Below, piece by piece: positions 1 through 64,000 of a stretch of 64,000 nt of DNA (positions within the stretch are counted from its first letter, which is position 1; every line of letters begins with the position of its first letter). The DNA is from a virus, in IMG/VR virus record IMGVR_UViG_3300020274_000001, positions 62,001 to 126,000 of that record; one strand, written 5' to 3'. The notes below the pieces were generated by a model, which saw only the letters and a list, made by a program, of their open reading frames with translations, was not told where the DNA came from and searched no databases. A program made the translations under genes and the position numbers.

Positions 1-113
1 CATGAAAGGTCGCTTCAAACGTTCCACCCCGGTGGGACCTCTGTGAGCACTACTTTGTTCGGAAGAAAGAAGAGGCGAGAAACGATTCTGCCTTGTTTCA
101 GAACCATGTCAAG
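1..113 (+). other. Non-coding start of window with hairpins
   Basis: No convincing ORF is seen. The stretch holds a GTTCCACC/GGTGGGAC hairpin near 21-38. Its hairpin-rich look resembles the 15.2-16.5 kb non-coding region, so it may be the end of another small-RNA block cut by the window edge. That is inference. Confidence 0.4.
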
Positions 114-125
114 AACATATTCTAA
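114..125 (+). promoter_or_regulatory. AACATATTCTAA promoter-like motif, copy 1
   Basis: The sequence AACATATTCTAA followed by AGCAT precedes the AAA+ gene by about 255 nt. The same motif occurs five more times between 15493 and 16239. Its AT-rich core and placement ahead of structured RNA suggest a promoter element, but it is not a canonical archaeal TATA box. The function is inferred. Confidence 0.5.
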
Positions 126-379
126 AGCATATCTGCTACTAAATGATGGTAACGAAGAAGGCTGTGTCTTTCTTCTTTCCAATCTTCTTGCTTGTGCAAG
201 AGCGTGGTAGTAAGATTGCTTGGACTTGCAATCAATTACGATGGCGTATGCGTATGCGTTTTGGAGGGCTGTTTAGCAGTGTGTCCCCGACCCCGGGAAG
301 CGTTATCAGCGCATTACACACGAAGCCCACCGCCTCGAGGTTAAACACCCCTCGGTTATACGTGACTAAGTCACACAGA
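126..379 (+). promoter_or_regulatory. Long 5' leader of the AAA+ gene
   Basis: An open frame starts at 143 in phase with the ATPase, but its first 79 residues resemble translated leader. The leader ends in a GTGAC-TAA-GTCAC hairpin (362-374) followed by ACAG and A-ATG at 380, the same arrangement found before genes downstream. I therefore treat 126-379 as untranslated leader. Confidence 0.55.
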
Positions 380-2206
380 ATGGAATCTAAAGATTTCGGA
401 GATACCCTTAACGGGGCTATGACGGCACACGTTCCAATCGTGGCCGCACATACATCAGAGGTTGATGCTACAATCGCTGAAGTATTGAAATTTGGTCTGA
501 CGACCGTTCCGGAGATGAGAGTAAAGGGCCCCGAAGGGGGACCTATTCGAGTCCCCATGAACAAGAAGGCCAAGACGTTTGTATGGCGACAAGCAGACGA
601 AGGTTTCCGTGAATGGAACCTTTACTACCCGGGCGGACACCCTCAACAATTCCAAATTGTGAATAGGGTCGAAGGTCCGGAAGATGAAGACTTGGAAATT
701 GCGGCTCCCAACCATGGGACCGAGATTATCCTATGTGATGGACAAGAGACAGGCGACCCCTTCCGAGAAACAATTGAATATATTGAAAATTGGGACTGGA
801 AGGCTGACGGACCTGCGCAGTTCATCTTGCGAGATATGCACTATCATCTCAACCCGTTGCAAGGGACCCAAAAAGGTCTCGGTGCAGACGACATGGAAGA
901 GAACGTTGATAGATTGGCTCGCGCTTGTGAACGTATTGCTGGAATGGCAAAATACGTCCAAATCATCATCTTGCACGAAACTCGCTGGCATGTTCCAGCA
1001 GAGTTGGACGGCTTTGTATACCGTGTCAGAATTCACCCTCCTAACAAGGAGTCTCGAATCGAAAAGATTCGATACATGAAGGAAGGTATTGAAGAAGACG
1101 CAAGCAGTATACAGTCGTATCCTAAAGTCGCAAACATGACAGACGTCGACATTGAAGACGTTGCTGATGCTGGAGCCGGTTTGACTTCTACACAATTTGA
1201 AAATCTATTGTGTATGAGTCTTGCCAATAATGCCGATATGAGTGGCCAATTTATCCTTCGAGAGAAGGCAAAGTTGGTCGAACAGGCTGGTTTCAAACTC
1301 ATCACGCCAAAAGAGTCCTTTGACAACATCGGTGGTCTTGAACCACTGAAGAAATGGGCTCGCCGCCGAAAGCGTCGATTTACTGACGCCGCTGGCTTGT
1401 ATGGATTCCGTCGCGCACCGCGAGGAATGCTACTTGCTGGTGTCCCCGGCTGTGGGAAGACTCTACTCGCTAAGGCTACGGCCAAAGAGTGGAACATGAA
1501 CATTATCGCTGTTCGAGCACCTGACTTGAAAGGGTCATTGGTGGGCGAATCAGAAGAGAAGACACAAAAGTTGCTTGATATGGCTGAAGCGAATGGACCC
1601 TGTGTGGTCTTTATCGACGAAGCCGAGAAGTTGCTTGGTTCTCAAGATTCTGTAAGAGATGGAGGAGCACACGACGCCGTTCTGGCGCAGTTCCTTTCAT
1701 TCATGCAGGACAACGAGGCTGGTGTATACTTCATCTTCACTGCGAATCAAATGAACAAATTCCCGCCAGAACTGGTTGACCGATTTGAAGGTCGCTGGTT
1801 CGTTGACTTGCCAAGCGCAGACGAGAGAGAAGGTATTCTGAATATCCACCTCACTTTGAACGCAAGCGACAACAACGGACTTTTGGAAATTGCTAATGAT
1901 GAATCCATTATGGAGAAACTCATTAAGAAGACCGAAGGTTTCAGTGGTCGTAACATTGAGCAAGCAGTCGAAGAGGCGATGGACCTCGGGTTCGAAGAGA
2001 ACCGACCTGTGACAATCAAAGACTTTAACGAAGTCTTTAACCCAACCACAGGTATGAAGCCTACCTCCGAAACGAGGAAGGCAGACATCGAGGCTATGCG
2101 TGAATTCGTTGGCAACGGAACAATGCGTATCGCAAACACCCCGGAGAACACAGTTGATGGTAAATCAACGTTCGAGGCTTTCAAGCCAAACCGAGGTTTT
2201 GCTTGA
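380..2206 (+). CDS. Ycf46-like AAA+ ATPase
   Basis: Predicted 608-aa ATPase. After an N-terminal region of about 290 residues with no recognised domain comes FDNIGGLEPLKKW, then a Walker A motif GVPGCGKT (about 354-361), GSLVGESEEKT, a Walker B VVFIDEA (about 409-415), and an arginine-finger region ending DRFEGRW-FVDLP. The segment around the P-loop matches Ycf46-type AAA+ proteins (arginine-rich stretch, then GMLLAGVPGCGK). Such proteins remodel protein complexes, but the substrate here is unknown. I place the start at ATG 380 because a hairpin-ACAG signal lies directly upstream; an in-frame ATG at 143 would add 79 low-complexity residues. It is the first gene before the hairpin-linked array. 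Confidence 0.85.
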   Translation: MESKDFGDTLNGAMTAHVPIVAAHTSEVDATIAEVLKFGLTTVPEMRVKGPEGGPIRVPMNKKAKTFVWRQADEGFREWNLYYPGGHPQQFQIVNRVEGPEDEDLEIAAPNHGTEIILCDGQETGDPFRETIEYIENWDWKADGPAQFILRDMHYHLNPLQGTQKGLGADDMEENVDRLARACERIAGMAKYVQIIILHETRWHVPAELDGFVYRVRIHPPNKESRIEKIRYMKEGIEEDASSIQSYPKVANMTDVDIEDVADAGAGLTSTQFENLLCMSLANNADMSGQFILREKAKLVEQAGFKLITPKESFDNIGGLEPLKKWARRRKRRFTDAAGLYGFRRAPRGMLLAGVPGCGKTLLAKATAKEWNMNIIAVRAPDLKGSLVGESEEKTQKLLDMAEANGPCVVFIDEAEKLLGSQDSVRDGGAHDAVLAQFLSFMQDNEAGVYFIFTANQMNKFPPELVDRFEGRWFVDLPSADEREGILNIHLTLNASDNNGLLEIANDESIMEKLIKKTEGFSGRNIEQAVEEAMDLGFEENRPVTIKDFNEVFNPTTGMKPTSETRKADIEAMREFVGNGTMRIANTPENTVDGKSTFEAFKPNRGFA

Positions 2207-2215
2207 CGATATAAC

Positions 2216-2684
2216 GTGCCCTTGTGGCACATAGGAAGAGGAAGACTGCATTCTGAATGGGTGTGGTCGAGGATATTAGCAGTAATTGTAAAGTCGGTTG
2301 CACCGTTCTCGTTTTACGGACGAGCAAAGAAACAGTTGCGTTGACATGCAGGTGCAATCCCATCCTTAACCACAACTCATGAATGATGTTTCATCAAAAC
2401 ACCCACTTCGAACAAGTTACCAACAGGTGACATGTATTGTGGCAATCTTTTGATGTATCAAGCGGAGACGTAACCGGCGAGTAAGGGGCTGGGTTACGGG
2501 CCTTACGGCCATAGGTTGGACAGGAAGCAGAGAGTGCCGTTTATGTGGTGCATCCCATCCCTTTTCCTGTCCACCACAGAAAATTTGCGTGACATGGCGA
2601 TGCTGAATGGCAATCGTTGTGTCACGTATTTTTTTTGGACCGAACCACACTATGCGAACTACATCAAAGCCGCAAGGTCCTTAG
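2216..2684 (+). promoter_or_regulatory. Composite structured intergenic region with terminator-like hairpin
   Basis: This 470-nt stretch has no convincing gene. In order it holds: GTGCC-CTTGT-GGCAC plus ATAG (2216-2234); about 260 nt of unassigned sequence; GGCC-TTAC-GGCC plus ATAG (2499-2514); a 9-bp hairpin GGACAGGAA/TTCCTGTCC (2518-2572) ending CACAG; a CGTGACA/TGTCACG hairpin (2588-2626) followed by T8, which looks like a terminator or attenuator; and a standard 44-nt element with stem GGACC/GGTCC (2637-2680) then TTAG and the ATG at 2685. Every block ends in ATAG, ACAG or TTAG except the T-tract hairpin. Confidence 0.6.
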
Positions 2685-2936
2685 ATGCTATCAGATAGCA
2701 TATTTGAAGTGCGAGAAGCCCTAATGAGTGCTTATCGACACTATTGCATGGACACCGACACTTTCGCAGGAGTCTATGACGAAGAAATGAAATCGAGAGT
2801 TCGTCAACTTGTGACGGACATGACTCGAATACTTCTCACACCGGGGATGGACATTCCACCGGTAGCAGAAGCACCATTGGTTGAAGATTGGGACCCTACC
2901 GTATGGCAGGACCTATATCCTCAACCCGAGACTTGA
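2685..2936 (+). CDS. Hypothetical protein, 83 aa
   Basis: Small acidic, mostly helical protein with no recognised domain. The start is fixed by the GGACC/GGTCC element and TTAG ending at 2684; there is no Shine-Dalgarno. Its stop TGA lies in the loop of a hairpin leading to the next gene. It is the first gene of the hairpin-linked array. Confidence 0.6.
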   Translation: MLSDSIFEVREALMSAYRHYCMDTDTFAGVYDEEMKSRVRQLVTDMTRILLTPGMDIPPVAEAPLVEDWDPTVWQDLYPQPET

Positions 2937-2945
2937 GTCTCATAG
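2928..2945 (+). promoter_or_regulatory. Stop-codon hairpin + ATAG
   Basis: GAGAC-TTGA-GTCTC then ATAG and ATG 2946. The TGA stop of the upstream gene is in the loop. Confidence 0.75.
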
Positions 2946-3332
2946 ATGGTATGCGTTACATACATCAAAACCGGTGCAGACACCGGATTGGTCGTGCCGT
3001 ATGATACGGGCGACTACCACACATGGAAAGGGCACGAAGCAGACTTGCTTCTAAAAGACCCTCCGAGAGAACTCTCGGGAATGGAAAAGTGCTACCACGT
3101 TAAGTGGATAAACAAGACGCCTCGAATGACAAATAAGCAAATTATTTCTTCTGAAGAATTTGCCGAAAAGTATGAGGTTAATTGTGAAAGAATTGAAGGA
3201 AATACTCCTACATTCCATGTTACACGAGGTGGCGGATTTACAATCAAAGTCACTAACGGCAATGGGGCTTTTGGCCACTTGGACTATGTCGCACGCCCAC
3301 TTTGGGTAACAGGCGATAAGAGGACTCGTTAG
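2946..3332 (+). CDS. Hypothetical protein, 128 aa
   Basis: Unrecognised protein. The sequence alternates beta-like segments (VCVTYIKTGADTGLVVPYD; FTIKVTNGNGAFGHLDY), so a small beta-rich fold is plausible. ATG follows hairpin-ATAG directly and no Shine-Dalgarno is present. Confidence 0.6.
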   Translation: MVCVTYIKTGADTGLVVPYDTGDYHTWKGHEADLLLKDPPRELSGMEKCYHVKWINKTPRMTNKQIISSEEFAEKYEVNCERIEGNTPTFHVTRGGGFTIKVTNGNGAFGHLDYVARPLWVTGDKRTR

Positions 3333-3343
3333 AGTTCATAACC

Positions 3344-3364
3344 GGTCGATACATCGACCATAGG
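3344..3364 (+). promoter_or_regulatory. Hairpin + ATAGG before start
   Basis: GGTCGA-TACA-TCGACC then ATAGG and ATG 3365. The upstream stop lies in a separate small CTC-GTTA-GAG hairpin. Confidence 0.7.
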
Positions 3365-4030
3365 ATGAGAGTCATATGGAATGACGATAAAAGGGCACTA
3401 AGGACACACGAATGTCTATCTGCCCTTTCCATCTACCACGCCTACAAAGAGGCTGGAGATAACTATCTTGACGAAGTCGACGTAGCAAGACAAGGCTATG
3501 TGGTTCGTCGAGATATTCGGAATACCACACCGGCATCTGTATTTGAGGTCTTTACAGAACTCTACCAATCATTGGTGGAAGACATAGACAACCTATACAA
3601 TGACCGAGATGGTTTGCGTCAAAGAATGCAAGAAGGTTCATGGGACCCAATTGACGAATTGATGAATGATGGCCGAATGAAAAACGCTATTGGCGTATTC
3701 CTACAAAGGAAGAACATGATTGTTAATCGTATGCCGGAAAATAAAGCATACGACAAGGCTCGAGATGACTTGAGTTCTGCAATCGAGGATATGAAGGGAT
3801 TCATCGGAGCGTTCCTATCGGATGCTTCACAAACACTCTTGACAGCAATTTCACGAAATGGTTTGAAAGACGGAAAGGACATCGGGGCACTCAAGCCTCG
3901 CGTTCTCGGTCTTGACTGGAGTGGTCTTGTTGTTCGCATTGATGTGGACGAACAGACCATCATGCTGAATGAAGAGAAAGAGAAAGAAGACAAGGACACA
4001 AGTCCTTCGTTTGACCCTTCGTATGGTTGA
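3365..4030 (+). CDS. Hypothetical protein, 221 aa
   Basis: Unrecognised, largely helical protein with a charged tail (EEKEKEDKDTS) at its C-terminus. There are no cysteines to suggest metal binding and no membrane segment. It starts right after a hairpin-ATAGG signal and its stop abuts the next hairpin. Confidence 0.65.
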   Translation: MRVIWNDDKRALRTHECLSALSIYHAYKEAGDNYLDEVDVARQGYVVRRDIRNTTPASVFEVFTELYQSLVEDIDNLYNDRDGLRQRMQEGSWDPIDELMNDGRMKNAIGVFLQRKNMIVNRMPENKAYDKARDDLSSAIEDMKGFIGAFLSDASQTLLTAISRNGLKDGKDIGALKPRVLGLDWSGLVVRIDVDEQTIMLNEEKEKEDKDTSPSFDPSYG

Positions 4031-4031
4031 C

Positions 4032-4047
4032 GGCCTTATGGCCATAG
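4032..4047 (+). promoter_or_regulatory. GGCC hairpin + ATAG
   Basis: GGCC-TTAT-GGCC then ATAG and ATG 4048. The stop TGA of the upstream gene is at 4028-4030, two bases before the stem. Confidence 0.75.
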
Positions 4048-4245
4048 ATGATGCACACATCATTAGTATGTCCAATCTGTTGTTCTGAACACACCCAAGC
4101 GGTAATGATTGACCCCGGCGAATTATATTTGCCAGACTCCAATCCAAAGCGTATATTCGCTTGTTCAGAATGCGATTGTTCTTGGGAGGTTGAATACTTC
4201 CCTGCGAAGAAGAAGATTCTTCACAAACTCCCGGTCTCTGCATGA
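4048..4245 (+). CDS. Zinc-ribbon protein, 65 aa
   Basis: Contains CPIC (residues 8-11) and CSEC near residue 41, the two knuckles of a zinc ribbon, followed by a basic tail. Such small ribbons in mobile elements usually bind nucleic acid or protein partners; no specific role can be given. The stop TGA sits inside the hairpin that opens the next element pair. Confidence 0.6.
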   Translation: MMHTSLVCPICCSEHTQAVMIDPGELYLPDSNPKRIFACSECDCSWEVEYFPAKKKILHKLPVSA

Positions 4246-4358
4246 GGCCATAGAGCAAAACATGCAGGATGTAATGTTAAAAACACCGTATGCTCATAGA
4301 ACCACAACATATGGCCGGAATTGTATATATGGTGAATGGTTCACAGAGCGAATCGCTT
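4233..4358 (+). repeat. Junction: stop hairpin + two 44-nt elements
   Basis: A GGTCTC/GAGGCC stop hairpin with ATAG is followed by a GAGCA/TGCTC element (4253-4295), ATAG, a GAACC/GGTTC element (4299-4342), then ACAG. A small AGCG-AAT-CGCT hairpin lies between ACAG and the ATG at 4359, an unusual addition. Confidence 0.7.
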
Positions 4359-4667
4359 ATGGCTGATTGTAACTTGGCAGATAACATGCCAAGTGCACTA
4401 CAAAAGAAAGTTCAGCCAGTCGGACCCCTTGCAGATATTGTGGGTTCAAAGAAATTAACTCGTGGAGAAATCGTAAAGAAATTATGGGCTCACATTAAGA
4501 AGCACAAACTCCAAGGAGAGAAAGGTGACACCTGTAAATACAACGGTAAGACCTACAAGGGAGGTCAAGTCATTTTCTGCGAGACAGATGAAATGTATGC
4601 ACTTTGTGGCAAAGACAAAATTGCCATGACTGAATTAACAGCAATTGCAAACAAATACATCGACTAA
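4359..4667 (+). CDS. SWIB/MDM2-domain protein
   Basis: The 102-aa protein carries a SWIB-type domain: LADIVGSKKLTRGEIVKKLW, then HIKKHKLQ, and after a loop GKDKIAMTELTAIANKYI. In the family these blocks form the SWIB/MDM2 fold used for protein-protein contact in chromatin and transcription complexes. The loop between the blocks (about residues 55-80) is longer than usual and holds two cysteines. A longer frame from 4290 would read through both RNA elements, so I choose ATG 4359. The role is probably in transcription or chromatin, but this is inference. Confidence 0.75.
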   Translation: MADCNLADNMPSALQKKVQPVGPLADIVGSKKLTRGEIVKKLWAHIKKHKLQGEKGDTCKYNGKTYKGGQVIFCETDEMYALCGKDKIAMTELTAIANKYID

Positions 4668-4670
4668 GTA

Positions 4671-4693
4671 GACGATATTCAAATCGTCTTAGA
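4671..4693 (+). promoter_or_regulatory. Hairpin + TTAG before start
   Basis: GACGAT/ATCGTC stem (4671-4676 with 4683-4688), then TTAG, A and ATG 4694. Confidence 0.7.
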
Positions 4694-5134
4694 ATGCCTA
4701 AGACGGCAGACAAAGAAGACGAGGATTCCTATGAGAAGACTCGTGAAGTGATTGGCTCGACTACGAGCGTAATCATAACTCCAGACGGAGAAGACAATGA
4801 GTTCCCAGAAGGAACCATGTGGCTTTACTCCATTGGAATGTATGAAAATTACGGGATACCCGATATCGAAATGAGAGGGGTAGATACTCGATTTGCGAAG
4901 GCCGCAAGTCAAGTAATCAACGAGATGAATGCTTACCGTCTTTTGAACTTGGATAAGCCCATGTTAGTGGGCCAAACCGTTCAATGGAATACTGGTAACT
5001 TCATCATTACTGAATCTGAAGAATGGGATGGAATGTATTCATGGAATGAAGAAACCATGATTCGAATGTCATCTCGTGAAATGGAAATACACTGCACTTC
5101 ATGTCAAATGGAAGATGCAGGAGCAGAGGCTTGA
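4694..5134 (+). CDS. DUF4262-like protein, 146 aa
   Basis: The segment WLYSIGMYENYGIPDIEMRG, followed by a helix with AASQVINEMN, resembles the start of DUF4262 proteins, which read roughly 'AYTVGLxExxxHPELxxxGL'. The family function is unknown. The protein has a CTSC pair near its C-terminus. The stop codon is in the loop of a GAGGC/GCCTC hairpin. Confidence 0.5.
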   Translation: MPKTADKEDEDSYEKTREVIGSTTSVIITPDGEDNEFPEGTMWLYSIGMYENYGIPDIEMRGVDTRFAKAASQVINEMNAYRLLNLDKPMLVGQTVQWNTGNFIITESEEWDGMYSWNEETMIRMSSREMEIHCTSCQMEDAGAEA

Positions 5135-5191
5135 TGCCTCATAGAACCTAATCATACCTTTTGTAATGCACCATGCGGGCAAGGTTCACAG
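5126..5191 (+). repeat. Junction: stop hairpin + one 44-nt element
   Basis: GAGGC-TTGAT-GCCTC, ATAG, then a GAACC/GGTTC element (5144-5187) with central GTAATGCA, then ACAG and ATG 5192. Confidence 0.8.
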
Positions 5192-5413
5192 ATGTCTAAC
5201 GAAAAGACAGCGACACGAGCATGGAAAGCCACGCTCGTTTTTGGAGAGTTTGCCGACCTACGTGCATTCCTCCAGCAACATGGAGTCCGCATATCTGACT
5301 TCGCAATCACCGACAAAGACGGGAATCATCTCGGTTTTGACGACGTGGTGTTGTCTATGCCTCAATCAGTTGATGAGACGCAGACAACTCTGTATAGCGG
5401 AACCGAGGCTTGA
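5192..5413 (+). CDS. Hypothetical protein, 73 aa
   Basis: Small unrecognised protein. An overlapping frame (5166-5423) starts inside the RNA element and is rejected. The start is directly after ACAG and the stop is inside a GAGGC/GCCTC hairpin identical to the previous one. Confidence 0.6.
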   Translation: MSNEKTATRAWKATLVFGEFADLRAFLQQHGVRISDFAITDKDGNHLGFDDVVLSMPQSVDETQTTLYSGTEA

Positions 5414-5514
5414 TGCCTCATAGAGCAAACAAATAACCTGTGTTACATAACTTATGAATGCTCATAGAACCGAACCATTACATGGGAAATACACATGGCC
5501 AGAAAGGTTCACAG
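5405..5514 (+). repeat. Junction: stop hairpin + two elements
   Basis: GAGGC/GCCTC hairpin, ATAG, GAGCA/TGCTC element (5423-5463, central GTGTTACA), ATAG, GAACC/GGTTC element (5467-5510, central GAAATACA), ACAG, ATG 5515. Confidence 0.8.
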
Positions 5515-5769
5515 ATGAATTTCATTGGAGATTTCATGACGCCGGATGAACTTTCGGCGGACTTCGCCAGAACTGGCGGATACGGCAACATCAGAGACTT
5601 ATCAAAGGAAGGTGGGCCGACTCTGGAACAACAGCACGAAATTAATCGTGTATGGTTGAATCAACAATTTTCTATGCTGAAAGTTGGCGGGATATGGGCG
5701 TGGCCCGAAACCCGTAGACTATTCAAGAAAGTTGATAGAGACCATTTCAGAGAAATTGACGGACCTTGA
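5515..5769 (+). CDS. Hypothetical protein, 84 aa
   Basis: Unrecognised small protein. A longer frame from 5458 would translate the RNA element; I use ATG 5515 after ACAG. The stop TGA is in the loop of a GGAC/GTCC hairpin. Confidence 0.6.
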   Translation: MNFIGDFMTPDELSADFARTGGYGNIRDLSKEGGPTLEQQHEINRVWLNQQFSMLKVGGIWAWPETRRLFKKVDRDHFREIDGP

Positions 5770-6016
5770 GTCCATAGAGCAAAACATACCCTCCGAGTTA
5801 CAACTCATGTGTATGCTCATAGGAGAGAGGATGCGAGCAGTCGTCCTATGCAATAACTGCCACTTCCAAAGATGGGAAGTATCGGGTGCGAGCAGTCCCC
5901 GAATCAATACTGTGCCTCTCCTTAGAGCAAACAGACGGTTTGTAATGCAAAGATTACGTTGCTCACAGAACCGAACCAAACACGTTGCAATGTATTGAAA
6001 ATGTATGGTTCACAGA
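5761..6016 (+). repeat. Junction with special long element and three standard elements
   Basis: GGAC/GTCC stop hairpin, ATAG, GAGCA/TGCTC element (5777-5818), ATAG, a unique 100-nt element closed by GGAGAGG/CCTCTCC (5822-5921) and TTAG, a GAGCAA/TTGCTC element (5925-5964), ACAG, then a GAACC/GGTTC element (5968-6011), ACAGA and ATG 6017. Confidence 0.7.
5822..5925 (+). ncRNA. Structured element with duplicated 11-nt loop
   Basis: It is bounded by GGAGAGAGG and CCTCTCC and contains TGCGAGCAGTC twice (5832-5842 and 5887-5897). Each copy lies in its own hairpin (GGA/TCC and CGGG/CCCG stems). A reading frame 5831-5998 exists with a CNNC motif, but the two 11-nt copies fall in different frames, so conservation is at RNA level. 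It could be a ligand- or protein-binding RNA. Confidence 0.45.
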
Positions 6017-7063
6017 ATGGTGAAAATGAACATCACTATACAGTTGGATGACAATGATATCAGTTTAACTGAATTGTTATCGGCTATAATTCACAAGGAA
6101 CATGTTCCTGTGAATGATGTGCCTGTTGTGAAAGTAGAAGAACCTACTCCACAAAAACAGGAAGAGGAAGCACCTACAAAGAAGCCGAGGAAGAAATCTA
6201 AGGCTCGTAAGAATAAAAATTACGTTTGTAGAAAGTGTGGCGCAACCGAATCATCACAATGGAGGCAACGAACAGACCCAAGAGGAACTATGTGCAATAT
6301 TTGTCATATGAAAGAGTATAGACAGATGAGAAACAATGCTCTTGGGAAATCAAAGCCCGTTGTGGAGATAGTTGAGGAGCCCGTTGAGAAAGTAGAAGTA
6401 ATGAAGAAGCCGGTTGTAAAACCACGAATCATTACTCCGAAAAGACGGACTACTAAGCCAAAACTAAAGATTCCTCGAAAGAAGAAGAAGGAAAACCAAC
6501 GCCCCGAACTAAGGGACATTGGCGGACTTGTGGATTCTGACAGACTTGCTCTGCTCAAGAATTCTAACTTCAACACCGTTAGACGGTTTGCGCAAGCACA
6601 CCCGGACAAGTTGATGTCCGTAATGGGTTGTTCTTTGAACGAACTTGAAGCATTGGAAAATGCTCAAAGAAAGGCGGCGGCTCTACACCGGAAATATTCT
6701 ATGATTTCTGCGGCAGAGAGAAACGCTGAACGACTAAAGGACCAGCCCGATGAAAAACCGAAGTGGGAGAAATCAAAAACTCTATCGACGGTTTGGAACG
6801 GAATCGAAGGACGTGAAGTGGGGGCATACATGCTCTCCGACGTAGTGGACAAAGCATATCACATTGCTACTACAAACTACGAAGACACACCTAAGAAGAA
6901 GAAATTCAAAAGTCAACTTCTAACGGCAGGACAAGAAATGTTCGAAAAGATAGTGAAGGCGGCTAACAGCCCTAACTTCTCTATCTTGGGAATGGGCGAC
7001 AACATCGCTCTTCTTGTTCTAAACAAAAAAGACTGGCCCACTCTACGGGACATCGAGGCTTGA
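6017..7063 (+). CDS. GATA-type zinc finger protein with shared N-terminal module
   Basis: 348 aa. Residues 1-30 carry a module (MNITIQLDDNDISLTELL) shared with the proteins at 7378 and 25933. A lysine-rich linker leads to CRKCGATESSQWR then TMCNICHMKEYR, giving C-X2-C-X18-C-X2-C at about residues 71-96, close to the eukaryotic GATA finger. A basic Pro/Lys linker follows. Next is a segment around 180-220 (LALLKNSNFNTVRRFA, MSVMGCSLNELEAL) resembling helix-hairpin-helix repeats. DNA binding is likely; targets are unknown. ATG 6017 follows ACAGA; an in-frame ATG at 6005 lies inside the RNA stem. Confidence 0.7.
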   Translation: MVKMNITIQLDDNDISLTELLSAIIHKEHVPVNDVPVVKVEEPTPQKQEEEAPTKKPRKKSKARKNKNYVCRKCGATESSQWRQRTDPRGTMCNICHMKEYRQMRNNALGKSKPVVEIVEEPVEKVEVMKKPVVKPRIITPKRRTTKPKLKIPRKKKKENQRPELRDIGGLVDSDRLALLKNSNFNTVRRFAQAHPDKLMSVMGCSLNELEALENAQRKAAALHRKYSMISAAERNAERLKDQPDEKPKWEKSKTLSTVWNGIEGREVGAYMLSDVVDKAYHIATTNYEDTPKKKKFKSQLLTAGQEMFEKIVKAANSPNFSILGMGDNIALLVLNKKDWPTLRDIEA

Positions 7064-7075
7064 TGCCTCATAGGT
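7055..7075 (+). promoter_or_regulatory. Stop-codon hairpin + ATAGGT
   Basis: GAGGC-TTGAT-GCCTC, ATAG, GT, then ATG 7076. The same hairpin sequence ends the genes at 5134 and 5413. Confidence 0.7.
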
Positions 7076-7372
7076 ATGGCACAAAACCCTATCAAGAAAG
7101 GCGAGGAGACGAAAATCGTCACCGTTCGCATGGCTGAATCCGACTACAAGTTGATTCAGATGAGAGCAAAGGCGGCCAGCATGACTATTGCTGACTATAT
7201 CCGTTTGCTCGTCCTTGATGCCGAAAGACTTCGTGATTACGTTAGTGACGCTAAAGTGGTCACTGACAAGATACAGAAGGTAATGGCATCAATGGACCTA
7301 CAACCAGAAACCGAAGACGAAGAAGAATACGATAAAATTTCATTCGAAGGTCTCGGTAGTTTGTTTGGGTGA
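7076..7372 (+). CDS. Ribbon-helix-helix-like DNA-binding protein, 98 aa
   Basis: TKIVTVRMAESDYKLIQMRA then KAASMTIADYIRLLVLDAE follow the ribbon-helix-helix pattern of plasmid MobC-like and CopG-like proteins: a beta strand, a helix, and a helix with a G/S-turn. An acidic C-terminal tail follows. It probably binds DNA as a dimer, either as a repressor or as a relaxosome-type accessory. Its last codons overlap the upstream side of the next gene, the first place in the array where a Shine-Dalgarno-like GGGTGATT replaces the hairpin. Confidence 0.6.
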   Translation: MAQNPIKKGEETKIVTVRMAESDYKLIQMRAKAASMTIADYIRLLVLDAERLRDYVSDAKVVTDKIQKVMASMDLQPETEDEEEYDKISFEGLGSLFG

Positions 7373-7377
7373 TTGCG

Positions 7378-7791
7378 ATGACTAACATCGAAATCAACCT
7401 AACACTGGAAGGCGAAGAGGCACTACGTGTTCTACAAGCCATCCTAAACAAAGGAGCAGAAATACCTGTTACCCACACACCTGTGGTGGAGAAAACCGCC
7501 AAACCGGAGACTAATAATTGGACCCACCAGAAAAATACACGGTGGACCGAAAGGCAAATCGATTATCTTTCTTGCATGGTCAGAGACCATTATGCAGAAC
7601 ACGGCTTGATTTCGTTCCGTCATGAAGACCGAATGAAAGTGGAAGCCGAATTCTGGGACCTGTGTGGAGCAATCCGCTCTTGGAAAGGAATGAACGTCAG
7701 AACCTCGATTATGAGGGGCAAAGGCGACAAGCGTTTCTTCCCAGACGGTAAGAAGAAGGTTAAACGTAAGAAAACTCCTAAACGGTCTTGA
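7378..7791 (+). CDS. Shared-module protein with Myb-like segment, 137 aa
   Basis: The N-terminus (NIEINLTLEGEEALRVLQAI) is the same module seen at 6017 and 25933. Residues about 45-110 contain RWTERQIDYLSCMV and spaced tryptophans (FWDLC, SWKG) that weakly resemble a Myb/SANT-type helical domain, then a very basic tail. GTG 7369 is an alternative start; I prefer ATG 7378 because GGGTGATT lies just upstream. It likely binds nucleic acid; this is inference. Confidence 0.5.
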   Translation: MTNIEINLTLEGEEALRVLQAILNKGAEIPVTHTPVVEKTAKPETNNWTHQKNTRWTERQIDYLSCMVRDHYAEHGLISFRHEDRMKVEAEFWDLCGAIRSWKGMNVRTSIMRGKGDKRFFPDGKKKVKRKKTPKRS

Positions 7792-7848
7792 TTGACCATA
7801 GAACCAAACCAAATGGAATGTATTTTACATTATTCGAATGGTTCACAG
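7784..7848 (+). repeat. Junction: stop hairpin + one 44-nt element
   Basis: GGTC-TTGATT-GACC, ATAG, GAACC/GGTTC element (7801-7844, central GTATTTTA), ACAG, ATG 7849. Confidence 0.8.
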
Positions 7849-8109
7849 ATGGCCCTATCGGTTATTGAAAACAACGTCATGAATGCGCAACTGCATTTCA
7901 TGAGAGACATGCTTGAAGTTCAAAAGAACCAAGCAGAGGCAATGGAAAGAATTGCTAATCAACTCGAAGAGATGATGAAGTTCCTACATGGGACTACCAT
8001 CGAACAAGTCGAAAGAAAACGACAACAAATGAAGAAGAAGACTCAAAAGAATGAAACTTCTGAAGTTGAAGCCATGAAGGAATTCATGCAAAAAACAAAA
8101 GAGGCTTAG
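7849..8109 (+). CDS. Coiled-coil protein, 86 aa
   Basis: Almost entirely helical, with heptad-like spacing (HFMRDMLEVQKNQ, MERIANQLEEMMKFL) and a lysine-rich C-terminal half. Function unknown. A frame from 7792 begins within the RNA element and is rejected. Confidence 0.6.
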   Translation: MALSVIENNVMNAQLHFMRDMLEVQKNQAEAMERIANQLEEMMKFLHGTTIEQVERKRQQMKKKTQKNETSEVEAMKEFMQKTKEA

Positions 8110-8119
8110 TCCTCATAGA
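8101..8119 (+). promoter_or_regulatory. Stop-codon hairpin + ATAGA
   Basis: GAGG-CTTAGT-CCTC, ATAG, A, ATG 8120. The TAG stop is in the loop. Confidence 0.7.
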
Positions 8120-9292
8120 ATGAATGCAAACGACATTCAAACCCTCCACGACAAATATAGTGCCTTTACTGGTATTCCTATGGCGGACAGTAAAATGTTC
8201 TACATTGAATACACTGGTATGGGCGACCTTTTCGAAGGTGCACCAGTAGGTGGTCGTGTCGTGAAGGGACTCGAGTTTACATATCGACATGGAGACTTGT
8301 GGATTACTACTCTGTATGAAGAAAGATTCGAACAGAGGAAGTTTCCAAAAAACACGCTTGAGGGCAACTGCCCCGAGTTTATTTGTTCATGGGACGGCAA
8401 TTCCACCATTATGAATGTGGGAAGGTGCGACGTTCTACTCATTTTGCTTGATTTGCGAAATGGAAGACATCACATGACACTACAACACAAAGGTTCAACA
8501 CTTTTCCGACACATGGGAGGAAATTTTACTTGGAACAGTGGTGTAGACACAGAATTCTTGCCGAGGATAGACTTGGAACGGACATGTAGAACATGGGCCG
8601 TTTCTGGTGAACTTGGATTAGAATTGATGCAGAACATTACAGGAGAGGGCACAAGACATGCCCCGTATACTGCTATCATACATGGTAGAGCCTCCAATAT
8701 TGGAGTTTCTTACTATGATGACAACGGCGGAGACTTTGTGGAAACAAAGGCTCTCGCTCAAAGATACGGCTCTAAATATATCGGAAGGACCACTTCGTGG
8801 GACGAGGTTTCTGACACCAGAAGTTTTCTTCTTCACGAAGACCACAGTGTGTGGCACAACAGAAGAAGGATGAACTCGATAAAAATCATGGAACTTCATT
8901 TTCCAAGAAATGATATCGAAACTGCTAACGCAACCTACGACATATTTGGAAACGCAGACAAGAAGCAAGCGTGCGGCTATTCTCTGATTTATGAGAATGG
9001 CGAAATGGAACGCTACCTCTTTATGGCCCCTTTCAAACGAGGCCACCCTCTTAACGAATTTTTGCCAAAAACAAGATTCAAGGAAATCTATATTCCAGAG
9101 CAACTACCGGTTGACTACTGGACATGGGTATCCGAAGTAATTCAAGGAGACGATGAATTGAACAAAGAAGAAAAACAAATGGTTGGTAAGTGGTTTACAG
9201 GCTACATTACCAATATGATTCGTAAGGGAAAACAACCCTCTGACGAAGAAATCGAGTTTGCTAAAAGACTCGGCGTTTACAAAGGAGAATAA
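8120..9292 (+). CDS. Hypothetical protein, 390 aa
   Basis: One of the larger array proteins, with no domain I recognise. The first two thirds look beta-rich (VVKGLEFTYRHGDLWITTLY; HHMTLQHKGSTLFRH) and the C-terminal 60 residues helical. No signal peptide or membrane segment is evident. Confidence 0.65.
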   Translation: MNANDIQTLHDKYSAFTGIPMADSKMFYIEYTGMGDLFEGAPVGGRVVKGLEFTYRHGDLWITTLYEERFEQRKFPKNTLEGNCPEFICSWDGNSTIMNVGRCDVLLILLDLRNGRHHMTLQHKGSTLFRHMGGNFTWNSGVDTEFLPRIDLERTCRTWAVSGELGLELMQNITGEGTRHAPYTAIIHGRASNIGVSYYDDNGGDFVETKALAQRYGSKYIGRTTSWDEVSDTRSFLLHEDHSVWHNRRRMNSIKIMELHFPRNDIETANATYDIFGNADKKQACGYSLIYENGEMERYLFMAPFKRGHPLNEFLPKTRFKEIYIPEQLPVDYWTWVSEVIQGDDELNKEEKQMVGKWFTGYITNMIRKGKQPSDEEIEFAKRLGVYKGE

Positions 9293-9301
9293 TCTCCATA
9301 G
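9284..9301 (+). promoter_or_regulatory. Stop-codon hairpin + ATAG
   Basis: GGAGA-ATAA-TCTCC, ATAG, ATG 9302. The TAA stop is in the loop. Confidence 0.75.
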
Positions 9302-9919
9302 ATGGCAATAGACCACGAATCACAAATGCCTTGGAGGGATAGTGACATTAAGGAGTTGGATAAAAAATTCCATACCATGTTCGCATTTCCCAAGGTATTT
9401 TCAGAGTTGAACCAACTGTCCAACTCTAAAGTGAAATTCGAGATTAAACTGCACATCATGCGCCTTTTGCAAGAAATTGTAATACAATTTGAAAACGAAG
9501 ACAAAAGAGCGAGTCAAGAAGCCAACCGGCACTTTGCTTGGGCATTTTTGCCTATTGCAACGGGTTGGAGGCGACTCGCTGAAAGTGATTTTAAGAAAGA
9601 AGATGACGGAAATCTCCAGATTCTAAGTAATAATACACATCACTTGGGAACCATGATGTATCAATTTGGGGCAATGAACTTTAGTTTGTTGACACTCATA
9701 TCTCGAAGCCCGTATGGTAAAGAATACCAAAACAGATATCATCGCAACCTAATGACGATGATAGACCATATGGGAGCGCAAATACCTCAAAAGGTAAACA
9801 CTTGCGCTAAAACTAAGATTTTTTGGAAGACAGAAAATATGGGCCTTGGAAATCAGAATGCGGAGGAACCTCTCATTCATATTCTTGAGGCATTGTTCAG
9901 AGGTATCCGATATGGTTGA
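9302..9919 (+). CDS. Hypothetical protein, 205 aa
   Basis: Unrecognised all-helical protein. Its 3' end overlaps the next gene as ATG-GT-TGA, so the two are probably translationally coupled. This is one of only a few junctions in the array with no hairpin. Confidence 0.6.
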   Translation: MAIDHESQMPWRDSDIKELDKKFHTMFAFPKVFSELNQLSNSKVKFEIKLHIMRLLQEIVIQFENEDKRASQEANRHFAWAFLPIATGWRRLAESDFKKEDDGNLQILSNNTHHLGTMMYQFGAMNFSLLTLISRSPYGKEYQNRYHRNLMTMIDHMGAQIPQKVNTCAKTKIFWKTENMGLGNQNAEEPLIHILEALFRGIRYG

Positions 9920-10457
9920 CCGCAAATGGTTGAAATACCGAATCCGAGACGAAGACGTTTCCGGAGATGGTGCCTTCCGAAACAAAACATATTCTCTAAG
10001 CGATGGTAGTGAAATGCCGCTATCAAAAGAAGAATGCATGGTAATGATTGTTAGCAGACCTTTCTGCTTGATGTTAGAAAACACATACAATTGCGCCACT
10101 GTTCGATTTTCTTGGGAAGACACGAAGGACATAATCCATCACGGAATACTTGCCTATCGTGTTGATTGGGATTGGAAATACATTCCAGACCACTACACCA
10201 AGCATGAAGACGAACTGTATTACGTCTTCTTGGACCCGGCACAGATATCAATTGATATCTTGGAAGACGTTCTTGGCAACAAAGCATACAGGAACGTTCA
10301 CACTACTACTCTAAAGCAAATCGTTAGTCATATGGAACTGCATGTCGCTTCAGACGGCAAGTTCAGAACGCAACCTTCTGCCATTATGGCAACAGTTGCA
10401 ATGGCTATCGGTATCCAAGAAATGGAAATCGCACAAGTAGTGCGTAACGAGGATTAA
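9912..10457 (+). CDS. Hypothetical protein, 181 aa
   Basis: Unrecognised protein. The start ATG 9912 overlaps the stop of the upstream gene by 8 nt; a longer frame from 9846 would overlap it more and is less likely. The TAA stop is in the loop of a GAGGA/TCCTC hairpin. Confidence 0.6.
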   Translation: MVDRKWLKYRIRDEDVSGDGAFRNKTYSLSDGSEMPLSKEECMVMIVSRPFCLMLENTYNCATVRFSWEDTKDIIHHGILAYRVDWDWKYIPDHYTKHEDELYYVFLDPAQISIDILEDVLGNKAYRNVHTTTLKQIVSHMELHVASDGKFRTQPSAIMATVAMAIGIQEMEIAQVVRNED

Positions 10458-10513
10458 TCCTCATAGAACCGAACCACATCGAGTGAAATGCAATTATGAT
10501 GAATGGTTCACAG
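10449..10513 (+). repeat. Junction: stop hairpin + one 44-nt element
   Basis: GAGGA-TTAA-TCCTC, ATAG, GAACC/GGTTC element (10466-10509, central GAAATGCA; inner CATC/GATG may also pair), ACAG, ATG 10514. Confidence 0.8.
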
Positions 10514-10807
10514 ATGGAGCAAAATGCTACCAGCAACGTAGAAGAGCAAGAACCGTCATTCTCACTAAGAGAAGGCGTGCTTTTCTTCCAAGGGAAGATT
10601 CGTGAAACGACTGTTCTCAATAGCGGAGATAACATCCAAGTATGGACAAATGACCGCCGCCGGTCGGGAGAAAATCCTGCAACCGGTAAACCATATCAAG
10701 ACCCAGAACTCTATGTCAAGGTCTTGTCAAAGGAACAACAAGAGAAAGGCAATTTTGCCTCTCGGGTTATTTCTGGACTATGGTCTCGACTTAAACGTCA
10801 AAATTAA
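10514..10807 (+). CDS. Hypothetical protein, 97 aa
   Basis: Small protein with a predicted beta-rich centre (VLFFQGKIRETTVLNSGDNI) and a polar N-terminus. No recognised family. Possibly OB-like, but that is a guess. Confidence 0.55.
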   Translation: MEQNATSNVEEQEPSFSLREGVLFFQGKIRETTVLNSGDNIQVWTNDRRRSGENPATGKPYQDPELYVKVLSKEQQEKGNFASRVISGLWSRLKRQN

Positions 10808-10811
10808 AAAC

Positions 10812-10839
10812 GGTCGCCGATGAGTGACCATAGGATAAC
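10812..10839 (+). promoter_or_regulatory. Hairpin + ATAG with longer gap to ATG
   Basis: GGTC/GACC stem (10812-10829), ATAG, then GATAAC before ATG 10840. The six-base gap is longer than usual in the array. Confidence 0.6.
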
Positions 10840-11793
10840 ATGACTAAAGATATAGTCAACGGTTTTGGATTCGTCGTTCTCGAGGTTTCCAAAGATGTAA
10901 GGCGGGTAAAAACCAGTGCCTTATTTGATAATCCGAACAGAGGATACAAAGCAAATCCAAAATGGAGCCATTTCATAAAAGGTGTAAGCCCGTCAAAGGT
11001 TTGGACCGACATCGGTGGCCCTGCGACGGTAATATTTCAGTTGAATAACTATGTTGTCACAAAAGGCAACAGAATGGTTCCCTGTATTGTTTCAGTCGAC
11101 AGAAGCCTAACCAACAGCGGAGATTCTGTCGGTGGGTGGAAGATATTTGGCTTTGTTAGGTTCACAATAGAATTTGAAGGTAAGACTTTCAAGAAGTGGG
11201 CCATGGTTCATGGTGGATGGGGAGATAACAAACTCATCTCATACAAGTGGGCCGACGCTGTTCAAAGCGCACAGTGTTCAAAAATTACGAGAAATGTGAA
11301 TCACAAAACACATCTCATTGCACCAAAGGAAAGTGGAAACCCCGGAGCCAATCTGGTCCCAAGGGCTACTGACTTGGTGAAAGAACCTGTGCAGAAAGCG
11401 ACTTTCGTTGCAGAAAGTAAGCGTAAATCTCTCGGAATGAAGAGAGTAAAAGCAGGCAACAGAACGTTTGTCAAAATCAGCGACGCTGATAGACTAATTG
11501 ATGTCGAAGCAGGCAACATGTCTAAATTGATGGTTCCGGGTTTCCAAAGCCCGGTATTCAATGTAAGGTCGACAACTACGTTCAGAGAAGACAAAGATGA
11601 CAACAAAGTCTTCTCTCTAACTGCTGGAAGATGGATGTGCGAACAAGGTGAAGGAACCTATCAGAACATCGAAATCTTCGACATTGCGTTTGGAGCCGCT
11701 CACCGTGCATCGGTGTCCGTGGCTTCTACCCCTGCAAAGAAAGATATTCAGAAGAAGCGTTTCAAGAACAAGAACGTATTCCGAAGACTGTGA
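10840..11793 (+). CDS. Hypothetical protein, 317 aa
   Basis: No recognised domain. The N-terminal 150 residues look beta-rich, the centre is polar and basic (AESKRKSLGMKRVKAGN), and the C-terminus ends in a very basic KKRFKNKNVFRR tail that suggests nucleic-acid contact. Confidence 0.65.
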   Translation: MTKDIVNGFGFVVLEVSKDVRRVKTSALFDNPNRGYKANPKWSHFIKGVSPSKVWTDIGGPATVIFQLNNYVVTKGNRMVPCIVSVDRSLTNSGDSVGGWKIFGFVRFTIEFEGKTFKKWAMVHGGWGDNKLISYKWADAVQSAQCSKITRNVNHKTHLIAPKESGNPGANLVPRATDLVKEPVQKATFVAESKRKSLGMKRVKAGNRTFVKISDADRLIDVEAGNMSKLMVPGFQSPVFNVRSTTTFREDKDDNKVFSLTAGRWMCEQGEGTYQNIEIFDIAFGAAHRASVSVASTPAKKDIQKKRFKNKNVFRRL

Positions 11794-11794
11794 A

Positions 11795-11903
11795 GGCCAA
11801 GTGGCCATAGAGCGAAACAGGGTATGCGAAATACATGATGGATGAACGCTCATAGAACCAAACCCAACGAAACTGAAATACAAGTAAGTCGTATGGTTCA
11901 CAG
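11795..11903 (+). repeat. Junction: hairpin + two elements
   Basis: GGCC-AAGT-GGCC, ATAG, GAGCG/CGCTC element (11810-11851), ATAG, GAACC/GGTTC element (11855-11899), ACAG, ATG 11904. The GAGCG/CGCTC stem is a compensatory variant of GAGCA/TGCTC. Confidence 0.8.
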
Positions 11904-12119
11904 ATGACCAAGAAAATATGGTCTTGCGATGTTATACTCCACTACAAAATATTGGGGTATGACGATAAGACATTCTTGAAGAAGAAGTTTGAGAATGTCA
12001 TGGGAAGCAACCCAAATGAGTGCTACGGTAAAGCCGTAGAGATGCTCAAAGAACAATTCAAAGAAGAGGAAGGTCTCGAAATACTCGGAGGCTCTGCTTC
12101 TTTCAATTTCGAGGAATAG
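11904..12119 (+). CDS. Hypothetical protein, 71 aa
   Basis: Small alpha/beta protein, not recognised. Start after ACAG; stop TAG in the loop of the next hairpin. Confidence 0.6.
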   Translation: MTKKIWSCDVILHYKILGYDDKTFLKKKFENVMGSNPNECYGKAVEMLKEQFKEEEGLEILGGSASFNFEE

Positions 12120-12175
12120 TCCTCATAGAACCGAAACATGGTGCGAGAATTATAGCCGGCGCGTATGGTTCACAG
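12111..12175 (+). repeat. Junction: stop hairpin + one 44-nt element
   Basis: GAGG-AATAGT-CCTC, ATAG, GAACC/GGTTC element (12128-12171, central GAATTATA), ACAG, ATG 12176. Confidence 0.8.
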
Positions 12176-12628
12176 ATGACACAGAGCGACTGTGACACAA
12201 ACTGTCTTGACTGCTATTGTCAAGATTGTGGAGAACCTTGGCCAGAAGGGTCAGAGTTCAAACTAAGCGAAGGCTGTAAAGCCTACAAAGGTAAATTTTA
12301 CATCGAGCGAGAATGCTCTAAATGCGTTACCTCTGTCTCCATCCTTTGGTATGATAGAGAGTATGATAAGCAATCTTATGATAAGATGAGAAGCAAACTT
12401 GAACGACTTGAAAGAGACTACTACGTTGGTTGGGTAAACATACCAAAAGACGATAGTAGCGACACAGAAAGATGTCGGGTTCTAAAAGCACGATGCAAAC
12501 AGTGCAACACACATTTCATTGAGTTAGAAAGAAATCAAGAAATCGTTATGTGTGCTGGTTGTGAATTGATGCCACGAAAGCACCTCGTCATGGAAGACGG
12601 GGCGTGGCTTACTGACGCTTGGACTTAA
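12176..12628 (+). CDS. Multi-zinc-ribbon protein, 150 aa
   Basis: Cysteine pairs CYCQDC (near 13-18), CSKC (near 48), CKQC (near 107) and CAGC (near 126) suggest two zinc ribbons separated by a helical stretch (KMRSKLERLERDYY). No specific family recognised; it probably binds nucleic acid or acts as an adaptor. Confidence 0.6.
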   Translation: MTQSDCDTNCLDCYCQDCGEPWPEGSEFKLSEGCKAYKGKFYIERECSKCVTSVSILWYDREYDKQSYDKMRSKLERLERDYYVGWVNIPKDDSSDTERCRVLKARCKQCNTHFIELERNQEIVMCAGCELMPRKHLVMEDGAWLTDAWT

Positions 12629-12637
12629 TGTCCTTAG
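12621..12637 (+). promoter_or_regulatory. Stop-codon hairpin + TTAG
   Basis: GGAC-TTAAT-GTCC, TTAG, ATG 12638. Confidence 0.75.
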
Positions 12638-14023
12638 ATGTCTGAAGAGACTCAAAACAACTCTCCGAGTAACGACTCGGGGGGATATGTATCCTCCAAT
12701 GCGAGGAATACAACAGTAGCGATGCTCGGGCACATGGTCACACTAAAGATGGCCGAGAAAGCAGATTGCGCATATTCAAATGATTTTGAATCAGCAGTCG
12801 AGCAAGCAAAGAGCATCGGTCTTGGGCGCAAACACCTTGCGATACCACGTTTTGGAAGTGACGCATTCCGTGTCGCTCTAAGAACACTCAAGACGAACCC
12901 ACATGAGGTAACAGTGCCTCTTGACCAAGGGATAGCCTACGACAATATGCGTTGCAAAGTATGGTATGATACTGTGAACATGGGTAGAGAATACGTTGTT
13001 CGCAGACACACTACTGGCCTTGTAAACGGCAAAGAAGAACACGATATGGACAAATTGTATCGTGTCTCGTATCGGGCGGCAAGCGGAGACGTGATTGCCC
13101 GAACACATCACAGAGCATACGTGAAGCGTGCTTGGGAAGGGGCAGAGTCCTTGACCGAAGCAGAGCAAGCGGCTCTTGATAGTGACAACGGTGTTGATAA
13201 TATCGAGATTGAACCTTATGACGAAGGTAACGTTATCGATATGTCAACAATGCAGAAATTCTTGGAGGCTGTAAGAGGTCGATACCAAGAGGAGTGCACC
13301 CGTATTGATACGAGAAGGTGGCGGATACAAATCCGTAAGATTCTGGATAAAGAACTGAATGCGATTCCGTTTACTGCGGTTCGCGGTGCGGTTATCATTC
13401 CAGACACCAGAAGTAGTGAAGAAGCCAAAGATGCAGACGGAAAGCGAACCTCTCCGCCGTATCTTGACACACTTGACGCACTGAACACACTGATGTATTG
13501 GTTCGGAACAGGGGCAACCCTTACTACCGGAACAGTGCAGTTTGAAGATGAAGTGATTCCGGGTCTTGACCCAGAAGAAACCGAAGATAATACAGTCGTA
13601 GCAACGATTGTTGAAAACGTTCAAAATCTCAATGTTTCGCCTTGTCAGATGACCGTAATGGGATACATCGACGACGCGGCTCAAAGAGCGGACCTTGAAA
13701 GAGAGATGACTCATCACGTCAACGAGAAGTTGAATGAGTATCTTAACGAGTTTACTAACACCTTGTCTCGTCTTAATGACGACGACCAAGAGGACGTAAA
13801 CAAAGCAATCAGAAAGTTCGCCAAGCGCAAAGAAAAGATGCAGAGTATGCTGAAGTTCTATTGTGGCGGAGATTTCGTAAACAACGTCGGTATTGACTCC
13901 ACCATTGGAGGAGATGACCGTCTTTCGGGATTGAGAACACGAATTAACAACCTTGGTTCTGGAACAGGAATCAATGTTAACGGACTTCGTGAACTCGTCG
14001 ACTTCGAACAATCGGACCAATGA
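12638..14023 (+). CDS. Hypothetical protein, 461 aa
   Basis: Large array protein with a polar N-terminus, a central region containing VRGAVIIPDTRSS followed by a repeated beta/alpha stretch, and a helical C-terminal third (LEREMTHHVNEKLNEYLNEF). The layout loosely recalls phage DUF6744-type proteins, but I do not consider that secure. Function unknown. Confidence 0.6.
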   Translation: MSEETQNNSPSNDSGGYVSSNARNTTVAMLGHMVTLKMAEKADCAYSNDFESAVEQAKSIGLGRKHLAIPRFGSDAFRVALRTLKTNPHEVTVPLDQGIAYDNMRCKVWYDTVNMGREYVVRRHTTGLVNGKEEHDMDKLYRVSYRAASGDVIARTHHRAYVKRAWEGAESLTEAEQAALDSDNGVDNIEIEPYDEGNVIDMSTMQKFLEAVRGRYQEECTRIDTRRWRIQIRKILDKELNAIPFTAVRGAVIIPDTRSSEEAKDADGKRTSPPYLDTLDALNTLMYWFGTGATLTTGTVQFEDEVIPGLDPEETEDNTVVATIVENVQNLNVSPCQMTVMGYIDDAAQRADLEREMTHHVNEKLNEYLNEFTNTLSRLNDDDQEDVNKAIRKFAKRKEKMQSMLKFYCGGDFVNNVGIDSTIGGDDRLSGLRTRINNLGSGTGINVNGLRELVDFEQSDQ

Positions 14024-14032
14024 GGTCCATAG
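14014..14032 (+). promoter_or_regulatory. Stop-codon hairpin + ATAG
   Basis: GGACC-AATGA-GGTCC, ATAG, ATG 14033. The TGA stop is in the loop. Confidence 0.75.
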
Positions 14033-14422
14033 ATGTCTACTCAAGACAGAATCAAACGCCCTAACGGGGCGGAATGGGACACGGTGAAGTTCGCCTGTCC
14101 CAATTGTGGAGCGACACGACATTTCGCATTCCACATGATTGATGACGAGCAACATTTCGTGATGAAGTGTCATAACATGATTGCAACATACATGATTTGC
14201 ACATGGCAATCAGAACGCTACACTCACCTCCCATCTGATGTGGAGGCACCAGAATGGCCGTTTGAGCCTGTCGTAGACGACACTCAAACAGTCGAAGTGC
14301 TCGTTCCTATCGATGACGATGGGAAGATTATAGCGGAAGTTGCAGACTTCCGTGGAAAAGATTGTGACGTTGTTCTTCCAGAAGTCGCCAATTCGCTTGG
14401 CAACATAACAGAAGAACGCTGA
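14033..14422 (+). CDS. Possible zinc-binding protein, 129 aa
   Basis: FACPNCGATRHFAFHM near residue 22 is half of a zinc ribbon, with further cysteines in MKCHNM and MICTW that may complete the site. The C-terminal half is acidic. Function unknown. Confidence 0.55.
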   Translation: MSTQDRIKRPNGAEWDTVKFACPNCGATRHFAFHMIDDEQHFVMKCHNMIATYMICTWQSERYTHLPSDVEAPEWPFEPVVDDTQTVEVLVPIDDDGKIIAEVADFRGKDCDVVLPEVANSLGNITEER

Positions 14423-14423
14423 C

Positions 14424-14499
14424 GGCCTTACGGCCATAGGAGAGGAGGGCTATGATAATAACCGATGACGATTGGGTCATGGTGCCATAATCTCCCCAG
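14424..14499 (+). promoter_or_regulatory. GGCC hairpin + atypical element with possible 12-codon leader ORF
   Basis: GGCC-TTAC-GGCC and ATAG, then an atypical element closed by GGAGA (14439) and TCTCC (14491), ending CCCAG directly before ATG 14500. Inside lies a 12-codon frame (14452-14490, MIITDDDWVMVP) preceded by GGAGGGC, a Shine-Dalgarno-like sequence. It may be a leader peptide or coincidence. Confidence 0.45.
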
Positions 14500-14994
14500 A
14501 TGTCAAACGAAAGGATTGACCTTAATCAGTTTGAAGCAATAACCAAAGGAAAATGGGAAGTGATTAACCTTCCCGGCGGAGGAATTGACATTGGCGTTAG
14601 ATACACTAACCATGGACATAAGCCAATAGTCAACTTCACCCAGCGCATGGGAGAGCAAGTCAGCAAAATCGAACGCGATGTTGCAGACATGAACGCTATT
14701 GCCGCAGTTCCCGAACTAATTGCTGAACTGAAAGACTTGAGGTGGAAACACATGCAAGTCCTAAGAGAGAGAAAAGACTTGCGAGACGAAGGTCTTCGCT
14801 TGGCTAAGAAACTTGATTCCGAACGAAATCGGATAGAGACTCTTATCGACGCTTTGCGATTTATACGAGATGACTTGAACGAGGCAATCGCTCAAGGACA
14901 TCTGCCAATCACATCTACGAATGGGATTGATGCTACGAAGATTCGTAACTTCGCAAACGGATGCTACACGTTGAGTAGCAACTCTCGGTCTTAA
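14500..14994 (+). CDS. Ead/Ea22-like phage protein, 164 aa
   Basis: The pattern of an N-terminal beta segment (GKWEVINLPGGGIDIGV), then VADMNAIAAVPELIAELKDL and a long coiled-coil helix, resembles Ead/Ea22-type accessory proteins of phages, in which an 'AIAAxPELL' stretch precedes a coiled coil. Their role is unknown. Confidence 0.45.
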   Translation: MSNERIDLNQFEAITKGKWEVINLPGGGIDIGVRYTNHGHKPIVNFTQRMGEQVSKIERDVADMNAIAAVPELIAELKDLRWKHMQVLRERKDLRDEGLRLAKKLDSERNRIETLIDALRFIRDDLNEAIAQGHLPITSTNGIDATKIRNFANGCYTLSSNSRS

Positions 14995-15003
14995 CGGCCA
15001 TAG
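14987..15003 (+). promoter_or_regulatory. Stop-codon hairpin + ATAG
   Basis: GGTC-TTAAC-GGCC (with a G-T pair), ATAG, ATG 15004. The TAA stop is in the loop. Confidence 0.7.
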
Positions 15004-15186
15004 ATGGACATAATGGGTATCATCATGTTAGTGCTAACATACACGCTGATAGGCTTCGGCTTTGCGTGTGGTTTCGCACTATTCCGTTGGGTTTCCGCCA
15101 AAAGAAAATCCAACAAAAAAAAGAAATCTGGTTCGACTGCTCCCCAAGAATCACAATGGGAGAGAATAAGAAACCGGATTCCTTAG
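15004..15186 (+). CDS. Single-pass membrane protein, 60 aa
   Basis: An N-terminal hydrophobic segment (about residues 4-28, IIMLVLTYTLIGFGFACGFA) followed by a basic cytosolic-type tail (KRKSNKKKKSG). It is the last gene before the large non-coding region. Function unknown. Confidence 0.65.
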   Translation: MDIMGIIMLVLTYTLIGFGFACGFALFRWVSAKRKSNKKKKSGSTAPQESQWERIRNRIP

Positions 15187-15201
15187 AGCACTTGCTCATA
15201 G
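15186..15201 (+). promoter_or_regulatory. Stop hairpin + ATAG with no following gene
   Basis: GAGCA-CT-TGCTC followed by ATAG. No ATG follows; instead the 1.3-kb non-coding region begins. Confidence 0.65.
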
Positions 15202-15492
15202 GACGCTGAACCAAGGAAAACGAGGGCGCAAGCCCGATGACCTTGATTCGCAATCGCACGCTCGCGTCAAGAACGAGCGGCGACATAAAACGCAAAAATA
15301 CACGCATTCGCGCTCACGTGCGATTGCGAATACAGTTGCAATGAAAAAAAAAGTGAAAGGAGAATATAGGTGCGGCACTCTGCGTGCTGACCAATTCTGC
15401 TTGCTGGGAACTGTTGGACAATGGTCCACACGGTCCGTGTGAAGCAGCACTGGAGGCGATGTATTATGGCTATCGAGCCATCATCGCTGACA
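15202..15492 (+). ncRNA. Non-coding region with 14-bp perfect inverted repeat
   Basis: No gene is visible. Perfect 14-bp arms TTCGCAATCGCACG (15247-15260) and its complement (15317-15330) enclose about 56 nt with a smaller GCTCG/CGAGC hairpin. The outer arm is followed by TACAG, echoing the ACAG that follows stems elsewhere. An A9 run lies at about 15344. An ACACGG/CCGTGT hairpin follows at about 15428. Confidence 0.5.
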
Positions 15493-15504
15493 AACATATT
15501 CTAT
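15493..15504 (+). promoter_or_regulatory. AACATATTCTAT motif, copy 2
   Basis: Preceded by CTGACA. Followed within 20 nt by an ACTTCC-ACT-GGAAGT hairpin. Confidence 0.45.
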
Positions 15505-15649
15505 CACAGATGGATACTTCCACTGGAAGTTCCGGAATCATTGCCCAACCTTGCGTTCACTAATCTGAGGTCTGGGAAATATTTCCCCCGACCGGTCGAC
15601 CGATGGAATTCTTCTTTACAGGTGTTCCATGGTGGCTAATTAGTGATGA
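15505..15649 (+). ncRNA. Candidate small RNA module 1
   Basis: Begins after the motif and holds the ACTTCC/GGAAGT hairpin and further GC-rich inverted segments (GGGAAATATTTCCC and CGACCGGTCG). No coding potential is apparent; a 72-codon frame across it lacks any start signal. Confidence 0.4.
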
Positions 15650-15661
15650 AACATATTCTAA
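15650..15661 (+). promoter_or_regulatory. AACATATTCTAA motif, copy 3
   Basis: Exact match to the motif before the AAA+ gene, preceded by GTGATGA. 157 bp after the previous copy. Confidence 0.5.
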
Positions 15662-15847
15662 CACGAATGTGCCCTCAGTAAGTAGAGACTACTCAACTTG
15701 CGTTGCAAGAAGATGTCAAATTTGACAAAAATCTTGGGACTGAAAATGAGAGAGCGCATTCAATACCCAATCACACCGCTACTCATTGCAGAGTAGTTCG
15801 GAGAAAACCCAGAGCAATCTGGAGTATACTCAGGGGATTGGCGATAG
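15662..15847 (+). ncRNA. Candidate small RNA module 2
   Basis: Contains the hairpins AGTAG-AGA-CTACT and CTTGC-GTT-GCAAG and the palindromes TCAAATTTGA and GAGTATACTC. No ORF. Confidence 0.4.
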
Positions 15848-15859
15848 AACATAGTCTAA
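15848..15859 (+). promoter_or_regulatory. AACATAGTCTAA motif, copy 4
   Basis: One mismatch to the consensus; 198 bp after the previous copy. Confidence 0.4.
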
Positions 15860-16037
15860 GTCGTAATCCGTGCCTATGAGCACGAGATGCTGAAGAATAA
15901 CCAGAATATTTTCTGGTCACCGACGAAAATTTTCGGAATTAACTGTCCGCATATGCGGACTGATTTACGAACGTAATTGGGACCAACATCCGCAATGGAC
16001 GACGTCAGTCGTCAATATAAGGCTGATTTGGATGAGA
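15860..16037 (+). ncRNA. Candidate small RNA module 3
   Basis: Dense in hairpins: CGTGC-CTATGA-GCACG, CCAGAA-TATT-TTCTGG, CGAAAATTTTCG, GTCCGCATATGCGGAC (16-nt palindrome) and GACGAC-GTCA-GTCGTC. No ORF. Confidence 0.45.
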
Positions 16038-16049
16038 AACATATTCTAA
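16038..16049 (+). promoter_or_regulatory. AACATATTCTAA motif, copy 5
   Basis: Exact match, followed by AGCAT as at copy 1; 190 bp after the previous copy. Confidence 0.5.
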
Positions 16050-16227
16050 AGCATTTAAGTCTGGGTAAACCAGACCGGATACAGCCGAATAACAGCAGAA
16101 AATTCATATGAATTATTTTGCTATTCCAAAATCGATACGATATTTCTTGCTACCCTTATTGGGGATAAAGGAACGAAGGTGAGGACTCACCTCTTTCTCT
16201 ACGTTAAAGTAGACAGAATATCTGACA
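16050..16227 (+). ncRNA. Candidate small RNA module 4
   Basis: Hairpins GTCTGG-GTAAA-CCAGAC, a long imperfect stem around AATTCATATGAATT, and GGTGAG-GA-CTCACC. No ORF. Confidence 0.45.
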
Positions 16228-16239
16228 AACATGTTCTAA
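16228..16239 (+). promoter_or_regulatory. AACATGTTCTAA motif, copy 6
   Basis: One mismatch to the consensus; 190 bp after the previous copy. Likely drives the transcript that leads into the gene at 16514. Confidence 0.45.
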
Positions 16240-16513
16240 GACAAATAAGGACTCTATCTGGATGCGGTTACGAAGTAATCGATTACCCGGGTAGAAACTC
16301 AGTTCGTGGTGTTGTCCAACTACCATACCAATGACTAACCACTTTTCCAAGTGGAGTTCCTCGTTGGGTGGTAGATGAGACACCGAATATGACCAAAGCG
16401 AATACGATGGAACGGTAGGGTTGACCCCCTTTACCGATTTCCTCCTTGGGGAAAGGCGTCCCCAGAACCGAACCAATGCAAATGAAATGCATCTTGCCCG
16501 TATGGTTCACAGA
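16240..16513 (+). promoter_or_regulatory. Leader with hairpins and one 44-nt element
   Basis: Non-coding leader with CCACTT-TTCC-AAGTGG (about 16339) and GGGG/CCCC (about 16448-16463) hairpins; the latter ends in AG directly abutting a GAACC/GGTTC element (16465-16508, central GAAATGCA), then ACAGA and ATG 16514. A frame from 16421 would translate the element and is rejected. Confidence 0.55.
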
Positions 16514-17242
16514 ATGGGATTTGAAATACACCCAGCAGGGAGACCAGACTACCAAGCCAAACTTACGGTTTGGGAATGGAGCCGGTTTCTCGACTTGCTT
16601 CTGCATTCGGCAGGAGCAATAAGCATGGAGCAGATGTTGAACAATATTGTTCATATCTCCATGATGGAGGCACAAGCACTTAATCACGGTAAGAGCGACG
16701 AAGAAATCGCTAACTTTGATGTGACTGAATACAAGAAAAATGTAGAAGTCGTAAAGAAGGCTGACCGTTCAAAAATGGAACTGATTGACGAAAATATGCC
16801 AGACGGCAGTAGAATGTTCATCGGTGCTAAATTGATGCTGAAAAAAGGCACTCCAGAAAAAGCAATAGATTCAATGGTCGAAATGGTGGCCGTTTCTGTT
16901 GCTTGCTTCCAACATATGGAAGACAAGATGTTTGCGGCGAGGGAAACAGTCCCTTGCTTTCGAGCGTTTGGACAAAACGGACTGACGGTCAAAGGAGATG
17001 ACATTTGGGCAATCTATGATTGCATGAATAACTTCTTTGGTAACGACGTTCCAGACCTATTGAGAATGATGGAATTTCCTAACAAGAAGAGAGTTATTCC
17101 TAAATTATCTGATAAAGACAGTAAAGCGTTTGTTGAATTTATCAAGGAAAATATCCAACCGCACGACGTAGAAAATTGGCCCCGATTATTCGGAGTCATT
17201 TGTCAAGCACTTGGTGATGAGGATGACCTCATCATATTGTAG
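16514..17242 (+). CDS. Hypothetical protein, 242 aa
   Basis: Unrecognised mostly helical protein. It restarts the hairpin-linked array after the non-coding region. ATG 16514 follows the element's ACAGA. Confidence 0.6.
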   Translation: MGFEIHPAGRPDYQAKLTVWEWSRFLDLLLHSAGAISMEQMLNNIVHISMMEAQALNHGKSDEEIANFDVTEYKKNVEVVKKADRSKMELIDENMPDGSRMFIGAKLMLKKGTPEKAIDSMVEMVAVSVACFQHMEDKMFAARETVPCFRAFGQNGLTVKGDDIWAIYDCMNNFFGNDVPDLLRMMEFPNKKRVIPKLSDKDSKAFVEFIKENIQPHDVENWPRLFGVICQALGDEDDLIIL

Positions 17243-17304
17243 GCCAAAGGGCCATAGAACCGAACCATGGACGCTGTATTGTATATCCCCCGTGTGGTTC
17301 ATAG
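17242..17304 (+). repeat. Junction: hairpin + one 44-nt element ending ATAG
   Basis: GGCC-AAAG-GGCC, ATAG, GAACC/GGTTC element (17257-17300, central GTATTGTA), then ATAG and ATG 17305. It is the exception to the rule that the gene-proximal element ends in ACAG. Confidence 0.75.
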
Positions 17305-17628
17305 ATGTGGAATAATACTCCCATGGTAAAGGATGATGGTCAACACATTATCCTAATTACCGGTGACGTCGAAGAAGACGAGGCCGGATGGATTGTGGCA
17401 GAAATGCCTTATCCAGATGAAGAGACGTTGCGTCTCGAACAACAGAAGAGAGCCATGATGATTAGTGGCCTACCTCTTGCTTACAAAGTCTTACAAGACA
17501 TCAGAGAAGATGCACTTAGGATGATGGAAGGTAGTAGTGGACATTTTGCCCACCTCAATACCTTCGTGCTACAAGCAGAACGAGCCTTGGCATTCATGCC
17601 GTGGCTTGACGAGGAAAAGGAGGAATAA
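17305..17628 (+). CDS. Hypothetical protein, 107 aa
   Basis: Unrecognised acidic protein, helical C-terminal half. A second ATG at 17323 is possible, but 17305 abuts the signal. Confidence 0.55.
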   Translation: MWNNTPMVKDDGQHIILITGDVEEDEAGWIVAEMPYPDEETLRLEQQKRAMMISGLPLAYKVLQDIREDALRMMEGSSGHFAHLNTFVLQAERALAFMPWLDEEKEE

Positions 17629-17685
17629 CCTCCATAGAACCTAAACACAGACAAGGAAGTGCATTGAAGCATGAAAGGTTCACAG
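17619..17685 (+). repeat. Junction: stop hairpin + one element
   Basis: GGAGG-AATAA-CCTCC, ATAG, GAACC/GGTTC element (17637-17681, central GAAGTGCA), ACAG, ATG 17686. Confidence 0.8.
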
Positions 17686-17967
17686 ATGGACGACAGTTTT
17701 GACGAACTGTATGATTTTCTTTTTCGAGACGCCGCCAATACACTTGGTAAACACGGAAGATTTGTTCCAAAGGTGTCTCAAAAAATGCAATCACTAAGCC
17801 CCATGTTAGGGGTTATAGCAATGTCAATGGCTCTTATTGAAGAAGAAGACCAATACCGTGTTGGCTTCGGCAGAATGTTTGTCGTAGCCCACGCAACAGC
17901 ATTGCAATTATCGACATTAATTACTATTGACTCAATGGAATTATTGCTCGATGAAGCGGACAGATAG
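17686..17967 (+). CDS. Hypothetical protein, 93 aa
   Basis: Unrecognised helical protein with moderately hydrophobic segments (MLGVIAMSMALIEEE; FVVAHATALQLSTLI); probably soluble. Confidence 0.55.
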   Translation: MDDSFDELYDFLFRDAANTLGKHGRFVPKVSQKMQSLSPMLGVIAMSMALIEEEDQYRVGFGRMFVVAHATALQLSTLITIDSMELLLDEADR

Positions 17968-17974
17968 TCCATAG
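17958..17974 (+). promoter_or_regulatory. Stop-codon hairpin + ATAG
   Basis: GGAC-AGATA-GTCC, ATAG, ATG 17975. The TAG stop is at the loop and stem edge. Confidence 0.7.
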
Positions 17975-18337
17975 ATGCAACCTACAATTGCAGAATACCT
18001 CACTATTAGGAGGTCAAGAGACAGGGAAATTAGTAGTCCCTATCTCTCAATGAACAACGACGGCGAAGTGCTATACAAGTATGCCATTAATGGCGACTTT
18101 TCTATCATTGAGCAAATGTGCCGCGATTTTGTAAAAGAATTATATGAAGATGATAATGGACCCGAATTGCTCCGTCTTTACGACACAGGAGTTAACTTCG
18201 TAGTGTATCATTTGATTCGAGCGTGGAACATATGGCATGAGCGAACAGGCAACGTTAATCATAGCCTATCGGTCATGATGTTCGACAAAAAGAATGGCAA
18301 ATGGATTGAAAACATTTGGTATACAAACCGGCTGTGA
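17975..18337 (+). CDS. Hypothetical protein, 120 aa
   Basis: Unrecognised, mixed alpha/beta, no motifs. Confidence 0.55.
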   Translation: MQPTIAEYLTIRRSRDREISSPYLSMNNDGEVLYKYAINGDFSIIEQMCRDFVKELYEDDNGPELLRLYDTGVNFVVYHLIRAWNIWHERTGNVNHSLSVMMFDKKNGKWIENIWYTNRL

Positions 18338-18346
18338 TGGCCATAG
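18330..18346 (+). promoter_or_regulatory. Stop-codon hairpin + ATAG
   Basis: GGCT-GTGAT-GGCC (one G-T pair), ATAG, ATG 18347. Confidence 0.7.
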
Positions 18347-18589
18347 ATGGGGACTGAAAGGTTCACACTACACCGACCCGGTGGACACCAAGAACAACAT
18401 AACGTAAACTACGTTTCTGGTGAACTCTCACACGACAACGGTGTTGCTTGCATCAATCTTTCAATGATTGGGCGAGGCTTTGAGGGGACTCTGAGAATAG
18501 GGTATGATGGCAATAAAATCATTATATTCCTAAAAGATTCAGAGAAAGAATCTCACGTGATACACATGTATCCTAAAACCGAGGAATAA
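18347..18589 (+). CDS. Hypothetical protein, 80 aa
   Basis: Small beta-rich protein (FEGTLRIGYDGNKIIIFLKD). Not recognised. Confidence 0.55.
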   Translation: MGTERFTLHRPGGHQEQHNVNYVSGELSHDNGVACINLSMIGRGFEGTLRIGYDGNKIIIFLKDSEKESHVIHMYPKTEE

Positions 18590-18691
18590 TTCCTCATAGA
18601 GCAAAACATGGTGACTGAATTGCAGTTTAAAAGAACGCTCATAGAACCGAACCAAGTCAGATGAATTGTAAAAACGTTGATTGGTTCACAG
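18581..18691 (+). repeat. Junction: stop hairpin + two elements
   Basis: GAGGA/TCCTC hairpin, ATAG, GAGC/GCTC element (18599-18640; fifth pair lost, central GAATTGCA), ATAG, GAACC/GGTTC element (18644-18687, central GAATTGTA), ACAG, ATG 18692. Confidence 0.8.
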
Positions 18692-19903
18692 ATGAATTGG
18701 CGTGAAGAACACACGCAATGTCTACACCGTAAGAAAGACGGAACCCGTTGTCAACTTGACACGGCTCCCGGAGATTACGTGTGTGGACATCACACCATCG
18801 GTCTCGAAGACATCTTTGAGGACCCGATGGCAGTAGTCGCTAAATTCCGACTATACTTCCCGAAGAATCACCACCCAGCATGTGACAGGAAAGGACAGAA
18901 CGATTGTGATTGTCCAGACCGCACATTTGGGGAACTTCTCGGGCTTGCCTACAAGCGAGCCGCAATCACCAGCCTGCAAAGGACAAGGTTGCACCGAGCA
19001 ATGGTTCGAGCGGAAATGCGAGACAGGACTCGATTGATTCGAGCCTATTACAACTCGATAACGGAAGACGACTTGTGGTTAGGAATGCCTAACCCCAAGT
19101 GGCGACAAATTCGATACTTCGTATGGAACGATAATGAGGAGCGAATGATAGTGAAGAAGCACGATAGAAGCATAAGAACAAAGAAACAATTGCTTGACCT
19201 GCTACGACGCGAAGCACCTCATCACGTTTACTACACCACCTCACAATGGAGAAATCCAGCAGAGGTTGGTCCCGACCCGTTCTCTAAATCGGGTCGAGAC
19301 AAATACATCAAGAAGAATGCAAAGAGACTTGCTAAGAAGGAAGGCTCGAAAGACAAAGGTCGTATCAAAGCATTGATGCATCCTGTGTCGAAGTGGTCAG
19401 ATTATGGCAACGCATTCATTGAACAGGAACTCTATTTCGACGTTGATTACGAAATGGAAACTTTCCAAGAGTCAGCCGAAGAAACATTGAGGTTGGCTGA
19501 ATTCTATGAGACCGTAGAATTTGCAGACTGTGAGAAAGACATACGATTTGTCTTCTCTGGTGGCAAAGGGTTTCACATGATTGATTACGGATTCAGTATC
19601 CGAAGAGCCGTTGGTGAGAAAAACTACGGCACGAGAATCAAGAACATATTGGAAGGTGAAAAGGCAAGGAGTGGACTGATGAAAGGTCACGCCTTCGCCG
19701 CCATGAAGATAAGTCGTAACGTTAAGAAGCGACTCATCAAGAAAATCAGAAAGAAAGGAATCCTACTTGATTACGAAGTGACCGTCGACCCTCGACGAAT
19801 CATTCGACTACCCGGTTCAATACACGGAAAACGTGGACGGGTTTGTAGATTGATAACCAAAGAGGACTTGACGGATTTCGACCCCGGACCTACCTTATGG
19901 TAA
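18692..19903 (+). CDS. Archaeo-eukaryotic primase small subunit (first copy)
   Basis: 403 aa. It has the three AEP motifs: ELYFDVDYE (two catalytic aspartates near 250), FSGGKGFHMI (near 288-297, SGGxGxH), and DPRRIIRLPGSIHGKRG (near 366-382, the 'RLPGSLHGKTG' motif). An N-terminal cluster (QCLHRKKDGTRCQ, VCGHH, HPACDRKGQNDCDC) probably binds zinc. It should synthesise primers for replication. No PriL homologue is visible nearby. A second, different AEP is encoded on the minus strand at 29635. RNase H follows directly, a natural partner for removing RNA primers. Confidence 0.88.
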   Translation: MNWREEHTQCLHRKKDGTRCQLDTAPGDYVCGHHTIGLEDIFEDPMAVVAKFRLYFPKNHHPACDRKGQNDCDCPDRTFGELLGLAYKRAAITSLQRTRLHRAMVRAEMRDRTRLIRAYYNSITEDDLWLGMPNPKWRQIRYFVWNDNEERMIVKKHDRSIRTKKQLLDLLRREAPHHVYYTTSQWRNPAEVGPDPFSKSGRDKYIKKNAKRLAKKEGSKDKGRIKALMHPVSKWSDYGNAFIEQELYFDVDYEMETFQESAEETLRLAEFYETVEFADCEKDIRFVFSGGKGFHMIDYGFSIRRAVGEKNYGTRIKNILEGEKARSGLMKGHAFAAMKISRNVKKRLIKKIRKKGILLDYEVTVDPRRIIRLPGSIHGKRGRVCRLITKEDLTDFDPGPTLW

Positions 19904-19915
19904 ATAGGTCATAGA
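19887..19915 (+). promoter_or_regulatory. Stop-codon hairpin + ATAGA
   Basis: GACCTA/TAGGTC stem with the TAA stop in the loop, then ATAG, A, ATG 19916. Confidence 0.7.
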
Positions 19916-20374
19916 ATGGTAAACATCTACACAGATGGTGCCTGTATCAACAATGGACTACCAGATGCCAAAGGAGGCATGGGTGTGTTCAGTCAAGAAA
20001 TGGACCTTGAGTTGTCCATACCGTGGGAGATGGAAGTCGAACCTACGAATCAAAGATGCGAAATGGGAGCAGTAGTATACGCTCTTATCGCAATCAAGAA
20101 GACTGAACCAAGTCAAGATACGGTTTTTCAGATTCTAAGTGATTCTGAATACGTTGTTAAAGGAATGAATGAATGGATGAAACAGTGGAAGAACCGTGGC
20201 TGGAAGACAGCCAAGGGAAAGGAAGTAAAAAACCGCTGGCTTTGGGAATTGCTTGATTCGCAATCCAAAGGACTCAACGTCATTTACAAACATGTTCGAG
20301 GACACTCTGGTGTTCTCGGCAACGAAAAAGCAGACTCGCTTGCGCTGTCTGCTGCTGAATCGTTAAAGTTGTGA
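19916..20374 (+). CDS. rnhA: Ribonuclease HI
   Basis: 152 aa, the usual length for a single-domain RNase HI. It keeps the catalytic set: D7 (IYTDGAC), E49 (RCEMGAV), D76 (LSDSEYV), H130 (RGHSG) and D140 (NEKADSLA), plus the basic WKNRGWKT handle. It degrades RNA in RNA-DNA hybrids, here probably primers or R-loops. It lies immediately downstream of the primase and is joined to it by a stop hairpin. Confidence 0.93.
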   Translation: MVNIYTDGACINNGLPDAKGGMGVFSQEMDLELSIPWEMEVEPTNQRCEMGAVVYALIAIKKTEPSQDTVFQILSDSEYVVKGMNEWMKQWKNRGWKTAKGKEVKNRWLWELLDSQSKGLNVIYKHVRGHSGVLGNEKADSLALSAAESLKL

Positions 20375-20413
20375 AACTTTGTTTAACAATGATTAAGGGC
20401 TTAATGTCCATAG
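20362..20413 (+). promoter_or_regulatory. Two consecutive hairpins + ATAG
   Basis: AAAGTT-GTGA-AACTTT carrying the TGA stop, a short spacer, then GGGC-TTAAT-GTCC, ATAG, ATG 20414. Confidence 0.6.
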
Positions 20414-20752
20414 ATGGCTACAATGTCAGAAGATGTAGATGACAGTCTCGAGATGTATCGAGAGTTGGCACTACTCGCATCGCATGGTGTTGAAGAATAC
20501 CTTGCGGTGGTAGCAGAATTGCTTGATGCAAGCATACTGCTAAATGGATTGCCCTGCGAAATTTCGCAGAAGGCAGAGGCATGGGCTGAAGAAATATCAG
20601 TCGAAGTGTCTCAAAAAATGGAAGAACAAAATATCATCCCGCACTACTATATAGCGGCGTTGATAGAACAATTGCACAAAGTTGGAGTTATGTCTTTCAC
20701 GACAGGTTTCAATCAAATGGCTTGTCGTAAATTTCAGGAGGCTTACTCTTGA
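20414..20752 (+). CDS. Hypothetical protein, 112 aa
   Basis: Unrecognised helical protein. Its 3' end carries AGGAGG, which serves as the Shine-Dalgarno of the next gene; the two overlap as TTGA. Confidence 0.55.
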   Translation: MATMSEDVDDSLEMYRELALLASHGVEEYLAVVAELLDASILLNGLPCEISQKAEAWAEEISVEVSQKMEEQNIIPHYYIAALIEQLHKVGVMSFTTGFNQMACRKFQEAYS

Positions 20753-21090
20753 TTGAAGACTATGAAAATGTAACAGATGAAGAGTTGAAACTTCTTCTCG
20801 ATAGAATTTCCGAATTCGCATTTGACTTTATGTCTAACAAAATAGAGCAATTTGGTGGTCTTACACAGGAGTATTCTCATGAGGATGGCTCTAAGACCGT
20901 TGTTGTTGTTCCAAAAGGGAATGAGGATGTATGCGTAGAGTGGACGGAATGTCCACATGGCAGGGTTGAAGTATTTCACATAACCCCTGTCGGTCTCGAA
21001 ATACCAAGACTCATAATCCCCGCTCCGACAATGATACAGGAACACATCAGTATACCTATTGATGCGTTCACTATGAAATTGGAAGAGTAG
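20749..21090 (+). CDS. Hypothetical protein, 113 aa, TTG start
   Basis: Unrecognised. Starts at TTG 20749, overlapping the upstream TGA, with AGGAGG 8-13 bases before. This is one of few array genes with a canonical Shine-Dalgarno and no hairpin, which shows the ribosome can use SDs here. Confidence 0.55.
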   Translation: MIEDYENVTDEELKLLLDRISEFAFDFMSNKIEQFGGLTQEYSHEDGSKTVVVVPKGNEDVCVEWTECPHGRVEVFHITPVGLEIPRLIIPAPTMIQEHISIPIDAFTMKLEE

Positions 21091-21091
21091 C

Positions 21092-21108
21092 GGCCCTGTG
21101 GGCCATAG
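21092..21108 (+). promoter_or_regulatory. GGCC hairpin + ATAG
   Basis: GGCCC-TGT-GGGCC, ATAG, ATG 21109. The TAG stop is just before the stem. Confidence 0.75.
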
Positions 21109-21570
21109 ATGGCAGACGACATCAAAAGCACCGACAGCGACTTGTCCGGCATTAAGTTCGGACTTGACACATCGGGAAACACTCCTACGATTGTGGTAGA
21201 GGGTGTTCGAAATATCGGTTTGAAACAACCGGTGACCCAAGAAAGGTTCAATGAACTCATCGAAACAATGGGAGACAAAATGACAAGCATACTATCTATT
21301 GTTGAAGATGCTTGTAGAAGTCTACGTGACTTAATGAATGAAATGTCTGATGATGAGAAACTCATTGCAACTTACTTGATTGAACATACTACGTGGCAAT
21401 ATGCTGTCGCTTCAGACACGCCACTGTTTATGTTTAATCCTCGACATCTACCAGATGAAGTAGTAGTTGATAACAAATCAAATACAGTAGAAGGGGCCTT
21501 TACTAAGAAAAAAGGCGGCTTCGTTTCTGTCCGAAAGGGCGGAAAGAAATATTGGGAAAAGAAAAAATGA
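21109..21570 (+). CDS. Hypothetical protein, 153 aa
   Basis: Unrecognised. Helical middle, very basic C-terminus (FVSVRKGGKKYWEKKK) that may bind nucleic acid. Confidence 0.55.
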   Translation: MADDIKSTDSDLSGIKFGLDTSGNTPTIVVEGVRNIGLKQPVTQERFNELIETMGDKMTSILSIVEDACRSLRDLMNEMSDDEKLIATYLIEHTTWQYAVASDTPLFMFNPRHLPDEVVVDNKSNTVEGAFTKKKGGFVSVRKGGKKYWEKKK

Positions 21571-21573
21571 AAC

Positions 21574-21636
21574 GGCCTTATGGCCATAGAACCGAACCAG
21601 AGAAAATGAATCACAATCAAAGTGAACGGTTCACAG
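21574..21636 (+). repeat. Junction: GGCC hairpin + one element
   Basis: GGCC-TTAT-GGCC, ATAG, GAACC/GGTTC element (21589-21632, central GAATCACA), ACAG, ATG 21637. Confidence 0.8.
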
Positions 21637-21813
21637 ATGGTCACAGACCCCAAAAAAGGACAATGCCCGACATGCGGGCGTTTAACGCTGATATATATTG
21701 ACAGCGAAGTGCACACAGAATGGTGCGAAAAATGCGGGTGGGAACACACCGTCAGTTGGAATGAATTAAGCCCCGACTGGTGGCACAAACAATCAAACAA
21801 ACCGAGCGAGTAA
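21637..21813 (+). CDS. Zinc-ribbon protein, 58 aa
   Basis: CPTCGR near residue 10 and CEKCGW near residue 30 form a compact zinc ribbon; little else is in the protein. The frame from 21622 begins inside the RNA element. The stop TAA is in the next hairpin loop. Confidence 0.65.
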   Translation: MVTDPKKGQCPTCGRLTLIYIDSEVHTEWCEKCGWEHTVSWNELSPDWWHKQSNKPSE

Positions 21814-21869
21814 GGCTCATAGAACCGAATCATAACTCGGGAATTACAAATCACCTGTATGGTTCACAG
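21804..21869 (+). repeat. Junction: stop hairpin + one element
   Basis: GAGC/GCTC hairpin containing the TAA stop, ATAG, GAACC/GGTTC element (21822-21865, central GAATTACA), ACAG, ATG 21870. Confidence 0.8.
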
Positions 21870-22196
21870 ATGGATGACAATGAAGACATCATCAGAATTG
21901 CCTCAATGTGGTATCCCTTTGTGGGGGACATAAAGGCAAGACTCGCTATTGGCTTGGAAACATACGGCCATGGCGTGCGTGTCGAAGATGACACAACTCA
22001 ATGGGGCACAGAGGTAAACTCTTGGCTCGAAATGGGATTAGAGGAAATCGATGACTTGGCAATCTATGTCATGGCACAACTCCTCCGAGAAAAAAAGAAA
22101 AACTACGACAACTTGAATGAATTCGCTGGTATACTCAAAGAATTGAGAGACACCAGAAGAAGAATCATGGAAGTCATGTTAAGAGAAGACGCTTGA
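21870..22196 (+). CDS. MazG-like phage protein, 108 aa
   Basis: RLAIGLETYGHGVRVEDD followed by WLEMGLEEIDDLAIYVMAQL resembles the helical 'YGHG...WxxMALEExLDAxxYxA' pattern of MazG-like or nucleotide-pyrophosphohydrolase-related proteins common in phages. Only part of the acidic metal-binding set is evident, so activity is uncertain. Confidence 0.45.
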   Translation: MDDNEDIIRIASMWYPFVGDIKARLAIGLETYGHGVRVEDDTTQWGTEVNSWLEMGLEEIDDLAIYVMAQLLREKKKNYDNLNEFAGILKELRDTRRRIMEVMLREDA

Positions 22197-22254
22197 GCGT
22201 CATAGAATCAAATCAAAAAGTCGGTATTTTAGACACCACGAGTATGATTCACAG
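22188..22254 (+). repeat. Junction: stop hairpin + one variant element
   Basis: GACGC-TTGA-GCGTC, ATAG, then an element with the compensatory stem GAATCA/TGATTC (22205-22250, central GTATTTTA) and ACAG. No ATG follows; a promoter does. Confidence 0.8.
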
Positions 22255-22258
22255 TAAT

Positions 22259-22291
22259 CTATAAATTATACATAGTATACGCTATACTATG
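22259..22291 (+). promoter_or_regulatory. TATA box and palindromic operator over a start codon
   Basis: TATAAATTATA at 22261-22271 is a good archaeal TATA box. It is followed by a perfect inverted repeat CATAGTATA-CGC-TATACTATG (22271-22291) whose last bases are the ATG at 22289. A dimeric repressor here would block the promoter and start, so autoregulation by the winged-helix product is plausible. Confidence 0.6.
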
Positions 22292-22498
22292 TCGAGGGTC
22301 GCTAATTGTGCCGTGAGAATCATGGAGCAACACAGTGGCCCGCTTTCTATTTACGAAATACACGCAAGAATGAAAGAGCAAATGAGGAATGTCCCAAAAG
22401 TAGGAGTCCTTGCTCGCAAACTTGGCGGTTGTGACGATATCAGAAGAGTAGGTTACGGTCAGCCATCTATGTGGGTATTGAAGCCGTCACGCTCATAA
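22289..22498 (+). CDS. Small winged-helix protein, 69 aa
   Basis: The segment MEQHSGPLSIYEIHARMKEQ, then KVGVLARKLGGCDDIRRVG and WVL, fits a small winged helix (helix, recognition helix, wing). The protein at 29155 is a relative with the same order of motifs (LREKGPLVAYDIRQAM, PTPNQLGNLLAKN). It starts on its own TATA promoter with a palindromic operator, unlike its neighbours. Likely a repressor. Confidence 0.6.
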   Translation: MSRVANCAVRIMEQHSGPLSIYEIHARMKEQMRNVPKVGVLARKLGGCDDIRRVGYGQPSMWVLKPSRS

Positions 22499-22524
22499 AG
22501 CAGTGACCTTCGGATGCCAATTAG
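22487..22524 (+). promoter_or_regulatory. Hairpin + TTAG junction
   Basis: GTCAC/GTGAC arms enclose the TAA stop; a further segment ends ATTAG and ATG 22525 follows. Confidence 0.5.
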
Positions 22525-22776
22525 ATGGCCCAGATGAATGCCAAGATTAAGGCAATTCCAGAAAGTTCTACGAGAACAGAAAAGGAAATTAAGGACATGC
22601 TTAGACAGGCTGTTCTCACTCGTAACAATTGGCTTGAAGCGTTTGAAAGTTGCAAACAGTTTCAAGACCGACACGGCATGATGGATGCCGCGAGGAACGC
22701 TAAAGCACTTGAAGGCGTTATCAAAACTTTACGTTGGACCCTTGGAGAAAGGGGTATCAACAATCCGCTCTCATGA
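22525..22776 (+). CDS. Hypothetical helical protein, 83 aa
   Basis: All-helical small protein, not recognised. ATG 22525 follows TTAG; an in-frame ATG at 22534 is possible. Confidence 0.55.
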   Translation: MAQMNAKIKAIPESSTRTEKEIKDMLRQAVLTRNNWLEAFESCKQFQDRHGMMDAARNAKALEGVIKTLRWTLGERGINNPLS

Positions 22777-22833
22777 AAGAGCATAGAACCAAACTAATTC
22801 ACTCGTATTACAAAAGATGCGAATGGTTCACAG
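22767..22833 (+). repeat. Junction: stop hairpin + one element
   Basis: GCTCT/AGAGC hairpin with the TGA stop, ATAG, GAACC/GGTTC element (22786-22829, central GTATTACA), ACAG, ATG 22834. Confidence 0.8.
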
Positions 22834-23121
22834 ATGAACATTGAGAACATCAATGAACTGCAAGAGCAATACGGCCTTGCAGAATGGCAACGGATGATTA
22901 ATGACGGAAGTTGCTGGACCCTTGAGGGTTGGTATGGTAGAAGAGCAGTGGCATTACTCGAGATGGGTGCCTGCTATTTGCCAGAAGAACCACATCACGA
23001 TTACTACGGTAACCAAGTGCCAGCGAGGCACATGCTACAAGCGGGAACAAAAGGAACGCTTGAATTGAGTCAGACCTTCTGGTCTGACGAAAGCAATTAC
23101 GGATTGTTTGAGGAAGAATAA
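22834..23121 (+). CDS. Hypothetical protein, 95 aa
   Basis: Unrecognised; aromatic-rich and acidic at the end. Start after ACAG. Confidence 0.55.
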   Translation: MNIENINELQEQYGLAEWQRMINDGSCWTLEGWYGRRAVALLEMGACYLPEEPHHDYYGNQVPARHMLQAGTKGTLELSQTFWSDESNYGLFEEE

Positions 23122-23138
23122 GGTCATATTGACCATAG
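23122..23138 (+). promoter_or_regulatory. Hairpin + ATAG
   Basis: GGTC-ATATT-GACC, ATAG, ATG 23139. Confidence 0.75.
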
Positions 23139-23279
23139 ATGCCTAATTCACAAAAAGGTAGAGAGGCCATACTGGGCCTTAATAATTTGAGAGAGAACAA
23201 TAGACTACTCCGAATTCAAAATAGAATGATACAGACTCTTATTGACGAGATTAGAGATATCAGAAGAAGAGGCTTGTGA
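23139..23279 (+). CDS. Small basic helical protein, 46 aa
   Basis: Short gene identified by the junction signals on both sides: ATG directly after hairpin-ATAG and TGA in the loop of the next GAGGC/GCCTC hairpin. The product (MPNSQKGREAILGLNNLR..., ending RDIRRRGL) is a single amphipathic, arginine-rich helix. Confidence 0.6.
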   Translation: MPNSQKGREAILGLNNLRENNRLLRIQNRMIQTLIDEIRDIRRRGL

Positions 23280-23334
23280 TGCCTCATAGAGCAAAACACA
23301 GGGCATGAATTGCAGGGGAACGGTATGCTCACAG
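23269..23334 (+). repeat. Junction: stop hairpin + one GAGCA element
   Basis: GAGGC-TTGTGAT-GCCTC, ATAG, GAGCA/TGCTC element (23289-23330, central GAATTGCA), ACAG, ATG 23335. A GAGCA-class element here carries the ACAG ending because it is next to the gene. Confidence 0.8.
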
Positions 23335-23703
23335 ATGGAAGTATCATTTGATACAGATTACGGCCTACAATGGTTTAGAGCCGAAGCGTCTGCTCTCTCT
23401 TACGAGAAGCGACGACATCTATACGACAAAATCTCTCGATGGGAGTATATGGCCAAGAACGGTCCTCAAGGTTGGGCTCACGCCCAAGGCGAGGCCGCAA
23501 GAGAGTTGAGCCGTCGTCCTTTAACGGGACACATGAGAGAATTGTTAATTGAAATCAAAGGAATAGCATGGGTCGAAGAAACCGACTATGCGCACCTAAG
23601 AAAAAAACAAAAGGAAGAAAGAGAAAGGTTAGAACGCAAACAGAAACAGGAAGCCTACTTCGCTAAACTTGATTCTGCGCTTGACGACCTTTTGAAAGAG
23701 TAA
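23335..23703 (+). CDS. Hypothetical protein, 122 aa
   Basis: Helical protein with a charged coiled-coil tail (KKQKEERERLERKQKQ). The frame from 23305 begins in the RNA element. Confidence 0.55.
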   Translation: MEVSFDTDYGLQWFRAEASALSYEKRRHLYDKISRWEYMAKNGPQGWAHAQGEAARELSRRPLTGHMRELLIEIKGIAWVEETDYAHLRKKQKEERERLERKQKQEAYFAKLDSALDDLLKE

Positions 23704-23721
23704 GGAGGAATACCTCCATAG
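23704..23721 (+). promoter_or_regulatory. Hairpin + ATAG
   Basis: GGAGG-AATA-CCTCC, ATAG, ATG 23722. The TAA stop is just before the stem. Confidence 0.75.
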
Positions 23722-24303
23722 ATGGTGAAAAACACCTTCAAAATTGTGGCTGTCGTCAAAGAGGAAAACAAGCAATTGATTTGGGACCTCTTACAAATTG
23801 CACTAAAGCATGACGACATCTATTTTGCATTTGAGGAAGGCAAGCCCTCCGAAATAATGCATAAACCAGCCGACATCAAAAAACTGTCGAAAAAGAAGAA
23901 GAAACCGGAGAAACCTACTCTATCAAGAAAGGAAGTATCCAAGTTGACCAAAGAAAGCATGAAGAAACTCAAAGCAGAGAAACGTGTTTTCACTGGAGCA
24001 GTATTCGGTTGGGATAATCAAAAAGATGGCACAATGAAGCCAAACTGGAAAGAACAAGAAACCATAGACATGATGCGATACTTTTACTACGAAAAGAAGC
24101 AATCATTCTCTTTTATTGCGAAGTGGCTCAATGCCAACGACGTAAAGGGAAAGCGTGGTGGAAAGTGGCAAAGTTCGGGAGTATCAAGAGTCGTTCACAA
24201 CGACTTCCATGCTTCTCGAAATGACTTCAAGAAACCTAAGTGGTTTTTGAAGAAGACCTATCCAGAAATGACATGGGGTAAGAACCCAAAAATCGTCTCG
24301 TAA
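23722..24303 (+). CDS. Recombinase-domain protein without resolvase catalytic domain
   Basis: 193 aa. After a basic linker, residues about 90-160 (VFGWDNQKDGTMKP, FSFIAKWLNANDVKGK, GGKWQSSGVSRVVHN) match the 'Recombinase' DNA-binding domain of large serine recombinases (PYGY...DG.L.P, S...IA..LN..G, G..W....V..IL.N). The serine catalytic domain that normally precedes it is absent, so it cannot cut DNA by itself. It may be a DNA-binding accessory or a remnant of an integrase. Confidence 0.6.
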   Translation: MVKNTFKIVAVVKEENKQLIWDLLQIALKHDDIYFAFEEGKPSEIMHKPADIKKLSKKKKKPEKPTLSRKEVSKLTKESMKKLKAEKRVFTGAVFGWDNQKDGTMKPNWKEQETIDMMRYFYYEKKQSFSFIAKWLNANDVKGKRGGKWQSSGVSRVVHNDFHASRNDFKKPKWFLKKTYPEMTWGKNPKIVS

Positions 24304-24406
24304 GGGACATAGAGCAAAACAAGTCGTGGGTATTGCACATATTCCATGTATGCTCATAGAACTGAATCAATAAGGTTGTATTGCAATTGGCCAAAAAGGT
24401 TCACAG
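24295..24406 (+). repeat. Junction: stop hairpin + two elements
   Basis: GTCTC-GTAA-GGGAC, ATAG, GAGCA/TGCTC element (24312-24355, central GTATTGCA), ATAG, element with GAACT/GGTTC stem (24359-24402; the T-G pair is a wobble), ACAG, ATG 24407. Confidence 0.8.
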
Positions 24407-24634
24407 ATGGATGTTAAAGAACTACATCAATATGTCTCGCAACTGCGAGAATACATTGTGACGCTTGAGCGTCGCATTGCTACACTTGAAAAACAAGTGA
24501 ATCCGCCACAGACCAAGGACCTTGGTAACGGGCGGAGAACGTTCACACGTTCAGGTATCAACAACCTGCTCGACGGAATGATTGGGAGGCACCGAAAGGA
24601 CCCCGTCACCGGAGAGTGGCACAAAGTGAATTAG
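24407..24634 (+). CDS. Coiled-coil protein, 75 aa
   Basis: The N-terminal helix YVSQLREYIVTLERRIATLE is a clear coiled coil, followed by a polar, basic tail. Unknown function. Confidence 0.6.
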   Translation: MDVKELHQYVSQLREYIVTLERRIATLEKQVNPPQTKDLGNGRRTFTRSGINNLLDGMIGRHRKDPVTGEWHKVN

Positions 24635-24696
24635 GCCAATAGGCCATAGAACCTAAACACAAGAAGGGAATTACATGAGCCCCGAATGGTTCACAG
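24634..24696 (+). repeat. Junction: GGCC hairpin + one element
   Basis: GGCC-AATA-GGCC, ATAG, GAACC/GGTTC element (24649-24692, central GAATTACA), ACAG, ATG 24697. The upstream TAG stop is at the edge of the stem. Confidence 0.8.
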
Positions 24697-25212
24697 ATGT
24701 CTGTAAAAGAATACGTGCAGATACGTGCTGACCAATACAAACAGCATGACAACGTCTGGGGGGATTTACCCCGAGATGCGCCAATTAGATTGGCTGATAT
24801 CTTTGAATGGATATTACAGAATGGACAAACCTTTAGCGGGACCAATATGGATGCCGCTGATGAAATTGTCGAGCATTCTTTTCGTGCACCAGAAATAAAG
24901 GCGTGCTACCATAATGCGTTTTTAGTCCCCCCAGAAGTAAGATACTTCGAGGGATGGTGGGCAGGAATTATTCCTGTCGAACATGCGTGGAATGTCGTAG
25001 ACGACAAAGTCGCTGATGTAACGCTCACTATTGAGCAACATCGTGAACGAGCGTTGAGAGACAGACAAGAATACTTTGGAATTGAAATTCCAAGGGATTG
25101 GATGTGGAAGCAAGTAAGTAAAGGAACACACTTTAGGCCAGAAGGCTCGAGTGGTCCTTTCATCTACGACTACGTTATGGAGCAAATCGCAAAAGAACGA
25201 GAAGAGGAATAA
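24697..25212 (+). CDS. Phage-type hypothetical protein, 171 aa
   Basis: IKACYHNAFLVPPEVRYFEG, PVEHAWNVVDDKVADVTL and YFGIEIP match a family widespread in phages (pattern 'CYxNA...EGW...P.EHAWN..DGKVVD.T...YFG'). The conserved Cys, His and Asp suggest a papain/transglutaminase-like fold, but the family's function is unknown. Confidence 0.5.
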   Translation: MSVKEYVQIRADQYKQHDNVWGDLPRDAPIRLADIFEWILQNGQTFSGTNMDAADEIVEHSFRAPEIKACYHNAFLVPPEVRYFEGWWAGIIPVEHAWNVVDDKVADVTLTIEQHRERALRDRQEYFGIEIPRDWMWKQVSKGTHFRPEGSSGPFIYDYVMEQIAKEREEE

Positions 25213-25314
25213 TTCCTCATAGAGCAAAACATGATACCAGCATTACAGCCAATCCGAATGCTCATAGAACCGAATCAAGTTTCACGTATGGCAAGTTCGT
25301 CGTATGGTTCACAG
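25204..25314 (+). repeat. Junction: stop hairpin + two elements
   Basis: GAGGA/TCCTC hairpin, ATAG, GAGCA/TGCTC element (25222-25263, central GCATTACA), ATAG, GAACC/GGTTC element (25267-25310, central GTATGGCA), ACAG, ATG 25315. Confidence 0.8.
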
Positions 25315-25731
25315 ATGGCATTAACATGTCCAGATTGCGGTCAAGAGACCGCTTATGTGCGTGTCGGCATTTACGTCGACCCACATGACACAAGTGTCGA
25401 GGCCCTGTCTGAACAGGTCAGCGACATCATAGGCACAGGACCGGAAGACTTCGACGACGAACTTCCTACGGTCTGTGCAGAGTGCGAATGCCAAGTCCCA
25501 TACAGACTTGCATTTGCCGCCACTGTAAGAAAGCAGGCTCACAAGAATGACGAAGAAGCGGCAATGGCTTACCGTCATGCGCTTGCTGGAGTTGTCCATT
25601 TCTTTGGACGCCTACCAATCGCCGAAAATGAGGCTTGGACAGAGGACCAGCATGAAGCCTATGAAGCAACACACCGTTTGTTCGCTGTTCTTGATGAACC
25701 CGAACAAGACGAAACCTCGGAAGAGGAATGA
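25315..25731 (+). CDS. Zinc-ribbon protein, 138 aa
   Basis: CPDCGQ at residues 5-10 and CAECEC near 54-59 make a zinc ribbon; the rest is helical and acidic. A frame from 25231 reads through both RNA elements and is rejected. Confidence 0.6.
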   Translation: MALTCPDCGQETAYVRVGIYVDPHDTSVEALSEQVSDIIGTGPEDFDDELPTVCAECECQVPYRLAFAATVRKQAHKNDEEAAMAYRHALAGVVHFFGRLPIAENEAWTEDQHEAYEATHRLFAVLDEPEQDETSEEE

Positions 25732-25732
25732 C

Positions 25733-25748
25733 GGCCTTACGGCCATAG
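25733..25748 (+). promoter_or_regulatory. GGCC hairpin + ATAG
   Basis: GGCC-TTAC-GGCC, ATAG, ATG 25749. Confidence 0.75.
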
Positions 25749-25910
25749 ATGGCATGGAAAGATGACATTTGGAGATTGGCTAATCAGTTAAATCTCGAGT
25801 ATAAGCGTGATATGTGGTCTCCCGTTCACGCTTTTAATGCAATCGTAGCAGAACTTGAACGTCTTCGTGATGAAGACCTTTCAGACTGTTACATTACACC
25901 CGATAGTTAA
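25749..25910 (+). CDS. Hypothetical protein, 53 aa
   Basis: Small gene supported by junction signals on both sides. The product begins MAWKDDIWRLANQLNLEY and ends in a helix plus CYITPDS. Not recognised. Confidence 0.6.
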   Translation: MAWKDDIWRLANQLNLEYKRDMWSPVHAFNAIVAELERLRDEDLSDCYITPDS

Positions 25911-25916
25911 TCGGTC

Positions 25917-25932
25917 GGCCCTGCGGCCATAG
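25917..25932 (+). promoter_or_regulatory. GGCC hairpin + ATAG
   Basis: GGCC-CTGC-GGCC, ATAG, ATG 25933. Confidence 0.75.
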
Positions 25933-26574
25933 ATGAAGACAAACATCAACATCCAACTCGAAGGCGAAGAAGCCCTCGAGGTTATACGGGCTTTGCTTGG
26001 AAACCCAAGTAAGTCTGTCAAGGTAGAAGTTCTACCAGACGATACACAAACGACAGAAAGTCGTAAAATGACAGAAGAACCAGACAACACTCGACATTGC
26101 ACAAGATGTGGAGTGAAATTAGAATCTTCTGTAAATATCAAAACAGGTAGATTTATTCGAAGAGAATTTGTCTGCAATGGTTGTTATTCTGGAAGCAGAA
26201 AGGGCAAGAAGGTGAACCGAACAGGTTCCAATCACTGTCGTAAATGCGGAGTAGAATTGACAACAGATAATTGGCAGAGTAAACGAAGTTATATCTGCAC
26301 ATCTTGTAAAGTCAAAAAATCGGATGACCACGTTACTATCACGGCTGAACAGCGAACCCAGTGGGCTCGTGAACGTCGTGAAATCATAGGCGGCAAAATC
26401 ACACAAGTAGGAACCTTCCAAGGTGCGCTCATCGTAGAGCATATCCGAGGAACACACTACAAGATACAACTCCCAAGCGGAGCAGTGATTGACGCCAAGC
26501 ACAAGAAGCAGAAGACCCTTGGTGGGGACGAACTCGGTGCTGGTTGGAGTAAGTGGGAGAAACGGTCTGGATAG
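25933..26574 (+). CDS. Shared-module protein with two zinc ribbons, 213 aa
   Basis: N-terminal module NINIQLEGEEALEVIRALLG as in the proteins at 6017 and 7378. Then CTRCGVKLE with FVCNGCY, and CRKCGVELT with YICTSCK, form two zinc ribbons (about residues 55-85 and 100-125). A basic C-terminal region follows. Likely nucleic-acid binding. The three proteins seem to be one family with swapped DNA-binding ends. Confidence 0.6.
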   Translation: MKTNINIQLEGEEALEVIRALLGNPSKSVKVEVLPDDTQTTESRKMTEEPDNTRHCTRCGVKLESSVNIKTGRFIRREFVCNGCYSGSRKGKKVNRTGSNHCRKCGVELTTDNWQSKRSYICTSCKVKKSDDHVTITAEQRTQWARERREIIGGKITQVGTFQGALIVEHIRGTHYKIQLPSGAVIDAKHKKQKTLGGDELGAGWSKWEKRSG

Positions 26575-26673
26575 ACCATAGAGCAAACAAGCCATCCGAA
26601 ATATACAAAATGTGAAGGCTCATAGAACCCAATCAAGTGATTTGAAATACAGGAAATTTGAATGGTTCACAGA
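26564..26673 (+). repeat. Junction: stop hairpin + two elements
   Basis: GGTCT/AGACC hairpin with the TAG stop, ATAG, GAGC/GCTC element (26581-26621), ATAG, GAACC/GGTTC element (26625-26668, central GAAATACA), ACAGA, ATG 26674. Confidence 0.8.
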
Positions 26674-27333
26674 ATGCCTAATTGGGCTTACAACAATATG
26701 ACCGTTGAGTCAGACGGAAGCGAAACAGGTGATGAACAATTGCGCTGTTTCGTTAATGTCGCTATCACTGAAGATAGCGAATTGACTTTTAGCGGTCACT
26801 TACCTATGCCGAAAGAACTCGACATAGGCAATGCTCCCTTTGCTGGAATAAAGGATGATGAATCTCTGCTCGAGGCGTTAGCCAAGATAGAGAATCCAGA
26901 AACGCCGGAGTTTACAAAGGGGAACTTACTAAAACAAATCAAGATGTATCAGAACAAGAAAGAATTCGGATACTCTTCTTGGTATGACTGGAACTGTGCC
27001 AAGTGGGGGACAAAGTGGGATGCTTCGCAATCCAATGTCTCCTCTTTCGGAAATAGTGTTCAAATCAGTTTCAATACTGCTTGGGACCTACCGAGAGGTT
27101 GGCTTTTTCATATAATGAACTTAGCAGAATGCTCACACCTGCGAATACGCCTTGTGTGTGAAGCAGAAGGTGAAGCAGTTATACTGGACTCCAATGGAAA
27201 GGAAGTCCCGTATGAAGAAAATGTAGACGGACAATGGTTTCACCATGCCGAATATGTTGAGAAAGAGCCTAATGGTAAAATCAGTCATTACAATAAAACC
27301 GCCGAACAACGGTGGAAAGACGGAGAATTTTAA
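26674..27333 (+). CDS. DUF1281 (Api92/YubB-like) ferredoxin-fold protein
   Basis: 219 aa. It begins MPNWAYNNMTVES, a hallmark of DUF1281/Api92-like proteins ('MPNWCxNxLTV'), and has ISFNTAWDLPRGWLFHI in the middle, equivalent to the family's 'FxTAWSPP' block. Such proteins are common on plasmids and phages and have no known function. ATG 26662 lies in the RNA stem; 26674 gives the family's typical N-terminus, which supports the rule that genes start just after ACAG(A). Confidence 0.75.
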   Translation: MPNWAYNNMTVESDGSETGDEQLRCFVNVAITEDSELTFSGHLPMPKELDIGNAPFAGIKDDESLLEALAKIENPETPEFTKGNLLKQIKMYQNKKEFGYSSWYDWNCAKWGTKWDASQSNVSSFGNSVQISFNTAWDLPRGWLFHIMNLAECSHLRIRLVCEAEGEAVILDSNGKEVPYEENVDGQWFHHAEYVEKEPNGKISHYNKTAEQRWKDGEF

Positions 27334-27434
27334 TCTCCATAGAGCGAATCATTCAGCCTGTATTGCACAGCCTAAGAACGCTCATAGAACCGAACCATCA
27401 TTGAGGAATTACAAAACACCAGAATGGTTCACAG
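27322..27434 (+). repeat. Junction: stop hairpin + two elements
   Basis: GGAGA/TCTCC hairpin with the TAA stop, ATAG, GAGCG/CGCTC element (27342-27383, central GTATTGCA), ATAG, GAACC/GGTTC element (27387-27430, central GAATTACA), ACAG, ATG 27435. Confidence 0.8.
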
Positions 27435-27815
27435 ATGTCAGAAATTATTCATGACAGCCACGTTGAGTTAGAGAGTCTATCTCGACGATACATTGAGGAG
27501 CAAAGAGCCCTCAAGCAAGCGAAGGATTCAGTAGAATCCATCAAAAAGGATATACAGAAAATCCTTGGGAGTTCACGTTTTGTGGAAACCCAGCACTTCA
27601 CCGTAGAGGTGAAGGAAGTGGAACAGAAGAGAATGATGAGTAAAGACGATTTTATTCGCAAACATTCTCCACCAATGAAGGATTCACAAGGCAACGTCAT
27701 GCTGAATCCAGACAACGAACCAATCCTTGACACTGCTGTTGGAGCGAAATTCTACAACGAACATCTTGTAGAGCGTCCTTCCAACAGATTCTATGTGAAG
27801 AAAAAACCGGTCTGA
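27435..27815 (+). CDS. Hypothetical coiled-coil protein, 126 aa
   Basis: N-terminal coiled coil (ALKQAKDSVESIKKDIQKIL), then a FVETQHFTVEVKEVEQKRMM strand region. The protein at 28785 has the same architecture (helix, then VLETPAFTAKIVTRTS), so they are probably related. The layout recalls phage proteins that carry a Gp157-like coiled coil, but I am unsure. Confidence 0.55.
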   Translation: MSEIIHDSHVELESLSRRYIEEQRALKQAKDSVESIKKDIQKILGSSRFVETQHFTVEVKEVEQKRMMSKDDFIRKHSPPMKDSQGNVMLNPDNEPILDTAVGAKFYNEHLVERPSNRFYVKKKPV

Positions 27816-27921
27816 AAGGACCATAGAGCAAAAACATCGTCTCTGAAATGCACAAGAAAGGAATGCTCATAGAACCAAATCAAGCATGCTGAATTGCAGG
27901 TGATTCGTAAGGTTCACAGAA
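27809..27921 (+). repeat. Junction: stop hairpin + two elements
   Basis: GGTC-TGAAAG-GACC, ATAG, GAGCA/TGCTC element (27826-27868, central GAAATGCA), ATAG, GAACC/GGTTC element (27872-27915, central GAATTGCA), ACAGAA, ATG 27922. Confidence 0.8.
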
Positions 27922-28569
27922 ATGCGTTATTTCAAAAATTATGACGACGCTTGGAGTTATCTCCAAAGAGGTCGAAACATCGAGAAGGGGAGACCTATCG
28001 GTGCGCACACCAGAATTTACAAACGTAAAGATGGAACAATAGCAATCAGATATCACAGCACTGATATTGTTCGCTATTACAAGCATAAGAACGGAAAGCA
28101 ATGGATGTCATTTGACAACGAGGGATGGACCTCCACGACAACATTGCAAAGACTGCATTACGTCATGCCCAATGGCATAGGCGTCGATACGAGTCTAAAC
28201 CGATTCATAGGACAGTGGTTTACCAGATGTAACGGTGAATTATACAACCTAAACCATCACGTAAAATTCGATGAAAATCTTAACGTAAAAAACAAGAAAC
28301 AGATGTCTCTGAAAACGATGGACAATATCAGTGATGCTGGGACAAGAATAAGAAAATTGTTAGCATCATCATTGAGTTCAATTGAAAGAGATGTTTCAAA
28401 GAAGAGGCAAGAAAATGCCGAACTCTCCTACGAGAGAATTCAACTTCGTGGCGAAATAATGGCTTTCGAAGAAATGAGAGAAACACTTCGTGGAGAAGTA
28501 GGATACTTGTTGAAACTAAAGAAGGGCGACACCGATAATGGTGCAAAAGACGTCCTCAACAGGGTGTAA
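27922..28569 (+). CDS. Widespread phage hypothetical protein, 215 aa
   Basis: TRIYKRKDGTIAIRYHSTDI, then KQWMSFDNEGWTSTTTLQRL, matches a family common in phages and metagenomic viruses ('RxDGSIAxRLHxTDVV...NSGGWxTxTTxxRxN'). Function unknown. The C-terminal half is a coiled coil (IERDVSKKRQENAELSYERI). It is one of the better hints that the element is viral. Confidence 0.6.
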   Translation: MRYFKNYDDAWSYLQRGRNIEKGRPIGAHTRIYKRKDGTIAIRYHSTDIVRYYKHKNGKQWMSFDNEGWTSTTTLQRLHYVMPNGIGVDTSLNRFIGQWFTRCNGELYNLNHHVKFDENLNVKNKKQMSLKTMDNISDAGTRIRKLLASSLSSIERDVSKKRQENAELSYERIQLRGEIMAFEEMRETLRGEVGYLLKLKKGDTDNGAKDVLNRV

Positions 28570-28784
28570 TGCCCATAGAGCGAAACATCGAACCCGAATT
28601 ACATTGAACCCGTAATTCGCTCATAGAGCGATAGGTCATAGGACTAAACCATAACAAAAGAAATACAAGAGGTCTGAAAAGTCCATAGAGCAAACAACAA
28701 CGAAGAACTGTATACAATTAGAATGCTCATAGAACCGAACCACACCAAATATGCCGAATTACAGGGTGGCAGAATGGTTCACAG
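28562..28784 (+). repeat. Junction: stop hairpin + four tandem elements
   Basis: The richest junction: GGG/CCC stop hairpin, ATAG; GAGCG/CGCTC element (28578-28622); a short AGCGATAGGTC remnant with ATAG; an element with compensatory stem GGACT/AGTCC (28641-28684, central GAAATACA); GAGCA/TGCTC (28688-28728); GAACC/GGTTC (28732-28780, 49 nt). Then ACAG and ATG 28785. Confidence 0.8.
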
Positions 28785-29168
28785 ATGTCAGACGACATAC
28801 AATACGTCATGGCCAGAATTAAGGCCATGGAAGATGTGAGAAAGAATCTCGCATCTGCGATAAAGAAAGACAAAGAATATGTCAGAGAAACAATGGGTGA
28901 AAGGGAAGTCTTGGAGACCCCAGCCTTCACTGCAAAGATTGTTACTCGGACTTCAACACGATTGTTGGGGATAGAACATATTCGTAACCTATTAGGGTCG
29001 ACAACCGTGGATAAAATCACGAAGACGTCGGAATCTAAGTCGCTGTCAATCAAAGAAACGTTGGCTAATTTTGAACCGTTCGAAGTCGAAGACCTCGAAT
29101 TAGTTCCAGATTGGGCCAAGTCTGCCGCTATTACGCTACAAGTGAGGGAATTACTTGGCGAGAATTAG
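28785..29168 (+). CDS. Hypothetical coiled-coil protein, 127 aa
   Basis: Architecture like the protein at 27435: an N-terminal helix (ARIKAMEDVRKNLASAIKKD) and a beta segment (ETPAFTAKIVTRTSTRLLG). Unknown. The next gene overlaps its last 14 nt. Confidence 0.55.
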   Translation: MSDDIQYVMARIKAMEDVRKNLASAIKKDKEYVRETMGEREVLETPAFTAKIVTRTSTRLLGIEHIRNLLGSTTVDKITKTSESKSLSIKETLANFEPFEVEDLELVPDWAKSAAITLQVRELLGEN

Positions 29169-29427
29169 GCGAGCATCGGACAGATATCATACTCAAATCG
29201 AAACGATATTGAGAGAAAAAGGTCCGCTTGTTGCTTATGACATCCGTCAAGCAATGGTTGGGCGTTGGAAAAACGTCCCTACTCCGAATCAACTCGGAAA
29301 CCTATTAGCGAAAAACAAGAACATTAAATCATTAGGACCGGGACACAAAAAATCGTTCTCGGCTCTACTCGATGGTTCTGGCACAGGAGGTGTAAACCTC
29401 TGGGCTTTGGTTGAACAAGGGGATTGA
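29155..29427 (+). CDS. Small winged-helix protein, 90 aa, TTG start
   Basis: Starts at TTG 29155 with GTGAGGGA upstream and overlaps the preceding stop. Motifs ILREKGPLVAYDIRQAM, NQLGNLLAKN and NLWALVE fit a small winged helix like the one at 22289. Last gene of the array. Confidence 0.55.
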   Translation: MARIRRASDRYHTQIETILREKGPLVAYDIRQAMVGRWKNVPTPNQLGNLLAKNKNIKSLGPGHKKSFSALLDGSGTGGVNLWALVEQGD

Positions 29428-29573
29428 CCCCATAGAGCAAAACAGGCACGGTGAAATACATAGGACACGTATGCTCATAGAACCAAAACACTTTGTCGGT
29501 ATTGCATACTTGTAGTGTGGTTCACAGAATCGAATCAAGTATACAGTATTGTAGAACAAAAGAATGATTTATT
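29419..29573 (+). repeat. Terminal junction: stop hairpin + three elements, no gene
   Basis: GGGG-ATTGA-CCCC, ATAG, GAGCA/TGCTC (29435-29476), ATAG, GAACC/GGTTC (29480-29523), ACAG, and a degenerate element starting GAATC with central GTATTGTA. No start codon follows; the terminator does. Elements are therefore not strictly tied to a downstream gene. Confidence 0.7.
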
Positions 29574-29618
29574 GAGAGAGAAGTAGACAGAAATGTCCAC
29601 TTCTCTCTCTTTTTTTTT
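29574..29618 (+). terminator. Strong hairpin-T9 terminator
   Basis: GAGAGAGAAGT (29574-29584) pairs perfectly with ACTTCTCTCTC (29599-29609), followed by nine T residues. It ends the plus-strand array and separates it from the convergent minus-strand replication genes. Confidence 0.85.
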
Positions 29619-29634
29619 GGCTCAAAAAATCACA

Positions 29635-30957
29635 TTAAGCGGCGGCGACTTCTTCGGAGGTCGTCGTCGCTTTTTCTTTTTCGACCTTTACATCCATGCA
29701 TAGAATCGAGTATGCTTCGTAGCGAGGGACAGTGTAAGTCCCCGGTGCTACGACTCTATCAAGAACGTGCACATTGCACTCGTTCTTGACTTCGATTTCT
29801 ACCATGTCTCTACCAACAGAGTCTCTAATGTGCTCAAACATGAGGTCCAAGTCATCAAGCATGTCATAGGTGATTTCGATACAAGGCATACCAGAAGTAG
29901 TGTGCAAGGAACCAATCAATCTCAATTGACGATTCAATTCTTTGGTAATGGCGTCAGCCTCCACTCCTTTTGTCAGTTGTGCTCTTTGAATGACCATTCG
30001 GATAAGGTGCTTCAAGCCGGTTGACTTGAGACCAGCCGCATTGGCGTGGCGAGTCAAAGCCCAATCCTTTGTCAGTTGCTCAAGCACATACTGATTAGTT
30101 AGGAAGTCGTGTATTTGCTGGTATACTCCATCTGTAATCTTGACAGTCTCTTTCGATGTGAAAGAAGGTCGCTTGAACGTAGAGTCTTTGATGCTACCTT
30201 GGTGTATTGGAGTCCAAGACTTCAATCGTTCCATCTTCATCTCATCTGTTGGCAAAGAGTAGTATTCGTTTACCATCTCAATGAAAGTCTGCGTGAACAG
30301 TCCTCCCCATCCGGGGACATTGTTCGGATACAGACGATATTGAAATTGTCCTTTCTTGTTAGCCCATACTCCTTGGTGATTGGATACATGAAGGAACCCA
30401 CTCAAGTGGACCTCGTGTCCTCGCACATAATTCTCGATGTTTGCTCGCTCGGCTGTTCCCATAGACAGTAGAGATTCGTCAGTGACAACCATGTGATATC
30501 CACGGTGTCCAGAAAATCGTATAGAGATGTATTGTGGGTCAATAGCGAGGTCTTTCGTCAAGAAAAAGTAGAGTCTCTTCGCGTTTTCCTTTGCATGTTC
30601 AAGACCATGACGGTAAGAACGAATGTTAGGCAAGTGGTCGTAATCGATATCAAAACCAATGTCAATACCAGCATGACCTTTGTCATTCATTCCCCAACGA
30701 ACATGCTCATCGGGGCTCATGTTCTTGGTAGCGTATGGTTCTCTTCGCTCTGGGTCAAAGTATCGGGCCAGACTGTGGGTAATAGAGACGGGGGCCGTTT
30801 CTATGGCATACTCTCGAAGTGCGTCGACAGACGGGAACGCTTTATGGCGAGACTGGTGGCTGAACATGAATTCTCTGCGCTCGACCGCCTTCACATCGAG
30901 GTCTGTCGTTTCATAGAACGACTTGATTGCCTCTTCAAAGGTGCCAATGGAGAACAT
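29635..30957 (-). CDS. priS: Archaeo-eukaryotic primase small subunit (second copy)
   Basis: 440 aa. AEP motifs: GFDIDYDHLP (D103, D105), IRFSGHRGYHMVV (near 147-158) and RLIGSLHTTSG (346-356), with D335 upstream as the likely third acidic residue. The intervening region is longer than in the copy at 18692 and the two share little beyond the motifs, so they look like separate acquisitions. It is the last gene of the minus-strand replication operon behind MCM. Start ATG 30957 has AGGAGAGTGA upstream. Confidence 0.88.
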   Translation of the reverse strand: MFSIGTFEEAIKSFYETTDLDVKAVERREFMFSHQSRHKAFPSVDALREYAIETAPVSITHSLARYFDPERREPYATKNMSPDEHVRWGMNDKGHAGIDIGFDIDYDHLPNIRSYRHGLEHAKENAKRLYFFLTKDLAIDPQYISIRFSGHRGYHMVVTDESLLSMGTAERANIENYVRGHEVHLSGFLHVSNHQGVWANKKGQFQYRLYPNNVPGWGGLFTQTFIEMVNEYYSLPTDEMKMERLKSWTPIHQGSIKDSTFKRPSFTSKETVKITDGVYQQIHDFLTNQYVLEQLTKDWALTRHANAAGLKSTGLKHLIRMVIQRAQLTKGVEADAITKELNRQLRLIGSLHTTSGMPCIEITYDMLDDLDLMFEHIRDSVGRDMVEIEVKNECNVHVLDRVVAPGTYTVPRYEAYSILCMDVKVEKEKATTTSEEVAAA

Positions 30958-30961
30958 GTGT

Positions 30962-31729
30962 TCACTCTCCTAACAAGTTTTCCAATGCCTTGATTGCTTC
31001 TGTGGCATCGTGTTCGGAAAGGTCACCTTTGCCGACAATCTTGACACTACCACTTCCAACCAATGATTGTAGTGTAATGTTGCCTTCGTCGACTGCTACG
31101 TTAATTGCGTCGAGCAATTGTTGGGCGGTATATCCTTGTGGGAAGATATCCTTAGCAAGACCGTTGATTTGGTCCCACTGTTCCTGTGTTGCTTTGTTCA
31201 AAACAGACTGCGCCATCGTTCCTGTCGATTGAGAAGGGATAGATATGTCATTAGATGGGTTGTCTCTCGGGTCTACTCCGAGGTCGCCCTCTATGTTATT
31301 TCCACTCGCTACAAACATCGGCTGTAATTCTTTGTAGGTATTGCCTGTAAATTTGGACTCTCTCTCACGAATTCGGAATTTGAATTCGATTGGGTAGTGG
31401 TGTCCGTCTTCTTTGGCTTTCTCAAGCATGGCGGATAGGCGGTCTCGGAAGATACTGTTTCTTCCATTTGATGAAGTAGAAGCAAACCACCAATCCATGC
31501 GGTTTCCATCTCTTAGGTTTACGATGTTTACTGCCACAGAAGGGGCCCATGTAGGGTTCTTCGATGGTATCTCCCACGAGGGTTCTCGTAGGATTGCTAT
31601 TCGGTCGTATACTTTTCCAACCTCTGGTTTGAATTTGTCATTGTTACCACCACGGGCAGGGACAACGACACTCGCTCCAAAGGCATTCCATTCTTCGTCA
31701 AATTCGGCGTTTTTCTTTTCTTGGGACAT
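30962..31729 (-). CDS. Putative ssDNA-binding or replication accessory protein, 255 aa
   Basis: It lies between MCM and primase in the same operon. The N-terminal 150 residues look beta-rich with conserved aromatics (SVAVNIVNLRDGNRMDWWFA; IEFKFRIRERESKFTGNTY), compatible with an OB fold. The second half is helical and ends in an acidic tail (ATEAIKALENLLGE). I did not recognise the family; SSB function is inferred from position. ATG 31729 has GGAGGAAAT upstream, which favours it over the in-frame ATG at 31765. Confidence 0.5.
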   Translation of the reverse strand: MSQEKKNAEFDEEWNAFGASVVVPARGGNNDKFKPEVGKVYDRIAILREPSWEIPSKNPTWAPSVAVNIVNLRDGNRMDWWFASTSSNGRNSIFRDRLSAMLEKAKEDGHHYPIEFKFRIRERESKFTGNTYKELQPMFVASGNNIEGDLGVDPRDNPSNDISIPSQSTGTMAQSVLNKATQEQWDQINGLAKDIFPQGYTAQQLLDAINVAVDEGNITLQSLVGSGSVKIVGKGDLSEHDATEAIKALENLLGE

Positions 31730-31788
31730 GATTATTTCCTCCAAAAGTAGGGGACGTGTCCCCACCTATAAATGATTCTACGGATTAT

Positions 31789-34194
31789 TCATAGACCCTT
31801 TACTCCGAGCATCTGACCTTTGCGTTCGATTTTATTTTGCTTAGACAATGCTGTCAAGAAAGTATCGAAATCTCTCTCTATTGGACATGGATAATCAGCA
31901 GAATCAAGTTCCCAGAATTTCTTCACGTATGCATAAGCATCCTTCTTGTTGCCATAATCCTTCATACCTAATTCAATTCCAGCCCAGACTTCAAGGAGGC
32001 GCATAATTTCATCCATGACCTTAGACTGCTCTTGACCAAGACCGGTGCCCCCTTCATTAACCATGTTAGGTTCTTTGGTAGTCAACGATTCTATGAGAAT
32101 TGAATGTGCGTAGTCAATGTGCTCTTTGTTGACAGATGAAGAAAGGTCAAGACGGGCCACTGCGCAAGACAAGCGTTGCAACGCCGCTCCCCATCGGAAG
32201 TTAACAGTAGCACCGTTCACTCGATTCTGTCGAGTTTTTACGAAGATATCTGTCAAGTGCTTAGTAGCCTCGTCGTCAAATAAGACCGGTGCCGCTTGAA
32301 CATCCCTACATAGTTGCAGGTATTTGCGGTAGCCGTCTTGAACAGGGAATAATTCGTTAGGGTCAACCTCGGAATGATTCATACCAGCAGTCATACCCTC
32401 CATGATAGAAGCATCTCTTTCATCATTAACAACATCGAGGAATACGAAAATCAAGTCGAACCGAGAAACGAATGACACAGGTAGTCTTGCTTGCTCTATC
32501 AGAGGGATACCAGAATACAAGTCGAAACGACTGTTGTCTCCACCTTTTGGATTTGCACAACCGAGAATAGGTGTATTGGTCTGTATGGTTCCTTTCATTT
32601 GCATCTGCACGGAAACTTGCCCTGTCTCCATAGCATCATTGAGAGCAGTAAACACATTCTGGTCTCCTAAAGCGTGCATCTCATCGATACCTGCTATTGC
32701 ACCCGGAGGAATCAAAGCGAGCATTCCCGGAGAAAGAGATGTTCGACTTGCACCTAACAACCTCTGATTCTCGGACTTACCACCTATCAATCCGGGGATA
32801 GAAGACCTCGCACCGGTTGCCATGTTGCTACCGGGGTGCATGTTACCATTTCGACAAGCGAAATTCAGTAATTGTGACTTAGCGGTTCCGGGGTCTCCGA
32901 TTAAGAGAACGTGAACAAAGGGCCGCTTGCCGTCTGGAAGACCAGAATAAGAACCGACTGCTTGTAAGAGAAGAGCCTGCTTTTCTCGAGTATGTCCTAT
33001 GACATGCGGGGCTGTTACCCTTGTAAGAATCTCCATAATCTCATCAAGAGAGTGCTCTTCTTTCCAAGCCGCAAGAGCATGACGCTCTGTATCGTTAACC
33101 TCTATGACGGAATCCTGTGATGTCCGAGTAAGGTCGGTCGCATGAAGAACGCACATGCGCTCATTCTTGCCACCTGTTTTGTCAACATGCGTTCCAAAGA
33201 TACCGGTGATGACGACATCCTCTCCTTGATTCATAGCATGGACATGTGTCCCACGGACTTCGACAAGTAGAGTAGGTGGAGTGGTCATTTGGGTATTGGT
33301 TTGTCGTAGCATTAGTCGTTGGAAAGTAATGAACGATGAATTCGGTGCACCGTCTTGAACCCATGCGGTTCTGGGGTTACCCTGCATACCTGCACCGCAA
33401 TGTGGACAGTTATCGGGTTTGATTTCTGAATCTTCGAAAAAGTCGGGGAAGGTATTGACGATTCCTCCGCAATTGTCGACTTTACATTTCCATGCTATCT
33501 TGATTGCTCGCTTTCGTGCATCTCCCATTTCGAGAACCTGTCCTATGATTTTGACAAGACGACCGTCTTGTTGAGTAGAACAAATCAAGTCGTTGATTGA
33601 CATTTCATCATCGATTCCGGACATTCGGATTTCTGGTGGAGCAAAGGAATCGGTGCCGAGAGCAAGGCGTAGTGCCATGTCAGCGTTGATAATTGAACCG
33701 AAAGTCTGCCATACTGTGGCTTTCAATTGCTCAATAACTTCATTGGGGAAGTTGGTGATACAGATTCCTAATTCCATGTATGCATTTCTGAAGTCGGAGT
33801 AGTCGGCAAAGGTAACAACATCAGAAGATGCCAAACCTGCTTGCCCTACTTGAATCGTTAATGGAGAGGGTATGTTAGCCGATTCGCTCGAATTTGGAAG
33901 AGGTAGGTGTAGTGCTCTCTGTAAGACACCCCTGTCCATGCAAATTGCTTCGGTTCCTATTTCTGAAAAGTATGAATCGAATGACATGCAAGAAATTGCT
34001 CTCTGTCGTGGTATGTTTTCTGAATTGACATACTGTTCGATTGCATTATTTGCTCGGGTGTCGACGTAATCTCTCGTAAACCCGTAGTCCTGTAAGAACC
34101 CAGAATGGTATGCCATGAATGCTACCACTGCTCTCTGTGCCCTGTCTTCTCTGTTCATCGGTTGGATGTTGTTCTGTTGCCATGCTAAGACCAT
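31789..34194 (-). CDS. mcm: MCM replicative helicase
   Basis: 801 aa, longer than typical archaeal MCM (about 650-700). The N-terminal region has a zinc site (C237, C242, C263, C266: WKCKVDNCGG and NCPHCGAG). The helicase core has Walker A GDPGTAKS (433-440), Walker B GIDEMHAL (502-509), sensor 1 CANPKGG (546-552) and arginine finger SRFD (577-580). A C-terminal winged-helix region follows. It should unwind the template as a hexamer. The extra length is mainly N-terminal. Upstream GGAAGTGA serves as ribosome binding site. Confidence 0.95.
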   Translation of the reverse strand: MVLAWQQNNIQPMNREDRAQRAVVAFMAYHSGFLQDYGFTRDYVDTRANNAIEQYVNSENIPRQRAISCMSFDSYFSEIGTEAICMDRGVLQRALHLPLPNSSESANIPSPLTIQVGQAGLASSDVVTFADYSDFRNAYMELGICITNFPNEVIEQLKATVWQTFGSIINADMALRLALGTDSFAPPEIRMSGIDDEMSINDLICSTQQDGRLVKIIGQVLEMGDARKRAIKIAWKCKVDNCGGIVNTFPDFFEDSEIKPDNCPHCGAGMQGNPRTAWVQDGAPNSSFITFQRLMLRQTNTQMTTPPTLLVEVRGTHVHAMNQGEDVVITGIFGTHVDKTGGKNERMCVLHATDLTRTSQDSVIEVNDTERHALAAWKEEHSLDEIMEILTRVTAPHVIGHTREKQALLLQAVGSYSGLPDGKRPFVHVLLIGDPGTAKSQLLNFACRNGNMHPGSNMATGARSSIPGLIGGKSENQRLLGASRTSLSPGMLALIPPGAIAGIDEMHALGDQNVFTALNDAMETGQVSVQMQMKGTIQTNTPILGCANPKGGDNSRFDLYSGIPLIEQARLPVSFVSRFDLIFVFLDVVNDERDASIMEGMTAGMNHSEVDPNELFPVQDGYRKYLQLCRDVQAAPVLFDDEATKHLTDIFVKTRQNRVNGATVNFRWGAALQRLSCAVARLDLSSSVNKEHIDYAHSILIESLTTKEPNMVNEGGTGLGQEQSKVMDEIMRLLEVWAGIELGMKDYGNKKDAYAYVKKFWELDSADYPCPIERDFDTFLTALSKQNKIERKGQMLGVKGL

Positions 34195-34198
34195 ATTT

Positions 34199-34915
34199 TC
34201 ACTTCCTTCTCATTGTTAACCCCGTAATTCTCCATACTTCTAAACCACCTATTTCGGGTAACAGGTATTGGTGTAGCCATGTAAAGAGAGCAGACCGCAT
34301 AGTATACACAGTCAAGTCTGGGAATAGTGGGTGGTCAATCACATTGAAAGCCTCATACAACCGGATTTCTTGTGCGTCGAATTCGATAGCATTCATTGCA
34401 ATCTTGACCATTTGACCTGCGTCTTCTTTGTTCGTAGGGTCATACGCTCGGTCTCGGGCATTGAATAGAGACTCAACATCACAGTCATCTGAAACATAAA
34501 GAGTAGGCTTTCTTCCTTTTTGTTTTGCTCGGGGTAGTGGGGTGTGATATGCCCTAAAACCCGTAACAGTGTTCTTCCGTAGAATACTGTTCATGATGCT
34601 GTTCCATTGTTGTGGACCCCAATCGGATGGTATCAACTCATACTTGACTGCGATTCTTCGGTCGATGTAACCGTATAGGTCTCTCTCATCTCGAACATGT
34701 TTCAAATGGTGTTCGATTGCCGCTACGATTTTTTCATGAGACTTGACAAGGCGGACTCCATTTAGGAAACCGCTCATCTCCTTCTTGAAGGGAACATTAT
34801 CGGACTTGTTGATTTTGTCACGGAGTGCATTTAGAGCCTCTACTTTGTTACTATTCTTCATCCCGAAGAATGAGTTCACCCAAGAATCGATACCTATCTC
34901 CGTCATCGTCATCAT
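34199..34915 (-). CDS. Hypothetical protein upstream of MCM, 238 aa
   Basis: Unrecognised, mixed helical protein, first gene of the replication operon and directly next to the repeat-rich origin candidate. That position fits an initiator or helicase loader, but no motif supports it. Several in-frame ATGs (34915, 34912, 34906) are possible starts. Confidence 0.55.
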   Translation of the reverse strand: MMTMTEIGIDSWVNSFFGMKNSNKVEALNALRDKINKSDNVPFKKEMSGFLNGVRLVKSHEKIVAAIEHHLKHVRDERDLYGYIDRRIAVKYELIPSDWGPQQWNSIMNSILRKNTVTGFRAYHTPLPRAKQKGRKPTLYVSDDCDVESLFNARDRAYDPTNKEDAGQMVKIAMNAIEFDAQEIRLYEAFNVIDHPLFPDLTVYTMRSALFTWLHQYLLPEIGGLEVWRITGLTMRRK

Positions 34916-35174
34916 CTCCGCTCGGCGGGGAACCTACCCAATTTGGAGGGGCATATTAACTTAACTCATTTTATCACCCGATAAAACGAATAGATAAAAC
35001 CAGCGTTGCAGTGATGCCTTTGTTTTATCAACGGGGGATTTATGATGTTCTAAAAACGTTATACTGAATAATATTTTATTTTATCAAAGCGTTTTATCCG
35101 ATGATAAAACCAAAGCCTGCGCGAAGCGAACCTTATTCTCTACGATACTATACTACTACAATTACATCTTCTAT
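34916..35174. other. Candidate replication origin with TTTTATC/GATAAAA repeats
   Basis: 259 bp without a gene, AT-rich. It has seven copies of TTTTATC or its complement (34969, 34980, 34993, 35022, 35079, 35091, 35103). Two pairs form palindromes with 4-nt spacers: 34969-34987 and 35091-35110 (GTTTTATC-CGAT-GATAAAAC). Between them is very AT-rich DNA and an ACGGGGG run. Position ahead of MCM supports an origin or a shared operator. Confidence 0.5.
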
Positions 35175-35513
35175 TCATTCTTCTTCTTCATGAAAGATTA
35201 CATTTCTTCCTATGATTACAGGAGAACCAAGATGGCCTCTGTCGCTAACTGTGAATGGTGCATTGATGGTTCCAATGTCACATTCGAATTCGACATAACA
35301 TCTTTTTCTTTTCTTTACGCCGTTAGCATTCCTAACTCGCACGACGGTCCCAGTGTATTCTACTCCAACGAAGTGTGCAAGTTCCTCGTCAATTGACGAC
35401 GACGAAGCACCCGTGTCGACTAATGCGTTGACAGTAATTGGCCAACCGTTTTCGGTTGTTAGTGTGATTTGAATTATCGGACCATCACGGAGCAGTTCCA
35501 TAAACTCGTTCAT
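35175..35513 (-). CDS. Retropepsin-like aspartyl protease, 112 aa
   Basis: NALVDTGASSSSIDEELA (D33-T34-G35) and a C-terminal SDRGHLGSPVIIGRNVIF match the single-domain retropepsin-like fold. The ending 'DRxxxxxPVxIGRN' resembles the RimK-associated protease family (PF05618). It would act as a dimer. In this context it may mature virion proteins, but that is inference. Confidence 0.65.
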   Translation of the reverse strand: MNEFMELLRDGPIIQITLTTENGWPITVNALVDTGASSSSIDEELAHFVGVEYTGTVVRVRNANGVKKRKRCYVEFECDIGTINAPFTVSDRGHLGSPVIIGRNVIFHEEEE

Positions 35514-36195
35514 GGGATGCCTCCAATCCTTCTTCTTCCTTGTAGTAGAACCACCACATTCTGTTTCGCTTCCAATAAGTGATTCCTTCTGTGGCGTTGA
35601 CTAAGTCTCTTACCTTGACTCTATCCTCATACTCGTATTCTTCGGGTATGAGGTTTTTCTTTTTCCATTCTGCGTTAGCGACGCCACCATGCTCTTCGAT
35701 GTAATCGATGATTCCCTTTGCGTAATCTTCGTGTGTCTTGGTCTCGTTAGGCACTTCTAATTCTTCTTCGACTTCTTCAGCGTTGCCAAAGGTAAACCCA
35801 CTTTCGACAACGGTGACCCCTTCTCCATCGTCGACATAGTCTTCCTTGTCTGGCCAAACACCAATCTTGGTCCCCGCAATATCATTCAATTCTTCTGGAG
35901 ATATGAAATCAAGAACAGAATCGGAACGACGGTTCTCTTCGATATTCTGTAATCTCCGTTGCATGGCCTCAATGCTACCGATAGTCTCACCCTGCATTAG
36001 CATAATTCTTCTTTCAAGTTCTACGATTCTTTCTTCGAGTTCCGCAATCTTCTCTGAGTTTGCACTACCGAAGAGCGGTTGGCTTTTTCCAAGTTGTGAC
36101 AACGCTGATTCGTCCTCGTCCATAGTGTCCGTAGGTTTCGTATCAGTCAAAAGTCTGATGTATGGAGTTGCCCTCCGTTTACCTGTGCCGGTCAA
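35485..36195 (-). CDS. Acidic coiled-coil protein, 236 aa
   Basis: Coiled coil at about 48-90 (IAELEERIVELERRIMLMQG), an acidic linker, then a helical segment (YAKGIIDYIEEHGGVANAEW) resembling a small winged-helix-like unit. It overlaps the protease gene by 29 nt. The start is TTG 36195 or the downstream ATG for MDEDES; the second is plausible. Confidence 0.5.
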   Translation of the reverse strand: MTGTGKRRATPYIRLLTDTKPTDTMDEDESALSQLGKSQPLFGSANSEKIAELEERIVELERRIMLMQGETIGSIEAMQRRLQNIEENRRSDSVLDFISPEELNDIAGTKIGVWPDKEDYVDDGEGVTVVESGFTFGNAEEVEEELEVPNETKTHEDYAKGIIDYIEEHGGVANAEWKKKNLIPEEYEYEDRVKVRDLVNATEGITYWKRNRMWWFYYKEEEGLEASHERVYGTAP

Positions 36196-36214
36196 GTTGT
36201 TTGGAGTTTCATGG

Positions 36215-36412
36215 ATGCGTCAAACACGCTCCGCACAATCAATGTTATCGGACGCAGATATCCCATTCACCTTCATAGACGTAGGAGATAAACCACACAT
36301 GGTCTCCGCATTAGAAGTTATCATCGGAGAACATACTCTACCGGTTCTTCTGGTAGATGGAGTTCCATACAAGGGGGTAGAGCGTGTCAGAGAATACATC
36401 AAATCAACATAA
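36215..36412 (+). CDS. Glutaredoxin-fold protein lacking the active-site cysteines
   Basis: 65 aa: SMLSDADIPFTFIDVGDKPH, then GEHTLPVLLVDGVPYKGVER, fits glutaredoxin from helix 1 to the cis-proline (TLPV) and the G-V turn. The CxxC active site that should sit near the N-terminus is replaced by TRSAQ, so redox activity is unlikely. The longer frame from 35846 runs antisense through the coiled-coil gene and is rejected. Confidence 0.55.
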   Translation: MRQTRSAQSMLSDADIPFTFIDVGDKPHMVSALEVIIGEHTLPVLLVDGVPYKGVERVREYIKST

Positions 36413-37259
36413 TCTTCCCGAAGACTTTGAATGTCCTATGGACTTACCCGACCCAAGTTGCGGGGCAAAACAAGGTCAATGGATTACAGGAGAGACCGAT
36501 ATTTCTTGCGAAGTGTGCAATGTGTTTCTGTTTAACAATTTACACATCGGAGAAGAAGAAACCGTAGACACGGATGCTGACGCAGACGACATGGAAGACG
36601 ACTATGTTGACGATGTGACTGTTGGAGAGGCAGAAATAGACATCAACACCACACCCGAAGAGGCAAGAGCAAAGAGAGCAATGGAAGGTTTAGATGTCAT
36701 AAAAAATCGTCTCCGATTAGAAGACTCTCCGGTCATCAAAAACTTCGGAGACTTCATACAAACAAATCGTTTCGACATCCAGATAACCTACTTAGTAGTG
36801 CAAGAATCCAAGAAATTTTTCACCACCGGAATCGCTATGCCAGAAAGAATGATGATAGTGACCGTTACATATTGTAAATTCATCAATCAATATGATATCC
36901 CAGAAGAAGTATACGAATTGCTTTCTTTCAACAGAGCAAAGATAGAGGGGATAGCCACAAGGTTCTTTGAAGAATATGCCGGCAAAGAGCAACCAAGAAT
37001 CATTACTTGGATGAAAACATACGGTCGGTCTTTCAAATATTCGCCAGAAGTCATTAAGATGGCCATCGAATTATGGGACGCCGCAGACCCAATTTATGTC
37101 GTGGCCGAAGACCAAGTGCGAGCAGTCGTTTGGTTGGAGTTAACCAAACATAAGATGGAAAAGACAAAAATCAACATGGCCGCACTGGCTCGGGCCACCG
37201 GTTTTGATTCAAGAGTCATATCCCGAGTAGTAAAGAAATACAAAGTTTACTTCGAGTGA
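36384..37259 (+). CDS. Divergent TFB (TFIIB)-like transcription factor
   Basis: 291 aa, GTG start overlapping the upstream gene. An N-terminal zinc-ribbon-like part (FECPMDLPDPSCG, ISCEVCNVFLF) and a highly acidic linker precede two helical repeats (from about 120: QITYLVVQESKKFF, and about 210: SPEVIKMAIELWD). It ends with MAALARATGFDSRVISRVVK, which resembles the helix-turn-helix at the end of TFB's second cyclin fold. I infer a viral TFB-like factor that could direct RNA polymerase to the element's own promoters. The resemblance is architectural. Confidence 0.5.
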   Translation: MSENTSNQHNLPEDFECPMDLPDPSCGAKQGQWITGETDISCEVCNVFLFNNLHIGEEETVDTDADADDMEDDYVDDVTVGEAEIDINTTPEEARAKRAMEGLDVIKNRLRLEDSPVIKNFGDFIQTNRFDIQITYLVVQESKKFFTTGIAMPERMMIVTVTYCKFINQYDIPEEVYELLSFNRAKIEGIATRFFEEYAGKEQPRIITWMKTYGRSFKYSPEVIKMAIELWDAADPIYVVAEDQVRAVVWLELTKHKMEKTKINMAALARATGFDSRVISRVVKKYKVYFE

Positions 37260-37265
37260 AGACTT

Positions 37266-37895
37266 ATGTCTAATGCCAAGCGTCAGTGTAACATGGCGAA
37301 GGTCAAATGGAACGAGTTCCGCAAGTTGCACAACGGAACCTCAAAAGAAGAAATCAGCAGACTGTGGAAAGATTACAAGGCAGGAGAATACGAAATTCCA
37401 ACACAGGAAGAAGTAGTCGAAACCGTAGAAGAAGTTCAAGAAGAAGTTCAAGAAGAAGTTCAAGAGGAAGGCAAGTCTTTCGCAGAACTGTTCAATGATG
37501 TATTCAACAACCCTGCTCTTACCCCAGAAGAGATTCAATCGGCCAGACATGAGTTAGCGAAAGTCGCCCAAAAGACATCAGTCAAAGGATACGTTTGTTC
37601 TCCGACCGATGGTTGGAAACTATGGATTGGTCCAACCAAAGCGGCTGTGCTTTGTAATGAAACTAAGGACATAGCATTCGCTTGTAACCGTGGTTATTGG
37701 CAAGCATTCTATCATGGTGCATCGCTATGCTACGTCGAAACATGTCAAGAAGAAGAAACCGTATTCCGTATGGCAGACTACTTCCGTAAGCGTGGACGAT
37801 TCGTTGAGCGAGTCCCCATCCCTTCATACGAAATCATGCTACCCGCTTCTAAGTTGGAAATCATCAACACAGCAAGCGGGAGTTGGAACCCTTGA
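37266..37895 (+). CDS. Hypothetical protein with EEVQ repeats, 209 aa
   Basis: An N-terminal helical part, then a tandem EEVQ repeat (residues about 55-66), then an alpha/beta C-terminal half with several cysteines (YVCSPTDGWKLW, IAFACNRGYWQAFY). Unknown. Confidence 0.55.
   Translation: MSNAKRQCNMAKVKWNEFRKLHNGTSKEEISRLWKDYKAGEYEIPTQEEVVETVEEVQEEVQEEVQEEGKSFAELFNDVFNNPALTPEEIQSARHELAKVAQKTSVKGYVCSPTDGWKLWIGPTKAAVLCNETKDIAFACNRGYWQAFYHGASLCYVETCQEEETVFRMADYFRKRGRFVERVPIPSYEIMLPASKLEIINTASGSWNP
37428..37466 (+). repeat. 12-bp tandem repeat inside a gene
   Basis: GAAGAAGTTCAA repeats about three times in a row, encoding EEVQ units. Probably slippage-prone. Confidence 0.7.
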
Positions 37896-38314
37896 CCTCT
37901 ATCGATGAGTTACAGGAACAACTTCAATTGATGCAACAACAAATGGCATCGATGTTGAAACCGAAGGACAATCTTCCAATCGAAGATGAATTGTTCCTTG
38001 TATACAACCCACATAATGTTCGTGTGTGGTGTTCCAAATTAGATTGCCCTCACCTTGGTCGAGAATCAAGAGTCGATATGGTTAAACAACCGGTAGATGA
38101 AGAAGCCGCCAAAGCAATGGGAATCGAAACTAACGAAGTAGAGGTGCCGGTCGTTCGAGTAAGTGAACCAAAGAATGGCGCACACCCACTCGGTATTATT
38201 GCGGCCTTTGGAACAGAGAGAGAAGCAATTCGATTCGTCGAGAAATACTATCGACGCAACCGAGAACTGATGGATGACAATTTTGAATTGTGCATATCGA
38301 AGTTACTTCTTTGA
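37883..38314 (+). CDS. Hypothetical protein, 143 aa, TTG start
   Basis: An N-terminal Gln-rich coiled coil (ELQEQLQLMQQQMASML), then an alpha/beta region with WCSKLDCPH. TTG 37883 overlaps the upstream gene and has GCGGGAG before it. Unknown. Confidence 0.5.
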   Translation: MEPLTSIDELQEQLQLMQQQMASMLKPKDNLPIEDELFLVYNPHNVRVWCSKLDCPHLGRESRVDMVKQPVDEEAAKAMGIETNEVEVPVVRVSEPKNGAHPLGIIAAFGTEREAIRFVEKYYRRNRELMDDNFELCISKLLL

Positions 38315-38346
38315 AGGTTTATATCCACTCGTAAGTTGCACTGTGT

Positions 38347-38583
38347 ATGAAGCACACACGTCACGCATACAACTGTGAAATATGCAATGGACCGATATCC
38401 GCCAACAATGTCAAGAAAAGAAAATTACCTTGGATGATATGTTTCAAGTGTATGGCTAACATTCCCGATGAATACAGGTGCGGTGCCCCGAAGGTCAATG
38501 GAGAGCCGTGTCGCCAGATTGGGTCATTCGACGGAAGATGTAAACGTCACAGAGAGTCCCAAGAAACATCTTCTAAATCGTAA
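38347..38583 (+). CDS. Cysteine-rich zinc-binding protein, 78 aa
   Basis: CEICNG and CFKC form one zinc ribbon; RCGAPKVNGEPCRQ and CKRH form a second knuckle set like the small domain at the N-terminus of the primase at 18692 (HRKKDGTRCQ...CGHH). Its end converges on and overlaps the minus-strand gene at 38547. Confidence 0.6.
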   Translation: MKHTRHAYNCEICNGPISANNVKKRKLPWMICFKCMANIPDEYRCGAPKVNGEPCRQIGSFDGRCKRHRESQETSSKS

Positions 38584-39101
38584 AGTAAATCTTCATCGAC
38601 AATTTCGATGTCGTCTATTAGTTTACGCACAGCGTCCATTTCAGCACCATGTTTGAATCGTTTCATGAACACAGACCGAGAAGCCTCTTCCCTATCGACC
38701 TGCAACACCTTTGGAATCAACTTTCTGTTCCAAGGGTTGGCACCCTGCAAATAAATCCGGAGTAATCGAACGGCCATATGTATTATCGCAGAGTCCGAAG
38801 TAGTGTCAACGCTCTTCTTGTCATCCTCATGATATTGAGAAGTGCTGACGATTCTTTCAAAGAGAATCTGGGCTACTTCGTCTGGTATATATTTCCAAGT
38901 GTCTAATTCAGATAAATATCGAATCTGGGCTAAGTCATCGATGACCTCCCCACGAAGAGAAACCCCGAGCCTTCGAGAATCCTTCGGAATCGGTTTGATT
39001 TGACCAGTGAATATGGCTCGCAATTTATCCTCTCTTGTCCTCATTTCCCGAATTGCTCGCAGATTTAAGTCCAAATTTTTTCGTGGTCTACCTCGTGGCA
39101 T
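38547..39101 (-). CDS. Hypothetical protein with AT-hook-like N-terminus, 184 aa
   Basis: Starts MPRGRPRKNLD, an AT-hook-like motif, and is otherwise helical with an acidic C-terminus. It could be a DNA-binding or small-terminase-like protein, but nothing further supports that. Confidence 0.55.
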   Translation of the reverse strand: MPRGRPRKNLDLNLRAIREMRTREDKLRAIFTGQIKPIPKDSRRLGVSLRGEVIDDLAQIRYLSELDTWKYIPDEVAQILFERIVSTSQYHEDDKKSVDTTSDSAIIHMAVRLLRIYLQGANPWNRKLIPKVLQVDREEASRSVFMKRFKHGAEMDAVRKLIDDIEIVDEDLLYDLEDVSWDSL

Positions 39102-39184
39102 TGTTTCGTTTCCCCAGCACAGACGACATCAATAATACAAATCAATGTTTTGCAATCACACTAATCGTAGTTGTCCAATTAAAC

Positions 39185-39197
39185 ATTAAAATAAATT
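39185..39197 (+). promoter_or_regulatory. TATA-like promoter of the late module
   Basis: ATTAAAATAAATT sits in an AT-rich divergent intergenic region (39102-39227). Initiation 25-30 bp downstream would fall at about 39220, next to the ATGs at 39221 and 39228, so the first gene would be nearly leaderless. Confidence 0.5.
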
Positions 39198-39227
39198 TCT
39201 CAATTTCAATCGGTTCGCTTATGGCTG

Positions 39228-39599
39228 ATGCGAAGCCTACGGGTATTCATGCAAGTGACGCCGACAAGCGTGGTCGTTCTCGACCCGAGCAATGAAGCAA
39301 AGAAGATTGAAAACCCTACTGTCTTGATGGCAGACTTTGGATTATGGGTAAAGACCGAGAAGTCACTATCCCTGTATACTTGGGAAAGAGTGGCGCACAT
39401 TGAATTTGGAGATGAAGCGTCTGTTCAGAAAGTTTGGGAAGAAGCGATTCTTACCGTGTTTGAAGATTTACTCGACGACATGGAAGAAGACATGGAATTC
39501 GATGAAGAGGAAGCAACTACCGAGCCGGAGACCCCAACCGAAGAATCAAAGGAAGGGCCTACTAATGCAGATGACCCGAACGCTAACCCATACAATTGA
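39228..39599 (+). CDS. Hypothetical acidic protein, 123 aa
   Basis: First gene of the putative virion module. A beta-rich N-terminal half and a strongly acidic, Pro/Thr-rich tail (DDMEEDMEFDEEEATTEPE). ATG 39249 (MQVTPTS) is an alternative start. Confidence 0.5.
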   Translation: MRSLRVFMQVTPTSVVVLDPSNEAKKIENPTVLMADFGLWVKTEKSLSLYTWERVAHIEFGDEASVQKVWEEAILTVFEDLLDDMEEDMEFDEEEATTEPETPTEESKEGPTNADDPNANPYN

Positions 39600-39609
39600 G
39601 GCGATTTGA

Positions 39610-40098
39610 TTGGTAGAAGAAAAGGAGTTTTTCGAGAGCGGGGGTCGACCCGAAAGTGTCGACGTCGTTAACGACCAAAACGACCTGTCTGTCAAGTTGA
39701 AGAATGTGAGAGATGATATGATGGCTACACTTGCTTTGATTATCCACGACCCTCAAAAGCACGGGCATGAGATTGACGGGCTACGTAGGGACATCATTCG
39801 ATTGGCCACTGCCATGCTGGAGCATGGTGTGAGACTCGAAGTTCCTAAGAAAGAAAGAACAGCCGAGGATGTAATCAAGGAAGCCGCAGGTGAACTTGGT
39901 TCAATGTTTGGGGCAAAGGGTGTAGCCGCAGGGTTATCCTTTGTTAACAAAGTTCGGACAAATATCACGACCAACCGAGAAGAGTTGGTAATTTACGAAG
40001 ATGAAGCAGGCGGGCTGTATTACATCGACGAAGATGGCAATGAGATTGATTGCGACGAAGAAGGCAACCCGTTAGATGGAGATGAAGACGATGATTGA
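39610..40098 (+). CDS. Hypothetical acidic protein, 162 aa, TTG start
   Basis: A helical core (MATLALIIHDPQKHGHEID) and a very acidic C-terminus (YYIDEDGNEIDCDEEGNPLD). Overlaps the next gene as ATGATTGA. Confidence 0.5.
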   Translation: MVEEKEFFESGGRPESVDVVNDQNDLSVKLKNVRDDMMATLALIIHDPQKHGHEIDGLRRDIIRLATAMLEHGVRLEVPKKERTAEDVIKEAAGELGSMFGAKGVAAGLSFVNKVRTNITTNREELVIYEDEAGGLYYIDEDGNEIDCDEEGNPLDGDEDDD

Positions 40099-41578
40099 AG
40101 ATGAAGAATTTGACATGACTGGTGGAACAAATGAAGACGACCCACAATGGTCATCACTAACGACAGACGATAAGAAAGAACTCATGATGAGTGTTTTCGA
40201 CGACGAAGAATGGTATGCAGGAACTCCGGCTCATGTTGGCGGAGACGCTTTACCAGAATTCGGAGAAATCGCCGCAAGACTTTCTGCTCCGCAGAATGAT
40301 ATCAAGAAATACTATGCGGCATGGTTGAAGACTCAAAACCTGAACCCGCAGGAAATCATGACTCGTGGGAAAACCATGGCCGAAGCACCAGCCCCAAAAA
40401 ATGTCGCACAACCTAACACTATGCCTACTCCGGCGATGCCAATGCCAAGCAGTAGCACCGCAGGTGTAGCAAGTTCAATGAAAGGGGCATTGATGAATGA
40501 CATGATGGGTAACATGTTTGGTGGCCAACAGCAGTCTGGTAGTGGTGGCGACATGAAATACATGATGGGCATGATGATGATGTCAAGTATGTTAGAATCG
40601 GAAAGACGGCAACACGAAGCACAGATGCAACTACAACGAGAACAATTTGCGGCGGCACAGAACAATTCTATTCGACAAGAACAACAACAACGTCAAGACG
40701 GAATGATGACCATGCAGATGAATTTCATGAACAACATGATGAAGCAAGGTATGAAGCAGAACGAAGATGAGTTTGCTACAATTCTCAAAGCCGCCGCTAT
40801 GGATAAAGTTGCAGACAACTTATTCGGCGGAAGCGAATCGACGGCTGAAAGAATTCTATCAAAGGTGCTCGACCCCGATGCTCTCGGAGCAGTAGTGGCA
40901 GGAGCACGTGGTGCAATGGCCAACCGTCAGACCGCCATACCAGCAGGATACGATGTGCCGTCATACAATCCGTATGCTCAACCACTACCACCACAAGAAT
41001 CAGCACCAGAACCAGTGTATGAGCAAGAATTGCCACCTGCCCACGCCGACGATAGAGGATTCTTTGAAGGACCAGAGCAAGAAGGACCTTCACAGATGGA
41101 CGTTCAAGTGACAGATGAAGAATTCCGAAACACTCTACTTGGCGCATTCAAGCAGAACATGGGCGCACAGTTAGAAGATGAAAAGACACGCAAGGCATTA
41201 CTGGAACAGATTGACATATCAATCGATGTTGTCAAACTAAAACACTCTGAATTGACACCACAGAATCAACTTGAGCGTATGTCACAAGAGTTGATTCTTG
41301 TCCGCTCATTGAGGGATATTGGTATGGGTCTCCGACAGGCTAAACAATACCTCGACAATGGTGTTAGTGAACCAACTGTTATCAGTGGAATCAAAGATGA
41401 AATCAATCAACAACCTGTATTTGCACAGATATTCACCGAGAATACCTATGAGCAACTCATGGGCTTAATTGAGCCATACAAGGAAACGGGAGGCGTGATT
41501 CACGATTACAACTTCCTGTTACAACCAGACATAGCGAGTCTATGTCGGGGCGTTCTTGTCTCGTTCAAACAGGGGTGA
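40091..41578 (+). CDS. Hypothetical Met/Gln-rich protein, about 495 aa
   Basis: An N-terminal helical region, a Pro/Ala linker, a long Met- and Gln-rich middle (KYMMGMMMMSSMLE; QREQFAAAQNNSIRQEQQQR), and a C-terminal helical domain. This composition suggests a scaffold or tail-like structural protein. ATG 40091 has GGAGATGA at a good distance; ATG 40076 is also in frame. Confidence 0.55.
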   Translation: MIEDEEFDMTGGTNEDDPQWSSLTTDDKKELMMSVFDDEEWYAGTPAHVGGDALPEFGEIAARLSAPQNDIKKYYAAWLKTQNLNPQEIMTRGKTMAEAPAPKNVAQPNTMPTPAMPMPSSSTAGVASSMKGALMNDMMGNMFGGQQQSGSGGDMKYMMGMMMMSSMLESERRQHEAQMQLQREQFAAAQNNSIRQEQQQRQDGMMTMQMNFMNNMMKQGMKQNEDEFATILKAAAMDKVADNLFGGSESTAERILSKVLDPDALGAVVAGARGAMANRQTAIPAGYDVPSYNPYAQPLPPQESAPEPVYEQELPPAHADDRGFFEGPEQEGPSQMDVQVTDEEFRNTLLGAFKQNMGAQLEDEKTRKALLEQIDISIDVVKLKHSELTPQNQLERMSQELILVRSLRDIGMGLRQAKQYLDNGVSEPTVISGIKDEINQQPVFAQIFTENTYEQLMGLIEPYKETGGVIHDYNFLLQPDIASLCRGVLVSFKQG

Positions 41579-41582
41579 TTAA

Positions 41583-42356
41583 ATGTCAGAAGACACATCC
41601 GAATCCGCATTAGAAGACTTAATCGAAGATGTAATGAATCAACCGGAGGATGACAAACTCTTACCTACATGGGGATACATTATCCTATTCTTTTTACCTG
41701 CCACTTTGACATTTTTCATTGCCCGGACACAACTTGGTTGGGACCCGTTATTTGCAGGTATTACATCCCTTGCCATTATGAATGGTTCAATCAACATCGT
41801 CATAGCATGGATGACAATTAGACTCGATGGTCATTCTAACGAAGCATTGGAACATCTTGAAACAATTATGGATGAGATGGATAAATTAGAGGACACTCTC
41901 GAGGAAGCGAGCACCATGGTCACTAATTTTACAGGAGACTTAGGGGAAGCACAGGAATTATTTCGAAGAGTTGGTGTTAACCTAACGGACCTCGACCTCG
42001 AATCAATCGCAGATGTCGTAGGGTCTCTCAAGGAAAACAAGACAGACTTGAATGACATACTCGGCAACCTTAGAGATGTTGATGTGCAATTCTACATTCG
42101 AGAAATTAAATCAATAGATTGGCAAGCATTATTGTTAGGAATCAATGATGTAATGGCCTTCATCAAGACCAAGAACACTCAACCAACTCGGGCACCCGTA
42201 TCACAGGTAATCAATTCAATACCTTCATTCGATGATGAGATTCCTATCGATGACGAACTCGACGACTTCGAAGATTTCGATGACGAATTCGAATTGATGC
42301 CTAAGCCAAAACTTTCGCTAAAGCGAGGTAAAGGACTATCACTCAAGCGTCGGTAA
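41583..42356 (+). CDS. Membrane protein with coiled coil, 257 aa
   Basis: Two membrane segments (LPTWGYIILFFLPATLTFF at about 27-45, and FAGITSLAIMNGSINIVIAW), a coiled coil (LETIMDEMDKLEDTLEEAST), an acidic stretch, and a basic end (LSLKRGKGLSLKRR). GGTGATT precedes the ATG. Virion-membrane or envelope role inferred. Confidence 0.6.
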   Translation: MSEDTSESALEDLIEDVMNQPEDDKLLPTWGYIILFFLPATLTFFIARTQLGWDPLFAGITSLAIMNGSINIVIAWMTIRLDGHSNEALEHLETIMDEMDKLEDTLEEASTMVTNFTGDLGEAQELFRRVGVNLTDLDLESIADVVGSLKENKTDLNDILGNLRDVDVQFYIREIKSIDWQALLLGINDVMAFIKTKNTQPTRAPVSQVINSIPSFDDEIPIDDELDDFEDFDDEFELMPKPKLSLKRGKGLSLKRR

Positions 42357-42789
42357 GTTCGCCCAGTTGTGAAAATTCAGCCACAACAAATGGTGCTTCG
42401 CCTTGCTCACAGATGATTTTGTCAGCAACAATTCTAACAATTTGAGTGTCGTTCATGAATACAACAGATTCACACGCATCGAATATCGCTTTCGATAGAT
42501 TATCTATGTCTGGACGCTTAGTGTGCCATTGTCGTGGCTTTGGTGTTCTTTTTCTGTGATGACTCTTAGGTAATTCAAATCCAAAGCGCATACGTGCAAG
42601 TATGGGACCATCGAATGGTTTCTCGTGTCCGGCATCATACATTGCCTTCTCCGCAACGTCCTTGATGAATGCTTTCCAATCTCTGGACTTCTTAGGGTCA
42701 AACGCACGTGCCTGTCCGTGGATTGTTGTTAGTCGTGGGCGACCTTGAGCAATAGGTTCGGCCTTTATTCGGAATTTAACGGCTTCCAT
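42343..42789 (-). CDS. rusA: RusA-family Holliday junction resolvase
   Basis: 148 aa. IAQGRPRLTTIHGQARAF at the N-terminus, RPDIDNLSKAIFDACE with the family's essential aspartates (PDxDN), and FMNDTQIVRIVADKI match RusA. It resolves branched DNA during recombination, or before packaging. It is the only minus-strand gene inside the late module. ATG 42789 gives the usual RusA length; 42846 is an over-long alternative. Confidence 0.85.
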   Translation of the reverse strand: MEAVKFRIKAEPIAQGRPRLTTIHGQARAFDPKKSRDWKAFIKDVAEKAMYDAGHEKPFDGPILARMRFGFELPKSHHRKRTPKPRQWHTKRPDIDNLSKAIFDACESVVFMNDTQIVRIVADKIICEQGEAPFVVAEFSQLGELTDA

Positions 42790-42834
42790 GTTACCGCCAT
42801 GTTCCGAGCGGATATCAATGTAAGGGCAATACCT

Positions 42835-43545
42835 ATGAGCATACACATCATGGGACTGTTCATGGCGGAGAAAATTCTACGGGTAAAATTTGGCCCCGGA
42901 ACCTCCCCAGAAGGCAGATTCAAACACGTCGTAAAACTGCTGGTTCAACTCATAGAAGATGGACTGCGAGACGAATATGTTCGAAGGAAGGCAGTAGAAG
43001 TTGTCAATCGAGCAGGAGTTAGAGGTCATGACGAATTGGGAGAAATACGAGCAGTTACGAAGTGGGTTCAACAAAATGTAGTTTATCGCAAAGACCCCAT
43101 AAACGTAGAATATTTTCACAGCGCAAGAAGGCTCATCAAAGATGTAGAAGATGGACGGTCTGCCGCAGATTGTGATGATTTCGTTATCGTCTGGGGAGCG
43201 ATGTTAGGAGCACTCGGATATGAAGTGGCCGCAGTCATCGTCGATAGTAATGGAGACGGTATGCTAAACCACGTGATGGGAGCCGTCAAGACATTTGCAC
43301 CTACACAACAATTCGGTAACAATTGGATTCCAGTAGAATTGATTTTAGGCACAGACTTCGACCTTGGTAAATCGGTAAAGGTATCACAAGTATATCCACT
43401 AACTGCCAATGGAGATACATCGAGAACCCCACTATTCATGCAAAAATTCGCAGGTATTGCCGGACTTGGTGGCCATGGCGGTAACCAATCGCAATATCAA
43501 CATCCCGTGGCAAGAATGCTCGGGGCAATTAGGAGGAGAAAGTAA
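42835..43545 (+). CDS. Transglutaminase-like cysteine peptidase-fold protein
   Basis: About 236 aa. RAVTKWVQQNVVYRKDP, RSAADCDDFVIVWGAML and GDGMLNHVMGAVKTF give the Cys (near 112) and His (near 145) of a papain/transglutaminase-like fold, as in phage proteins with the 'GDCDD' motif. It could be a virion maturation or cell-wall enzyme. The start is uncertain among ATGs at 42745, 42835 and 42862. Confidence 0.65.
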   Translation: MSIHIMGLFMAEKILRVKFGPGTSPEGRFKHVVKLLVQLIEDGLRDEYVRRKAVEVVNRAGVRGHDELGEIRAVTKWVQQNVVYRKDPINVEYFHSARRLIKDVEDGRSAADCDDFVIVWGAMLGALGYEVAAVIVDSNGDGMLNHVMGAVKTFAPTQQFGNNWIPVELILGTDFDLGKSVKVSQVYPLTANGDTSRTPLFMQKFAGIAGLGGHGGNQSQYQHPVARMLGAIRRRK

Positions 43546-43889
43546 TGTCTTGGTTTGGTGAAGATAAGGCGAAAGACGAAATGACAAATGGATACATTCC
43601 TAATCTGGAGCCTTCTGCTCCACGAAACCTCGGTAACAGTAACATGGTAAACATACCAGCAGACAACAGTGCAATGGACTTGATGAATAGTCCACAAACC
43701 AAGGAAGCATTCGGACTTGGTTCTGCACCAATCCCTCCTCCTCGACGTGGCCTCGGTAAAGCCGTTCCTAAGTTCAACCGCACGGTTGGAGATATAGAAT
43801 GGAAGACTGGAGAGACGTGGGGAGTATTGATAGGGGGCGTCGCCCTCGGCATGATTACGCTGACGGTTTGGAACCGTTTTACAAAATGA
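43545..43889 (+). CDS. C-terminally anchored membrane protein, 114 aa
   Basis: Polar and Pro-rich (APIPPPRRGLGKAVP) with a single C-terminal membrane segment (WGVLIGGVALGMITLTVW). TAATG overlap with the upstream gene and AGGAGG just before. Likely a virion membrane component by context. Confidence 0.6.
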   Translation: MSWFGEDKAKDEMTNGYIPNLEPSAPRNLGNSNMVNIPADNSAMDLMNSPQTKEAFGLGSAPIPPPRRGLGKAVPKFNRTVGDIEWKTGETWGVLIGGVALGMITLTVWNRFTK

Positions 43890-43921
43890 TGATAGACAAT
43901 AACAACCAATGGTGATAGAAA

Positions 43922-44308
43922 ATGGCACAAATGAGCGCAAAAGAAGCAAGACGAAGAGGCATGACGACAAAAACATCGTATCCACGTTCACCCGATGTGA
44001 ACGCAAATATGTTTGTAAGCAGAGACGTAAACCCAAGAGAAGTATCGAGATACGACGGAACACCAATCATGTTCGGCGGTCTTGGTAACGTCAATTGGTT
44101 TGGTAATGAACCAGAGTCAAAGGTGACCGGTGGACAGAACATGTATGTCAACGGCCTGTATGGCGTTGGTGTTACTGAAGAGGATGAAATGGCATACCTC
44201 GGTAGCGTCGAACACGTCAAAGACCCAGACTTCTACCTTGGTGGTGGATTGGGACTTGCACTTGGAGCATTAGCACTCTTCGCATTGAAGTATCAAGGCA
44301 AGATTTGA
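43922..44308 (+). CDS. C-terminally anchored membrane protein, 128 aa
   Basis: Polar body and a Gly/Ala/Leu-rich C-terminal segment (GGGLGLALGALALFALKY). Same architecture as the preceding protein. Confidence 0.6.
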   Translation: MAQMSAKEARRRGMTTKTSYPRSPDVNANMFVSRDVNPREVSRYDGTPIMFGGLGNVNWFGNEPESKVTGGQNMYVNGLYGVGVTEEDEMAYLGSVEHVKDPDFYLGGGLGLALGALALFALKYQGKI

Positions 44309-44998
44309 TTGGCGGGTGATTGCTTGCCCAAAATCCTTTCTGACTCGGAATACAAGCGTCTCAAGAGAGACTCTTCCAATTACAAAGATTTGAAATCAGA
44401 TTACTATGCGCTCAAAAAGTCATCGATTTCATTGAAGTCCTATTCTCTTGTCAAGAAAGCATTGATGGACGCAAAAGACAGTAACGACGCATTGACTAAG
44501 CAAATAGACAGTGTTTCAAATTCATACTCTGGATTGAAAGGTAAATACTCCTCGGTGTTGATTGCGTTAAAAAATAAGCATAACTCACTAAAAGACACCC
44601 TTGAACAATTACAATCAATGGAAACCAAATACAAGGCAACCTCAAACAAATATCACGAAATGGTTGCAAATAACGCAACATCATTGGCGACAATGTCTAA
44701 AATGAAGATAAAGCACAATCAAGCCGCTAAACAACTCCAAGCGGCACTTGAGACTGCTTTACAAGAAGCAGAGATAGCCAAAAAAGAAGCACAGGCATTG
44801 ACAGTAAAAATAGCAGAAATCGAAAAGAACGAGAGAGAGGCCCGAGAATCATCGTTGACTCAAGCCATTGTCAACACTCGAGACTTTATGTTCGATAACA
44901 CTATTGCCGGTGTAAATGTTTCAGAAAACCAATCACGTGGGCTTGCGATAATTGCAGGGGCCGCAGTAGCCGCATACATGATGACGAGGGTGAGTTAA
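44309..44998 (+). CDS. Long coiled-coil protein with C-terminal anchor, 229 aa
   Basis: Almost wholly coiled coil (residues 10-190) with a short C-terminal hydrophobic segment (GLAIIAGAAVAAYMM). The start may be TTG 44324, which lies five bases after GGGTGATT, rather than TTG 44309. Confidence 0.55.
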   Translation: MAGDCLPKILSDSEYKRLKRDSSNYKDLKSDYYALKKSSISLKSYSLVKKALMDAKDSNDALTKQIDSVSNSYSGLKGKYSSVLIALKNKHNSLKDTLEQLQSMETKYKATSNKYHEMVANNATSLATMSKMKIKHNQAAKQLQAALETALQEAEIAKKEAQALTVKIAEIEKNEREARESSLTQAIVNTRDFMFDNTIAGVNVSENQSRGLAIIAGAAVAAYMMTRVS

Positions 44999-46519
44999 AT
45001 GGCAGTAGGAGCAACAAAAATTACACCGACCCAACTGGTGCCGGGAGACAAAGAACGAATTGAACGCACTATGCGTATACTTGAGCAAGATGTGGCCCGT
45101 CTGGAAAAGTCGCTTGCAGAACGTCGGTCAAAGGAAGGACAAGAAGCAACCAGAAACACAATCTTGTCGAAGCGTGCCCGAATCCACCGGTTGAATTCTT
45201 ACTTACAGCGAGCAACGCCGTCACGAGTTATTGCTCGGACCAAGCCGATTCCATCCGCACATACCCCTACAAATGTTCCACCAAAAGGCTCTGCACTATT
45301 GAAAGACCGAATGGAGGAAGCCCGCGAGCAGTTAAAAAGAGAAACTGCGAAACCTTCTGTTCAACAAATAGCAGTCGAAACTAAAGTTGACTTGAAACCA
45401 CTTCCTAAAGTAGTCGACGAGAAATCATTACAGAAGTTCAATGAAACGTTGGAGGACAACAAGAAGGCAGTTCACGAAATGAAGATGAGAGTCGACTCTT
45501 TAGAGCGTCAGAAGAAACTTGACCTCAAGAAGAAAATAGTTGAAGTTCCAAAAGGTCCTCCATTGTCGCCGCTTGAAATGAAGCAGGAGAAAGACATTCC
45601 AAAACAAATCAATCATCTACAAACTCGATACCGTTCTGTGTCAAGAACAATTAGTCACGTTAACCGGTCTTCTCGGATTCGTTCACTACTATTTCAATTC
45701 CGCAGAACAAGAGACCGACGATTGCTTACGCAATTCCCACGAGACTTTTCATTAAACGTAGCCCTTCAATTGACGCCAGTTCCCGGTAGATTCCACACAC
45801 GTATTGTAAATGGCCGCCGAGTAAGAATTGGCATTATGACGCATCCAGACATGAAGAACATACCACAGAAGGTCAAGTCTCTCAACAATCAATTGGTGTT
45901 CTTACGAAAGAAGAAGGAAGCACATCATCACCACTCTGCATTACACACTCACACATCTGTCGCGGGTTTAGAAAATTGGCAGAAATCAGAAATGGTCAAA
46001 CCTAAGCGAGAGCCAACATCACTTACAATGCAAAGCATACCGAATGAGGTTTTGACTCTTGTTCAGCAGATGGAAGGTGAATTAGAGGGATTGAAGTCCA
46101 TACCCGGTGTTCCAGAGATAATAGAAGATGTAAAGCGAATGATTATCAGTAACCGATATACTTCATTCGAGCAATTCATTCAAAACCCTCAAGCAAAGGT
46201 GCTCGAAGAAAGATTGATGAGAGCGGCCAAATCGCAGGGCATTAACTTAGGAGGAGTAAACCTCGGAGGCCACGCTCACCGACCATATGCAATGCCACGA
46301 AACCTCGGAATAGTAACCGTCTTGAAGCAACGCCAACTTCAAAAGAACAATCGGCCAGAAATTGAATCCACTAACATGGCAGGTCTACGAAGATACACCG
46401 CCGCTCAATACGCACGGGAATCAAGAGTAAAGGCAGAGCAAGAGCAAGAGAAAGAAGTTGCTAACCTCGCAGGAGCCTTTTCACAAACCCGAGCAGTAAT
46501 GGAGCGTATGGTGAGGTAG
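44999..46519 (+). CDS. Basic coiled-coil protein, 506 aa
   Basis: Coiled coils at both ends of a basic, Pro-rich protein with a His cluster (KKEAHHHHSALHTH). The N-terminal 50 residues (ILEQDVARLEKSLAERRSKE) are a strong coiled coil. Unknown structural protein. Confidence 0.55.
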   Translation: MAVGATKITPTQLVPGDKERIERTMRILEQDVARLEKSLAERRSKEGQEATRNTILSKRARIHRLNSYLQRATPSRVIARTKPIPSAHTPTNVPPKGSALLKDRMEEAREQLKRETAKPSVQQIAVETKVDLKPLPKVVDEKSLQKFNETLEDNKKAVHEMKMRVDSLERQKKLDLKKKIVEVPKGPPLSPLEMKQEKDIPKQINHLQTRYRSVSRTISHVNRSSRIRSLLFQFRRTRDRRLLTQFPRDFSLNVALQLTPVPGRFHTRIVNGRRVRIGIMTHPDMKNIPQKVKSLNNQLVFLRKKKEAHHHHSALHTHTSVAGLENWQKSEMVKPKREPTSLTMQSIPNEVLTLVQQMEGELEGLKSIPGVPEIIEDVKRMIISNRYTSFEQFIQNPQAKVLEERLMRAAKSQGINLGGVNLGGHAHRPYAMPRNLGIVTVLKQRQLQKNNRPEIESTNMAGLRRYTAAQYARESRVKAEQEQEKEVANLAGAFSQTRAVMERMVR

Positions 46520-46521
46520 AC

Positions 46522-49467
46522 ATGAAGCCGTTCCTTCAAGCACAGAAAGCGCGTCGACATACACGCTTTGGTTCACTTGGGGCACAGGCTACGCCATCTC
46601 TCGCAACCGCACCTATCCTTCGAAACTTACGAATGAACGTCAAGGGTCAACGAAGGCAGTATCCTATTTATGAAAACGGCCAATGGGTAACTAAGCCACT
46701 AAATCTCAAGAAAGGTTCTGTCATAGAATTCCATTACGACATGGAAGGCGACGAACGAGTTAACGGGTTTTTGTATGCAACCTTTGCAGAAAAGGGCTTA
46801 CTCACTAATGAAAAAGGACAAGAATTACCGGGCCGCCCTGTTGGATATGTTCGAGAATTTTTATTCGTTCGTCCTATTTCTCCAGCCAATGGCAGGGCTA
46901 CAAGGTCAAGGTTTACCATAGAGATACCAACTAAAATCAAAGGATTAGTCTTCTATGTAAGTAAACATTTACCACTCGGTGTAGAAAGCAATTATTTGAG
47001 GAAATCAGACATCAAGATGGTAACCACTCCCGGTATTCAAATGCAAGAACCCGACAATGTATTCCGTTCACCGACACTCGGTTTCACTCCCAAAGACCCG
47101 CCACACAATGGCAAAACTAAGACAGTTGGTAGACAATCAGAGCATTACAAATTATGGAACGGAGATATTGATGACCACGGGTGGAGCAAGGTCGGATATT
47201 CTGGCGACCAAGCGAAACTTATTGACGGAACCACTTTCGATGGTCCACGCTATCTTAGGCCGGGAGACCCTCACAAGACAGTGAGAACATCTCTGTATAT
47301 TTGGAGAGATGGCAACTATCCAGAGTATGGTGGAAAAGATTTGAAAGGTTGGGACGCAATACGACTTAACGCACCAATACCAGCAGGGATACCAATCGCT
47401 ATGGTTTCGAAGTGGTGGTGGCATGACCAAGATGACGGAAAGTTCGAATATGGAGAATGGTGGAAACGTAAAACAGATGTGCCTCGGACACAAATCTGGA
47501 TGGGAGAGATTCCTAATGGAGCGATAGGAACGCACCCATATGGTCCCAAGAAGGGATACAAAACACACAGCGGTGGATTTTCTGAAACAGACATAGACTT
47601 GCGAATTTATCGTGGAGAATATGGTTTGAACAAATACAAACTCGACCCATCAAGATACGTTGGCGAAAGGCAATCATCCGGTGATTACGCCCCACTACAA
47701 GACAGAATAGACAACGTCGCCGGAACAATAAAGCCAAACGACATCAGATACTTTGCATTCAAAGTAGAGTGGTGGGACCAGAAAGAAAAGAAATGGACTA
47801 AGCCACAAATTCACCCCCCACATGACATGGACCTCAAAAACGCTAAAGGGATGCTAATATTCCGCTTCCCTCGTCAAGTAGCATTAGAAGACCCCGATAT
47901 CAAGAAAACACCATTCTGGTCAATAAAGGAAACATTCGATTGTTACCCAAGAGTTTTCAGCGGTCCCGGAGATTTAGAAATTGTTAAGCGGGGAGTCATT
48001 GGTAGGCTCAAAGTATTGGACGAAAAAACAGGCGAAATGAAAAACCCCGAAGTGTGGTATGACGGACATAGGCTAAGTGCAACCGATAATATTCCTTTCA
48101 ATATCCAATTCGGATACGGTGGCGACGGACAAGTAATGTCAGACAGTTCCACACGGTTTGCAGTTGCAGACCCTAAAATGTGGGCTTACACTAACAACCC
48201 AGCGTTCAACAACGTCTATTGGAAAGAAGGAGAGTTCTCTCCCGGTTCAAGAATGATTATCATCGGACAGGGACTCAACCGTTTCCCAGAGATAGGTCTG
48301 ACAAAAATCAAAGACCATTCAACAGATAAAATCCGAGAGTTGGTGAAAAACATTGACCGCTCTGGCGACACCGCTGGCTCCATGGACGCAGATATTCTGA
48401 AAATAGAGCACGTGATAACAACAGACTACCTCACAGATAGTGCTGTTTCGGGAGCAGAAGGAGAGATACAAAAGGTATGGAAAAATGTGTTCGGCACCGA
48501 ATTATCTGAAGCATGGTTCGACATTGTTGGAACAGGAGGAACTATGCCAGACGGCACAACAATTACCCCGTTGAAGAATCAGTCTCCTACCAGAAGCACT
48601 CACTATGCTTTACAGTATGAGGGACAAGTATTCGAATTCCCATACAGTATTGCAATAGTCAAGATACCTAAAACATGGGTGGGTCCCGTCTTGGACTTCG
48701 AAATAGCCGGAGACACTCCTTTCCTAACTGCTAACTCTCTAAAGAAAGGAGAAAATACCTACATTGTTTCCGAGACAGCATTCAAGCAGATTGTTGAACA
48801 ACAATTGAATCTTGATGAAGAAATTCAATATCAACTTGATATGCTCGCTAAAGGACTCACACCAGAAGCAGTGTTTGTTGGTAATGACACAGACTATGAT
48901 GCAATCATTAACACAGCGGCGGTAGTAGACCAAGACCGTAAGGATAATCTTGACAGCGGAGAAGAAGGAGGTAGTGGCGGCGGATTTTTATCCGGTTTGT
49001 TTGAATGGATGGGTAATTTATTCAAGCCTAAAGAATCCAACAATTGGGTAGCGGCTAATACATTGGTTCCAACTGGAAAGACTCGTCTTGCAGGATTTGG
49101 TAGCGGACCTATCATAGAAGATGTTACCAACAAGTATAGTGCAGACCATGTATCATCTCTCGGTAGTGCAGGCCAACGACACCTACCCATACCAGTAGAA
49201 ACCAATTTCAACAACTTTGACGAAATCGAGGAGGTGTATCTCATGAATGGACAACCTACTTCGCCAAACCTTGGATGGTTTTCGGGGACAACGCCAGTTA
49301 GACAAACTACTGTCAGACCGGCTCCAGTCACCCGTAAACAGTTCGGAAGTATTGATTCTCAATCAATGCATGCCCGTGCAACCAATCGAGGTAACCAATT
49401 GGACGTGACACTGATTAACGGAGTGACACGTCCTTTTCGGGGCGGGGACCGTCGCCGAATGGGTTGA
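46522..49467 (+). CDS. Large putative structural protein, 981 aa
   Basis: No recognised domain. Basic N-terminus (KARRHTRFGSLGAQATP), then long beta-rich stretches with many Trp and Tyr (KWWWHDQDDGKFEYGEWW), a Gly-rich linker near 835-845, and a basic C-terminus. GGTGAGG precedes ATG. Size, position and composition suggest a major structural component. Confidence 0.55.
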   Translation: MKPFLQAQKARRHTRFGSLGAQATPSLATAPILRNLRMNVKGQRRQYPIYENGQWVTKPLNLKKGSVIEFHYDMEGDERVNGFLYATFAEKGLLTNEKGQELPGRPVGYVREFLFVRPISPANGRATRSRFTIEIPTKIKGLVFYVSKHLPLGVESNYLRKSDIKMVTTPGIQMQEPDNVFRSPTLGFTPKDPPHNGKTKTVGRQSEHYKLWNGDIDDHGWSKVGYSGDQAKLIDGTTFDGPRYLRPGDPHKTVRTSLYIWRDGNYPEYGGKDLKGWDAIRLNAPIPAGIPIAMVSKWWWHDQDDGKFEYGEWWKRKTDVPRTQIWMGEIPNGAIGTHPYGPKKGYKTHSGGFSETDIDLRIYRGEYGLNKYKLDPSRYVGERQSSGDYAPLQDRIDNVAGTIKPNDIRYFAFKVEWWDQKEKKWTKPQIHPPHDMDLKNAKGMLIFRFPRQVALEDPDIKKTPFWSIKETFDCYPRVFSGPGDLEIVKRGVIGRLKVLDEKTGEMKNPEVWYDGHRLSATDNIPFNIQFGYGGDGQVMSDSSTRFAVADPKMWAYTNNPAFNNVYWKEGEFSPGSRMIIIGQGLNRFPEIGLTKIKDHSTDKIRELVKNIDRSGDTAGSMDADILKIEHVITTDYLTDSAVSGAEGEIQKVWKNVFGTELSEAWFDIVGTGGTMPDGTTITPLKNQSPTRSTHYALQYEGQVFEFPYSIAIVKIPKTWVGPVLDFEIAGDTPFLTANSLKKGENTYIVSETAFKQIVEQQLNLDEEIQYQLDMLAKGLTPEAVFVGNDTDYDAIINTAAVVDQDRKDNLDSGEEGGSGGGFLSGLFEWMGNLFKPKESNNWVAANTLVPTGKTRLAGFGSGPIIEDVTNKYSADHVSSLGSAGQRHLPIPVETNFNNFDEIEEVYLMNGQPTSPNLGWFSGTTPVRQTTVRPAPVTRKQFGSIDSQSMHARATNRGNQLDVTLINGVTRPFRGGDRRRMG

Positions 49468-49772
49468 GCGGCCCCCGTTATGATAGCAATATTGGTTTTG
49501 CAAGCCTTGACGCGGCTAAGGATGTGGTAGACAAGATGGGTGATACCATTGAAGATATTACCTTGACCGGTTACCGTTTGACTACCCTTGTGGTTGTTTT
49601 AGGAGTAGCATCGTTCTTCGCTCCTTTAATGGTTCGAGGAGCCATTGGTTCTTTGAAACATGTTCCTTCCGCAATAGGAGAGATAGCCCGTTTACCTGTA
49701 AGAGCATACGGATGGACCAGACAAGTTGGAGAAGATTACCGAACCAACAAAGAAAACAAAGAAAAGAAATAG
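49464..49772 (+). CDS. Membrane protein, 102 aa, TTG start
   Basis: TTGA overlap with the upstream stop. One membrane segment (LTTLVVVLGVASFFAPLMV) then a basic tail. Confidence 0.55.
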   Translation: MSGPRYDSNIGFASLDAAKDVVDKMGDTIEDITLTGYRLTTLVVVLGVASFFAPLMVRGAIGSLKHVPSAIGEIARLPVRAYGWTRQVGEDYRTNKENKEKK

Positions 49773-49802
49773 AATACACATGTTCCCTTGGAGTGACCGA
49801 CC

Positions 49803-51245
49803 ATGACAATTGACGCAACGACAGCACAAATGATAGCAAGAAGATATGACCGAGAGGTTGAAGATGCCATTAAGATGGCCGACCTCGGAAGATACATTGG
49901 AACAGATTTACTGAACCCCGTTCAGATGGAAGTCAATGCATTCAATGAAAAAATGAAGACAGCGACATCGGTATCGTCGATAGAAGCCGAATCAGTGGCT
50001 TCGGTTAGAAAGATACACGGTGTATTGCGTAGTATTGCCAACGACAAGTTCGGTAAGTCAAACCTCGGGTCAGTAGGTGGTCAAATGTCAATGCTTGACG
50101 TTCCAGCATGGAGTTCTGCGCTATCAGAAGTAACAATGCGCATTGAACAGATTGGTTCACAATATGGTAAGTTAATTTTGAATCAACCAGACAAAGACAA
50201 GATTGATAGAATGATTGCGTCGAGCCTCGTCGCACTTGAGAATGCTTTTGCTATGAGTCCTACTCCAGCCGCCGCCAACAACGCTAAGAATCAAGCAATG
50301 GCTACACTTTCCAACATTGAAACAATGCTGAATCAGCGTAAGATGGGATTGATGCAACAATCGTTGACAAACCTAATCGCACAGAAAGAAGTTGACTTGT
50401 TGAACACCATTTCTGTATTGAAGATGAACGAATCAAGTCTAAAAGACGGAGAGATTGCAGTCGTAAAGATGCATTCGGTCAAAGCAACCGAATTCCTCGC
50501 TACAATGAAGACTAACCCTGCTTCATACGACAAAGCCATATTGCAACAACAACTTGCAACATTTGACAGTATTCTTGCACCCCTTGTGCAAATGAGAGAA
50601 AGCGTGCAATACCGCGCCGCATTGTCTGGCGGTAACTTCTCATCACCGCGCCGACCAACAAACAAAACCTTCGGGTTCGGTAGTGTTCCAAAACGACGAT
50701 ATCACGAAGATAAGACGCCAATACCCACTAACCGTTCGCCTTTTCGGGACGCCCCTAATGCTGTAAGTGTTAGGGGCCTTGGTAGTGCTGTCACAAGCAG
50801 TGTTAGCACCCAGATGAATAAAGTAGAAGACGGAGCAGATGTTTCGGACGTAATACAATACAATCTCGAAATTGGTTCTGCTCAAGGGTTCATTACCCCA
50901 GCCGATGAAGCAATTCTTAGGGAGCAGTTGTCACAATTAAACATTGAATCTTTTGGTGGAGACCAAGAGATGTATGATTCCGCTAAAGCAACGCTGAAGA
51001 ATACGATTGATTACTTAGCAGAACAATACGCCAATCAAATCAAGTCTGGTTTGATTGATGCAAACCTACCGCCAAATGCGCCCGGTGTGAAAAAAGACAA
51101 GTGGTATCAGCGTAAGAATATATTATCGAGAACCATTATGACGGGAACAATTGGTCTTGGTGGTGCGGCAGTATTGGGAGTTCTTACATTACTTTACATG
51201 AATTCCAGAGAGAACAAAACATCAACAGAAGAGGCTAAGTCATAA
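49803..51245 (+). CDS. Helical protein with C-terminal anchor, 480 aa
   Basis: Mostly helical, with a basic Pro-rich linker (FGFGSVPKRRYHEDKTPIP) near 295 and a C-terminal membrane segment (TGTIGLGGAAVLGVLTLLYM). GGAGTGA precedes ATG. Virion-like by context. Confidence 0.55.
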   Translation: MTIDATTAQMIARRYDREVEDAIKMADLGRYIGTDLLNPVQMEVNAFNEKMKTATSVSSIEAESVASVRKIHGVLRSIANDKFGKSNLGSVGGQMSMLDVPAWSSALSEVTMRIEQIGSQYGKLILNQPDKDKIDRMIASSLVALENAFAMSPTPAAANNAKNQAMATLSNIETMLNQRKMGLMQQSLTNLIAQKEVDLLNTISVLKMNESSLKDGEIAVVKMHSVKATEFLATMKTNPASYDKAILQQQLATFDSILAPLVQMRESVQYRAALSGGNFSSPRRPTNKTFGFGSVPKRRYHEDKTPIPTNRSPFRDAPNAVSVRGLGSAVTSSVSTQMNKVEDGADVSDVIQYNLEIGSAQGFITPADEAILREQLSQLNIESFGGDQEMYDSAKATLKNTIDYLAEQYANQIKSGLIDANLPPNAPGVKKDKWYQRKNILSRTIMTGTIGLGGAAVLGVLTLLYMNSRENKTSTEEAKS

Positions 51246-51275
51246 AGCGTATTCGGATAGACAGGAGGGGACACT

Positions 51276-53681
51276 ATGCAGGCATCAAAGACATTCAAAG
51301 ACCCAGTCGATGGCACTACTTTTGACTCCTCCTCATACGAAGTTAGAACCAATGGCAGTGGACGCATTTTACGAACAAGAGCACCCTCTGGTGCAATGGC
51401 TGTCGTTATGGATTCTATCTCCGACGACGACACAAATTCATCATACGACGCATTCGCAGATGACATAACAGAAGAAGAGTTGAACAATATGGTTGAAGAT
51501 TACCAAGAAAGCATGAACATTGAGACAAACCCGCCCGGAAGAATTAGCCGAGCAATCGGAACCCTTACGCAAGGAATTGGTGGAGTTGGACCAAATTCAT
51601 GGCAATCTCTCCGGCTACCAAGCGTCGGGTTCGGAAAGAGAGCCGGAGTAGCATCGAAGTTAGCCGGTGTATTGGGCGGACTCGGTATTGACCGCGGAAC
51701 ATTCCGTAGTGGTCATGCATCCACACTAATCACTGCAAGAATGTGGACCAACTATCTAAACAACATGGATATGCAAGATGTTGCGGCAGAATTGAGCGCA
51801 GACATATCCCCAGAAGAGAAATTCTCAATTTACGAATTCTGCAAGGAATGGGAGAGAGACCCCGGACACGTTGCATTCGTTCAACGGCTACACAACACCC
51901 CAGATGTAAACTCAATTGACGAGATTGCAAAAGGTCAGATTGTATACGACTTGATGACAGGCGGTGTAAGGCCCGGACCCGGTGGAGTCAAGGACCCATC
52001 GACCGTTAAGCACGACAAAATGTTCCGTCTTGCACTTGACATTATCAATTCAATTCGACTCACCGACTACAACTTTTACACTTTGAATGTCGTTCACCGA
52101 GATGAAGGAACCCGTCTGTATGACGACTTCATGGCAAACTATGTGCCTCTTGAACCAGACGAAGTGGAAGTAATTCACGAAGTCCGCCAAGGAATTGAGC
52201 GTCACGCCCAATCCTATGCATTCAAGTCAACAGATTCCGAAGGAGACCCTATGGGTGCGTATGATTTGATGATACGGCTTAACAACGCATACAATTCCGG
52301 AGATACCCGTCTTTGCCGGTCGATACTCGACACATTGTTTGCATACCCATACCGGTTTGTTCCTAATGTTGGCTACAAAGGATTGTTTAGCCCAACATCA
52401 TCTCGGTTCATTGGACAAGAGCCACACCATCTTTACATCAACCAAGGGTGGAGATGGATTCTTCCTAACGAGGAAATTGGTAATACCATCTCCGACGACG
52501 GTCGTAAATTCACAGTTTCGGATGGCGCACAACTCATTGAGGTTCTCGACTTCAACTACCCGAAACCTATTGGTGTTTTCACCAAGTTGGGTGGCGGAGG
52601 CAACAAATACTCATACATGCCGTGGACTCAATTCGAGCGCACAGGTCAAGCCGCCGCAAGCATGGTGCCACAATCTTCCAGCGACTTCGACAACCGTGTA
52701 AGAGATGCACAAGCAAGAGAAGACGGTAAAACAAAAACACAGTCCGGTAACAAAGGTGGCGGTGGACGTGGAGGCGGCGGTAAAGGCAAACGCTTCGGGA
52801 AGCGCAACCCTCCTAAGAAGAATCCCGGTCATGCAGAAGGCAGGGACGAGTGGGCCGCCGGTATGCTCCGAAATACAAAATACGCTCGACTCGTTAACAC
52901 GAATCAAATGCGCACAGCCTTGGGTCAATTGACAAGAGAAACACCGTATCTGATGTTCGGAGCAAACGGATTTTGGCCCACAAGTGACGAAGCACTACGA
53001 CGAGGTTTCCAAGGTGAAGACGGAATTGTTGATGTGGCCTCCTATATCCGAGAATATGGAAATCAAGGAGAATACGCTGTTTACAACCTCAATACTGACG
53101 AATGGTTCCCCTTTGGACAGCCAGCAGTCCAGTTGATAGAACGAAACCCAGCACCGGGACGTAAAGGAAAGAAAGATGGCACACTATCTCTCGGGCGTGG
53201 CAAGCAATACCACATCGAAATCCTACCTAAGACACAACTGAAAGGTATGTCGAAAGGTGCTATTGGTATCGACAAGAAGACCGGAAAGGAACGGCGTAAA
53301 GGCCGAGACACATTGAAGGCTCAAGGTAAAGACACGAAAGGAGAAAGACTTGCAGGAATCACAGATGCATTCGGCTCATACCAACACGTAGCACTTGACA
53401 AAGTGACAGGTAAGACTGTTCCATTCGTAATCAAGGTCCCGTCAAAGCATTTCCGTGCAGTGAACCTTGAAGTCGAAGGTAAGACAATCCGCACATTGAT
53501 GCCAATGACTAAGACATCAAAGAAGCAACAAGAAGCATGGGCTAAGTTCCTTTCCGTGTATGGTTATCCTAAGTTAGCCAACACCAAAGGAGACCCCGTC
53601 CGTTTCAAAATCCACAAGCCAACCCGAGGTTCATTCTATCGTAGGTTGCTGAATGACAGAAAGAAGGCAAAGAAGGCGTGA
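51276..53681 (+). CDS. Large basic protein with Gly-rich linker, 801 aa
   Basis: Acidic N-terminal 80 residues, a helical middle, a low-complexity segment (NKGGGGRGGGGKGKRFGKRN, about 490-510) and a very basic C-terminal third (KKTGKERRKGRDTLKAQG). AGGAGG precedes ATG. It might bind the genome inside the particle; this is inference. Confidence 0.55.
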   Translation: MQASKTFKDPVDGTTFDSSSYEVRTNGSGRILRTRAPSGAMAVVMDSISDDDTNSSYDAFADDITEEELNNMVEDYQESMNIETNPPGRISRAIGTLTQGIGGVGPNSWQSLRLPSVGFGKRAGVASKLAGVLGGLGIDRGTFRSGHASTLITARMWTNYLNNMDMQDVAAELSADISPEEKFSIYEFCKEWERDPGHVAFVQRLHNTPDVNSIDEIAKGQIVYDLMTGGVRPGPGGVKDPSTVKHDKMFRLALDIINSIRLTDYNFYTLNVVHRDEGTRLYDDFMANYVPLEPDEVEVIHEVRQGIERHAQSYAFKSTDSEGDPMGAYDLMIRLNNAYNSGDTRLCRSILDTLFAYPYRFVPNVGYKGLFSPTSSRFIGQEPHHLYINQGWRWILPNEEIGNTISDDGRKFTVSDGAQLIEVLDFNYPKPIGVFTKLGGGGNKYSYMPWTQFERTGQAAASMVPQSSSDFDNRVRDAQAREDGKTKTQSGNKGGGGRGGGGKGKRFGKRNPPKKNPGHAEGRDEWAAGMLRNTKYARLVNTNQMRTALGQLTRETPYLMFGANGFWPTSDEALRRGFQGEDGIVDVASYIREYGNQGEYAVYNLNTDEWFPFGQPAVQLIERNPAPGRKGKKDGTLSLGRGKQYHIEILPKTQLKGMSKGAIGIDKKTGKERRKGRDTLKAQGKDTKGERLAGITDAFGSYQHVALDKVTGKTVPFVIKVPSKHFRAVNLEVEGKTIRTLMPMTKTSKKQQEAWAKFLSVYGYPKLANTKGDPVRFKIHKPTRGSFYRRLLNDRKKAKKA

Positions 53682-53685
53682 TAAC

Positions 53686-54072
53686 ATGACAAACCACAAA
53701 TCGTTTATGCAGACAGTAAAAGACACAACGCCACAAGACGTGCTACTAACGGGTGTGTTCGCCGGAGTAGTAGCAGGTATTAGTGGAGTAGGAAATTGGA
53801 TTGATAAGAACATAACATCGTATACGATGGGATTCAAATCTAATTTATCAAGCAAGGACCTCTTCGTCCGAGGAGCATTAGTAGGGGGACTCATCTCGCT
53901 ACCGTTCGCATACCTTTCAGCAACATCTGTTCTTGACAACAATGCATTAGGTAATACTTATGTCAATCCAGTATTGAAAGGGGAACTGCCACCCGCACCG
54001 AAAGACTATGTTTACGCATCGGCAGAAGGAGAACAGCCTTACTTGATTTTAGACCCTAAATTCGGATTGTGA
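53686..54072 (+). CDS. Two-segment membrane protein, 128 aa
   Basis: Hydrophobic segments DVLLTGVFAGVVAGISGVGN and FVRGALVGGLISLPFAYLSA. ATG 53686 follows the upstream stop by four bases; the longer frame from 53653 overlaps that gene. Confidence 0.6.
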   Translation: MTNHKSFMQTVKDTTPQDVLLTGVFAGVVAGISGVGNWIDKNITSYTMGFKSNLSSKDLFVRGALVGGLISLPFAYLSATSVLDNNALGNTYVNPVLKGELPPAPKDYVYASAEGEQPYLILDPKFGL

Positions 54073-54083
54073 GGTGATTCAAC

Positions 54084-57000
54084 ATGGTAACCGTTCCAGA
54101 CTTTCTAAAGGGCGCAACAATACTTGATGCACATCAGTGGGTTGTTTCTAACCTTGACGGGCGTAACGAATATGTTCTAAAGGATATGTCGGGAATGGAA
54201 ACCACCCTATCAGACCTTACAAGAGGAACGGTTACCGAGGTCAACATTACCCCAGCAGGGTCAAGAATGAATCCAGCACCATCGTATGTGTTCAAACCAG
54301 AATTCCAGCCACAAAAGCGTGTCCAACAATTCTCTTCCCGAGTAATGTTACCCGATGGAATATCTCCATCTGTTGTGCATACACTCGAAGCCAAGCACGG
54401 TGCCGCATACAGATTCATTGCTTCAAAAATGCTATCACAACGGTCTCGTCGACAACAACTTTCTCCACGTGGAACACGGATGCTAAGTTCATTCATTATG
54501 GCAGACCCATATGCTGGTGTGCGAATTAACCCAATCGGTCTACGTCAAACGCCAAGCGGCATTAGAATGACCCGCATCGTTGGAGACAGAGGTAGGGTAA
54601 TGGATGATGCAGTAGTTGCCGAAGTCAAAGGATATCTTGAAGGAAACGAATTACCGTTTGACATTGCCGCATCAGAAAGGCAGTTCAACCAATTTGTGAA
54701 AGGGGTGTTACAACCATACCTCATTTGCCTTCGTTCCAATCAAGCCCTTATTAAATACCTTAACGAGACTCTGCTACCCCATATGTTGAGATTGATTGAC
54801 GCCGGAGAATTTGACGCTGACATAGGAGAAATCGGCTTCTTCCGCAAAAAATTCAAGTCAGCAGTAGAAGCAAGAACGGTATTCAAATCTGCGGCAGGAA
54901 AGGACAAAGTGAAGAAAATTCTCTCTGACCAATATGAAACAGTGATTCGCAGACTCGCTACGTCTCCACAAGACTTCTACTATGGGCGCAACGAAGCACT
55001 CGTTGCGCACCCAGCGTTCATGTTCCCTCAAGCAGCATACTACCTGTTGCCACCTCCACGGGGCCTAACGGGCGCAACTCGAGCAGAGTTGTTCTTTTAC
55101 CAAGCGGGCGAACCACCACGATATGTCGCCTCCACCCGAGATAGTCTTGGAGTTGACAAGCCCGCCATTATTCAAGAGATGCCAGAAAGAATGTTGAAAA
55201 AAATGGCTTTAGACGAGGAAGGAGACCCCATACTGCCCATTGCTCGAGTCAATAACACTCCAGTTGATTTCGGTAGAACCATGAACGTTCAGTCTGTCCA
55301 AAGGGCGTTAGCGGCAGGCAATGTCGGACAGGTCATACTTATGGCTTCTCAAGCGTTTTCAAATGATGGTGTTTTGAAAAGAATGTTCGGGCTGGGTGCC
55401 GCCACTCCCCCAAGTAGCCTAACAGAAAAAGAAGGAAACGCCTTGCTTGACCTCAATGAAATAGTCAAAGAGTTAAATCAAGCAGCAGACATAAACGAAG
55501 TTTTCAGAAAGAGTATATCCGATGACGCAGACAAATACCCTCTGTGTGCCGCTATCGAAGTTAACATCGGTGGCATTAAACCTAAGCCATTAGGTTGGCC
55601 CGAAGGATTGATATTTGCAGTAATGCAAGTCATATCAGAAAATTCTGACCAAATTATGCAAGTAGGTGCCGGGGAAACAGGGGTCAAAGATTTCTTTCAG
55701 CCTAACATTGAGGGCATAGGGCCCCTAACACTTAAATTAACAAAACCAGCAGACCTTGACGCCAAACTCGAAAAAACAAAAGACCAAGTCAAGAAAGTGG
55801 TTGTCAATTATTTCGATAAAGGCATAATGCTTTCAGACCTTGTTCGTGAGTCTGACAATAAAACCACAAACGATTTCAAATACGCATATGCGGCATCACT
55901 TGCTTTACACTTCGCTAATAACGGCAACGTATTGGAAGAAAACATGATAGCAAGCAGTTCCACATCGGACAAAGATGCAGAAACTAATTTCAAGAACGGA
56001 ACCGTGATGGACCCACGTAAACAATTCAAGAATAGTGACAACCGACTTTCTGCATTCAACTCAATGACGCGAAACCAAGCATCTACGCCAAATAAACTCG
56101 GAATAATGAGCATACTCCAACTTGCTTTGACGAGATTCAAGCAGGACGGAGGACAACCTACTCCAGAACAAGTTAACTTTGTAGCGCAATTGACGCTGTA
56201 TTCTCTCCAGAATTTGAGCACTGAATTTGATGCTTTTGGGACAACCAATTTGGTTGACCTGTTGAAAGAAACCGTAACCGACTTACAAGGTAAGTCCGCA
56301 GAAGCAAGAGAGGCACAAATAACTAATTTGATATCGAGACTCGACGCGAGCAGAGCAACAATCCCCGACGAAAACGTCCTCCAACAAATTGTCGAAGACC
56401 GCTTGTTAGAGGATTTCTTCCAAGAACTGTTGACTAACGACCTCGAAGATGTGTTTGATAACCCTCGCCGGAACCCACCGCTTCCAAAACTTTCTGAAAT
56501 AATAGGAGAAGCCCCGAAAGATACCAATGCACTTAGGAGAGCACTCTCTGTATTGAAGAAGAAGAATCAAGAGAATGCGGCAGTATTGGGGTCAAGTCCA
56601 TTCCTTCCAACAGAAGAAACAGTCAGAAAATTGGCCGACTCCATGAAAGGTATATTCCAAGCGGCTCAAGCAGAAGCAAAAGAAGCAAGAGAAGAAGCAG
56701 AAGCGGCAATCAAGCGAGATGACGAATTGACCAACTTACTTGATTCTTTCAAAGATGCTGAGGTTTCAGTAGCAAGAACGGACTCTTATCTGCAACTGAT
56801 TGAAGGTATTGGAAAATCACTAAAGGCACTGTGTCGGCACGAATTGGATTTTGCAAAAGAATTCATGCTCATACCGGACAACCCTAATATGGAACTTGAG
56901 GACAATTTAGTAAGACAAGAAATGTTCAACCATCCTCTCTACATCGCACAGAAACTTCTTGGCGACCACAAGATGTTTATGGACAACATTCAGATGGTAG

Positions 57001-58403
57001 AAACGAGCCTAAGAGCGGGCCTGTCTTCTGCCCGGTTCCAATATCGAGCAGAGGAAGGGGCATGGCGACAAATGGAACGTAAACAACAAATTGAGTATCT
57101 TGTGTCTGCGATTGAGTTTTGTAATGGGTTACAAGAAGCATATGCAGAGGTAGGAGGCTCCCTTGGTATGGCAGTTGACGACATGAGAGTTGACGACAAG
57201 GACAGTATTTCTCCTCACCTATACATTGCACTTTTCGACGTAACAGACAACTTCGTATTGCGAGATAATGTTCGTCAAGCCCTTCGAGCCCTCTCGATTA
57301 CTTCAATGAGATTGATAGACCCATTGACCACGAAGATGACTTTCGATGAATTGACTAAGAAATCCTATGACCTCGTTGGAGAAATGTTCGGAGGTTTCCC
57401 CGGAGACACGTCAGCAATCAAACCCCAAAACAATCCTCTTGTTTTGGGTAAAGCATACTTGAATAAGTTGGTTGACGCAGACATTGACTTTTCTGGTTCA
57501 ACCATTGGAAGAGATAGTGACAGTCAACTGCGACTCAAATTCATAGCAGAAGTAACAGGTGCAAAATATGACTTGACGAGGGCCACACGAGAGCCCCTTT
57601 CATTTGGTATTCCCGGCTCTACTACCCCTTCTTTGTTTGGATTTGAAAGAGACGAAAAGCAAGCGTCGTCATATGCACAAAGTCTTTATGACGAACAAGT
57701 TGCATTAGAGAAAAAAATACGAGGACGAGAAATAAGAGACGAGAGGGCTTTCCAACAAGCATTGGAAGAACAGACTAACAGTATAAAAGACTTCAAATTG
57801 CAAGCCCTCGAGATAGATGTTGAGGGACAAGAGAAAGACGTCAAAAAATTGAACAAAGAAATTAAAAAAATGGGTCTAAATTTCGCACGCAAAGCCGAAG
57901 AAGCAACGCGGGGCAAAAACGCCCTCGAAGAAGCGGCGAACAAAGCAATTGATGATTTGTCCAGTGACGTTGACGTCTTAACAGATGCAATCAGAGTTAA
58001 AGATAGTCGCATTAAAGATTTGGAGAAAGAAGTGGAGAGAATTGCGGCAGAAAAAGCCAAGGAAGCAGAGAAAAGAACAACCGTCCTTAGACCGATAAAA
58101 AAGAGATTCAAACCCGTCAAGGAGAACCCGAACGAGCATCCTTTCGGCACGAGATATGATATGACACATCGAGACTCCAACATTGACACTACACAAGGAA
58201 CCAGTGCACTATCCGATGAGGCATTGGCACGAGGATACTACGCTCAACAAAAGAAGCGTATGCCTAAGAAGTCTGTAAAGATGGTAAAATGTATGCGCTG
58301 TGGTAAACCAACGTTCGAAGATTCGCTGGTCGAAAACTCATTCTGCCAAAAGTGTGCAGATGCTCTCGCCAGAACCAATCCGGTGGTGAGATGGAGTGTC
58401 TGA
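54084..58403 (+). CDS. Very large protein with C-terminal zinc knuckle, 1439 aa
   Basis: The largest gene of the window. No domain recognised over most of its length; helical with a long coiled coil at about 1190-1350 (KDVKKLNKEIKKMGLNFARK), then a basic linker and a C-terminal CMRCGKP/FCQKCAD zinc ribbon. The start follows GAGGTGAT. The zinc ribbon resembles that at the N-terminus of the next protein. Confidence 0.6.
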   Translation: MVTVPDFLKGATILDAHQWVVSNLDGRNEYVLKDMSGMETTLSDLTRGTVTEVNITPAGSRMNPAPSYVFKPEFQPQKRVQQFSSRVMLPDGISPSVVHTLEAKHGAAYRFIASKMLSQRSRRQQLSPRGTRMLSSFIMADPYAGVRINPIGLRQTPSGIRMTRIVGDRGRVMDDAVVAEVKGYLEGNELPFDIAASERQFNQFVKGVLQPYLICLRSNQALIKYLNETLLPHMLRLIDAGEFDADIGEIGFFRKKFKSAVEARTVFKSAAGKDKVKKILSDQYETVIRRLATSPQDFYYGRNEALVAHPAFMFPQAAYYLLPPPRGLTGATRAELFFYQAGEPPRYVASTRDSLGVDKPAIIQEMPERMLKKMALDEEGDPILPIARVNNTPVDFGRTMNVQSVQRALAAGNVGQVILMASQAFSNDGVLKRMFGLGAATPPSSLTEKEGNALLDLNEIVKELNQAADINEVFRKSISDDADKYPLCAAIEVNIGGIKPKPLGWPEGLIFAVMQVISENSDQIMQVGAGETGVKDFFQPNIEGIGPLTLKLTKPADLDAKLEKTKDQVKKVVVNYFDKGIMLSDLVRESDNKTTNDFKYAYAASLALHFANNGNVLEENMIASSSTSDKDAETNFKNGTVMDPRKQFKNSDNRLSAFNSMTRNQASTPNKLGIMSILQLALTRFKQDGGQPTPEQVNFVAQLTLYSLQNLSTEFDAFGTTNLVDLLKETVTDLQGKSAEAREAQITNLISRLDASRATIPDENVLQQIVEDRLLEDFFQELLTNDLEDVFDNPRRNPPLPKLSEIIGEAPKDTNALRRALSVLKKKNQENAAVLGSSPFLPTEETVRKLADSMKGIFQAAQAEAKEAREEAEAAIKRDDELTNLLDSFKDAEVSVARTDSYLQLIEGIGKSLKALCRHELDFAKEFMLIPDNPNMELEDNLVRQEMFNHPLYIAQKLLGDHKMFMDNIQMVETSLRAGLSSARFQYRAEEGAWRQMERKQQIEYLVSAIEFCNGLQEAYAEVGGSLGMAVDDMRVDDKDSISPHLYIALFDVTDNFVLRDNVRQALRALSITSMRLIDPLTTKMTFDELTKKSYDLVGEMFGGFPGDTSAIKPQNNPLVLGKAYLNKLVDADIDFSGSTIGRDSDSQLRLKFIAEVTGAKYDLTRATREPLSFGIPGSTTPSLFGFERDEKQASSYAQSLYDEQVALEKKIRGREIRDERAFQQALEEQTNSIKDFKLQALEIDVEGQEKDVKKLNKEIKKMGLNFARKAEEATRGKNALEEAANKAIDDLSSDVDVLTDAIRVKDSRIKDLEKEVERIAAEKAKEAEKRTTVLRPIKKRFKPVKENPNEHPFGTRYDMTHRDSNIDTTQGTSALSDEALARGYYAQQKKRMPKKSVKMVKCMRCGKPTFEDSLVENSFCQKCADALARTNPVVRWSV

Positions 58404-61200
58404 ATGTCCGACCTGTAATTACCGCAACCCATCGGGCGTATTGGTATGCATGATGTGTAGCCGTAAAATGGACGCAGGCACACGCAAGAATCCTTCAATC
58501 TATCCGGTTGACTATCACTCACAATCACCACTACAACGAGGAAAATTGGCTTTATTCGACATAGACGACACTCTATACGATGCGACTCAAAGAGAACAAA
58601 ATGCAGTCCGAGCCGGACTTGTTGTATATGGAGACCGAACGCCCGGCGAACTTCGCAAAAGCACTAAGCCAAAAGGAAGGAAAGCGTTCCTTGATTTCTT
58701 CAACTCTCCAGAGCAATTCAGAACAGATACACCGTTTCCCGGAGCCGTAGAATATGTTCGTAGTCTTGTAAACAAAGGATATACCATCGCTTACCTTTCC
58801 GGTAGAGATGCTAAACCAATGGAGGCTACTATTGAACACTTGAAGGAGACAGGGTTCCCCATCTTCAAGAACAGCCGTGGAGAGACCATGGTATATCTCA
58901 AGAAGAACCGGAAAATTGCTACTGACCGATACAAGTATGAAAAGATGCGAGAATTGCAAGCAGAATATGATATTCACTACTTCTTCGATGACCTTCAAAA
59001 GAACCGAGACAAGGCACTTTCACTTGGAGTCATTGGAGTATACCACCTACCGGCTCACCTCGGAATAAAACAAAACCCATCTCATCTTAACTGCGGATGT
59101 GGTCAGACACCGTGCAAGACTTATGGGGTTAGGGGCAACGTCCCTACTGAAATGCAACCATCAGATAGTTCTGGTGTCAGTCTGAAGACACTCATCGAAA
59201 AATATACAACACTGCACCCTCAAGCCAAATATCCACTGAAAAAGCAATACTACCAAACCGTGTTAAAATCTAACAAGCCACTACCCGGAGAGTTTATCAT
59301 TTTAGGAGGAGGGGCACTACGAGAACTCGATATCGATACGGAACTTGAATTGAGGTCACTCGGGTGGAAAATCGCTGGTCGAACGCCCGGAGAGTGGCTG
59401 GGAGACCTCAACGTTGGCCGAATAGAAAGAATGAGCATGATGGGGGGTTCAGACGAACGGAAAGGCCGCGGATTGTATGTTCACAGGAAAATGTTTGGAC
59501 CGGGATTCAAACCAACCCCAACCAACCCAGCCCACCCTATCTACGAAAAGGCAGGGATTGCCGCCATTCAATTTAGGCCAGCCCTTGTCATGACAAACTA
59601 CTCTCGAGTTCTGATGAAGAGGGGTAGCGGACCATTCGAAGTCATGGCAGGTAACATTACAGTCCCAGACCCCGAAACGGGAGTTGTTGGTGTGCCCCGG
59701 ACAAAATTCGCAACAAGAGCGGAGGCGTTCTTTTACGGGCGAAGGAATGCCGGGGCCGGTATGCGCATCGAAACCAGAATCTCCAACTATGAATATCCAG
59801 ATTTCAACACTCACTTCTATTGGCCAATGAGACTACCAGAAATGTATCTTGATACCACCGCTCCACCTACACCGTTGCTTGAAGATGATGTAGACGGCGG
59901 AATGATACTAACCAAAGAAGACTATCAACAGAGAGTAGTAGAGTCTCTCCCTTCCGGTTGGCAACAACCGGCTAAAGAAAGAATGGGCTCTCTCGGTCCA
60001 TACCAACGCCCCGGAGACCCTTGGACAAAACTAAACCCAAACACAGACGTCCCAGCAGGATACCGTGAAGCCGCAGGTTGTATGGTTCAGCGTGCATCGG
60101 ACGGTAAGATACTGTTCCTACGACGCTCTCCAAAGGAAACTTCCAAACACGGACTATACGAATTTCCCGGTGGCAAGTTAGAAGACGGAGAGACAGCAAG
60201 AGAAGCGGCACTCATCGAGACCGAAGAAGAGGCTGGACTCAAAGTCAAAATTATCCGACAGTTAGACTCTCATGTTGACCATTCCATGAAGAAAGTATAC
60301 CACTGTTTCTTAGCAGTTCCTAAGAAGGGTGCCCGAGTTAAGTTATCAGAAGAGCATGATAAATTCATGTGGGCTGGTCCAAATAAAAAGTGGCCGAAAA
60401 GTAAGTTAAGCCATCACGCTCGATACATGATTAACCAACTACATGACTCGGGTAGTGAATACCACAAATACATCGACAAGGTCCATGAAATTCTAACGAT
60501 AGAAGGTGGTGCCGCAGGTCTTTCAGCGTTGAAGCCAGCCTTCCCTAAGAAGACAAGTAAGAAGAAAGCAGAATCACTTCTGGCTAAGATGCCGGGTGTT
60601 GTGCAACATGCAGACGGAGATTACATCTTAGTTACAGGATTAAGCAACCCTGCACTACCAAATCCACTACCGTCACCTAAGAAGAAGAACGGTAGAAAAG
60701 AGCCATCGAAGAATTATGTCAATCGCATGATGGGCAATACAAAGATGCGAGCAGAATTCCCAGATGCAGGACAACGCTATGCAGTTACACTAAAGTTAGT
60801 GGAGAAGCACTACGGTAAAGCCACACGAAAGAGGATTGCACCGAGAGAGAACCCACGTATGCCACTTGACGGAATGGAAGACAAGAAAGTGAAAAAGGCC
60901 AAGAAAGCCTACAAAAAATTCCACGGTGGCAAAGAACCAACCGACATGAAAAAGGAGACTATTGATGTCGGAGATGTCTGGTATGCTCTCGGCCCATGTT
61001 GGTCCATTGGATACATGTCACCAAAAGAAACAGGCGAAGATAACCAGAAATACATTCATCACACCAACGAGGACAGTAAGGATGGCAACTTCCCAATGAT
61101 GTATGCTACTATGCCCGAGAACGGCGAACCAATGATTGTCATCAAAGGTGGAAGTATGAAGATAGGCATGCGTGACGGACTTGCATGGTTGATTGATTAA
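58396..61200 (+). CDS. Zinc ribbon-HAD-Nudix multidomain protein, 934 aa
   Basis: A fusion. Residues 4-21: zinc ribbon (CPTC, CMMC). Residues 50-220: HAD-type phosphatase with FDIDDT (55-59), LSGRD and FFDD. Then CGCGQTPC and a beta-rich region without recognised family (about 290-480). Residues 555-660: Nudix domain with FPGGKLEDGE and ETEEEAGL, though the usual Arg before the first Glu is Ile. Near 780: NRMMGNTKMRAEFPD, a short motif seen in phage proteins. The C-terminus is beta-rich. It overlaps the upstream gene by 8 nt (GTG start). HAD plus Nudix suggests action on phosphorylated nucleotides, RNA or NAD-type compounds. Confidence 0.7.
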   Translation: MSECPTCNYRNPSGVLVCMMCSRKMDAGTRKNPSIYPVDYHSQSPLQRGKLALFDIDDTLYDATQREQNAVRAGLVVYGDRTPGELRKSTKPKGRKAFLDFFNSPEQFRTDTPFPGAVEYVRSLVNKGYTIAYLSGRDAKPMEATIEHLKETGFPIFKNSRGETMVYLKKNRKIATDRYKYEKMRELQAEYDIHYFFDDLQKNRDKALSLGVIGVYHLPAHLGIKQNPSHLNCGCGQTPCKTYGVRGNVPTEMQPSDSSGVSLKTLIEKYTTLHPQAKYPLKKQYYQTVLKSNKPLPGEFIILGGGALRELDIDTELELRSLGWKIAGRTPGEWLGDLNVGRIERMSMMGGSDERKGRGLYVHRKMFGPGFKPTPTNPAHPIYEKAGIAAIQFRPALVMTNYSRVLMKRGSGPFEVMAGNITVPDPETGVVGVPRTKFATRAEAFFYGRRNAGAGMRIETRISNYEYPDFNTHFYWPMRLPEMYLDTTAPPTPLLEDDVDGGMILTKEDYQQRVVESLPSGWQQPAKERMGSLGPYQRPGDPWTKLNPNTDVPAGYREAAGCMVQRASDGKILFLRRSPKETSKHGLYEFPGGKLEDGETAREAALIETEEEAGLKVKIIRQLDSHVDHSMKKVYHCFLAVPKKGARVKLSEEHDKFMWAGPNKKWPKSKLSHHARYMINQLHDSGSEYHKYIDKVHEILTIEGGAAGLSALKPAFPKKTSKKKAESLLAKMPGVVQHADGDYILVTGLSNPALPNPLPSPKKKNGRKEPSKNYVNRMMGNTKMRAEFPDAGQRYAVTLKLVEKHYGKATRKRIAPRENPRMPLDGMEDKKVKKAKKAYKKFHGGKEPTDMKKETIDVGDVWYALGPCWSIGYMSPKETGEDNQKYIHHTNEDSKDGNFPMMYATMPENGEPMIVIKGGSMKIGMRDGLAWLID

Positions 61201-61209
61201 GGTGATAAC

Positions 61210-61518
61210 ATGGCACACGACGCAGCACTCGGACTATCGCACAAGACATGGGTGCGCATAGATGCTCTTGCGGCAACAGGGCTTGCACTATCACTTACTC
61301 GAGAATTGATGGAAAAGAGAGGCAAAAATGTAAACCTCGGTCTATCTCGTAAATCATGGAGCCGTCTTGAGTATGGTTCACTTGTTTTCGCATTACTATT
61401 CGCATTCAGAAACATCTACGAAGCAGTCGACGAATATGAAGGCACATACGGAGTCGGTTCTTTCTTGAACCCGAACGCTGTCGTCGCAACAGGCCCGAGG
61501 AGATATAACGAGTTTTGA
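61210..61518 (+). CDS. Small protein with hydrophobic segments, 102 aa
   Basis: AAGGTGAT before ATG. Weakly hydrophobic segments (RIDALAATGLALSL; LEYGSLVFALLFAFRNIY). Possibly membrane-associated. Confidence 0.55.
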   Translation: MAHDAALGLSHKTWVRIDALAATGLALSLTRELMEKRGKNVNLGLSRKSWSRLEYGSLVFALLFAFRNIYEAVDEYEGTYGVGSFLNPNAVVATGPRRYNEF

Positions 61519-61530
61519 GGAGGTGACACC

Positions 61531-62079
61531 ATGACCAAATACGACCCATACAAAGGACTCAAGCCCACCCGAAGACGAACTTCTTCTCTAACATCGTCAG
61601 CGCGGTCACGATGGGGAATCGTTGCGGCATCTGCTATTGGAATATACTACTACAACAAGCAGAATCGTAGTGTGGCAAAGTCTGGCGGCTCATACGGAGG
61701 AGTTCCGTCTTCTGTCGAACTGACTCAAGATTCTGGTGTAGGAACATTCAATGTCGAAAACGTAAATGTCCAACCAAATGCAACAGTGAATGCAGACATG
61801 GTTTTGAACACCGCTTCTCTTAATGTCCAAGTTAACCTAACCAAACAAGAAACAGGGCATACTGTCAACGTATATCCTTATGTTGGGGGCCAATCATTGC
61901 CGAATACGAAGTTGAGCACGACAGACGCCAGTGGCGTCGCATCAGTCACCTTTTCAGCCGAAGATATGAATGTCATAAAGAATGAAGGGACAGGTGGCAC
62001 CACTTCTGTGATATTCCGAATTGTCGTCGATGGGGCATACGCCGATTCAGTTAATGTAGTGTGCTCCATCGGAGCATGA
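61531..62079 (+). CDS. N-anchored Ig-like domain protein, 182 aa
   Basis: Strong GGAGGTGA. A basic N-terminus, a membrane segment (WGIVAASAIGIYYY), then about 130 beta-rich residues (VNVYPYVGGQSLPN; TTDASGVASVTFS) typical of an Ig/bacterial-Ig-like domain. Probably displayed on the particle surface. Confidence 0.6.
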   Translation: MTKYDPYKGLKPTRRRTSSLTSSARSRWGIVAASAIGIYYYNKQNRSVAKSGGSYGGVPSSVELTQDSGVGTFNVENVNVQPNATVNADMVLNTASLNVQVNLTKQETGHTVNVYPYVGGQSLPNTKLSTTDASGVASVTFSAEDMNVIKNEGTGGTTSVIFRIVVDGAYADSVNVVCSIGA

Positions 62080-62084
62080 GGGCG

Positions 62085-64000
62085 ATGTCGGACGATAAGA
62101 AAAACTTCCGGCGAGCAAAGCCTGTCTTCATGGGACTGCGACGCAAATTGAATGGAGATATTCAAAATCTCATCAACGACAACGAGAAGAAGTTTGCGAA
62201 GCAAGCAGAAAAAACACTTACTCCATTTATCGTTCAACGATACAATATGTATCGGGATTTCACAAGAGTCCGCGATAATCCCGGAGAATCCCCTCCAGAA
62301 TACAGTTACACTCCTCGTATCGCTCAATTACTAACGCAACATGTGTATGGTGATTATGTCCTGCAAGATAGAGCAAGACTGATGCATCGAAAGAATCCAT
62401 TAGCGGTAATCTCTTATGGTCCCGGAGCAGGATTTGCAGGACCAATTACACGTCCTACTCGTGACCCACTTGAAAGAATGCGTGGTGGCCTCACCAATTT
62501 CGTAGATATGGAAGAGGGCCTAATGGGGGCGGGTATGGATGGAGATGGACAATACATTCCCACCCGGGAGGGCGAAAAAGCAATATTTGAAGAAATCATC
62601 AACACAAGAGCACCCGAGAGTATCTTTTTCCTTCCTTCGATTGGAACAGCGATTATGGAGTTGGCCGCTCTCACACAGGCTTGGCCAACAGCGTTAATCC
62701 AATATTTCTACGGACAGCGCAACAAAGAAAACAGTGGCAGAATACCACAACTATTTCATCGTATATTGGATAACACAGACCCAGAGGACGACAACAGATT
62801 GGGAACAGAAAGCAGACCCTTACTGCGGGCACCGTGGTTTGAAGCGTCAGAAGGGGCTAACTCAATGGTCCAAACATTGGTCAATTTAGCATATGATAAC
62901 CCAGTTGTAGGCCAACCCTTGATAGACGCAGAAAAAAGTCTCTTCTTCATTAGTTGGGCTCATTCTATGTTGGACAGTCCGGTTATGAACTTAGAATTAC
63001 AAAAGGGTGTAGCAAAAGCCGCATTGTTAGCCACTTTTAACTCCACCAATGACATATTTAGTGCAGAACAAGTAAGAGCATTCGGTTTCGGTGCCGCCGA
63101 GAAGGAAAGAGCAACCATACCAACAAATTTCACAAAAAATGGAATGAACCCAGCCGGTGCTACCTTCGAATTCTTGAACACCATCGAAGAATTGTTTAGT
63201 GCGACAGCAGTTAATGATGAGGGGAAGAGGGTTACTCTAAACCAAAAAAAGGAATTTTACCAAGAATTGTTTGGTCCGGGAATTGAAGGAATGACTCCTA
63301 CGGAAGACAATCCATTTCCATGGACGTCGAGTAATGGATACACGGTAGGGCCAAACACTCCGCCATTCGAAGATTGGGTTCAATACAATGGAATTTATCC
63401 AGATGGATTCGCCTACATTGTTGACTCCAGCCCAGAAGATAATCCGGACGACACCGGATGGGTAATAGTGAAAGAATACTTGGTCGCAGGAGAAAAGAGG
63501 TATGATGTTCAATATTCTGGTTATGCTTTGGTCAATGAAAACGACGACCCCCTTGACTTGGCACCAACTAACATTGACTTGGACACAGAACAGATATACG
63601 AAATCAGAGGACTACGAGCACAAGATTTCGAAATAGAATCAGACGTCGACGAGGACGAAGAAGATGTAAGTTCAGCAATCGGTTCATACAACTCAACCCA
63701 AATATGGTTTACTCGGGTCATGCTCGACAGGTATTTCGAGATGGAGTCACACCTATCCCTTGTCCTTAATTCAACTAAAATTGACTTTAGAAGATATTCT
63801 AAAGAATACAAAGAGGTAGATGAAGCCTTCTCCGCAGATGCAGACTTCTATACAACATCCGCTAAGAAACAAAAGCAGGTTGCAGAATTCCTCGCAGAAG
63901 AAAGAGCATCCATCATGAGTGGGTTAGCCGCTTCCTTCCTTGCTCTCGCGGGCGACGGAAACTATCGTAAACTCTACGAGCAAGATTTGAATTTACTTGA
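62085..64000 (+). CDS. Large putative structural protein, truncated by window end
   Basis: Open from ATG 62085 to the last base (at least 638 residues, no stop). It begins MSDDKKNFRRAKP and continues through helical and beta stretches without a recognised domain; an acidic run (SDVDEDEEDVSSA) lies near residue 520. GAGGGCG precedes ATG. Confidence 0.6.
   Translation, partial: MSDDKKNFRRAKPVFMGLRRKLNGDIQNLINDNEKKFAKQAEKTLTPFIVQRYNMYRDFTRVRDNPGESPPEYSYTPRIAQLLTQHVYGDYVLQDRARLMHRKNPLAVISYGPGAGFAGPITRPTRDPLERMRGGLTNFVDMEEGLMGAGMDGDGQYIPTREGEKAIFEEIINTRAPESIFFLPSIGTAIMELAALTQAWPTALIQYFYGQRNKENSGRIPQLFHRILDNTDPEDDNRLGTESRPLLRAPWFEASEGANSMVQTLVNLAYDNPVVGQPLIDAEKSLFFISWAHSMLDSPVMNLELQKGVAKAALLATFNSTNDIFSAEQVRAFGFGAAEKERATIPTNFTKNGMNPAGATFEFLNTIEELFSATAVNDEGKRVTLNQKKEFYQELFGPGIEGMTPTEDNPFPWTSSNGYTVGPNTPPFEDWVQYNGIYPDGFAYIVDSSPEDNPDDTGWVIVKEYLVAGEKRYDVQYSGYALVNENDDPLDLAPTNIDLDTEQIYEIRGLRAQDFEIESDVDEDEEDVSSAIGSYNSTQIWFTRVMLDRYFEMESHLSLVLNSTKIDFRRYSKEYKEVDEAFSADADFYTTSAKKQKQVAEFLAEERASIMSGLAASFLALAGDGNYRKLYEQDLNLL

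What the first reader, a model, noticed from the sequence alone, without database searches (positions are those of the whole stretch)
15202..16464. A 1.26-kb bank of hairpin-rich candidate small RNAs
Downstream of each promoter-like motif is a module of about 150-190 nt packed with perfect hairpins and palindromes (for example the 16-nt GTCCGCATATGCGGAC near 15946 and GACGAC-GTCA-GTCGTC near 16000). No coding frame is supported. Spacing is close to regular. This could be a set of regulatory or decoy RNAs, or a packaging or replication region.
Basis: partly seen in the sequence, partly recalled or inferred. Interest (0 to 1): 0.7.

Follow-up and report, generated by a model that had tools for sequence, protein, structure and literature searches.

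The report
Structured RNA bank carrying structural-gene fragments
A large virus of archaea has a row of promoter-like motifs, each followed by a tightly folding non-coding module, and many modules contain a short scrap of one very conserved virus gene, often resembling another virus's copy more than its own; relatives scatter scraps of the same gene in the same way, which suggests an undescribed RNA-based interference or regulation between related viruses.

Summary
The region 15202-16464 is the most hairpin-dense part of the window: 22.6% lies in perfect hairpins against 3.6% in shuffles (z 8.6). It holds five copies of an AACATATTCTAA box 157-198 nt apart. Five of the six modules fold far below shuffles (z -3.4 to -6.4). 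A second, similar bank lies just left of the window.

This gene (here CP204, 204 aa, function unknown, in the structural region) has an intact copy elsewhere in the same genome. The pieces lie in both orientations and are scrambled in order. Relatives carry similar pieces in non-coding RNA-like elements and inside linkers of other genes. The same slot holds different pieces in different viruses, and some pieces match another virus's gene exactly (31/31 nt) but not their own. CP204 is the top source among 373 gene families screened. None of 45 related records without the gene has any piece. There are no CRISPR repeats.

Best reading: a dispersed, spacer-like set of RNAs acting by homology on CP204 of related viruses. 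The anatomy is well supported; the function is inferred (about 0.4). Recombination debris is the main rival.

The parts
15202..15492 (+). module A0: strongly structured stretch without a clear box; contains a CP204 piece
   Evidence: fold z -5.2; inverted repeat ATTCGCAATCGCACG/CGTGCGATTGCGAAT
15356..15424 (+). CP204 piece, residues 42-64 (KGEYRCGTLRADQFCLLGTVGQW), sense
   Evidence: E 1.5e-7 in own genome with profile A1; 17 mismatches in 69 nt to G031, 19 to own gene
15493..15504 (+). promoter-like box AACATATTCTAT
15505..15649 (+). module A1, no CP204 piece found
   Evidence: z -1.7
15650..15661 (+). promoter-like box AACATATTCTAA
15662..15847 (+). module A2, most structured module
   Evidence: z -6.4
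15758..15793 (+). CP204 piece, residues 105-116 (IQYPITPLLIAE), sense, followed by hairpin CTACTC..GAGTAG
   Evidence: E 1.0 alone, so weak taken singly
15848..15859 (+). promoter-like box AACATAGTCTAA
15860..16037 (+). module A3, with palindromes 15945-15960 and 15998-16013; no CP204 piece found
   Evidence: z -3.4
16038..16049 (+). promoter-like box AACATATTCTAA
16050..16227 (+). module A4; doubtful CP204 piece (YPYWG, residues 29-33) at about 16151-16181
   Evidence: z -4.3; piece E 2.3 only
16228..16239 (+). promoter-like box AACATGTTCTAA
16240..16464 (+). module A5
   Evidence: z -3.5
16300..16347 (-). CP204 piece, residues 178-193 (EKWLVIGMVVGQHHEL), antisense relative to the boxes
   Evidence: E 2.9e-4; duplex with own CP204 mRNA -69 kcal/mol against -44 for shuffled
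16347..16385 (+). possible 13-aa piece (PSGVPRWVVDETP) of the next-but-one structural gene (328 aa), abutting the CP204 piece head to head
   Evidence: E 0.008-0.05; nucleotide match only 20 nt; weak
114..125 (+). last box of the second bank (bank B, G000:60400-62260), 29 nt upstream of an ATG of the AAA-ATPase reading frame

Best explanation
The region is one of two banks of box-driven, highly structured non-coding modules in an archaeal tailed virus with its own RNA polymerase subunit. Many modules carry a 27-102-nt piece of CP204, the most conserved gene of this virus group. Relatives hold the same kind of pieces in fixed slots (intergenic elements and protein linkers), where the piece is exchanged between lineages and often derives from another virus of the group. 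Most likely the modules are transcribed. The CP204 piece then acts by base pairing on CP204 RNA (antisense pieces) or on CP204 DNA or antisense RNA (sense pieces) of co-infecting relatives, lowering their production of a key protein or shielding the carrier. In effect it would be a CRISPR-free library of viral spacers. Shown: boxes, structure, pieces, slots, exchange, foreign matches. Inferred: transcription, pairing, interference between viruses.
For: Pieces of CP204 in both banks, best E 1.9e-13 and 1.5e-7. Pieces in G033-G036, G045, G046 and G048, and none in 45 related records lacking the gene. CP204 is the top source among 373 ORF families from 12 genomes. The same slot of a 277-aa protein holds residues 114-129 sense (G034, G035, G046), 40-68 sense (G045) or 48-64 antisense (G048). 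A homologous intergenic element holds different pieces (residues 138-152 sense in G033; 93-100 antisense in G034 and G045) or none (G035). In that element the antisense copy of the CP204 start codon region is the most conserved 24-nt window (0.92 against 0.65 for the rest). Foreign origin: a 31/31-nt match to G031 and a 24/24 match to G036 in G033, where the own gene mismatches. Mismatches fall mostly on CP204 third codon positions (0.39 against 0.17 and 0.15). Seven of eight antisense pieces tested form duplexes with a CP204 mRNA of the group (own gene where known) more stable than shuffled; two of these only modestly.
Against: No transcription data. The orientation is mixed: 5 of 7 pieces in this genome are sense and cannot pair with CP204 mRNA. 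Pieces of this genome are 15-25% diverged from any known CP204, so exact pairing with a known target is not shown. Some modules have no recognisable piece. Pieces inside protein linkers are odd for a guide RNA. No effector is identified. The high conservation of CP204 makes its pieces easier to recognise than those of other genes.
Confidence: 0.4

Rival explanations
1. Recombination debris: extra CP204 copies, or bits of its abundant mRNA or DNA from co-infecting viruses, are inserted at permissive sites (intergenic, protein linkers) and decay. The hairpins are a separate property of non-coding DNA in this virus.
For: Sites are permissive ones; several slots hold two colinear pieces with the middle missing (residues 98-116 + 145-157; 28-40 + 52-64); foreign origin and mixed orientation need no function; pieces include stops.
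Against: No remnant longer than 46 codons among about 30, where decay should leave a size range; no other gene gives comparable pieces; the same slots are refilled in different lineages; the antisense start piece is the best conserved part of its element; in this genome pieces sit inside box-bounded structured modules.
Confidence: 0.3
2. Self-regulation: the pieces are pairing sites or operator copies through which the virus tunes its own genes with its own CP204 RNA or protein, for example shutting down early genes late in infection.
For: Slots lie in or next to DNA-replication and transcription genes (PolB-RNAP intergenic, gene next to TFB, ExoX-like gene); antisense start piece conserved.
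Against: Pieces often match another virus's gene better than the own one; different parts of CP204 and both orientations in one slot.
Confidence: 0.13
3. Fragmented second CP204 gene whose pieces are joined by trans-splicing, as in diplonemid mitochondria or split tRNAs.
For: In this genome the seven pieces overlap little (union 118 residues, p 0.04) and each sits in its own promoter-led module.
Against: Opposite orientations within one bank; the longest piece has an in-frame stop and the first includes upstream leader sequence; variable regions 11-30 and 65-92 are missing; an intact copy exists.
Confidence: 0.04
4. Structured DNA for replication, packaging or recombination.
For: Dense palindromes; position between gene blocks.
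Against: No skew switch at 15-16 kb; does not explain the CP204 pieces or the boxes.
Confidence: 0.08

Closest known systems
Virus-borne mini-CRISPR arrays of archaeal viruses (PMC6858448)
   Same: Virus carries short pieces of related viruses, apparently for conflict between viruses; pieces on either strand.
   Different: No repeats, no leader, pieces 24-102 nt and partly diverged, inside individually structured box-led modules or in protein linkers, nearly all from one gene.
Antisense RNAs acting on phage genes (P4/P1 immunity RNAs; the PLE satellite RNA SviR against ICP1 capsid mRNA; from memory)
   Same: Small RNA with complementarity to a structural or key phage gene, giving exclusion or interference.
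   Different: Here a library from several source viruses, in both orientations; transcription and effect not shown.
Silent cassettes for gene conversion (pilS, vlsE type; from memory)
   Same: Silent partial copies of an expressed surface or structural gene.
   Different: Cassettes are short, in both orientations, structured and box-led; they match other viruses rather than feeding visible variation of the own CP204.
Magroviruses (Aoguangviridae; PMC10768690)
   Same: Archaeal tailed viruses with PolB, MCM, primase, chaperonin.
   Different: This group also has an Rpb1-type RNA polymerase subunit; CP204 and its pieces are absent from 45 magrovirus-like records.

Membership tests
virus-borne mini-CRISPR array | direct repeats of about 20-40 nt flanking each spacer | tested here: not met
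   modules share only the 12-14-nt box; no longer shared sequence
virus-borne mini-CRISPR array | spacers matching related viruses | tested here: inconclusive
   pieces match CP204 of relatives; exact only for a few (31/31, 24/24) and not for this genome
virus-borne mini-CRISPR array | use of host or viral Cas machinery | not testable with these tools
   host unknown
antisense interference RNA | complementarity to the target mRNA | tested here: inconclusive
   met for 2 of 7 pieces here and several in relatives; the others are sense
antisense interference RNA | transcribed from its own promoter | not testable with these tools
   box motif enriched but no expression data
known RNA families (Rfam 15), tRNA, tmRNA | match to a covariance model | tested here: not met
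silent cassettes for gene conversion | tracts identical to the expressed gene of the same genome | tested here: not met
   own gene is the single closest for only 1 of 7 pieces, with 8 mismatches in 36 nt
trans-spliced fragmented gene | all pieces in one orientation of their transcripts and open in frame | tested here: not met
   two pieces opposite to the boxes; stop in the largest piece
diversity-generating retroelement | reverse transcriptase with template and variable repeats | not tested
   no targeted search made; no pair of long near-identical repeats in the banks
magrovirus (Magrovirales) | replisome and chaperonin gene set of archaeal Caudoviricetes | tested here: inconclusive
   MCM, primase, PolB, chaperonin, terminase-like protein found; the MCM query matched none of 30 chaperonin-related records; no phylogeny made

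The most novel reading that the evidence does not exclude
A group of archaeal viruses keeps a renewable, CRISPR-free library of short pieces of competitors' most conserved gene. The pieces are stored in structured small-RNA genes and in linkers of its own proteins and are exchanged at fixed slots, and they silence or exclude co-infecting relatives by nucleic-acid homology.
Probability: 0.3. Interest if true: 0.93.

Novelty: categorically new. Interest (0 to 1): 0.78.

Why it matters
If functional, this would be an inherited nucleic-acid memory of rival viruses that uses neither CRISPR repeats nor a recognisable effector, in uncultured archaeal viruses that carry an RNA polymerase subunit gene. 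Even if it is only recombination residue, repeated capture of one gene at the same places in independent lineages is an unexplained process worth studying. It also shows that 'non-coding' hairpin regions of such viruses can be read by comparing them with the viruses' own structural genes.

Tried and rejected
Relatives by single proteins (MCM, ORF 16508) and by the intergenic GAACC/GGTTC element: none found. The box motif in 45 other virus records: no clusters. The idea that hairpins are perfected inside the pieces relative to the native gene: not significant (mean stem 4.67 against 4.37, p 0.27). Trans-spliced gene: rejected on orientation, stop and leader. A first nucleotide screen for isolated gene pieces was swamped by diverged orthologues and was replaced by a protein screen with synteny filters. 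One blastn run gave no output and was repeated with valid settings. CP204 structure prediction failed (pLDDT 31), so its function rests on gene position only. CP204 pieces of the more distant clade (G043, G044, G049) searched with their own CP204: none. The 13-aa piece of the 328-aa structural gene is too weak to claim.

Full report
OBSERVATION. The region 15202-16464 was read directly. A box AACATATTCTAA occurs with 0-1 mismatch at 15493, 15650, 15848, 16038 and 16228, all on the + strand and 157-198 nt apart. The window has 22 matches with up to two mismatches against 7.7 expected, and no shuffle of 100 reached that. Perfect hairpins cover 22.6% of the region against 3.6% (sd 2.2) in dinucleotide shuffles, the highest value of any window of that length scanned. 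Folding z-scores of the modules are -5.2, -1.7, -6.4, -3.4, -4.3 and -3.5. Other coding sequence in the window averages -1.06 per 150 nt, so the whole genome is somewhat structured and the bank more so. No tRNA or Rfam family is present.

SECOND BANK. The window is positions 62001-126000 of a 140,336-base virus record, G000. A second bank lies at G000:60400-62260, with boxes at L009 1200, 1742, 1898, 2109, 2264, 2478 and 2615. The last one is at window 114, 29 nt before an ATG of the AAA-ATPase frame. Its modules are also structured (z -2.0 to -5.5).

THE VIRUS. The genome encodes MCM, two primase small subunits and a Cdc48-like AAA protein, a family-B DNA polymerase, a TCP-1/cpn60 chaperonin and part of an Rpb1-type RNA polymerase, and a terminase-like protein. 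It is an archaeal tailed virus. Its chaperonin is 36-50% identical to those of many virus contigs. A relative, G034, has a full-length Rpb1 homologue, TFB and PolB.

CP204 PIECES. A comparison of the banks with the virus's own genome showed that pieces of one gene, L011:1647-2261 (204 aa, here CP204), lie in the banks. Protein-level mapping gave seven pieces: residues 42-64 (window 15356-15424, +), 105-116 (15758-15793, +), 178-193 (16300-16347, -), and in bank B 122-155 (+), 93-107 (-), 31-47 (+) and 1-10 (+). Searches scaled to one genome give E 1.9e-13, 1.5e-7, 2.9e-4, 1.2e-3, 0.018 and 1.0 for six of them. The piece with the start codon also matches 20 nt of untranslated leader of G034's gene (44 nt, 84%), so it is nucleic acid and not a peptide that was copied. 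The largest piece has an in-frame stop. The intact gene is present once in each of 14 further records of the group and in two contigs of genome assemblies. It is far better conserved (86% between G000 and G001) than most of the other shared proteins (about 24-65%). It sits in the structural gene region, but has no Pfam or PHROG match and its fold could not be predicted. Its function is unknown.

FAMILY-WIDE FEATURE. Pieces of CP204 also occur in G033, G034, G035 and G036 and in G045, G046, G047 and G048. 45 chaperonin-related virus records without the gene have none at E up to 1. More distant CP204-bearing viruses G043 and G049, and the closer G001 and G042, show none; G044 has one marginal hit. 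In a screen of 373 ORF families from 12 genomes for isolated pieces elsewhere, CP204 gave 11 strict sites in 5 genomes. The next families had at most 4, explained by neighbouring or short orthologous genes. About 30 pieces have a median length of 45 nt and a maximum near 100 nt.

SLOTS AND EXCHANGE. In the relatives the pieces lie in intergenic elements and inside linkers of other genes, in frames and strands unrelated to CP204. The linker of a 277-aa protein carries residues 114-129 sense in G034, G035 and G046, 40-68 sense in G045, and 48-64 antisense in G048. A 168-aa protein has slots with residues 171-196 or 185-194 sense, 28-64 antisense, or 147-156 sense in G048. A homologous intergenic element has residues 138-152 sense in G033, 93-100 antisense in G034 and G045, and no piece at that slot in G035. 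All four keep an antisense copy of the CP204 start, which is the best conserved 24-column window of the element (0.92 against 0.65).

FOREIGN ORIGIN. Several pieces match another virus's CP204 better than the own one. The clearest are a 31/31-nt match of G033's piece to G031, whose overall CP204 identity to G033 is 78%, and a 24/24 match to G036. In this genome another virus's gene is the closest for six of seven pieces, but with 15-25% mismatches, so the true sources are unsampled or the pieces have aged. Because the best of many foreign genes is compared with one own gene, this count alone is weak; the exact matches carry the argument. Mismatches concentrate on CP204 third codon positions (0.39 against 0.17 and 0.15), although the pieces are not read in that frame, as expected if they come from, or are kept matched to, functioning CP204 genes.

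MECHANISM. Shown: boxes, structure, pieces, slots, exchange, foreign matches. Inferred: the box is a promoter for short RNAs; antisense pieces pair with CP204 RNA (predicted duplexes are more stable than shuffled for seven of eight tested, two of them only modestly); sense pieces act on DNA or titrate antisense RNAs; the net effect is interference with, or protection from, co-infecting relatives. The main rival is non-adaptive capture and decay. It explains mixed orientation and colinear pairs of pieces, but not the lack of long remnants, the restriction to one gene, the refilling of the same slots, or the conserved antisense start.

COMPARISON. Mini-CRISPR arrays of archaeal viruses (PMC6858448) are the closest in logic, but the defining repeats are absent. 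Antisense phage RNAs are the closest in possible mechanism. No paper found in the searches made describes these pieces; the library is limited to open-access papers.

LIMITS. No expression data, few genomes of the group, host unknown, and a detection bias towards the most conserved gene. Element D (the intergenic element) and the slots come from few independent lineages (G033, G046 and G047 share identical sequence).

Noticed in passing
window 4290-29530, e.g. 16472-16512, 17256-17306, 25264-25315: About 17 near-identical elements directly upstream of + strand gene starts: CATAGAACCgAACCA, about 10 nt, GAATTACA-like box, about 9 nt, TGGTTCACAGATG(start codon), with GAACC and GGTTC 33 or 38-39 nt apart. 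No Shine-Dalgarno; probably a second virus-specific promoter or operator class for leaderless genes. Absent from viral contigs as a pattern.
   Followed up: partly
G000 L012 18529-19965 (-); L124 15952-19926 (-), L124 11846-12778: Archaeal viruses of this group encode Rpb1-type RNA polymerase (full length in G034) and TFB, with the PolB gene convergent to the polymerase gene; the intergenic between them carries CP204 pieces in relatives and a reverse-strand box in G000 (L012 18425).
   Followed up: partly
L012 10246-10310 (-) and L009 1200-1264: A further box on the minus strand followed by GTCGACAGTATATAAA, shared with a bank B module (83% over 30 nt): possibly another single module elsewhere in the genome.
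   Followed up: no
L012 11609-12499: Large serine recombinase in the same genome.
   Followed up: no
window 29551-29700, 25951-26100, 1951-2100: Strongest folding z-scores of the window (-8.5, -6.5, -5.7) lie outside the bank, some in coding sequence; the genome as a whole is more structured than shuffles (mean z -1.2).
   Followed up: no
L009 340-860: Another hairpin-rich stretch before bank B, with an inverted repeat TGCGTGTGAATTGAATTAGTTCAATTCATACGCA at L009 112-145.
   Followed up: no
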